Assembly (NCBI GenBank): GCA_900314795.1 | Contig: OMWP01000021.1 | Location: 1 to 33,881 of the forward strand | DNA from: an uncultured Eubacteriales bacterium | Lineage (GTDB): Bacteria; Bacillota; Clostridia; Oscillospirales; Acutalibacteraceae | Length of the DNA stretch: 33,881 bases | Direction: 5' to 3' | Shown: positions 1-33,881 of the stretch, in pieces | Numbering within the stretch: the first letter of the stretch is position 1 | Layout of the letters: every line of letters starts with the position of its first letter | Notes under the pieces: generated by a model | The model's input: the letters and a program-made list of their open reading frames with translations, nothing else | Databases searched by the model: none | What the model was told of the DNA's origin: nothing | Made by a program: the position numbers and the translations under genes

Positions 1-99
1 CAAATCCTTTGTCCAGCCTTAATTTGCGGCACTTCTATATTATTACATTGTAAATTATCTTTTAATTATTTCTCTGTCCTCTTGACGGGGTGCGGTTCA
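1..99. repeat. Left copy of 99-bp terminal inverted repeat
   Basis: The first 99 bases are the exact reverse complement of the last 99 bases (33783-33881); identity stops at base 100. It lies beyond the acyltransferase stop and codes for nothing evident. It contains an odd palindrome, TTACA-N-TGTAA. The repeat may mark the edge of a longer element present in opposite orientation on both sides of the origin, or be an assembly-graph overlap. Confidence 0.97.
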
Positions 100-121
100 T
101 AGTGACAGCGGGGTTTTACAT

Positions 122-1276
122 TTATACAGTTGCTTCTTTTGCTTCGGGGACTATGTTACTGTCAACCTTTTTCTCAGCAGTTGCTTGTACCGCTTCTTCT
201 GATTTTTTCGGCTGTTTCTTCTTTCCGTTTCTTGTGATCAATCTTATTACCAGCGCGATCAGCTCATGCAGTGCCGCCGCCAGTGCGATCGACACGATCG
301 CGATCAAAAAGTAATAACCGCCGGAAAACGCGTTGATATGCAGCTTTGTCGCAAGGAAATTGCGGATCGGAGCACCCTTGTCGCCGTTCGCGATCTCCAT
401 CAAACGCTGATGGAAAAGGTAGATCTCCAGGCTGTACTTACCGCAGACAAAGAACGGGAACAGCAAGACCTTTCCGACGACCTTGAGATACTTGTCGGCG
501 AGGTAGAACAACCCGCCCAACAATACGCAAAGTGCCGGCGCGACCAACAACGCGGGGTAGCAGTTCAGCCCCCAGAAGATGGTCGGGTTCTTGAGAAACT
601 TCTGGATACAGTACGCCAGCGTGACGCCGCAGAACAACAGCGGCAGATGTACCATCCAGCTCGCCTTATCCTCTGTCTTTTTCTCATAGAGGAACCAGCC
701 GATCCAGTAGCCGACCAAGAACACCGCAATACGCACTGTGCTGCCGTACAGCACCTGCTGACCGGTGCGATAAAAGATAATGCACAGCAGTGGTGAGATC
801 GTCATGCTCAGCAGGGTGAACTTCCATTTTGAGCTCGCCTTTTGAAACAGCTTATCATACAGCGGCGTCAAGAGATACAGCACAAAGAGCGTCGGTAAAA
901 ACCAGTCGAAATACTCGGGTCTGCCCGTGACAGTGCCGCGGAAATAATTGACGCCCAAAATCGACAGGAGCTTATCGGAGAAGCTCACATCCGTTTTATA
1001 GAACGCGTACCAGCAGATGGTCACGATCAGGTAGGCGGGCAGGATGCGGATAATGCGTTTTTTATAGAATTCGCCGATGCTCTTTGACTTGCGCATCGAG
1101 AAATACAGTCCCAGTCCCGATACCAGCAGGAACATATCCACGCCGAAAAAGCCGATATCGTGGATAAAGTGGAACACTTCATTTTTCCATGTATAAGGTG
1201 AGTGGAACCACATGATCCACATCATCGCCGCGCCCATGATCTGGGTACGGTATTTACTGATCAGGGTTAGTTTCAT
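122..1276 (-). CDS. Acyltransferase 3 family membrane protein
   Basis: This is a 384-residue polytopic membrane protein of the acyltransferase-3 (OafA/YrhL-like) family, which transfers acyl groups (often O-acetyl) to cell-surface carbohydrates. It shows about ten hydrophobic segments. Near the N-terminus are Arg10 and a membrane-edge His25 (MWFHS), the likely catalytic region, followed by a GVDMFLLVSG segment and the basic KKRIIRILPAY stretch typical of the family. The C-terminal 40 residues are charged and probably cytoplasmic. I chose the ATG at 1274-1276 because GAGG lies six bases upstream; the frame stays open further upstream, but that extension runs through a palindromic repeat (1340-1406) and encodes unlikely Arg-rich sequence. 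The gene stands alone after serS, so the substrate cannot be inferred. Confidence 0.85.
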   Translation of the reverse strand: MKLTLISKYRTQIMGAAMMWIMWFHSPYTWKNEVFHFIHDIGFFGVDMFLLVSGLGLYFSMRKSKSIGEFYKKRIIRILPAYLIVTICWYAFYKTDVSFSDKLLSILGVNYFRGTVTGRPEYFDWFLPTLFVLYLLTPLYDKLFQKASSKWKFTLLSMTISPLLCIIFYRTGQQVLYGSTVRIAVFLVGYWIGWFLYEKKTEDKASWMVHLPLLFCGVTLAYCIQKFLKNPTIFWGLNCYPALLVAPALCVLLGGLFYLADKYLKVVGKVLLFPFFVCGKYSLEIYLFHQRLMEIANGDKGAPIRNFLATKLHINAFSGGYYFLIAIVSIALAAALHELIALVIRLITRNGKKKQPKKSEEAVQATAEKKVDSNIVPEAKEATV

Positions 1277-1339
1277 TTTAACCTCATTCAATATATCAAT
1301 TTCCCCGATGCAAGCAGCGGAGTTTTGATCCTTTTTAAT

Positions 1340-1406
1340 CGGTTGAGATTGCCGCAGCCCCGACACGCGTGGACGCGCGCGTCGAGGGCTTCGCAATGAC
1401 TATTTT
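1340..1406. repeat. Interspersed palindrome, family R, copy A
   Basis: The element begins CGGTTGAGATTGCC and ends TTCGCAATGACTATTT, with a strong central stem (GCCCCGAC against GTCGAGGGC, plus CGCG pairs). ATTGC and GCAAT form an outer stem. A second full copy lies at 28318-28372, with degenerate pieces near 5012, 10391 and 17890. Repeats with this GTCATTGCGAG-like end are common between genes in gut Clostridia. Confidence 0.8.
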
Positions 1407-1417
1407 TAATAGAATAG

Positions 1418-1466
1418 GAATCGGGTATGGGCAGCGCCCACCCTTATCTATTCACTATTCACTTCA
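1418..1466 (-). repeat. Interspersed repeat, family S, copy 1
   Basis: Read on the minus strand, an AT-rich part with GTGAATA repeats is followed by a hairpin (GGGTGGGC, loop GCT, GCCCATACCC, at 1423-1443) and then GATTC. A related element with the same order and a similar GTGGG/CCCAC stem lies at 21027-21086 upstream of gyrA. It sits just past the serS stop and could end serS transcription, although there is no clean T-run. Confidence 0.55.
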
Positions 1467-1476
1467 TCAAGTCAAA

Positions 1477-2763
1477 TCAATTTGCCTTGATGACCTCCAT
1501 CCCGCCCATATACGGTCTGAGCGCCTCGGGAATATTCACACTGCCGTCCTCATTAAGGTTGTTCTCAAGGAACGCGATCAGCATGCGGGGCGGGGCGACA
1601 CAGGTGTTGTTGAGGGTATGCGCAAAGTACTTCTTGCCATCCTTGCCGTTGACGCGGATCTTCAGACGGCGTGCCTGCGCGTCGCTGAGGTTCGAGCAGG
1701 AGCCGACCTCAAAGTACTTCTTCTGTCTCGGGCTCCATGCCTCAACGTCGATGCTCTTGACCTTTAAGTCGGCGAGGTCACCGGAGCAGCACTCGAGGGT
1801 GCGAACCGGGACATCGAGGGTGCGGAAGAATTCGACCGTATTCTGCCAGAGCTTGTCGAACCACATCTTGCTGTCCTCGGGCTTGCAGACGACGATCATC
1901 TCCTGTTTCTCGAACTGGTGGATACGATAAACGCCTCTCTCCTCAATGCCGTGAGCGCCCTTCTCCTTGCGGAAGCAGGGGCTGTAGGAGGTCAGGGTGT
2001 AGGGCAGGTTATCCTCCTGCAGGATGGTGTCGATGAACTTACCGATCATGCTGTGCTCGGAGGTACCGATCAGGAAGAGATCCTCGCCCTCGATCTTGTA
2101 CATCATTGCGTCCATCTCGGCAAAGGACATCACGCCCGATACCACGTTACTGCGGATCATGTAGGGCGGGATGCAGTAGGTGAAGCCCTTGTTGATCATG
2201 AAATCGCGCGCGTAAGAAATGACCGCGCTGTGCAGACGGGCGATATCGCCCATCAGATAATAGAAGCCGTTGCCCGCGACCTTACGCGCCGCGTCGAGGT
2301 CGATGCCGCTGAGCTTCTCCATGATCTCGGTGTGATACGGGATCTCAAAATCCGGTACGACCGGCTCGCCGAAGCGCTCGATCTCCACATTCTCGGAATC
2401 ATCCTTGCCGATCGGAACACTCGGGTCGATGATGTTCGGGATCACCATCATGATCTCGGTGACCTTCTCGTTGAGCTCGACTTCCTTTTTCTCGAGCTCC
2501 GCCAGCTTCTCGCCGTCCGCGGCAACCTGCGCTTTCAGCTCCTCTGCCTTCTCGCGCTCACCGCGCGCGTAGCAGCCGCCTATTTCCTTGGAAATCTTGT
2601 TGCGGTTGGCACGCAGTGCGTCGGCCTCTCCCTTAGTCGCGCGCGCCTGCTTGTCCAGCTCGATGACCTCGTCTACGAGTGGGAGCTTCTTGTCCTGAAA
2701 TTTGTTCTTGATGTTTTCTTTTACCACATCGGGGTTTTCTCTTAAAAATTTAATATCGATCAT
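1477..2763 (-). CDS. serS: Serine--tRNA ligase
   Basis: This is cytoplasmic seryl-tRNA synthetase (428 residues), which charges tRNA-Ser and also supplies Ser-tRNA(Sec). Residues 1-110 are the long antiparallel coiled-coil arm that grips the tRNA variable arm. The class II core follows, with motif 2 around CFRKEKGAHGIEERG and an intact motif 3 arginine. Motif 3 reads LNNTCVAPPRMLIAFLENN, where most bacterial enzymes have an NGSGLAVGR-type sequence; the form seen here looks closer to eukaryotic-type motif 3. Start is the ATG at 2761-2763. It lies 41 bases downstream of parB with no T-box leader or terminator between them, so it is probably co-transcribed with parA-parB. Confidence 0.96.
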   Translation of the reverse strand: MIDIKFLRENPDVVKENIKNKFQDKKLPLVDEVIELDKQARATKGEADALRANRNKISKEIGGCYARGEREKAEELKAQVAADGEKLAELEKKEVELNEKVTEIMMVIPNIIDPSVPIGKDDSENVEIERFGEPVVPDFEIPYHTEIMEKLSGIDLDAARKVAGNGFYYLMGDIARLHSAVISYARDFMINKGFTYCIPPYMIRSNVVSGVMSFAEMDAMMYKIEGEDLFLIGTSEHSMIGKFIDTILQEDNLPYTLTSYSPCFRKEKGAHGIEERGVYRIHQFEKQEMIVVCKPEDSKMWFDKLWQNTVEFFRTLDVPVRTLECCSGDLADLKVKSIDVEAWSPRQKKYFEVGSCSNLSDAQARRLKIRVNGKDGKKYFAHTLNNTCVAPPRMLIAFLENNLNEDGSVNIPEALRPYMGGMEVIKAN

Positions 2764-2804
2764 GTCTTTTCATACCTTTCTGATATTCTAACATTGATTA
2801 ACGG

Positions 2805-3671
2805 TCAATTATCATTCCAAAGCTTTTCGAGCTTATGTGTCAGTGAGAACAGCTCCTCGGGATCGTAAAACTCAATGTTCAGCGTGCCGCCGCCCTTTTT
2901 CTTGTTCTCCGTCACCGTGACCTTGGTACCGAGCGCGTCGGTCAGCGCCAACTCCACTTCCGCATACGGGCTCAGCTTCTGCACAGCGGGCTTCTTCGGC
3001 TTTGCACTGCCCACGCTTTTGACGAGTTTTTCCGTCTGGCGCACCGACAGTCCCTCTTTGATGATCTTGTCGGCGGCTTCTTTGATCTCTTTCTCCTGAT
3101 CCACGGCGAGCAACGCCCTTGCGTGACCCGCGCTGAGCTTGCCCTGATCGAGCAGCTCCTTGACGTCATCGGGCAAGCCGAGCAGGCGGAGTGTGTTCGC
3201 GACAGCGGAGCGTGATTTGCCGACCGTCCGCGCGACATCCTCCTGCGAAAAGCCGTATTCGTCCATCAAGGTCTGATAACCCTTTGCTTCCTCGAGGTCG
3301 GACAGATCGCGGCGCTGGAGGTTTTCGATCAGCGCGATCTGCATGGTCTCACTGTCGGACAGCTCCTTGATGATCGCGGGGATCTCAGTCAATCCCGCCA
3401 TCCGGGATGCACGGTATCGGCGCTCACCCGCGACGATCTGGTAACCACCGTAAATCTGCGGACGGACTAAGATCGGCTGTAGCACGCCGTGTTCCTTGAT
3501 GCTCTGTGATAATTCCTCGAGCGCGTCTTCGTCAAAGCTGCGGCGCGGCTGATTGCGGTTCGGCTCGATCTGTGATATTTTGAGGGTGACGACTTCGTTG
3601 TTATCCTCGGTATCATTTTCGCTGAAGATCGCCGAAAGACCTTTTCCGAGGCCGCCTATTTTTTTAGCCAT
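2805..3671 (-). CDS. parB: Chromosome partitioning protein ParB (Spo0J)
   Basis: This is the 288-residue CTP-dependent parS clamp that loads at TGTTTCACGTGAAACA sites and organises the origin. The N-terminus (GLGKGLSAIF, residues 7-16) is the peptide that stimulates the ParA ATPase. The CTP-binding region has GERRYRA (82-88) and ENLQRRDL (116-123). The helix-turn-helix spans about 140-165. Residues matching the ParB/Noc specificity positions are Arg154, Thr160, Gly165 and Gly182, the ParB pattern rather than the Noc one. A C-terminal dimerisation domain follows a short linker. Start is the ATG after AAAGGAGAG. It overlaps parA by eight bases, so the two are translationally coupled. Confidence 0.97.
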   Translation of the reverse strand: MAKKIGGLGKGLSAIFSENDTEDNNEVVTLKISQIEPNRNQPRRSFDEDALEELSQSIKEHGVLQPILVRPQIYGGYQIVAGERRYRASRMAGLTEIPAIIKELSDSETMQIALIENLQRRDLSDLEEAKGYQTLMDEYGFSQEDVARTVGKSRSAVANTLRLLGLPDDVKELLDQGKLSAGHARALLAVDQEKEIKEAADKIIKEGLSVRQTEKLVKSVGSAKPKKPAVQKLSPYAEVELALTDALGTKVTVTENKKKGGGTLNIEFYDPEELFSLTHKLEKLWNDN

Positions 3672-4437
3672 TCTTTCTCTCCTTTTTGATCAATTCCTGC
3701 GCCAAGCTCAAATATGCCTCGGTGCCTCTGCAGTTCTTATCATAATACATGATGGGCTTTCCGAACGAGGGTGCCTCGCTCAGGCGAACGCCTCGCGGGA
3801 TCACCGTGCCGAATACCTTCTTCGGGAAAAACTGCTTGACCTCGTTGACGACCTGCTGGGTCAGGTTCAACCTGCCGTCGTACATCGTCAACAACACGCC
3901 CTCGATATAAATGTGTTCGTTGAGCTTGCGCTTGACATAGCGCACTGAGTTCATCAGCTGTGACAGACCCTCGAGCGCGTAATACTCGCATTGGATGGGG
4001 ACAAGAACGCTGTCACAGGCGGTCAACGCGTTGGTCGTGATGATGCCCAGTGACGGCGGACAGTCGATGATGATATAATCGTAATTTGCCTTGACGGGCA
4101 ACAGGGCTTTTTTGAGTCGTTGCAATCTATCAGACGCATCCATGATCTCGAACTCCGCCGCGGCAAGGTCGATACCCGCAGGCATTAAGTCCAGATTATT
4201 GTACTTTGTGTGCAAGATCACTTCCTCTGCCTTTGCTTCACCCAGCAGGATATCATAGGTGCTTTTCTCGATCGCGCGTTTGTCGAAGCCTACACCGCTG
4301 GTGGCGTTACCCTGCGGATCGATATCGACGAGCAGGGTGCGCTTCCCATAGTAGCCCAGACCTGCGGCAAGGTTGACAGCAGAGGTGGTCTTCCCTACCC
4401 CGCCCTTCTGGTTTGCTACCGTGATAATCTTTGTCAT
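3664..4437 (-). CDS. parA: Chromosome partitioning ATPase ParA (Soj)
   Basis: This is a 257-residue deviant Walker-type ATPase that works with ParB and parS in origin segregation; its Bacillus homologue Soj also controls DnaA. The deviant Walker A is KGGVGKTT at 11-18, with the signature Lys11 that makes the ATP sandwich dimer. DIDPQGNAT and IIIDCPPSLG supply the switch and Walker B regions. Its length is normal for chromosomal ParA. The start is the ATG at 4435-4437 behind GAAGGTG. It is first in the parA-parB-serS unit; a possible -10 (TACAAT, minus strand, 4549-4554) lies upstream with only a weak -35. A parS site lies 165 bases upstream. Confidence 0.97.
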   Translation of the reverse strand: MTKIITVANQKGGVGKTTSAVNLAAGLGYYGKRTLLVDIDPQGNATSGVGFDKRAIEKSTYDILLGEAKAEEVILHTKYNNLDLMPAGIDLAAAEFEIMDASDRLQRLKKALLPVKANYDYIIIDCPPSLGIITTNALTACDSVLVPIQCEYYALEGLSQLMNSVRYVKRKLNEHIYIEGVLLTMYDGRLNLTQQVVNEVKQFFPKKVFGTVIPRGVRLSEAPSFGKPIMYYDKNCRGTEAYLSLAQELIKKERKNG

Positions 4438-4601
4438 TCATTCACCTTCTTCAGATGACGGAGTTATTTTAACCGATTTATCCGTATACAGTAAGCTTTT
4501 TCGGTCAAATCATCCGTCCGATCAATGATTTATTTTCATACGCGTTCTATTGTATCACAAATCGAATGGTTTTGAAAGACCTTTTCGTCATTTTATTGCA
4601 G

Positions 4602-4621
4602 AATGTTTCACGTGAAACATT
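4602..4621. promoter_or_regulatory. parS site 1
   Basis: A perfect 20-bp palindrome contains the canonical 16-mer TGTTTCACGTGAAACA at 4604-4619, the loading site for ParB/Spo0J. It lies upstream of parA-parB, so the partition complex forms beside its own operon. Confidence 0.95.
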
Positions 4622-4646
4622 TTATATAACGATCAATGCTATTCCG

Positions 4647-4698
4647 CCGACAAATATTTATATGAAAGAAATAAAAAAACCTTTCTTTAATCTGTCGG
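4647..4698. other. Long imperfect stem-loop downstream of noc
   Basis: CCGACA (4647-4652) pairs with TGTCGG (4693-4698), and inside it AAAGAAA pairs with TTTCTTT around an A/T-rich loop. On the minus strand it contains a run of T residues, so it might help terminate noc transcription, but the T-run is within the structure rather than after it. Confidence 0.4.
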
Positions 4699-4703
4699 TA
4701 TTT

Positions 4704-4805
4704 GCAGTAGCTCTCAGCCAATCAGCGTTCGCAAGTATGCTCCGCTTCTTGGGTGAGCCTTGCATGGGAGTTGTTAGCCAAATCATAGATTTGGACAACT
4801 CCTCA
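4704..4805. repeat. Nested-hairpin repeat family, copy 1 (simple form)
   Basis: The first 82 bases match 5047-5128 with two differences. A first hairpin pairs GCAAG/CTTGC and GCTC/GAGC. The second module runs from GCATGGG at 4762 to CCTCA at 4805: the arm GGGAGTTGTTAGCCAAATC (4766-4784) pairs with GATTTGGACAACTCC (4788-4802) across a three-base loop. Copies at 5047 and 32327 carry a second, related hairpin in this loop position. Confidence 0.9.
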
Positions 4806-5011
4806 ACGCCGAACAGCCGCACGCTTTCGCGCACGGCTGTCGGCAAGGGGTTCAGATAAGGAAATGGGTATGAGTGGATAGATTGTTGATTCTTGTTCAA
4901 ACATCCTCTGACAGGATTATCATGGCTGATTGCTATGACGAAGGATATTCAAACACATCACAAAACCTATCGGGAAAGAAATGTATATCAAGGCTTTCGC
5001 CGAGATATCAA

Positions 5012-5040
5012 TATGATGTCATTGCGAGGGAGAATCAAAG
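5012..5040. repeat. Partial family R repeat
   Basis: GATGTCATTGCGAGGGAGAA matches the reverse complement of the family R end seen at 28318-28372 (GTCATTGCGAGGGCTCG). It is truncated and abuts the nested-hairpin copy that starts at 5047, so repeats have accumulated here. Confidence 0.5.
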
Positions 5041-5046
5041 GTAATG

Positions 5047-5198
5047 GCAGTAGCTCCCATCCAATCAGCGTTCGCAAGTATGCTCCGCTTCTTGGGTGAG
5101 CCTTGCATGGGAGTTGTTAGCCAAATCAGCTAACGCATGGGTGCTGTAACCAAAATCAAGATTTTGACAGCACCTCAACAGATTTGGACAACTCCTCA
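5047..5198. repeat. Nested-hairpin repeat family, copy 2 (nested form)
   Basis: The outer hairpin arm GGGAGTTGTTAGCCAAATC (5109-5127) pairs with GATTTGGACAACTCC (5181-5195). In its loop sits a second module (5135-5177): GGGTGCTGTAACCAAAATC (5139-5157) pairs with GATTTTGACAGCACC (5160-5174). The two modules share the plan GCATGGG-stem-TARCC-AAATC, loop, GATTT-stem-CCTCA but differ at paired positions. The loop insert is identical to that at 32387-32435. Confidence 0.9.
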
Positions 5199-5218
5199 CA
5201 ATCTCAACCGAAATCTAT

Positions 5219-6037
5219 TCAGCTGACCGCTTTCGGGATCTTAACAGTGTATTCAATATAGTCGTCGGTCTCATTGCGTCGGGAGATCGCGTTGATCCCG
5301 GACAGACGCATGGTATCGACCGCCTTATTGATCGTGTTGACAAAGATGCGCACATCCTTGATCGCCATCTTGCGCTCGGGTTTATGCGCCGGCTCCTCCT
5401 CGGGTTTTTTCATCAGCACCTGATTGACCAGCTCCTCCGCCTGGGTCACGCTCAGCCCTTCGGCGATAATGCGGCTGAGCACCTCGCGGCGCAGGGCTTC
5501 ATTGTTGATGCGCAGGAGCGTTCGCGCGTGGCGTTCCGAGAGATGCGCCGTCATGATCCATTCCTGCTCCTCAAAGCCGAGGCGCAGCAGACGGAGCTTG
5601 TTTGCGATGGTACTCTGCTTTTTCCCGAGCTTGATCGCCGCCTGCTCTTGCGTCAATCCGTATTTGCGGATCAGTCGCGCGATACCACGGGCTTCTTCAA
5701 ACATATTCAGGTCGGTTCGCTGCAGGTTTTCGATCAATGCCAAGAGTGCACTGTCTTTATCATTACACTTATGGATCACACACGGCACCTTGTTGAGCCC
5801 CGCCATTACGGCGGCTCTGAGCCGTCTTTCGCCCGCAATCAACTCGAATTCCGTACTGTTGATCCGACGCACCACCAAGGGTTGCAGTATCCCGTTCTCG
5901 ACAATAGAACGCGACAGACTCTTGAGCTCTTTCTCGTCAAAGTTACGGCGCGGTTGGGTACGGTTGGGTCTGATCTGGATCGTCGCAATATTCAGCACCT
6001 TATTATCTCTGCCCATTTGCAGATGCACCGTACTCAC
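5219..6037 (-). CDS. noc: Nucleoid occlusion protein Noc (ParB family)
   Basis: This is a 272-residue ParB-family protein encoded next to rsmG, the position of noc in Bacillus. Noc binds NBS sites and blocks division over the nucleoid. The CTP-binding motif GERRLRA is at 69-75 and ENLQRTDL follows at 103-110. At the positions that separate ParB from Noc, it has Gln141, Lys147, Arg152 and Arg169; Noc typically has Gln, Lys, Lys and Arg, so three of four match exactly and the fourth is conservative. The N-terminus lacks an obvious amphipathic membrane helix of the Bacillus Noc type. The start is a GTG behind GGAGG with a short four-base gap; an internal ATG (codon 8) is the alternative. It has its own gap upstream after the rsmG terminator. 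Confidence 0.88.
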   Translation of the reverse strand: MSTVHLQMGRDNKVLNIATIQIRPNRTQPRRNFDEKELKSLSRSIVENGILQPLVVRRINSTEFELIAGERRLRAAVMAGLNKVPCVIHKCNDKDSALLALIENLQRTDLNMFEEARGIARLIRKYGLTQEQAAIKLGKKQSTIANKLRLLRLGFEEQEWIMTAHLSERHARTLLRINNEALRREVLSRIIAEGLSVTQAEELVNQVLMKKPEEEPAHKPERKMAIKDVRIFVNTINKAVDTMRLSGINAISRRNETDDYIEYTVKIPKAVS

Positions 6038-6161
6038 CTCACCTCCGAACGATTCCCCTCAGGGCTTGTCCTGACAGGTATTATCATATCAAATGATTGG
6101 CAAATATCTTGTCGGATTCTGAGCGATTATTTTACAATCTTTTGTCGAGAGAGAAAAGAAA

Positions 6162-6188
6162 ATGTCATCCCGCAAAAAAGGATGACAT
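6162..6188 (-). terminator. Intrinsic terminator after rsmG
   Basis: On the minus strand a 9-bp perfect stem (ATGTCATCC/GGATGACAT) with a nine-base loop is followed by TTTTCTTTTCT. It lies four bases past the rsmG stop and ends the mnmE-mnmG-rsmG unit before noc. Confidence 0.85.
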
Positions 6189-6192
6189 CATT

Positions 6193-6906
6193 CTATAATG
6201 GTTTATTTTTGATTTGCTTGCTTTTTCTGGGATAGCGTTTTGGCGTAGGAGCTGTTTTCTCGATCTCAACAATACTGCGTTCACCGGCACTGCCGAGGAT
6301 AAAATCATGCTTTGCGATCAGCTTGCCGCCGAGCTCCATGATGGCGTTCTGTGCATCCGCAAGTTCATGCTCCGCATCCTTGCCTTTCATCGCGATGAAA
6401 CGACCGCCGAACTTGACATACGGCATATCGTATTCGCACAGCGTATTCATGGAAGCAACTGCACGCGATACAGCGATATCGAAGCTATCACGCAGTTCCG
6501 TCCTCGCGCCATCCTCGGCACGGCTGTGGATCAACTCCACATCGTTGATCTGTAATGCTTGACAGATAGCATCCAAGAAGGTCAATCGCTTTTGCAAACT
6601 ATCAAGCAGTGTCAATTGAATATCGGGTCGGGCGATTTTCAACACCAATCCGGGAAATCCCGCACCTGTCCCCACATCAATGACGCGCGCTTCTTTTTCA
6701 ATATCGATATAACGTAACAGCGTTAAACTATCGGTAAAATGCTTCAAAGCCACATCCTCGGGCGCGGTCAATGCGGTCAGATTGATCTTTTCATTCCATT
6801 CTATCAGAATCTCATAATACGTACACAGCCTGTCAATCGCAAGATCATCTAATTCAATCTCAAATCGGGCAAGCGTCTGTAAAATAATTTGTCTGAAATC
6901 ATTCAT
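6193..6906 (-). CDS. rsmG: 16S rRNA (guanine-N7)-methyltransferase RsmG
   Basis: RsmG (GidB, 237 residues) uses S-adenosylmethionine to methylate N7 of the guanine equivalent to G527 in the 530 loop of 16S rRNA; loss gives low-level streptomycin resistance. The SAM-binding glycine motif DVGTGAGFPG is at 77-86, preceded by a helical N-terminal region with NEKINLTALT. The basic C-terminal tail (PKRYPRKSKQIKNKPL) contains the family PKxYPR motif. It overlaps mnmG by eight bases, indicating translational coupling. Confidence 0.96.
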   Translation of the reverse strand: MNDFRQIILQTLARFEIELDDLAIDRLCTYYEILIEWNEKINLTALTAPEDVALKHFTDSLTLLRYIDIEKEARVIDVGTGAGFPGLVLKIARPDIQLTLLDSLQKRLTFLDAICQALQINDVELIHSRAEDGARTELRDSFDIAVSRAVASMNTLCEYDMPYVKFGGRFIAMKGKDAEHELADAQNAIMELGGKLIAKHDFILGSAGERSIVEIEKTAPTPKRYPRKSKQIKNKPL

Positions 6907-8788
6907 CTGTCTGCCTGCCTTTCTGCTTGACGAGGTAGATCATCAGCACATTGATATCCGCGGGGGATACGCCGCTGATTCTGCTTGCCTGCCCGATATT
7001 CAGCGGACGGATCGCGCTGAGCTTTTCCTGTGCTTCCAGTCGCAGCCCTGTAATACTGCGATAATCGATATCATCGGGGAGGAGCTTATTTTCGAGCTTG
7101 CGCATATTCTCCACCGCGGCAAGCTGCTTTTTGATATAGCCCTCATATTTGATTGCAATCTCGACCTGCTCGAAAATTGCGGGGTCAAGGTTGGGTCGGT
7201 CGGGATCGATCGGCGTGAGCACCTCATAATTCAACTCGGGACGCTTGAGCAATTCAATCAGTCGAATCCCTGTTTTTACGTCGGATGTTTCACGTGAAAC
7301 AAGTATCTCGGACAAAACAGGGGAGGGGGCGATCACAGTCTTTGCAACGCGCTTCTTTTCTTCCTTAATCAGCTCTTGTTTATGTAAAAAGCGCTGATAC
7401 CGTTCTTCGCTGATCAAACCCAGCTCATAGCCGATCGGCGTCAAGCGCTCGTCGGCATTATCCTGGCGTAAGATCAAGCGATATTCACTGCGGCTTGTCA
7501 TCATACGATACGGTTCATTTGCTCCCTTGGTGACCAGATCATCGATCAGCGTACCGATATAGGAGGACGCACGGTCGAGGATCAGCGGATCCTTGCCCTG
7601 CACCTTCAACGCGGCGTTCACACCAGCGACAAAACCCTGCGCGGCGGCTTCTTCGTAGCCCGATGATCCATTGAACTGTCCCGCACCGTACAATCCGGGG
7701 AACTGCTTGAACTCCAACGTCGCCAGCATATCGGTCGGATCGATACAGTCATACTCGATCGCATAGGCGGGGCGCATGATCATTGCGTTCTCCAAGCCGG
7801 GGATCGTGTGATAAAAGGCGATCTGCACTTCCTCGGGCAGAGAGGAGCTCATGCCCTGCAAATACATTTCCTCCGTATCCTCACCGCAAGGCTCAATAAA
7901 GAGCTGATGTCGCTTTTTATCCGCAAAGCGCACGATCTTGTCCTCGAGGCTCGGGCAATAACGCGGACCGATGCCCTCGATCTTGCCGCCGTACAGCGGA
8001 CTACGATGGATATTCTCTAAAATGATCTTCTTTGTATTTTCATTCGTCCAACTGACGTGACACTCAACCTTATTCTGTGGGGGGGTGAGGGTGTCATAAG
8101 AAAAAGGTACGGTCGGTTCATCACCCTTTTGCACCTCCAGATCGGAGAAGTCGATCGAACTGCGCTTGACGCGCGCAGGAGTACCCGTCTTGAAACGTCG
8201 GGTTTTGACGCCGAGCTTACGCAAGCTCTCGCCCAAAAACGCCGCAGGAAAGGTTCCATCGGGTCCGCTCTCGAAGCTGACCTCACCCACATAGATTCGT
8301 CCGCCGAGATAGGTACCTGTCGCGATGACGACAGATTTTGCCCGAAATACGCCGAGCATTCTCGTCGTCAATAGCCAGTTTCCGTTATCGTCCTGCGCAA
8401 TATCGGTGATCTCCGCCTGTCGCAGATCGAGATTCTCCTGCAATTCCAGCTTATGCTTCATCACAGCAGAATACTTACGACGGTCGATCTGGGCGCGCAA
8501 AGAGTGAACCGCGGGGCCTTTGCCGCGATTGAGCATACGGCTCTGTAGGGTACATTCGTCCGCCGTACGTCCCATCTCACCACCCAGTGCGTCGATCTCT
8601 CGCACCAAGTGACCCTTTGCCGTACCGCCGATAGAGGGGTTACAGGGACAGTTGCCCACCGCGTCCATATTGATGGTAAAGACTGCGGTGCGACATCCTA
8701 ATCGTGCCGCCGCCAAAGCCGCTTCGATACCCGCGTGACCCGCTCCGATCACAGCAACGTCATATTCACCTGCAAAATAGGTAGACAT
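6899..8788 (-). CDS. mnmG: tRNA uridine-5-carboxymethylaminomethyl enzyme MnmG
   Basis: MnmG (GidA, 629 residues) is the FAD protein that, with MnmE, builds the cmnm5 group on wobble U34 of several tRNAs. The FAD motif GAGHAGIEAA is at 15-24, and the conserved cysteine stretch NCPCNPSIGGTAKGHLVREI follows near residues 46-65. The C-terminal helical domain that contacts MnmE and tRNA is complete (YIKKQ, SGVSPADI). A strong GGAGGAAATT precedes the ATG. A parS site is embedded in the coding sequence at 7286-7301. It is co-transcribed with rsmG and follows mnmE by 86 bases. Confidence 0.97.
   Translation of the reverse strand: MSTYFAGEYDVAVIGAGHAGIEAALAAARLGCRTAVFTINMDAVGNCPCNPSIGGTAKGHLVREIDALGGEMGRTADECTLQSRMLNRGKGPAVHSLRAQIDRRKYSAVMKHKLELQENLDLRQAEITDIAQDDNGNWLLTTRMLGVFRAKSVVIATGTYLGGRIYVGEVSFESGPDGTFPAAFLGESLRKLGVKTRRFKTGTPARVKRSSIDFSDLEVQKGDEPTVPFSYDTLTPPQNKVECHVSWTNENTKKIILENIHRSPLYGGKIEGIGPRYCPSLEDKIVRFADKKRHQLFIEPCGEDTEEMYLQGMSSSLPEEVQIAFYHTIPGLENAMIMRPAYAIEYDCIDPTDMLATLEFKQFPGLYGAGQFNGSSGYEEAAAQGFVAGVNAALKVQGKDPLILDRASSYIGTLIDDLVTKGANEPYRMMTSRSEYRLILRQDNADERLTPIGYELGLISEERYQRFLHKQELIKEEKKRVAKTVIAPSPVLSEILVSRETSDVKTGIRLIELLKRPELNYEVLTPIDPDRPNLDPAIFEQVEIAIKYEGYIKKQLAAVENMRKLENKLLPDDIDYRSITGLRLEAQEKLSAIRPLNIGQASRISGVSPADINVLMIYLVKQKGRQTDE
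7286..7301. promoter_or_regulatory. parS site 2, inside mnmG
   Basis: The exact 16-mer TGTTTCACGTGAAACA lies within the mnmG reading frame, where it encodes CFT-type codons on the minus strand (VSRET in the protein). Intragenic parS near the origin is usual in Firmicutes. Confidence 0.95.
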
Positions 8789-8853
8789 AATTTCCTCCGA
8801 AGAAATCGAGCCTATTTCTCAATTTCTAATTTTCTTATTACTGGTCTGTGTGG

Positions 8854-8877
8854 TAAATGTTTCACGTGAAACATTTA
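8854..8877. promoter_or_regulatory. parS site 3, at the mnmE stop
   Basis: A perfect 24-bp palindrome is centred on the 16-mer TGTTTCACGTGAAACA (8858-8873). It overlaps the mnmE stop codon (8875-8877) and fills much of the mnmE-mnmG gap. Confidence 0.95.
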
Positions 8878-10245
8878 TTTACCGACACAGAATTGATGGA
8901 ATACCCTGTCGATGACTTCATCCGATACGCGTTCGCCTGTCAGCTCACATAAGCTGCCGATCGCTTCTTCGATCAACACCGTGACCGCATCGAGGGTCAT
9001 CCCCATATTTAGTGCCTCTATTGCCTCGGTAACACAATTTATTGATTGTTTTACCAAAGCACGCTGTCTTTCATTATAGATCAGCGCATCTGCCGCATTG
9101 ACGTCACCGATCGCGCAAACATGCTTGATCGCTTCAATTAATTCTTTCATTCCCTCGCCGTGCTTGGCGGAGATATTGACCGTATTCTTAAATGCGGCCT
9201 TGATTTCTTCTTCGTCAAGTTTTAGCGGCAGATCGGATTTGTTCAATATAGCGATTGCATTCGCATCCCGCACCATGTTGATGATCGCCCTGTCCTCGTC
9301 ATCGAGCTCCTTAGAGCTGTCAAACACACAGAGGATCAACGCGGCAGAATTAACTCTATCCTTTGCCTTATCAACGCCGATGCTTTCGATCTCATCCTGC
9401 GTGGTATGGATGCCTGCCGTGTCGCTGAGATTGAGGATAATATCGTCCAAGTTAACGCTTTCTTCAACGACATCTCTGGTCGTGCCCGCCACCGAGGTAA
9501 CAATGCTTTTGTCGTAGCCCGCCAGCAGATTCATCAGCGTACTTTTGCCGACATTCGGCTTGCCCGCGATCACGGTATCGATCCCATCCTTGAGCACCTT
9601 GCCGTTATCGTATTCATTCAAGATCATTTCGAGATTGGCTTTTGCAATCGTCAAAATATCATTTAATGTACTGTTTTCAATCTCGGGGATGTCCTCTTCC
9701 GGATAATCCGCCCACGCGTTAAGGTGCGCCGCCTGATCCGTCAGGGTGCTTTTGATCTCATTGATGCGGCGGGAGAGAGCGCCTTCTTTTACGTTCAACG
9801 CCGCTCTTGCGGACGCCTTGGAGCGGGACGAGATGAGATCCATCACCGATTCCGCTTCCACTAAATCCAATTTTCCGTTGAGAAAGGAACGCTTGGTGAA
9901 TTCACCTGCCTGCGCTGCCTGCGCACCCGCATCAAATACCGCCCTGAGCACCTGCGCCGTGAGGTATACGCCGCCGTGACAGGACAACTCCACCACATCC
10001 TCGCCTGTATAACTGTGAGGCGCCCTGAACACGGTCGCAATACATTCATCAATCGGTTCATGATCGGCATGAGCCTGTCCGAGGGCACAGGTATAGCCCT
10101 TCATCTCATTCAGCATTTTACCTGATTTTGATTGAAAAACCCTGTCCGCAATCGTGATCGCGTCATCGCCCGAAATGCGAATGACGGAGATACCCGCGCT
10201 TGCCTGCGCGGTAGAGATTGCGGCAATCGTTGTATTATTGTTCAT
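8875..10245 (-). CDS. mnmE: tRNA modification GTPase MnmE
   Basis: MnmE (TrmE, 456 residues) is the dimeric GTPase partner of MnmG in wobble-uridine modification. The N-terminal folate-binding domain occupies about 1-120, helical domain pieces flank the G domain, and the G domain has GKPNVGKST (228-236), GTTRD (254-258), DTAG (275-278) and NKSD (335-338). It ends in FCVGK, with the invariant C-terminal cysteine; the usual form is CIGK. Its start is the ATG at 10243-10245. A terminator lies between it and jag, so it probably has its own promoter. Confidence 0.97.
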   Translation of the reverse strand: MNNNTTIAAISTAQASAGISVIRISGDDAITIADRVFQSKSGKMLNEMKGYTCALGQAHADHEPIDECIATVFRAPHSYTGEDVVELSCHGGVYLTAQVLRAVFDAGAQAAQAGEFTKRSFLNGKLDLVEAESVMDLISSRSKASARAALNVKEGALSRRINEIKSTLTDQAAHLNAWADYPEEDIPEIENSTLNDILTIAKANLEMILNEYDNGKVLKDGIDTVIAGKPNVGKSTLMNLLAGYDKSIVTSVAGTTRDVVEESVNLDDIILNLSDTAGIHTTQDEIESIGVDKAKDRVNSAALILCVFDSSKELDDEDRAIINMVRDANAIAILNKSDLPLKLDEEEIKAAFKNTVNISAKHGEGMKELIEAIKHVCAIGDVNAADALIYNERQRALVKQSINCVTEAIEALNMGMTLDAVTVLIEEAIGSLCELTGERVSDEVIDRVFHQFCVGK

Positions 10246-10310
10246 ACTATCAAATCCTATTGATTTTCATACGATATACCCGACACTTATCGCAAAGCGT
10301 CATACGGTAT

Positions 10311-10340
10311 AAAAAACGCGGACGGATGATCCGCCCGCGT
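10311..10340 (-). terminator. Intrinsic terminator after jag
   Basis: On the minus strand the stem ACGCGG/CCGCGT continues as CGGAT/ATCCG with one mismatch (10316-10340) and is followed by six T residues (10311-10316 in complement). It separates the rpmH-to-jag group from mnmE. Confidence 0.85.
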
Positions 10341-10390
10341 TAGATGTAACACTATTATGCCACACCCGAACATCCATCAAGATGGGATAT

Positions 10391-10418
10391 TCAAGGGCTT
10401 CGCAGTGACATTTTTATT
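10391..10418. repeat. Fragment resembling family R repeat end
   Basis: AAGGGCTTCGCAGTGACATT resembles the right end of family R copy A (GAGGGCTTCGCAATGACTAT). It overlaps the jag stop codon. Only the end is recognisable. Confidence 0.4.
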
Positions 10419-11238
10419 TATCGATCCTGCCGTACAGACCGATCTCGCCGCCCTCGTTGAGGGGCTTGCGATCGGGATCCACAGCAGGAGCTGCCTTTTT
10501 CGGCTTACCGTTTCTTCTGCCGTAGTTCGAACGTCTGCCGCCTCTGCCGCGGTTGTTCTCTCTGCTCTTGCCGTCGGGACCGATGACGACATGACGGTTC
10601 ATGTTCTCGCCCTCACTCCAGGAGGTAGCGCCGTTGATCTTCTGAACAGCCGTATGGATGATGCGGCGCTCATAAGGATTCATCGGCTCTAACGAGCTCT
10701 TGCGGCCGGTTTTCGCCGCTTTGATCGCCAGTCTTCTGCCGAGCGCTTCGAGCGTCTTTTCACGCTTTTCGCGATAATCGCCGGTGTTGATGACCACTCT
10801 CTTGTAAGAGCTGTCGATACGATTAGCGACCAGGCAAGCCAGCGACTGGAGCGCGTCGAGGGTATCGCCGCGTCTGCCGATGATGAAGCCGACGTCCTCG
10901 CCCTCGATATCGATGGTGATGACATTATCATCCTCGGTCGTTGTGACGGTGATATCGTTCAGACCCATGTGCTCGATAATGTTCTTGATATATTCCTCAG
11001 TGGACTGAGCGACGGTCTTTTTGATAGTGACCTTCACCTTTGCGGGACGGCCGCCGAATAGACCAAATACTTTTTTACTGGACATTTCCAGTATTTCAAA
11101 CTCAACATGATCGTCGAAGGATTCTACGCCGAGTTCTTTACAGGCTGCTTCTTTTGCTTCTTCAACGGTGGCGCCTGTAGCAATTGCTTCTCTTAACAAA
11201 ATGACACCTTCTTTATGTTCTGCAAGAGGATCTGACAT
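10414..11238 (-). CDS. jag: RNA-binding protein Jag/KhpB
   Basis: Jag (KhpB/EloR, 274 residues) is a cytoplasmic RNA-binding protein linked to cell elongation and encoded beside yidC in most Firmicutes. It has three parts: a Jag-N domain (about 22-72, KKVFGLFGG), a KH domain with the GRRG loop (121-124) and an R3H domain (ERRIIHTAVQ, about 190-200). A basic Arg/Gly-rich tail (RGRGGRRSNYGRRNG) follows, which may add non-specific RNA binding. It lies 20 bases after yidC and is probably in the same transcript. It is the last gene before the terminator at 10311-10340. Confidence 0.95.
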   Translation of the reverse strand: MSDPLAEHKEGVILLREAIATGATVEEAKEAACKELGVESFDDHVEFEILEMSSKKVFGLFGGRPAKVKVTIKKTVAQSTEEYIKNIIEHMGLNDITVTTTEDDNVITIDIEGEDVGFIIGRRGDTLDALQSLACLVANRIDSSYKRVVINTGDYREKREKTLEALGRRLAIKAAKTGRKSSLEPMNPYERRIIHTAVQKINGATSWSEGENMNRHVVIGPDGKSRENNRGRGGRRSNYGRRNGKPKKAAPAVDPDRKPLNEGGEIGLYGRIDK

Positions 11239-11258
11239 AGCATCAAGCTATATGATCC

Positions 11259-12245
11259 TTATTTTTTCTTTTTATTATTTGTTATTTTATTGGTTGATGT
11301 AGTTTTCGGACCGGATACAGGTTGATAATCGTATGGTACTTTCGCTTCCTTTTGTTCGAGTAAAGCGACATGCTGCGCCTGAGATAATGCGTTCATATGG
11401 GCAGCGGAGAAGAACTTGTTGATCAACAATGTCTGTACAAAACCGAAGATCGTGGACCATACCCAGTAGAAGCCGACCGCACCGGGAACGATATAAGAGA
11501 TATATACCGTCAAAAGTGGGAGCAAAAGCAGCATATATTTGGTGCAGCCCTGCTGACCCTGCATGGGGTTATTTTGCATCTTCATGGTCAAAATCTGTGA
11601 GCCTAAAGAAGTAACAAGACAAAGGATCGGGATAATGATAATCGGAGAAGTGAATCCGGTATCTTTCGGAATAGCTAACAGATCCAATCCTAAGAAGTTA
11701 AATCCACCCGCGAGGTTGTGGATCGAATGGATCTCATTTGCGGGTAAGCCGTGATTGATCAACAGATCGACATTAGACGAATTGGTAAAGAGTCTTAAAG
11801 CGCCGATCTCAGAATAGATGTTATTCTGCGTCGTATAAACGCCGGGGATCATATTGATATGATTGATCGCGTCTGCCGACAAGTGGATCACGTTGGAGAG
11901 AGGTCTGACAACTGAGTAGTAGATACCCAGCATGATGAACATAGGGAAGAGTGAGGTCGCGCAGCCCGACATCGGGGAAACGCCCTCTTTTTCGTAGAGC
12001 TTCTGGATCTCTTCGTTCTGTTTTGCCTTATTGTTGGCATATTTTTCTCTGATTTCCTTCTGTTTTGCCTGTAAGGAGGCGTTGGCAGCCATACTTCTCT
12101 GCTGCTTGATGGAAGAAGGGAACAGGATCGCCCTGAAGATCAGGGTAAATACGATGATGGCGATACCGAAATTCTGGAACACCCAGAATATCGCCCATAA
12201 GACGTAGCCGAATATGCTACCGATAAAATTAAATACTGTAAACAT
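11259..12245 (-). CDS. yidC: Membrane protein insertase YidC
   Basis: YidC (SpoIIIJ/OxaA type, 328 residues) inserts and folds membrane proteins with or without Sec. The N-terminus is hydrophobic but has no lipobox cysteine, so it is not an SPII lipoprotein like Bacillus YidC. The conserved Arg of the hydrophilic groove is in TLIFRAILFP (about residue 38). A charged, coiled cytoplasmic loop follows (LQAKQKEIREKYANNKAKQ), then GVSPMSGCATSLFPMFIMLG and further membrane segments. The Lys-rich tail (NKITNNKKKK) suits ribosome contact. An extra loop with GVYTTQNNIYSEIGALRLF faces outside. It is in the rpmH-rnpA-yidD-yidC-jag cluster. Confidence 0.96.
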   Translation of the reverse strand: MFTVFNFIGSIFGYVLWAIFWVFQNFGIAIIVFTLIFRAILFPSSIKQQRSMAANASLQAKQKEIREKYANNKAKQNEEIQKLYEKEGVSPMSGCATSLFPMFIMLGIYYSVVRPLSNVIHLSADAINHINMIPGVYTTQNNIYSEIGALRLFTNSSNVDLLINHGLPANEIHSIHNLAGGFNFLGLDLLAIPKDTGFTSPIIIIPILCLVTSLGSQILTMKMQNNPMQGQQGCTKYMLLLLPLLTVYISYIVPGAVGFYWVWSTIFGFVQTLLINKFFSAAHMNALSQAQHVALLEQKEAKVPYDYQPVSGPKTTSTNKITNNKKKK

Positions 12246-12280
12246 ACAAAAGCCTTTCCGTCAGCATACAATCATTGCTG

Positions 12281-12508
12281 TTATAACTTATGCTTTTTTT
12301 CGGGGACGGGATCGTAGCCGCCCTTGGACCACGGATTGCATCGAAGAAATCTCCAAAATCCCATCAATCCCCCTTTGAATGCGCCGAAACGCTCGATCGC
12401 CTCATACGCGTATTGGGAACAGGTAGGATAATATTTACATTTGGGTCCGGTATGCGGTGAGATAGCAGTCTGATAAAAGCGGATCAATCGTAAGAATATT
12501 TTTTTCAT
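12281..12508 (-). CDS. yidD: Membrane protein insertion efficiency factor YidD
   Basis: YidD (75 residues) is a small peripheral membrane protein that assists YidC-dependent insertion. It has the N-terminal amphipathic region ([15 protein letters not shown]) and the family's three-cysteine core [19 protein letters not shown], followed by [14 protein letters not shown]. Length and gene order between rnpA and yidC are typical. Confidence 0.96.
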
Positions 12509-12526
12509 GTTTCAATCATTCGGTTT

Positions 12527-12895
12527 TCACTCCGAAATTTTGTGCTCGGAAAACTCAGGATGATCCATTTTAATACCGAGCTTTTTAAAATGCTCCCGCA
12601 TCGCTTTTTCTACCTCATAGCTTTTACAATACGCGGTACGGGTGCGAGCCACAAAAATAATGTCGTAGGATGCGTTATCATCCGCTTGAAGATGTGCGAG
12701 TGCCGCTCTGATCACTCTGCGGCATCGATTACGTTTTACTGCTTTGCCGACCTTTTTTGAGGTGGTGATACCTATCCGAAGGTTATTGTTTTTTGTTTTG
12801 AATGCATAGGTAACAAGAACGGGAGAGACAATAGATCTACCCCTGCGGTAGATTCGCTGATAATCTCTGTTACTGGTAATCGTAGTATGTTTCAT
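12527..12895 (-). CDS. rnpA: Ribonuclease P protein component
   Basis: RnpA (122 residues) is the basic protein subunit of RNase P, which trims tRNA 5' leaders together with the M1-type RNA. The central RNR motif region is KRNRCRRVIRAA, after GITTSKKVGKAV. The N-terminal part contains the aromatic cleft for the pre-tRNA leader (RDYQRIYRRGRS). The ribosome binding site is poor (GGTGG); two hairpins lie between it and rpmH, so expression relative to L34 may be reduced. Confidence 0.95.
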   Translation of the reverse strand: MKHTTITSNRDYQRIYRRGRSIVSPVLVTYAFKTKNNNLRIGITTSKKVGKAVKRNRCRRVIRAALAHLQADDNASYDIIFVARTRTAYCKSYEVEKAMREHFKKLGIKMDHPEFSEHKISE

Positions 12896-12933
12896 TCAAC
12901 CACCGAACATAAAATACACGTCAAAAAACGACG

Positions 12934-12959
12934 TTTTTGTCCATTAAAGGACACAAAAA
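12934..12959. other. Hairpin upstream of rnpA
   Basis: TTTTTGTCC pairs with GGACACAAAAA around ATTAAA, with one bulge. It is flanked by A/T-rich DNA and sits 39 bases upstream of the rnpA start. It may be a processing site or a second attenuator between rpmH and rnpA. Confidence 0.5.
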
Positions 12960-12991
12960 GAAGAAAAAAATAACATCCTATAAATGAAAAG

Positions 12992-13017
12992 AAAGACCAC
13001 TGCCTTCAGTGGCCTTT
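12992..13017. terminator. Terminator or attenuator between rpmH and rnpA
   Basis: AAAG-A-CCACTG pairs with CAGTGG-C-CTTT around a CCTT loop. On the minus strand it is followed by TTTCTTTTC. It lies just past the rpmH stop, so it probably makes L34 mRNA more abundant than the downstream genes. Confidence 0.7.
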
Positions 13018-13027
13018 ATTCTTTAAA

Positions 13028-13162
13028 TCAGTAGGATAACTGCTTTCTGCCCTTTGCTCTTCTTCTGGCAAGAACCTTGCGGCCGTTACTGGTAGACATT
13101 CTCTTTCTGAAGCCGTGCTCTTTTTTACGATGGATCTTCTTAGGCTGATAAGTTCTGAGCAT
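13028..13162 (-). CDS. rpmH: 50S ribosomal protein L34
   Basis: L34 (44 residues) is a small basic large-subunit protein. The translation begins [18 protein letters not shown] and ends [12 protein letters not shown], matching the family throughout. The strong AAAGGAGG is ideally spaced before the ATG at 13160-13162. It is the first gene of the left arm, with a near-consensus promoter at 13203-13231, and its position next to dnaA is conserved in bacteria. Confidence 0.98.
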
Positions 13163-13202
13163 TGATACTCCTCCTTTCGGTCACATAACCTTACAAGATA
13201 GC

Positions 13203-13231
13203 ATTATAGCCTAGATTTCTGATTAAGTCAA
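13203..13231 (-). promoter_or_regulatory. Sigma-A promoter of rpmH
   Basis: On the minus strand TTGACT (13226-13231) and a perfect TATAAT (13203-13208) are separated by 17 bases. The transcript start would fall about 30-40 bases before the rpmH ATG. Confidence 0.88.
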
Positions 13232-13415
13232 GTTCAAATTTGCCTTATTTATGAGGTTTTTTTCACTTATTTATCGGGAAAAATATTCGTAACACAAGAT
13301 GTAGTATATATAACATAAACAGACACAATTAACTGATCAAATCTGCTGTCATAATGCACATTTTTATGGTTATATATAATACTTATATATATGTACTTTT
13401 TTTCAACATAATCAG

Positions 13416-13444
13416 TTGCTTTTATGTGGAAAATTTGATATAAT
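13416..13444 (+). promoter_or_regulatory. Putative dnaA promoter with internal DnaA box
   Basis: A perfect TATAAT (13439-13444) has TTGCTT (13416-13421) 17 bases upstream. The DnaA box at 13425-13433 lies in the spacer, so bound DnaA would block RNA polymerase, which fits autorepression as known for dnaA in other bacteria. The -35 is weak. Confidence 0.65.
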
Positions 13445-13516
13445 AGTTTACATCTATGGGCTGTTATTTTTACACCCTAATTTATTGCTTATTGATTAAC
13501 CAAATCGAGGGGAATT

Positions 13517-14845
13517 ATGGAAAACTTTAAAGAGGGCTGGGATATCATTTGTGATTATCTCAGACAAGAGAAAAAAATCGTAGAAGTCGCCTACAAAACC
13601 TGGATCTCCCGCATCGAACCCGTGGGGATCGATTTTGAAAAGGGTGTGATCACGCTGATGGTACCGAATGAATTTCACCGCCAGACGCTGATCCGCGGTT
13701 ATCTGCCGAAATTCGAAGAGGCGTATGAGGCGGTACTCGGTACACGTTTTGATACCATCTTTTTGATCCCGGAGGAAGGAGAAAAGCAGAAGGAGAAGCT
13801 CCTTGGGGATGAGACCTCCGCCGATACCGGCTATGAATTTACCTTTGACACTTTCATCGTCGGCTCGTCCAACAAATTTGCACACGCTGCTTCGATGGCA
13901 GTCGCGCAGAATCCCGCTTCCGCCTATAATCCGCTCTTCTTATACGGTAACTCCGGACTGGGCAAAACGCATCTGCTCTATGCGATCGGTAATGAGATCC
14001 GCCAGACACATCCCGACTATAAGGTCATCTACATCAAGGGTGAGGATTTTGCCAACGAGATCATCCAGTCCATCATGAATAAGACGACGGCACAGTTCAG
14101 ACAGAAATATCGCCAGACGGATGTCCTCTTGGTCGACGACGTCCAGTTCATCGGCGGTAAAGAATCGACGCAGGAAGAATTTTTCCATACCTTTGATGCA
14201 TTATATGATGCGAAGAAGCAGATCGTGCTGACGAGTGACCGACCGCCGAAGGAAATCAAGGTCCTGACGGACAGGCTCAGAGGCCGTTTTGAGATGGGTC
14301 TGCTCGCCGATATCCAAACGCCTGATTTTGAGACCCGCATGGCGATCATCAAGCGCAAGGCGGAGATCATCGGTCTGGATCTGAACGACGATTTGTGTGA
14401 ATATATCGCCAATAAGCTCAAAACCAATATCCGACAGCTCGAGGGCGTCGTCAAAAAGCTGATGGCACGCTATAACCTGACAAAGGAAAAGCCCACCCTG
14501 TCGCTCGTCAATGAATCCATCTCGGATATTCTCAATGACGATACACCGCCCGAGCTGACGGTCGAGAAGATCGTCGACGAGGTCAGCCGGACCTTCGGCG
14601 TCGACAGCGATGATCTGCGTTCACAGAAATCGCGCCGCGCCAATATCAACAAGCCCCGACAGATCGCAATTTACATCGTGCGTGAGTTGACCACTCTTTC
14701 GATGGAAAGCATCGGTAAAGAATTCGGCAACCGCCACTATTCCACTATCGTCTATACCGTCCAGCAGGTAGAAAAGGATATCAAAAACGATCCTTCCCTC
14801 AGAGATACGGTAGAGGATATCATCAAAAATATCCGCGAACGGTAA
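13517..14845 (+). CDS. dnaA: Chromosomal replication initiator DnaA
   Basis: DnaA (442 residues) is the AAA+ initiator that binds oriC boxes and opens the duplex. Domain I covers about 1-85, a short linker follows, and the AAA+ domain carries Walker A GNSGLGKTH (144-152), Walker B LLVDDVQF (about 196-203) and DRLRGRFEMG. Domain IV, the DNA reader, is unusual. The signature helix reads GNRHYSTIVYT (404-414), where most DnaA proteins have GRDHTTV-like sequence, so His407-Tyr408 replace the usual Asp-His that contact the box. The basic loop, QKSRRANINKPRQ, also differs from the common KRSRxVAxPRQ form. GAGGGGAATT precedes the ATG. Confidence 0.97.
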   Translation: MENFKEGWDIICDYLRQEKKIVEVAYKTWISRIEPVGIDFEKGVITLMVPNEFHRQTLIRGYLPKFEEAYEAVLGTRFDTIFLIPEEGEKQKEKLLGDETSADTGYEFTFDTFIVGSSNKFAHAASMAVAQNPASAYNPLFLYGNSGLGKTHLLYAIGNEIRQTHPDYKVIYIKGEDFANEIIQSIMNKTTAQFRQKYRQTDVLLVDDVQFIGGKESTQEEFFHTFDALYDAKKQIVLTSDRPPKEIKVLTDRLRGRFEMGLLADIQTPDFETRMAIIKRKAEIIGLDLNDDLCEYIANKLKTNIRQLEGVVKKLMARYNLTKEKPTLSLVNESISDILNDDTPPELTVEKIVDEVSRTFGVDSDDLRSQKSRRANINKPRQIAIYIVRELTTLSMESIGKEFGNRHYSTIVYTVQQVEKDIKNDPSLRDTVEDIIKNIRER

Positions 14846-15102
14846 GCAAATGCGCACATTCATTTTTTATCAAATTATTCCACATTCACTTCACAGCATT
14901 TCACATCATGTTGATAAGTGTAATCAAAAAGAAAAAGGATCACGCTCCTTCCATATTTTTTCTTAAGAACTATTCCAATATTTTTCAGTCAGAATGCGGA
15001 TTAATAAAGAATTCCACATTTTAACAGCCCCTACTACTATTACTAGATTATATATTATCATATCATTCCATTTCATTTTTTGACAGAGAAGAGGTACTCA
15101 AT
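14846..15102. other. oriC basal unwinding region between dnaA and dnaN
   Basis: This 257-bp AT-rich gap has the ordered parts of a bacterial basal unwinding system. A box-like AATTCCACA (15010-15018) is followed by a GC cluster (CAGCCCC), then five consecutive DnaA-trios CTACTACTATTACTA (15031-15045, complement 3'-GAT/AAT-5' repeats), then an almost pure A/T stretch to 15080. Other box-like sites are TATTCCACA (14876-14884), ATTTCACAT (14899-14907) and, on the minus strand, TTATCAACA (14909-14917, one mismatch). Strand opening is expected at about 15046-15080. Confidence 0.8.
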
Positions 15103-16200
15103 ATGAGATTTAACTGTTTAAGATCGGATCTATCCAACGCAGTATCCAACGTATCCAGAGCAGTCGCGGCAAAATCTACCTTACCGGCTCTCGAGGGTGT
15201 ATTGATCAAAGCCTACGGCGATCAGCTTGAAATCTGCGGCTATGATCTTGAGATCGGTATCGTCACCACCGTTGAGGCGTCAATTTCCGAAGAGGGTGAG
15301 ATCGTCGTATCCGCCAGATTGTTCAACGAGATCATCCGCAAGCTGCCCGAGGAGATCGTCAACATTGAGACTGACGATAAGATGATCACCTACATCAACT
15401 CCGGTGCGGCGGATTATCAGATCGTCGGCATGAATTCATCCGAATATCCCGAGCTGCCGAACGTCGAAGAGATCAGCGGTCTGACCATCAATGCCGAGAT
15501 CCTCAAAAATATGATCCGTCAGACGGTTTTTGCTACCTCGGATAATATGGCAAAGCCGATCTATACCGGTTCTCTCTTTGAAGTCAAGGAAGGTCTGTTC
15601 AAGATCGAGGCAGTCGACGGCTTCCGCATGGCGATCCGCGAGGAAAATGTTGACAGCGATATCGAAGCAAAATTCGTTGTTCCCGGTAAAACACAAAATG
15701 AGATCTTGAAGCTGATCACCGACACCAAAAAGGACGTCGTCCTGACGGTCGGTCAAAGACATATTATCATCAAGATCGAGAACTACAGCATCATCTCTCG
15801 TCTGCTTGAGGGCAACTTCCTCGATTATAAGATGCCGCAGTCGGCGTCGACTGAATTTGTCATCAATACCCGCATCCTCGCCTCCTCTGTTGAGAGAATG
15901 GCGCTCTTGACCAATGAAAAGATCCAGTCGCCGGTACGCTGCGCGATCTCATCCAATGAGATCAAGCTCTCTTGCTCGACCGCAGTCGGCAGAGCAAATG
16001 ATCTGATCAGCGCTTCCGTCGTCGGCAACGACGTAGAGATCGGATTCAATAATCGTTATCTGCTCGACGCGTTAAAAAATGCCGACACCGATGAAGTAAA
16101 GATCATGCTCAACGGCAGCTTACAGCCGATGATCATCCGTCCGGTCGACGGTCAGAGCTTTACCTTCTTAGTCGTCCCCATGAGATTAGCGGCAGAATAG
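15103..16200 (+). CDS. dnaN: DNA polymerase III beta subunit (sliding clamp)
   Basis: DnaN (365 residues) forms the ring-shaped dimer that tethers polymerase III to DNA and recruits many repair proteins. It starts MRFNCLRSDLSNAVSNVSRA and has the three repeated clamp domains; LPALEGVLIKAYGDQLEICG marks the first. It ends with FLVVPMRLAAE, which resembles the conserved C-terminal VMPMRL that forms the partner-binding pocket. AGAGG lies nine bases before the ATG. It follows the unwinding region directly, so its transcription may be read from dnaA through oriC or from an unseen local promoter. Confidence 0.97.
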   Translation: MRFNCLRSDLSNAVSNVSRAVAAKSTLPALEGVLIKAYGDQLEICGYDLEIGIVTTVEASISEEGEIVVSARLFNEIIRKLPEEIVNIETDDKMITYINSGAADYQIVGMNSSEYPELPNVEEISGLTINAEILKNMIRQTVFATSDNMAKPIYTGSLFEVKEGLFKIEAVDGFRMAIREENVDSDIEAKFVVPGKTQNEILKLITDTKKDVVLTVGQRHIIIKIENYSIISRLLEGNFLDYKMPQSASTEFVINTRILASSVERMALLTNEKIQSPVRCAISSNEIKLSCSTAVGRANDLISASVVGNDVEIGFNNRYLLDALKNADTDEVKIMLNGSLQPMIIRPVDGQSFTFLVVPMRLAAE

Positions 16201-16243
16201 TATTAGCATTGCTCGTCCGAAAAAACAGATAAGAACTAAAAAT

Positions 16244-16465
16244 ATGGAAAAAATCACGATCAATGAAGAATATATCCGTCTGGATAATCTGATGAAATTC
16301 TCCGGGTTATGTCATTCCGGCGGCAAGGCAAAATTTCTGATCCAAAACGGTGAGGTCAAGCTCAACGGAGAGATTTGTACCATGCGCGGAAAGAAGATCA
16401 GACCCGGTGACACGATCCAATATCAGAATCAGACGGTTGAGGTGATCGCCGATACGAATCCTTGA
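16244..16465 (+). CDS. yaaA: S4-domain RNA-binding protein YaaA
   Basis: This 73-residue protein is a single S4 RNA-binding fold of the YaaA (RlbA) type found between dnaN and recF in Firmicutes. Features are the helix RLDNLMKFSGLCHSGGKAK and the loop NGEVKLNGEICTMRGKKIRPGD. In Bacillus the protein has been linked to ribosome assembly. The ribosome binding site is weak. It lies 43 bases after dnaN and 37 before recF, probably in one operon. Confidence 0.92.
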   Translation: MEKITINEEYIRLDNLMKFSGLCHSGGKAKFLIQNGEVKLNGEICTMRGKKIRPGDTIQYQNQTVEVIADTNP

Positions 16466-16502
16466 TAAAAATAAATAAACTTTCGTTTTATTGAGGAGCA
16501 GT

Positions 16503-17609
16503 ATGATAGTAAAATCACTTCAATTTGAAAATTACAGAAACCTAAAAAATAATATCATTCATCCTGCTGACAATGTCAATGTGATTTACGGAGAAAATGC
16601 GAACGGAAAGACCAATCTGATCGAAGCTATTTGGTTATTCTGCGGCGGTCATTCCTTTCGCGGCTCCAAAGACAGTGAGCTGATCAGTTTTGATCAAGAT
16701 CTGTTTCGGTTGAGAATGGAATTTTACGCGCAGGACAGAGATCAAACCGCACAGATCATCTTTGATAAAAACAAAAAGCTGATCAAGATCAATGAAGTAG
16801 AGAAGAATTCTTCCTCCTATCTGACCGAGGTTTTCTCAGCGGTGGTATTTTCACCCGAGCATCTGAGTCTGATCAAACAGGGTCCGAACGTACGACGTAG
16901 ATTTTTAGACGCGGCGATCTGTCAGCAAAGGATCCGATATGCTTCACTCTTAGCGCAGTATCATCGGATCATCAATCAGCGAAACGCGCTGTTGAAGGAT
17001 ATTTATAAAAATAAAGAACTCAAAGAAACCCTTTCGATCTGGGATGACAGTCTGTCGATCGTCGGCGCGCAGATCATCCGCGAGCGCTTCGGTTATATCC
17101 GACAACTGCGCGCGGCATCAAAGGGTTATCACAGCGGGATCTCGGGTGAGAAGGAAGAGCTGGATATCACCTGTCTTTGTACCGCAAAAGCGGAAGAAAA
17201 CGACAGTGTCGAGGTCATCCGCGACAAGCTGAGAAACGCGTTCTATTCCTCCCGTCACGAGGATTATCATACAGGCTATACCTCGGTGGGGCCTCACAGG
17301 GATGATATCGACATCAAGATCAACGGGATCTCCGCACGGCGATTTGCCTCTCAGGGACAACAGCGCTCGGCGGTTTTGTCCCTGAAGCTCAGTGAAGCAG
17401 ATCTGTTATATCGACAGAACGGTGAGCGTCCCGTGATCCTTCTCGATGATGTGTTATCGGAGCTCGATAATAAACGACAGGATTTTCTGCTCAATAAGGT
17501 GGAGGATTATCAGGTGTTCGTCACCTGTTGTGAAGAAAGCAATAAGGAACAGCTGCAAAGAGGCAAGGTGTTCTATGTCAATAACGGAGAGATCAAGGAA
17601 ACAGAATGA
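16503..17609 (+). CDS. recF: DNA replication and repair protein RecF
   Basis: RecF (368 residues) is an SMC-like ATPase that helps RecO-RecR load RecA at gaps and stalled forks. The P-loop GENANGKTNLIEA is at 30-42, and near the C-terminus ILLDDVLSELDNKRQ is the Walker B/D-loop region. I chose the ATG at 16503, giving MIVKSLQFENYRN, because GAGGAG sits immediately upstream; an in-frame TTG at 16491 lacks such a site. Its stop overlaps the remB start by four bases (ATGA), so the two are translationally coupled. Confidence 0.96.
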   Translation: MIVKSLQFENYRNLKNNIIHPADNVNVIYGENANGKTNLIEAIWLFCGGHSFRGSKDSELISFDQDLFRLRMEFYAQDRDQTAQIIFDKNKKLIKINEVEKNSSSYLTEVFSAVVFSPEHLSLIKQGPNVRRRFLDAAICQQRIRYASLLAQYHRIINQRNALLKDIYKNKELKETLSIWDDSLSIVGAQIIRERFGYIRQLRAASKGYHSGISGEKEELDITCLCTAKAEENDSVEVIRDKLRNAFYSSRHEDYHTGYTSVGPHRDDIDIKINGISARRFASQGQQRSAVLSLKLSEADLLYRQNGERPVILLDDVLSELDNKRQDFLLNKVEDYQVFVTCCEESNKEQLQRGKVFYVNNGEIKETE

Positions 17610-17857
17610 AATATCTGCATCTTGGTAAAGATACTTCTATCGAAATCAATAATATCGTCGGTATCTTCGATATGGATACCAGCACGGTCAGTAAGCATAC
17701 CCGAGATTTTTTGCGTGTGTGTGAAAAAGAGAACAGGATCGTCAACGTCAGCTTTGAGCTACCGAAATCCTATATTCTTTACGACTTCAGCGGAGAATAC
17801 TCCGTCTATCTCTCGCCGCTGAATTCCGCGACCTTGCTCAAACGTATGGCGGAGTAA
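17606..17857 (+). CDS. remB: Extracellular matrix regulator RemB (DUF370)
   Basis: This 83-residue protein belongs to the RemB/YaaB (DUF370) family encoded after recF in Firmicutes. Family relatives RemA and RemB control biofilm matrix genes in Bacillus; RemA is a DNA-binding ring protein. It begins MKYLHLGKDTSIEINNIVGI with a conserved FDMDTST segment. It has a four-base overlap with recF. Its role here is assumed by homology. Confidence 0.9.
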   Translation: MKYLHLGKDTSIEINNIVGIFDMDTSTVSKHTRDFLRVCEKENRIVNVSFELPKSYILYDFSGEYSVYLSPLNSATLLKRMAE

Positions 17858-17889
17858 AAAAATCATTTATGATTGACGCAGGGTGTATT

Positions 17890-17958
17890 TCAGATTGTCA
17901 CAGTGAGGAATAATATCGTTTTGACATGGCAATCTCACCCTTTGCAATGACTATTTTA
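17890..17958. repeat. Degenerate family R repeat
   Basis: The stretch has CAGATTGTCACAGTGAGG at one side and CCTTTGCAATGACTATTTTA at the other, plus an internal GGCAATCTCA in the opposite sense. It matches the ends of family R but lacks the strong central stem. It fills most of the gap before the first zinc-ribbon gene. Confidence 0.5.
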
Positions 17959-17981
17959 AATAAACAGGAGAGGAAACTGTT

Positions 17982-18584
17982 ATGAATAGCTGTAGATGTC
18001 CGTACTGCGATAAAAGAATCTCATATTTTACTGCGTTATCGATTCGCAGAAGAGGAGAATACTACTGCAAAAAATGTAAAAAAGAAAGTAACGTGCATAT
18101 CAAGAAAACGATCTGGGTATTGTTCTTTGCCGCTCTGGTATTCGCGTTGATCATCTTAGGATATTATCTTTTGATCACCGATAGAGAAAATCCATGGTTT
18201 GTATTCTTTGTGGCGGTACCTTTCCTGCTTTTCTATTTATTTTCACCTCTCTTTGTCAGATTGAGACCGAAGAAAAAGTTTCAGGATTCTCTTTATGATA
18301 CCGATATGGTCAATACGCCGATGATTGATCCCGACCCGACGATGGCGTCATCCGCCAAGACAGCGCCCGCTTTTATCGATGATCTGGCATACAGTGACAG
18401 AAAATATCAGCCTGCGATCGATCCCGATGTTTTTAAAGCAATCAAGGGAGAGAGAAAAGCGATCGAAGAGGTCGACGGCGGTACAAGACCGTTCGATAAA
18501 TTTGAGAATATTTCCAGTTCCGGCGACGATATCGGAGATACCAAGCTTGTAGGTGATCTGAGAAACGTGCCGCCGAGAAGATAA
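17982..18584 (+). CDS. Zinc-ribbon membrane protein of unknown function
   Basis: I do not recognise this 200-residue protein. It has an N-terminal zinc ribbon (CPYC at 6-9 and CKKC at 29-32), two hydrophobic helices (about 43-66 and 72-92) separated by a short DRENPW turn, then a basic stop-transfer segment (RLRPKKK) and a roughly 100-residue acidic, probably disordered cytoplasmic tail with DPD-type repeats. Both termini should be cytoplasmic. AGGAGAGG lies nine bases before the ATG. The next gene, 12 bases away, encodes a shorter protein of the same plan, so the two are likely diverged duplicates in one transcript. Confidence 0.85.
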   Translation: MNSCRCPYCDKRISYFTALSIRRRGEYYCKKCKKESNVHIKKTIWVLFFAALVFALIILGYYLLITDRENPWFVFFVAVPFLLFYLFSPLFVRLRPKKKFQDSLYDTDMVNTPMIDPDPTMASSAKTAPAFIDDLAYSDRKYQPAIDPDVFKAIKGERKAIEEVDGGTRPFDKFENISSSGDDIGDTKLVGDLRNVPPRR

Positions 18585-18596
18585 AAGAGATCAGCT

Positions 18597-18935
18597 ATGT
18601 TTCATTTACCCGTATGTCCGCATTGCGGTACCGTATATCGATACAAGGATACCAAGCAAGCCATCAAGAACAAGGAAAATGAGTGTTATCATTGTCAAAA
18701 ACGCTTTCGCGCAAAGGTGTTTCCCACTATCCTTGTCGGCGCGATCCTGCCGGTCGCTTTGAGTATCGGACTGAATATCTTTTTACTGACAAGAATGACA
18801 AAATTCCGGCTCTTACCGCTGTTTGCGATAACGATTGGATTTTTGTTGGTTATCTATATTATCATACCTTTTTTTACTCAATTTAAAAAGATCGAGGATG
18901 AATCGAAAGAAAACAACCGTAAGAAAAGGAAATAA
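18597..18935 (+). CDS. Short zinc-ribbon membrane protein of unknown function
   Basis: This 112-residue protein is not one I can name. It has CPHC (7-10) and CYHC (30-33) at the N-terminus, separated by a lysine-rich stretch, then two hydrophobic helices (about 43-64 and 72-93) and a charged tail (DESKENNRKKRK). Layout and cysteine spacing match the preceding gene, minus its long tail. GAGATC provides a modest ribosome binding site. Its stop codon lies in the base of a small hairpin (18934-18959) before gyrB. Confidence 0.85.
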   Translation: MFHLPVCPHCGTVYRYKDTKQAIKNKENECYHCQKRFRAKVFPTILVGAILPVALSIGLNIFLLTRMTKFRLLPLFAITIGFLLVIYIIIPFFTQFKKIEDESKENNRKKRK

Positions 18936-18959
18936 GAGCCGTTGACAGAATCGGCTTTT
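18934..18959 (+). terminator. Weak terminator or attenuator before gyrB
   Basis: AAGAGCCG (18934-18941) pairs with CGGCTTTT (18952-18959), including one G-T pair, around a ten-base loop. The T-run is short, so some read-through into gyrB is likely. Confidence 0.5.
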
Positions 18960-18961
18960 GA

Positions 18962-21026
<2,065 letters not shown>

Positions 21027-21028
<2 letters not shown>

Positions 21029-21086
21029 TTAGGAATGAGAAATTAGGAATGAGGAATGAATGGTGGGAAAGCCCACACCCGATTTT
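21027..21086 (+). repeat. Interspersed repeat, family S, copy 2
   Basis: Two AATTAGGAATGAG-like units are followed by GAATGAATG and a hairpin (GTGGG, loop AAAG, CCCAC), then ACCCGATTTT. The order matches the element at 1418-1466. It occupies the gyrB-gyrA gap and overlaps the gyrB stop. Confidence 0.6.
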
Positions 21087-21109
21087 GAGAGAATAATGAG
21101 GTGACCCCT

Positions 21110-23686
21110 TTGGATAACGAGAATAATAACATCAATCAAACAGAAAATGAGGATTTTGAGGCGGAATATGCCGAGATGATGAACGAGACCGAGTACAGCT
21201 CCGGTAAGATCATCAACGTCGATATCAATCGAGAGATGCGCAAGTCGTTCCTCGATTATTCGATGAGCGTTATCGTATCGCGCGCACTGCCCGATGTGCG
21301 CGACGGCTTAAAGCCCGTCCACAGAAGAATTCTTTATAATATGTACGAAAACGGCATCACCGCGTCAAAGCCGCACCGTAAGTGCGCCTACACCGTCGGT
21401 GAAGTGCTGGGTAAATATCACCCCCACGGCGACGCGTCCGTTTATGACGCGATGGTCAGATTAGCGCAGGATTTCTCTATGCGCTATATGCTGGTCGACG
21501 GTCACGGTAACTTCGGTTCCATCGACGGCGACCCCGCCGCGGCATACAGATATACCGAGTCCCGCATGAGTAAGATCGCCGCGGAGATGTTGAGTGATAT
21601 CGACAAGGATACCGTCGATTTCATGCCGACCTTCGACGATGTGCTCGAGGAGCCTACGGTTTTGCCTTCGCGTTTTCCGAATCTGCTGGTCAACGGCAGT
21701 AACGGTATCGCGGTTGGTATGGCGACCAACATCCCGCCCCATAACCTCGGCGAGACCATCGACGCGATGTGCCTGTTGATCGACAATCCCGACGCCGAGA
21801 TCGCCGATTTGATGGAGTGCATGCCGGGACCCGATTTCCCGACAGGCGGCTTGATCATGGGTCGCTCCGGCATCCGTGCCGCATACGCGACCGGTCGCGG
21901 CAAGATCGTTGTTCGCGCTAAGACCGAGATCGTCGAGACAAAAAACGGCAGATTCAAGATCGTCGTCACCGAGATCCCGTACGGCGTGAATAAGGCGCGC
22001 CTGATCGAGAATATCGCGAACCTCGTCAAGGAGAAACGCCTCGAGGGTATCTCCAATATCGAGGATCACTCCGACAGAAACGGTATGCACATCGAGATCG
22101 ACGTCAAGCGTGAGGCGTCCGCTCAGGTCGTGCTGAATCATCTGTTCAAGATGACCCAGATGCAGACCACCTTCGGCGCGATCATGCTCTCCATCGTGAA
22201 TGGCGAGCCGCGCGTTCTCTCGCTCAAAGAGATGCTCCGGTATTACATCGAGCATCAGGAGCAGGTCATCGAGCGCAGAACGATCTTTGATCTGCGCAAG
22301 GCGAAGGAGCGCATGCACATCTTAGAGGGCTTGAAGATCGCCATTGACTTCATCGACGAGGTCATCGCTATCATCCGTAAAAGCAAGGATCAAGCGGCGG
22401 CAAAGCTCGCGTTATGTGAGCGCTTCGGTCTGGATGATATTCAGGCACAGGCGATCGTCAGCATGCGATTGGGTCAGTTGACCAACATGGAGCAGGCAAA
22501 GATCGAGGAGGAGATCGCCTCCCTCAACGCCAAGATCAAAGAATATAACGAAATCATCGAAAGCGAATCAAAACGCCTGTCTATCGTCAAAGAAGAAGCG
22601 CTCGAGATCCGCAATAAATACAGCGACCCCAGACGTACCGAGATCTGCGCCGTTACCGGTGAGGTCGATATCGAAGATCTCATCCCGCAGGAGGACTGCG
22701 TCGTCACGATGACCAAGTTCGGTTACATCAAGCGCCTGCCGCATGATACCTACAAGACCCAGCGCAGAGGCGGCAGAGGCGTTGCGGGTATGACCCGCCG
22801 TGATGAGGACGTCGCGACAGAAATGTTCCTGTCGAACTCCCATGACTACAACCTGTTCTTCACCAACAAGGGTCGCGTCTATCGCATCAAGTGCTACGAG
22901 ATCCCCGAGAGCACCCGCCAGAGCAAGGGCATCAATATCGCCAACATCCTGCCGCTTGCCGCGGATGAAAAGGTCACCTCGATGATCCGCATCCCCGAGT
23001 TTGAAGAGGATAAATACCTGATCATGGTCACCCGTCAGGGCATCATCAAGCGTATCGCGCTCAACGCGTATAACACCGCGCGTAAGGGCGGTCTGATCGC
23101 GCTCGACCTTAACGAGGGCGACGAGCTCGCATGGGTGCGCATGACCGACGGCAACAACGAGGTCATCATCGCCACCAAGAAGGGTATGGCGATCCGCTTC
23201 AAGGAGACCGACGTCCGTCCGATGGGTCGTCTGGCGCGCGGCGTCAAGGCGCTCAAGCTCAAAGAGGGCGACAGCGTTGTCGGTATGAGCATTATCGAAG
23301 AGGGTAAGCTGATCCTCACCGTCTCCGAGACGGGTTACGGACGACTCAGCTCGCCGGATGACTACCGCTTACAGAGTAGGGGCGGTAAGGGTCTGACCAA
23401 CTACCATGTCAACAAGTACGGCGACGTCGCCGCGCTCACCGTCGTACCGCTGGAGGATGACGTCATCATCATCAGTGAGAACGGCGTGATCATCCGCATC
23501 CTCGCCTCCACCATCCGCGTATGCTCCCGCCCGTCCAAGGGTGTTACCATCATGAAGATCAAGGGCGACAACAAGGTCGTTTCCGTCTCCGGCGCACCGC
23601 ATGACGAGGAAGAAGCGCAAAGCGCGGAAAATGACGAAAACGCCGAAGCGCCCGAGGACATGACTGAGGAAACAACAGAGGAATAA
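21110..23686 (+). CDS. gyrA: DNA gyrase subunit A
   Basis: GyrA (858 residues from the chosen start) breaks and rejoins DNA. The catalytic tyrosine lies in [11 protein letters not shown]. The GyrA box is QRRGGRG, which marks gyrase rather than topoisomerase IV, and six-bladed C-terminal repeats follow. In the quinolone region [17 protein letters not shown], Ala-Ser replaces the common Ser-Ala order at the positions of E. coli 83-84. The C-terminus is acidic. I prefer TTG at 21110, six bases after GAGGTGA; the in-frame GTG at 21101 is part of that same site. Confidence 0.97.
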
Positions 23687-23687
23687 T

Positions 23688-24395
23688 ATGGATAATAACA
23701 AAATCAAGGTGAGCGTCGTTGTCGCGGGACAGCGATTTACGATCCTCACCGATAAAAGCGAAAAATATGTCAGAGATATCGCATCCGAGATCGACGCGCG
23801 CATCAATTCACTGGTGCTGACCTCCAACATGACCCGTGAGCGCGCCGCCGTTCTCACCGCGATGGATTACGCCGACGACAGCGTGCTCGACCGTGAGAAC
23901 ATCGCCGCCGTCAAGGAGCAGATCAAGGACTATGTGCAGGAGATCGAACGCCTGCAGGATAATAACGCCAAGCTCGTCAGCGATTATAATCTGCTCAAGG
24001 CGGAGTATGAGCGCTTGATCGAAGAGCGTCAGACCGCGCAGGATTTTGAAGAAAAAGCGAAAAAGGCACTGGATGACAGTCAGGAGCAGATCGCATCCCT
24101 GAAAGAACAGCTCAAAAAGGCTAACGAGCAGATCGAGTCCCTCAAAAATCAGCAATCTGCCGATGACGAGATCCCCCTGCCCGAAGAAGCCCCCGCGGAA
24201 CAGGAAAAACCCATCACCGCGGAGGATGACCTCTTCTTTGATGTAGAAGAGGAAGAAGTGATCAAGCCCGAGAAAAAGAAGAAAAACCGCCACGAGCATC
24301 ACCATGTTAATCCCTATCAGCAAAAGGCAAAGGATAAGGAGCAGAAAGGCTATACCCAACAGCGGCAGTATTCTTTCTTTGAATTAGATGAATAA
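23688..24395 (+). CDS. zapA: ZapA-like cell division protein with long coiled coil
   Basis: This is a 235-residue protein. Residues 1-75 match ZapA (VSVVVAGQRFTILTDKSEKYV and a helical ERAAVLTAMDYADD), which bundles FtsZ filaments. Typical ZapA has about 90-110 residues, but here a long heptad-rich coiled coil (about 75-165) and an acidic, then Lys/His-rich tail follow, so it may bridge FtsZ to another partner. It starts one base after gyrA and overlaps the next gene by eight bases, indicating one transcript. Confidence 0.85.
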   Translation: MDNNKIKVSVVVAGQRFTILTDKSEKYVRDIASEIDARINSLVLTSNMTRERAAVLTAMDYADDSVLDRENIAAVKEQIKDYVQEIERLQDNNAKLVSDYNLLKAEYERLIEERQTAQDFEEKAKKALDDSQEQIASLKEQLKKANEQIESLKNQQSADDEIPLPEEAPAEQEKPITAEDDLFFDVEEEEVIKPEKKKKNRHEHHHVNPYQQKAKDKEQKGYTQQRQYSFFELDE

Positions 24396-26454
24396 AATCG
24401 AGATATTAGCACCTGCGGGCGGATTCGACAGCGTGATCGCTGCCGTTCACAGCGGCGCCGACGCGGTATATGTCGGCTCCAAACGCTTTTCCGCGCGTGC
24501 TTCGGCACATAATTTTGATGATGAAGAATTGCGCGAATGTGTGCGATTCTGCCATCAAAGAGGGGTCAAGGTACATTTGGCGCTGAACACCCTGATTTTT
24601 GATGAAGAAATGGAGCAGGCGCTCGATCTGGTCAAAACTGCCGCGTCCGCAGATGTCGACGCGCTGATCATACAAGACTTAGGTTTGGTATCCTTGATCA
24701 AAAAAATGGTGCCTGATCTGCCGCTCCACGCCTCCACCCAGCTTTCCGTCCACACCCCTTACGGCGCCAAAGCGCTGTATGAGATGGGCTTTGAGCGTGT
24801 GGTACTATCGCGTGAGCTGTCATTGGCAGAGATTCGGGAGATCCATGAGTTCATTCCCGATGTTGAGCTGGAAGTATTCGTGCACGGCGCATTATGTATG
24901 TGCCTGTCGGGTCAGTGTTATTTTTCGGCGATGCTCGGCGGACGATCCGCCAACCGCGGCATGTGCGCTCAGCCGTGCCGACTGCCGATGCGCTACGGCG
25001 ACAATGACCACGCCCTGAGCCTCAAGGACAACGGTTCCCTTTTGTATCTCCAACAATTGCAGGAGATGGGTATCGCCAGCGCGAAGATCGAGGGGCGCAT
25101 GAAACGGCCGGAATATGTCGCCGCCGCCACCCTTGCCGCGCGTGAAGCGCGTGATCTCGGCATGATCACTGAGAAAACCGCCGAACGACTGCAGTCCGTC
25201 TTTTCCCGCACCGGCTTCACCGACGGCTATTTCAAGGGTGAGCTGGGGGAGGAGATGTTCGGCTATCGGCAAAAGAGCGACGTCATCTCCGCCGACAGCA
25301 AGCTGCTTAAGGAGATCCGCTCCTGCTATAAAGACGAATATCAACGTGTTCCCTTGGAGTTGCATTTTACCGCGCAGACAGGGAAGAAGATGCGGCTCAC
25401 CGTCACCGACGGGTCACATACCGTCACCGCGGAAAGTGAAAACACGGTTGAAAAAGCCCTTCACCTCCCGCTGAGCGAAGAAAGAGCCTCCCAAAGTCTG
25501 AGAAAAACCGGCAACACGCCGTATACTATCAATAACATCACGATGGATATCGCGCCCGACGCGGCGGCTTCCGCCGCTTCTGTCAACGCAATGCGCAGAA
25601 AGGCGCTGGAAAGCCTTGACGCAGCGCGCGAAATTTGTCATAATTACGAAATAAAACCGTTTGATCTGAAAACGGTTCTTGTCGCAAACGAGAAAATATC
25701 ATCGGAAAACCGCGCCTTTGTCAGAAGCCTCGATTTTCCCGAGAGCATGCGGAGGATGGACAAAATCTTTGTCGATCTCTTCGGCATGGCGGATGAAAAG
25801 AAACTCAGCGTTTTGCTCAAAGAAGGTTATCCCATCGCCGTTGAAGTACCCTGCGCGACCTTCGGCAATGAAAAAGAGGTCTATGCCCGACTCAAAAAGC
25901 TGAAAGATTGCGGTATCCACCACCTGCTGGCGCATAACATCGCCGCAGTGTATATGGGAAAAGAACTCGGCTACACCGTCCACGCGGGCTTCGGCATGAA
26001 CATTGTCAATTCGTACACGCTCCAATGGGCGGCGGATTATGGGATCGCAAGCGCGCAGCTGAGTATTGAAACAGAGCTGCGACAGATCGAGCGATTACAC
26101 AAGTCTATCCCTGTCGGTATCATCCGATACGGCTATTTCCCGCTGATGATCACCCGCAATACCCCCGCAGGAAAATCCTGCAAAAATAATCCTTATTTGC
26201 AGGATAGGAAGAACGAAAGGTTCCTTGTGACAGAACGCGAGGGGTACAGCGAGATCCATAATTGCGTGCCGATCCTGATGCCGAAGGACGAGTTTCCGCT
26301 CGATGAAAAAGTGATGAGCGATTTCCTTTTTACTGTGGAAAACTCTGTGGAAAACATGGAAAAGACGCTTGAAAAATTAAGCGAAAATCGGGATTTCGAG
26401 CGAAAAACCCATGGTTTGTATCTCAGAGGTGTGAAAAAATCATCAAGCGTTTAA
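24388..26454 (+). CDS. U32 peptidase family protein (RlhA/YegQ-like)
   Basis: This 688-residue protein belongs to peptidase family U32. The family includes RlhA, which hydroxylates C2501 of 23S rRNA, and tRNA-hydroxylation proteins, so an RNA-hydroxylation role is possible. The N-terminal barrel begins EILAPAGGFDSVIAAVHSGA. The signature VHGALCMCLSGQCYFSAMLG is followed by RSANRGMCAQPCR, whose cysteines probably bind an iron-sulfur cluster. The long second half has a DUF3656-like portion and a further barrel-like part. It overlaps the zapA-like gene by eight bases. Clostridia often pair these genes, though the reason is unclear. Confidence 0.88.
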   Translation: MNKIEILAPAGGFDSVIAAVHSGADAVYVGSKRFSARASAHNFDDEELRECVRFCHQRGVKVHLALNTLIFDEEMEQALDLVKTAASADVDALIIQDLGLVSLIKKMVPDLPLHASTQLSVHTPYGAKALYEMGFERVVLSRELSLAEIREIHEFIPDVELEVFVHGALCMCLSGQCYFSAMLGGRSANRGMCAQPCRLPMRYGDNDHALSLKDNGSLLYLQQLQEMGIASAKIEGRMKRPEYVAAATLAAREARDLGMITEKTAERLQSVFSRTGFTDGYFKGELGEEMFGYRQKSDVISADSKLLKEIRSCYKDEYQRVPLELHFTAQTGKKMRLTVTDGSHTVTAESENTVEKALHLPLSEERASQSLRKTGNTPYTINNITMDIAPDAAASAASVNAMRRKALESLDAAREICHNYEIKPFDLKTVLVANEKISSENRAFVRSLDFPESMRRMDKIFVDLFGMADEKKLSVLLKEGYPIAVEVPCATFGNEKEVYARLKKLKDCGIHHLLAHNIAAVYMGKELGYTVHAGFGMNIVNSYTLQWAADYGIASAQLSIETELRQIERLHKSIPVGIIRYGYFPLMITRNTPAGKSCKNNPYLQDRKNERFLVTEREGYSEIHNCVPILMPKDEFPLDEKVMSDFLFTVENSVENMEKTLEKLSENRDFERKTHGLYLRGVKKSSSV

Positions 26455-26502
26455 AAAAATATTTTATAGAAAAATATGATTATTCTTTCAAATAACAAAA
26501 AG

Positions 26503-26527
26503 ATGATCCCTTCAAAAGAAGGATCAT
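26503..26527 (+). terminator. Probable terminator after the U32 gene
   Basis: ATGATCC-C-TT pairs with AAGGATCAT around a short A-rich loop with one bulged C. It is followed by TTAGT rather than a strong T-run. It lies 49 bases past the stop and probably ends the gyrB-to-U32 transcript. Confidence 0.6.
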
Positions 26528-26573
26528 TTAGTAAAAACCGTTTTGCAAGTGATTGTTAATATTTGCAGGATAA

Positions 26574-26652
26574 ACAAAGGCTCTCTTTGGGAAAGGGAGC
26601 TCCCGCAAACCAGTGGGATTGATTGAGCGTAAGCGAGAGACAATCAAAAGAA
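26574..26652. repeat. Interspersed multi-hairpin repeat, family T
   Basis: The first stem pairs GGCTCTCTTT (26579-26588) with AAAGGGAGCT (26592-26601). CCCGC-AAACCAGT-GGG follows, and then GATTG (26617-26621) pairs with CAATC (26641-26645). The order resembles the GGCTCCCTTT...GGGAGCT repeats that are common in gut Clostridia. It lies just upstream of dut. Confidence 0.65.
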
Positions 26653-26667
26653 TAAGGAAAAAATGCT

Positions 26668-27111
26668 ATGAGTGTATTAAAGGTCAAAAAGCTGAATCAA
26701 AACGCCAAAATACCGCTGCGAGCGACAAAAGGCTCGGCGGGTATGGATCTGTATGCTTGCATCGACGAGCCGATGACCATCGCGCCGCATACCATCAAGG
26801 TTGTACCGACGGGACTGGCGATCGAGCTCGAGAGCGCGGACTATGTCGCCTATATCTTCGCGCGTTCGGGATTGGCGATCAAGCATGGTATCGCGCCCGC
26901 GAACTGCGTCGGCGTGATCGACAGCGACTATCGGGGCGAGGTATGCGTCGGACTGGTCAATCAGACGGATAACGCCTTTACCATCCTGCCTGAGCAACGC
27001 ATCGCGCAGCTGGTGATCTCACCCGTGATCATCCCCGATATCGAAGTCGTTGATGATCTCGAGGATACCGAGCGTGGATCGGGCGGCTTTGGATCGACCG
27101 GAAAAAAATAA
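26668..27111 (+). CDS. dut: dUTP diphosphatase
   Basis: This is a 147-residue trimeric dUTPase, which hydrolyses dUTP to dUMP and keeps uracil out of DNA. The five family motifs are intact: GSAGMDLYA (1), RSGLAIKHGI (2), GVIDSDYRGEV with the catalytic aspartate (3), QRIAQLVI (4) and the flexible C-terminal RGSGGFGSTG (5). The start is the ATG at 26668; its ribosome binding site is weak (AAGGAAAAA). It stands apart between a terminator and the mreB leader, and the repeat upstream may contribute to its leader. Confidence 0.97.
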   Translation: MSVLKVKKLNQNAKIPLRATKGSAGMDLYACIDEPMTIAPHTIKVVPTGLAIELESADYVAYIFARSGLAIKHGIAPANCVGVIDSDYRGEVCVGLVNQTDNAFTILPEQRIAQLVISPVIIPDIEVVDDLEDTERGSGGFGSTGKK

Positions 27112-27230
27112 TTTCAGATTCCGCATCATCCATTCAAAGCATATTCACATCCTTTTTACCAATAATAAAAGGAAGAAATGTATCTTATATCATATAAGGA
27201 AAAAGACAGGAAACAATCAGTCGGATTTAA

Positions 27231-27258
27231 CGCAGGCGAAACCGCGTTTTCACCTGCG
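27231..27258. other. Strong hairpin in the dut-mreB gap
   Basis: CGCAGGCGAAA pairs with TTTTCACCTGCG across a short CCGCG loop, with one mismatch. No T-run follows, so it may be an mRNA stability or processing element in the mreB leader. Another small palindrome, CTTATATCATATAAG, lies at 27184-27198. The rest of the 206-bp gap holds nothing I recognise. Confidence 0.5.
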
Positions 27259-27317
27259 CATCGACGATTCATAAAAACAGAAATCAGATCGCGCCGCACG
27301 GCGGAAAGGGGACAGGT

Positions 27318-28316
27318 ATGTTTTCAAAGGATATCGGTATCGATTTAGGTACCGCGAACACACTGGTTTACATGAAAGGAAAGGGCGTTGTTATGCGCGA
27401 GCCGTCAGTTGTGGCGGTTGACGTCAAGCGTGACATGGTGCTCGCAGTCGGACACGAGGCAAAGGAGATGATCGGCCGTACACCCGGCTCGATCGTGGCG
27501 ATCCGACCCCTCAAGGACGGCGTTATCGCCGATTTTGAGATCACAGCCACCATGCTCAAGTACTTTATCAAGAGCGTCGTGCGCGGCGGCATGTTCAGCA
27601 AAACGCGCATCATCATCTGTATTCCCTCGGGCGTTACCGAGGTCGAGCGCAACGCGGTCGAGGACGCGGCGCGTCAGGCGGGCGGCAAGTATGTTGAGCT
27701 GATCGAGGAGCCCATGGCGGCGGCGATCGGCGCGGGTCTGCCTGTCGATTCTCCCGTCGGCAACATGGTCGTCGATATCGGCGGCGGTACCAGCGAGGTC
27801 GGTATCGTATCGCTGGGCGACATCGTCGCCTCCTGCTCCGTCCGTATGGCGGGCGACAAATTCGATGAGGCGATCGTGACCTATATCAAAAAGAAATATA
27901 ACCTGCTCATCGGCGAGCGTACCGCCGAGGATATCAAGGTGACCATCGGCTCCGCTTATCCGTATGAGGGCGAGGGCGCCATGATGGTCAAGGGTCGTAA
28001 CCTGGTCGATGGACTGCCGAAGAATGTCCGCATCACGGCGGCAGAGGTACGCGAAGCGCTCAAGGATTGCTTGATGACCATCGTTGACGCGATCCTGAAC
28101 ACGCTCGAAAAGACCCCGCCCGAGCTTTCCGCCGATATCATCGACAACGGTATCATGCTCACCGGCGGCGGCGCGTTGCTCCGCGGACTCGACAAGCTCA
28201 TCGAAGAAGAGACCGGAATGCCGGTGCGCATCGCCGAGCGTCCGCTCGACTGCGTTGTCGACGGTGCGGGTATGCGTTTGGATCCCAATTTCAAGGCGAG
28301 TAAAAGAGCAAAATGA
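27318..28316 (+). CDS. mreB: Rod shape-determining protein MreB
   Basis: MreB (332 residues) is the bacterial actin that moves with the wall elongation machinery along the inner membrane. The phosphate-1 motif [13 protein letters not shown] begins the protein, [15 protein letters not shown] and [15 protein letters not shown] form the central ATP site, and [15 protein letters not shown] is the adenosine motif. Its length and ends are normal. GGAAAGGGGACAGGT precedes the ATG. It leads the mreB-mreC-mreD-mrdA unit, with an interspersed palindrome between mreB and mreC. Confidence 0.96.
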
Positions 28317-28317
28317 T

Positions 28318-28372
28318 CGGTTGAGATTGCCACGGGCCGACACACCTGTCGAGCCCTCGCAATGACGATCTT
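28318..28372. repeat. Interspersed palindrome, family R, copy B
   Basis: It shares CGGTTGAGATTGCC and CTCGCAATGAC with the copy at 1340-1406. Its central stem is GGGC-CGACA paired with TGTCG-A-GCCC. In copy A the same positions read GCCC and GGGC, so both sides changed together and pairing is kept. It directly follows the mreB stop codon. Confidence 0.85.
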
Positions 28373-28403
28373 AAGACATTAATCTGATATCAGGAGATAG
28401 AAA

Positions 28404-29252
28404 ATGAAGGAGTTTTTTCAATCCCCTAAAATCAAAATATTCTTGTCGGTGCTGTTGGTATTGATCATGCTTTCGGTATTCACCCGTAATGTAGAGAACA
28501 ATATCATCTCCACCTCGTTCAACACCCTGACCTACGGCATGTCCAAGGTCACTGCCGCGGCGTCATCCGACAGCAGCAGCAATCTGAGTTATGATGAACT
28601 CAAAAAAGAGAACGAAGAGCTGAAAACAGCGAACCGTGATCTGCGATCCCGACTGGTGGATTACTACGAGGTCAAGGAAGAGAACACCCGCCTGTGGATG
28701 TTCTATGAGCTGAAAAAGGAGCATGAAGACTATGCGCTGATCCCCGCGACGGTTCTGCGACGCGATACCAATGATGAGTTCGGCTCCTTTACCATCGATA
28801 AGGGAACCGATTCGGCGATCACCGTCGGCGACCCCGTGATGGGAGAGAACGGATTGATCGGGTGGATCAGCGAGGCGGATGTCTATACCGCCAAGGTCGT
28901 CACCATCCTCTCACCGCAGACCAGTATCGGCGCGATCGATAAGGCGACGGGCGACAACGGTATCATCACCGGTTCTGCAAAATATGCCGATGATAACCTG
29001 ACGATGTTATCCAAGCTCACCTCTGAGAACAAGATCAAAAAAGGCGATATCATCACCTCGTCCGGTGCATCGGGCATCTATCCCAAGGGAATGGTGCTGG
29101 GCGAAGTCATCGAGATCGGCTATGATACATACGACACCTCCAACTATGCCGTGATCAAGCCGTATGATGATATCAGCTCCGTTTTGAATGTTGCGGTCAT
29201 TTCCGATTTTGAGGGACAGGGAGAGATCCTGAAGAAAGAGAGCGGTGACTGA
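28404..29252 (+). CDS. mreC: Rod shape-determining protein MreC
   Basis: MreC (282 residues) links MreB to the periplasmic-side synthases and activates PBP2. It has one N-terminal membrane helix (about 10-27), a dimerising coiled coil (about 60-105, LKKENEELKTANRDLRSRL) and the extracellular beta-barrel domains with TIDKGTDSAITVGDPVMG and GDIITSSGASGIYPKGMVLG, which are family hallmarks. AGGAGATAGAAA lies before the ATG. Its stop codon overlaps the mreD start by one base. Confidence 0.95.
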   Translation: MKEFFQSPKIKIFLSVLLVLIMLSVFTRNVENNIISTSFNTLTYGMSKVTAAASSDSSSNLSYDELKKENEELKTANRDLRSRLVDYYEVKEENTRLWMFYELKKEHEDYALIPATVLRRDTNDEFGSFTIDKGTDSAITVGDPVMGENGLIGWISEADVYTAKVVTILSPQTSIGAIDKATGDNGIITGSAKYADDNLTMLSKLTSENKIKKGDIITSSGASGIYPKGMVLGEVIEIGYDTYDTSNYAVIKPYDDISSVLNVAVISDFEGQGEILKKESGD

Positions 29253-29770
29253 TGTCGGAGCGTTCGAATTCGTTTTTCAGATATCTCGCCTATGTGCTGG
29301 AGCTGATCCTGACCTTTATCCTTTGTACAACGCCGGGCTTGATGCCCGAGATCTTCGGCGCTAAGCCGGCACTGCTCGTCTGTGTCGCGCTGACGGTCGC
29401 GGTATTTGAAAGAGAGATCCCCGCGATGATCATCGGTTTGGTAGCAGGGGTACTGACAGATTTGGGCTATACCGACAGTATCGGTGTTTTTGCGATCAGT
29501 CTGACGATCATCTGCTTTATCGTCGGCTATGCCGCCAACAACCTGATCGTAGCGAAGTTTTTTAACTATTTGCTGTACGCATTTGTCGCGATAGGTCTCC
29601 TGTTTATGGTCTATTTCCTGGTGATCTTTGTGATCCCCGGTACGGATCATATGTGGGATTATTTTGTTGCGCACATCGTATCGCGTATGGTACAGACATT
29701 CATTTATTCGATACCGTTTTATTTTATCAATCATTTTATTTATTCCACCCTCAGCCCCGAGGCGGGATAA
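29252..29770 (+). CDS. mreD: Rod shape-determining protein MreD
   Basis: MreD (172 residues) is an integral membrane component of the elongasome, related in fold to energy-coupling S components. About five hydrophobic segments are visible (15-30, 39-52, 58-72, 80-100 and 108-130), followed by a final amphipathic or membrane region. Sequence conservation is low, as usual for MreD, so the call rests on topology and position. It overlaps mreC by one base. Confidence 0.9.
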   Translation: MSERSNSFFRYLAYVLELILTFILCTTPGLMPEIFGAKPALLVCVALTVAVFEREIPAMIIGLVAGVLTDLGYTDSIGVFAISLTIICFIVGYAANNLIVAKFFNYLLYAFVAIGLLFMVYFLVIFVIPGTDHMWDYFVAHIVSRMVQTFIYSIPFYFINHFIYSTLSPEAG

Positions 29771-29803
29771 ACCATTATTTAAATTGAAAGAGAAAGGAGG
29801 ATC

Positions 29804-31981
29804 ATGCCGATGAAAAAGGACAGAAAACTGCAAAGTCAGCTGCGTAAAAACGCAAAAAAGCTGATCAGTATCGATAATCGTAACGCGCGCGTTGCCGCGA
29901 ATAATGCCGCGCAGGAAAAGGAAAAGAAAGATACGACCAGGCTGCGTGTCATCATCTGTGTGATACTCCTGATCGCGATCTGTGCAGGTTTTGCGACGCG
30001 ATTGTTTGACTGGCAGATCGTGCACGGAGAAGAGTACAAGGAGCTCTCTGCCGCCTCCACTGCCCATACAGTGGATTCCGACGCGACACGCGGCGAGATC
30101 CTCGATGTGGACGGTCATGCCCTCGCCGCAAATGAGACCGCTTACAATATCGTTATCAATAAAGTCTATGCCTCCGAGGATCACCAGCTCAATCTGATCA
30201 TCATCGATCTGCTCAACACCTTAAAGCAGTGTAACGCCGACTATATTGACGAGCTGCCGATCTCTTATGTGGATGGCGAATTTGTGTTTGATGAGGGCAG
30301 CGGAGGAGACGTCGAATACATCGAGTCCCCTTCCATGCTCAACAAAGAGGGTCTGACGGCACAGCAGATCGTTGACGAACTCGCCAAGCGTTATAAGGCG
30401 GATAATATCAACGATCCCTACACCAAGCGATCGGTCGTCTCGATCCGCTATAACATGGAGAAAAAGGGCTTTTCCTATGAGCAGGTATATGTCGTCGCGT
30501 CTGACGTCAGCAGTGATGTCGTCGCGGTTGTATCGGAGCGTACCCAGACCGTCCCCGCGGTTGAGATCCGCACCGTCAATGAGCGTGTCATCAAGAACGG
30601 CACCTTGATCCCGCATATCCTCGGCGTTGTCGGCAAGATCGACGAGAACGAGTATGACGATTATAAAGAAAAAGGCTACGGGCTGGATGATAATATCGGT
30701 AAATTCGGCATCGAAGCCGCGATGGAGGAGTATCTGCGCGGTACAGCCGGAACCAAAACCATCGTCACCGATGAAGACGGACAGATCGTCGGCGAAGAGG
30801 AAACCGTCAAGTCAAAGCCCGGTAACACCGTATATCTCACGATCAATTCCCGTATCCAGGAGGTCGCCGCTTACACCATCGGCAAGAATATCCAAGAGGC
30901 GCAAAAGCTGGGTCTCGAGGATGTGAAGAAAGCAAAGGCGAACCACGCCAAGGAACAGAGCAAAATGGGTGAGGATTGCGTCGCAGGCGCTGCGGTCATG
31001 CTGGATGTCAGAGATAATTCCGTTATTTGTGCCGCGTCCTATCCGAACTATGATATCTCAAAATTTTATGACCCCGATTATTCGGAGTATTTGTTCAACG
31101 ATGAAGATATCCCGATGTTCAACCGTGCCTTTGAGGGCGCGTTTGCACCGGGTTCAACCTTCAAGCCCTGTGTCGCGACAGCAGCATTGCAGGAGAACAT
31201 CATTTCCCCCGATACCACAGTCCACTGTAACGGCGAATATGATTATTATAAGGATGACGTCGTCCATTGTCTGGGTGTTCACGGAAACCAGAAGCTCGAG
31301 AGCGCCATGGCGCATTCCTGTAACTGTTACTTTGCGGAGGTAGGCAGACGCGTGGGCATCACGACCATGTATATGTATGCCGAAAAGCTGGGTCTCGGCT
31401 CCAAGACGGGGCTCGAAGTCTCCGAGAGCACCGGTGTGCTCGCCGGCAGAGATTCGACCACTTGGTTCGAGGGCAACACGGTACAGGCGGCGATCGGTCA
31501 GAGTGACAACGCCTTTACGCCGGTTCAGCTCGCAACCTATGCGTCCGCGATCGCCAACAACGGCGTGCGGTACAAAACGCATCTGGTACGCAAGGTCGTC
31601 AACTACGAACGTACCGAGACGGTTCTCTACAACGATCCCGAGAAACCGGTCGTTGAGGCGGAAACAGGCGTATCACAGGATAATATCGATCTCGTCAAAG
31701 AAGCCATGTACGCAGTGACCCAGGCAGATAATATGCGTGCGATGGCAGGTAAGTATCCCATCAAAATGGGGTGTAAAACCGGTACGGCAGAGAACGCCGG
31801 CTCCGACCATAACGTATTCATCTGCTTTGCGCCGTATGATGATCCTGAGGTCGCCCTGTGCGTGCTGTTTGAGCACGGTGGCAGAAGCTATCTGCCCCAG
31901 CAGGCGGCGTGTGATATTCTTGACGCGTACTTCTACGATAAAGATGTAAAGGACGTCAAGAAGGATCCGTGGAAGTTCTGA
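29804..31981 (+). CDS. mrdA: Penicillin-binding protein 2 (elongation transpeptidase)
   Basis: This class B penicillin-binding protein (725 residues) crosslinks peptidoglycan in the elongasome. It has a charged cytoplasmic N-terminus, one membrane helix (about 48-68), the dimerisation/pedestal domain and the C-terminal transpeptidase. Active-site motifs are S451-T-F-K454 (SxxK), SCN in AHSCNCYF, and KTG in GCKTGTAEN. GGAGG lies three bases before the ATG at 29804 and nine before an in-frame ATG at 29810, so either may be used. No rodA follows, although RodA is its usual glycosyltransferase partner; it must be elsewhere. A strong terminator lies 180 bases downstream. Confidence 0.95.
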   Translation: MPMKKDRKLQSQLRKNAKKLISIDNRNARVAANNAAQEKEKKDTTRLRVIICVILLIAICAGFATRLFDWQIVHGEEYKELSAASTAHTVDSDATRGEILDVDGHALAANETAYNIVINKVYASEDHQLNLIIIDLLNTLKQCNADYIDELPISYVDGEFVFDEGSGGDVEYIESPSMLNKEGLTAQQIVDELAKRYKADNINDPYTKRSVVSIRYNMEKKGFSYEQVYVVASDVSSDVVAVVSERTQTVPAVEIRTVNERVIKNGTLIPHILGVVGKIDENEYDDYKEKGYGLDDNIGKFGIEAAMEEYLRGTAGTKTIVTDEDGQIVGEEETVKSKPGNTVYLTINSRIQEVAAYTIGKNIQEAQKLGLEDVKKAKANHAKEQSKMGEDCVAGAAVMLDVRDNSVICAASYPNYDISKFYDPDYSEYLFNDEDIPMFNRAFEGAFAPGSTFKPCVATAALQENIISPDTTVHCNGEYDYYKDDVVHCLGVHGNQKLESAMAHSCNCYFAEVGRRVGITTMYMYAEKLGLGSKTGLEVSESTGVLAGRDSTTWFEGNTVQAAIGQSDNAFTPVQLATYASAIANNGVRYKTHLVRKVVNYERTETVLYNDPEKPVVEAETGVSQDNIDLVKEAMYAVTQADNMRAMAGKYPIKMGCKTGTAENAGSDHNVFICFAPYDDPEVALCVLFEHGGRSYLPQQAACDILDAYFYDKDVKDVKKDPWKF

Positions 31982-32160
31982 TCAAATCCTTAATAGCTTT
32001 TGTCATTTGAATAGCATTCGTCAAAGCATCTAAGCAATCGTTTTACATGATCGTATTATTTGACAACTCGCGCAAAAAATGGTATTTGTGTCATAAGATA
32101 AACCACTTTGTATCATTGGATTTATTGAATATAAACAATTTTCAACTTCATAATTCTACA

Positions 32161-32195
32161 AAAAGAGCAGCTCATAGGAGTTGCTCTTTTTTTCT
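32161..32195 (+). terminator. Strong intrinsic terminator after mrdA
   Basis: AAAAGAGCA (32161-32169) pairs with TGCTCTTTT (32182-32190), with extra pairs inside, and runs into TTTCTTTTT. It ends the mreBCD-mrdA unit and isolates minD-mgsA. Confidence 0.92.
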
Positions 32196-32326
32196 TTTTA
32201 TGATAAAATGGTAACAGGTATAGCTCGTAGTATCGAGACTTATACTAAGTTTCATTAAAACACTTTTACATTTATTGCGTAAAATCTCGCAGTACTTTGT
32301 TGTCCTCCTTGACAGGCGCCAGCAGT

Positions 32327-32467
32327 GACACTAAGCCAATCGCTTCGCTCTTGGAGTGTTGTTGCATGGGTGTTGTTAGCCAAATCAGCTAACGCATGGG
32401 TGCTGTAACCAAAATCAAGATTTTGACAGCACCTCAAAAGATTTCAAAAGATTTGGACAACACCTCA
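32327..32467. repeat. Nested-hairpin repeat family, copy 3 (nested form)
   Basis: The outer arm GGGTGTTGTTAGCCAAATC (32368-32385 with its first G run) pairs with GATTTGGACAACACC (32450-32464). In copies 1 and 2 the outer pair is A-T (GGGAG/CTCC); here it is T-A (GGGTG/CACC), a compensatory change. The inner module (32393-32435) is identical to that in copy 2. A short duplication (AAAAGATTTC) precedes the outer right arm. The left part is related to copies 1 and 2 but diverged. Confidence 0.9.
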
Positions 32468-32563
32468 AGCCTGTCTGCGTCGTCCGCCTCGTTCTGCGAA
32501 ATTTCCCGTTAATAAATTTTATTAAAGCGATTAATGGAAACTTAGTATTGGAAAGGTTTGTAA

Positions 32564-33316
32564 TTGACGAAACGAATGAGTGAAGTAATCGTGATCGCTT
32601 CCGGCAAGGGCGGAACCGGTAAAACAACGGTTTGCGCAGGTTTGGCGGTAGCGCTGGCTAAAGCGAAAAAAAGAGTGTTGGTGATCGACTGCGACAGCGG
32701 TATGCGCGGCGTCGATTTGATGCTGGGGATCACCGACCGACTGGTCTATGATATCTCCGATGTGATCAGCGGCGCATGTGAAAGCACTGACGCGATGTAC
32801 AAGGTCGAGGGTGACCTTGAGCTGTACTGTATCGCCGCTCCGCTGCATGCCGACGATGAGGTCAGCCCCTCGCTGATCAAGCGCTTTGTCAATCAGGTCA
32901 AAGGTGATTTTGATACGATTTTGATCGATTCTCCTGCCGGCACCGGCTCTGGCTTTTATTCCGCGGCTAACGCGGCGGATCGCGCGCTGGTAGTCGTCAA
33001 TACCGAACCGATCAGCATTCGCGGCTGTAAGAATATCGGCGACCGATTGAGGGAGCTGAATATCACCGACAGTCGGCTGGTCATCAACCGTTTTGATAAG
33101 ACCCGCTTTTATCAGGCAGGGCTTTATGAGGATCTCGATGAGGTCATTGATGAAGCCGGCATGCGCCTGATCGGGCTCATACCGGAAGAGGTCAGGATCA
33201 TTGCGCTCTCGCAAAGAGGCGCTCTCGCGAACAACTGGTCGCAGGCGGCTGTTGTTTTTGATACCATCGTCAAACGCCTGGAGGGTGTTGACGTGCCGAT
33301 AGTAGTAAAGTACTGA
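32564..33316 (+). CDS. minD: MinD-like division-site ATPase
   Basis: This 250-residue ParA/MinD-family ATPase has deviant Walker [10 protein letters not shown], the MinD-like [14 protein letters not shown] segment and LIDSPAG as the switch/Walker B region. MinD positions the MinC inhibitor at the membrane. The C-terminus ends [15 protein letters not shown] with no clear amphipathic membrane-targeting helix, which typical MinD has. No minC or minE is adjacent. A TTG start at 32564 has AAAGG seven bases upstream; the ATG at 32576 ([10 protein letters not shown]) matches the usual MinD N-terminus but lacks a site. A role other than Min placement cannot be excluded. Confidence 0.8.
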
Positions 33317-33357
33317 TAATCAGCAAAAACCCGACAAGATTATGTGGAGGTGCGTGT

Positions 33358-33753
33358 ATGAATATTGCAATTATCGCTCACGATGAAAAAAAGGAATTGA
33401 TGGTACAGTTCTGTATTGCTTACTGTGGTGTACTCAGCAGAAACAAAATGTGCGCTACCGGTACCACCGGCAAGATGGTTGCCGAGGCAACCGGTTTGGA
33501 GATACAGACCTTCCTGGGCGGCTCTCAGGGCGGCGATCAGCAGATCGCGGCGCGTATCGCCTGTAATGAGATCGATATGCTGATTTTCTTCCGCGATCCT
33601 CTCACCCCCAAGCCTCACGAGCCGAACGATATGAACCTGCTGCGCCTGTGTGACATGCACAATATCCCTGTTGCGACCAATATCGCGACGGCGGAGGTTT
33701 TGATCCACGGCTTGGAGCGCGGCGACCTCGACTGGAGAAATATCGTCAGATAA
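33358..33753 (+). CDS. mgsA: Methylglyoxal synthase
   Basis: MgsA (131 residues) converts dihydroxyacetone phosphate to methylglyoxal and phosphate, a bypass of lower glycolysis when phosphate is limiting. Visible family motifs are IAHDEKK near the N-terminus, TGTTG for phosphate binding, [10 protein letters not shown] with the catalytic aspartate, and [28 protein letters not shown] precedes the ATG. It follows minD by 41 bases and is probably co-transcribed; mgsA after min genes is a common Clostridia arrangement. Confidence 0.97.
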
Positions 33754-33782
33754 ATATGGATAAAGCAAACCCGCAGCGGATC

Positions 33783-33881
33783 TGAACCGCACCCCGTCAA
33801 GAGGACAGAGAAATAATTAAAAGATAATTTACAATGTAATAATATAGAAGTGCCGCAAATTAAGGCTGGACAAAGGATTTG
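33783..33881. repeat. Right copy of 99-bp terminal inverted repeat
   Basis: It is the exact reverse complement of bases 1-99. It begins 29 bases after the mgsA stop and reaches the end of the window. Read outward from the origin, both copies have the same orientation relative to the adjacent gene. Confidence 0.97.

Follow-up and report, generated by a model that had tools for sequence, protein, structure and literature searches.

A dispersed two-hairpin DNA repeat carries a 50-bp hairpin unit nested at the loop edge of its own family

Here we show that three hairpin modules in a contig of an uncultured Eubacteriales bacterium belong to a dispersed two-hairpin repeat, and that a fixed 50-bp hairpin unit of this family lies, in one orientation and at one exact position, within the loops of other family members. 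A sequence-only reading of this DNA had suggested that one hairpin landed in the loop of another; this is borne out repeatedly and goes well beyond the two window copies from which it was proposed, with 24 nested loci in six genomes. The window, the whole stretch of 33,881 nucleotides that was analysed, is one contig of a draft genome of 2.53 Mb in 67 contigs, referred to below as G000.

Results

Anatomy of the element and of the window copies

The full element consists of hairpin 1 followed by hairpin 2, is about 85-110 bp long and ends in CTCA. In hairpin 2 a lower stem of 8 bp and an upper stem of 7 bp are separated, on the 5' side only, by a bulge of 3 nt; a loop of 2-4 nt closes the upper stem, and the sequence ends in the tail CTCA. 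Hairpin 1, likewise bulged, often precedes it and is tagged GTAG, GTGG or GTGA; its arms vary in matched fashion (GCGCT/AGCGC, GCTCTC/GAGAGC, ACACT/AGTGT) and its tops are differing small palindromes, for example GCGGATAAATCCGC, ACAGACTCCGTCTGT, CCGACACGCGTGTCCG and ACAGGCTTTGCCTGT. CA stands ahead of the tag in 43 of 45 elements (GTGG in 25, GTAG in 19 and GTGA in 1), a tally that is partly built in, since the rows were chosen by a pattern containing CAGTRR. Neither hairpin 2 nor the nested unit has a GTAG, GTGG or GTRG tag at its 5' foot.

All three window copies that had been described are present (Table 1). The coordinates given for copies 1 and 2 are exact, while copy 3 begins five bases earlier than had been read, with a GCAGT foot at 32322. 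The differences between arms had also been read correctly, GTTGT/ACAAC in the outer module standing against GCTGT/ACAGC in the inner one, and one pair being A-T in copies 1 and 2 but T-A in copy 3. Every window copy has a separate hairpin ahead of hairpin 2, which in copy 1 runs GCAGTAGCTC..CCAATC..TTGG..GAGCCTTGC. Folded as single-stranded DNA and compared with dinucleotide shuffles, the copies gave z-scores of -6.0 (4704-4806), -6.6 (5047-5199) and -4.2 (32327-32468), and in each case none of 200 shuffles equalled the native sequence. All are intergenic, two of them between ParB-like and ParA-like genes and one ahead of a ParA/MinD-like gene.

Table 1. Positions of the hairpin elements and their parts in the window.
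Feature	Position	Strand	Support
Element copy 1, simple: hairpin 1 and hairpin 2, CTCA end	4704..4805	+	Homologues found; covariance model match 4762-4802
Copy 1, hairpin 1	about 4704-4763	+	
Copy 1, hairpin 2	4762-4804	+	
Element copy 2: hairpin 1 and hairpin 2, loop with 50-bp unit	5047..5198	+	Sequence, folding
Nested 50-bp unit of copy 2: AGCTAAC, GCTGT-type hairpin, CTCA	5128..5177	+	Covariance model match 5135-5174
Residual host loop ACA of copy 2	5178-5180	+	
Element copy 3: GTGA-tagged hairpin 1, nested hairpin 2	32322..32467	+	Sequence, folding
Nested 50-bp unit in the loop of copy 3	32387..32436	+	Covariance model match 32394-32433
CAAAAGATTT twice in tandem, right edge of the copy 3 nested unit	32435..32454	+	Read directly

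Several other features were seen in passing. Two perfect TGTTTCACGTGAAACA palindromes, at window positions 4604-4619 and 8858-8873 near ParA/ParB-like genes, match the parS consensus. A segment of roughly 35-42 bp (4842-4883), lying between the ParB-like gene and the ParA-like gene, is matched in 33 of 35 other genomes of the same genus and in 0 of 23 outside it, and has no Rfam match. Chimeric hairpins, whose top and stem come from different hairpin types, occur at L110, L045 and L056, as if tops were swapped as units. On contig C30 of the sister species G012 (L032), three 102-bp type-A units stand in a tandem array, with the third truncated by the contig end; the gene beside this array matches window 8858-9110 at its end, and the corresponding window gap (8788-8875) has no array.

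Copy number and distribution

A covariance-model search of this genome and its relatives, 59 genomes in all, returned many further copies. The hairpin-2 model has at least 80 matches in G000, at least 79 in G012 and at least 13 in a third genome, G035, all lower bounds because at most 111 candidates were scored per genome. Among the matches listed, every other genome has at most four, 12 of the 59 genomes have any, and the sole genome outside the genus has a single weak match. We read the hairpin repeat as a recent expansion at the level of the genus. ORFs of at least 150 aa take up 74% of the fetched stretches but contain only 6 of the 57 instances; under a looser criterion, 30 of 85 right arms fall in mechanical ORFs of at least 100 aa, against 1334 of 2160 random points. 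Viral contigs gave no exact match to the hairpin-2 left-arm pattern, and a match in a Saprospiraceae bin (L087), a left arm without a hairpin, was rejected as chance. Rfam 15 has no match in the window at the gathering score; under relaxed settings three below-threshold matches (E 0.88-4.7) fall in 4500-5230. We did not find the family in print among open-licence PMC papers.

Pairing is maintained around a constant bulge

The matched arms had been taken as a sign of maintained pairing, with selection or template copying between arms as its cause, and the larger sample upholds the maintenance of pairing. In 45 of the 48 distinct hairpin-2 sequences, gathered by two-arm patterns with up to three substitutions each, a procedure that favours paired copies, 99.0% of 675 cells pair and 36 cells are altered on both sides, compared with 10.2 in shuffles. 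None of 500 shuffles reached the covariation score or the count of both-side changes; four of the five measures were reached by no shuffle, and the fifth, the number of further pair types, by 18 of 500. Both-side changes occur at five pairs (A-T to T-A, T-A to C-G, C-G to A-T and G-C, G-C to T-A, and G-C to A-T), and sliding the partner by one to three columns lowers pairing to 25-49%. A second alignment, of 45 of the 56 full elements, takes in the top part of hairpin 1; its lower stem, in which the pairing of types A and B is offset by one base, was for that reason not counted. In this alignment 98.8% of cells pair, nine pairs have both-side changes, and 76 cells are altered on both sides against 22.1 in shuffles, with neither this count nor the covariation score reached by any of 500; further pair types were not above shuffles (241 of 500 reach the observed number). 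Near-duplicate, array or rearranged rows, one reverse-strand row and one spurious row were left out of the two alignments. Covariation therefore holds in both once more copies are aligned.

The hairpin-2 bulge is 3 nt long in all 45 distinct sequences, in 13 different bulge sequences. Simple template copying between arms should erase a one-sided bulge, and hence fits poorly as the main cause of the matched arms. One locus (L042/L100) resembles an arm-foot copy or a recombinant.

A 50-bp unit nested at one position of the hairpin-2 loop

The nested unit runs AGCTA...CTCA (TGCTA once, at L089) and is placed at C|A, at the 5' edge of the hairpin-2 loop and in the orientation of its host, leaving a host loop of AAA, ACA or AA. 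The nested loci comprise 11 in G000, 2 in G012 (an uncultured Clostridia bin), 4 in Ruminococcaceae bacterium UBA4306, 2 in Oscillospiraceae bacterium UBA10299, 1 in uncultured Ruminococcus RUG10988 and 4 in G035, where 11 of the 13 matches were looked at; the names of these carriers place the unit among uncultured Oscillospiraceae-type Clostridia. The total is made up of 22 nested rows listed by pattern and two loci that the pattern missed (L003 and L219), with L171 being the same locus as L217, L081 and L090 (the G012 loci L094 and L092) counted once, and a degenerate nested copy (L108) excluded. At L072/L097 the outer right arm is degraded, and window copy 3 has a 10-bp duplication at its right junction, where the tandem CAAAAGATTT is a local duplication.

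A search of the 59 genomes with the inner arm, allowing up to two mismatches, gave 11 matches in G000, all within a hairpin-2 loop, and three in G012, two of them nested and one a plain hairpin 2. At the loci found, the unit was never in the loop of a REP: each occurrence either lies within a hairpin-2 loop or is itself a plain hairpin 2. In an exact scan of genome contigs, full elements of two relatives (L084, L086 and L088) were found to have this sequence as their ordinary hairpin 2, and the inserted unit is thus itself a member of the family. It is carried by at least eight outer arm/bulge combinations in the G000 clade and by three in G035. The G035 unit is a distinct 50-bp sequence of the same plan, with an AGCTAT leader and other arms, found in at least three other outer hairpins; at all four loci it has one sequence with the same lower-stem mismatch. 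It may have been made independently, or may descend from the same ancient unit.

Close species provide pairs of loci with and without the unit; those described here are among the matches listed, and further pairs may exist. In L002 (G000) and L041 (G012) the outer hairpin, arms and bulge are identical and hairpin 2 differs by the 50 bp, with a right flank that is 91% identical over 340 bp. L079 (UBA10299) and L073 (G000) have the whole element in common together with about 16 bp on the left and 25 bp on the right, beyond which the sequences have mostly diverged. L220 (G035) and L230 (G005) share flanks on both sides and keep the outer arms and bulge, although these two may be paralogous because both lie within a larger repeat. 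A fourth, less clean comparison sets L080 and L140 against L127, where bulge and loop differ and G000 has a rearranged array. The pairs define a 50-bp insert with only 1 nt of alignment ambiguity and without the inverted terminal repeats of a classical DDE-type MITE, and no target duplication was seen at them.

GTAGGG REPs as hosts

The element is also found within GTAGGG REPs. In G000, 18 of 60 instances have the REP foot CCCTAC no more than 28 nt beyond their right end, and in G012 28 of 65 do, compared with about 2% of random 28-nt stretches of the same loci; these instances were pattern-collected from loci fetched for matching the family, and the test was chosen after the flanks had been seen. 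A REP foot in the opposite orientation was not found within 28 nt of the right end of any G000 or G012 instance. At least 6 nt of the other REP arm stands directly to the left in 12 of the 18 and 14 of the 28, one of the G000 cases (L095) perhaps being a chance match, and about one fifth of the collected elements are flanked by both arms. In G035 the foot is on the right in 0 of 11 instances, one of which has GTAGGG in the opposite orientation. An empty REP, CGGTACGTCGCAAGCGCCGTACCCTAC, can be compared with the same REP filled in L127, and in REP hosts of the L127 type the element has CAAGC on either end, perhaps a 5-bp target duplication. In L094 REP, element and inner unit fold as a single structure (z -6.5), and nests thus reach up to three levels. 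Among the other instances are some in which a REP arm on the right is combined with left-hand flanking sequence of another repeat, a pattern suggestive of recombination between copies.

Complementarity between the two flanks gave little further. A first test was weak, real and swapped flanks not being convincingly separated. Measured as duplex energy, complementarity was not above swapped-flank controls (p 0.054, 0.18 and 0.38); set against random points it was not above them in G000 or G012 (p 0.98 each), and G035 gave p 0.04.

GTAGGG REPs themselves occur at many loci in G000 and G012, with a common foot and many different stems (among them GTAGGGGAGGGGCTTGCTCCTCCC, GTAGGGTACGGCGCTTGCCGACGTACC and GTAGGGGTCGGCGCCCTCGACGACCC), and the loops of some contain ACACGCGTGT palindromes. 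RAYT-like genes with GTAGGG REPs in their own reading frame are present at L243, L244 and L245, at each of these as an inverted pair, and the RAYT-like gene of L029 has one GTAGGG REP inside and one just upstream.

Discussion

The mobility of the hairpin family is well supported. The reading we prefer, to which we give an even chance, is that these are non-autonomous, REP-like mobile hairpins. Copies would spread as folded single-stranded DNA; a Y1 HUH enzyme, most probably one of the RAYT (TnpA-REP) type, would cut and join it at CA dinucleotides, with exposed hairpin loops as preferred landing sites and insertion at C|A. Through the bulge the enzyme would recognise the strand to be read, and such a strand mark would account for the retention of bulge length and surrounding pairing while the sequence drifts. 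Single-strand transposition by an HUH enzyme is consistent with the exact placement at a single point, the fixed orientation and the one-sided bulge. The published work on TnpA-REP agrees in part: in excerpts of one study, a bulge is needed for the REPs of E. coli, where cutting is at CT beside the hairpin, and in a Marinomonas system CA is also cut and a GTGG tag is tolerated at lower efficiency (PMC8266576).

The mover is perhaps a RAYT-type transposase. RAYT-like genes were found in G000 and G012, and the three that were tested match NF047646 below its cut-off. However, the presence of RAYT does not track the family: G035 has its element matches without a RAYT match, and G034, G024 and G033 have RAYT matches without a match to the hairpin-2 model. 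Seven fetched RAYT stretches were also searched with the model and gave no significant copy (best E 0.86); about 3 kb separate the RAYT of G000 contig C39 from the closest known copy, and GC skew gave no strand bias (27 of 57). In addition, strict C|A cutting at both ends would leave one A fewer than the nested junction has. The confinement of the unit to hairpin-2 loops would suit exchange between similar copies as well. On account of the mismatch between RAYT and element genomes, the RAYT stretches devoid of copies, the lack of strand bias and this confinement, the enzyme is one that we infer, and we keep recombination as a serious rival. We also advance tentatively, as something rather short of an even chance, that this is a loop-homing single-stranded-DNA element for which the loops of existing hairpins, above all of its own family and of REPs, serve as landing sites, so that palindromes would grow by nesting instead of in tandem, with a gene-free insert and the bulge as strand mark.

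Under recombination the unit would have arisen once and spread between copies by short-homology recombination, gene conversion or template switching, with no transposase acting on the inner unit. The unit is nearly invariant within a clade while the outer arms vary, the four G035 units share even their mismatch, and nested residual loops are only AAA, ACA or AA, never the common ATA. Chimeras, with a type-A top on a type-B stem (L110) or a hairpin-1 top on a hairpin-2 stem (L045/L056), and rearranged tandem arrays (L040/L140) point the same way. Against this, L002/L041 and L079/L073 keep the same outer arms and bulge in the nested and the simple copy, so that the exchanged tract would be limited to the loop between a few identical bases, and the number of different outer arm/bulge combinations that carry the unit in each clade is hard to square with such exchange. 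We consider this explanation less likely than not.

It is improbable that the hairpins work as RNA, whether as terminators, mRNA ends or small RNAs, with pairing kept for that role and spread as a by-product. The observed depletion from genes speaks for such a role, and the covariation agrees with RNA as well as with DNA, but no Rfam family reaches threshold, the right flanks shown have, by eye, no T run directly after the hairpin, and all gene arrangements are present. Only 17 of 57 instances are co-oriented with the local coding majority (a nominal p of 0.003, the copies not being independent), and this orientation counts weakly against a sense-strand terminator.

Similarly doubtful is descent by deletion, as a MITE, from an IS200/IS605 element whose left and right ends became hairpins 1 and 2: two subterminal-type hairpins with a CTCA/TCAA tail resemble the ends of such elements, and IS200-transposase-like Y1_Tnp genes are present in G000 (where a contig end cuts the gene), G012 and G035, but a TnpB-type zinc ribbon scored above cut-off in 0 of 7 genomes, the IS200-like locus L151 has no significant match to the hairpin-2 model, no transposase was noticed between the hairpins at the fetched loci, and a gene-bearing IS200/TnpB parent with the same ends was not seen in the 67-contig draft of G000.

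Among known systems, integron attC sites likewise fold as single strands into hairpins that have extrahelical bases and variable tops, and the hairpin element resembles them in this; identity with attC was rejected by eye, no attC consensus boxes having been seen. The closest likeness is to GTAG-tagged REPs and REPtrons. Hairpin 2 agrees with the definition of a REP as a short imperfect palindrome of 21-65 bases that is extragenic and of high copy number, and the family further resembles REPs in its bulged stem, in the RAYT-like genes of G000 and G012 and, as far as the pattern-chosen rows show, in the GTAG or GTGG at the foot of hairpin 1. In a REPtron, however, the repeats flank or sit within the RAYT gene, and at the RAYT genes looked at here it is the GTAGGG REPs and not hairpin 2 that are found there. 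The family differs also in that its mobile unit, hairpin 2, lacks the GTAG tag, that two unlike hairpins stand in direct order, and that it nests in the loops of its own family. We conclude that the family is real, maintained and mobile, and most like REPs, without being a proven member of a REPtron.

Nested palindromes as a kind are not new, as excerpts of earlier reports make clear. A few REP families are reported inside other palindromes (PMC3733652). REP-targeting IS elements (IS1397, ISKpn1, IS621 and ISRm22) are comparable in that they insert into a palindromic REP, ISRm22 doing so at the axis of palindromy (PMC1525189); they bear genes, and ISRm22 has direct repeats, whereas the insert described here is a gene-free 50-bp hairpin. 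Palindromes of Volvox organelles are reported inserted within one another (PMC2670323), and double-hairpin mobile elements are known from fungal mitochondria (Paquin 2000, cited in PMC2670323). These repeats are organellar and of other sequences, and the excerpts describe no exact insertion rule or one-sided bulge. For a fixed hairpin cassette at the loop edge of its own family, nesting up to three levels, we did not find a precedent in open-licence PMC papers.

Little is understood of how REPs and other gene-free palindromes of this sort spread. The footprints of the present family are unusually clear, with a fixed 50-bp unit, an exact landing point, pairs with and without the insert in close species, and nests of up to three levels. 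If loops are indeed the target, the family would make it possible to test directly whether folded single-stranded DNA is a substrate into which REP-type enzymes insert, and would represent a route by which larger covarying structures arise through insertion.
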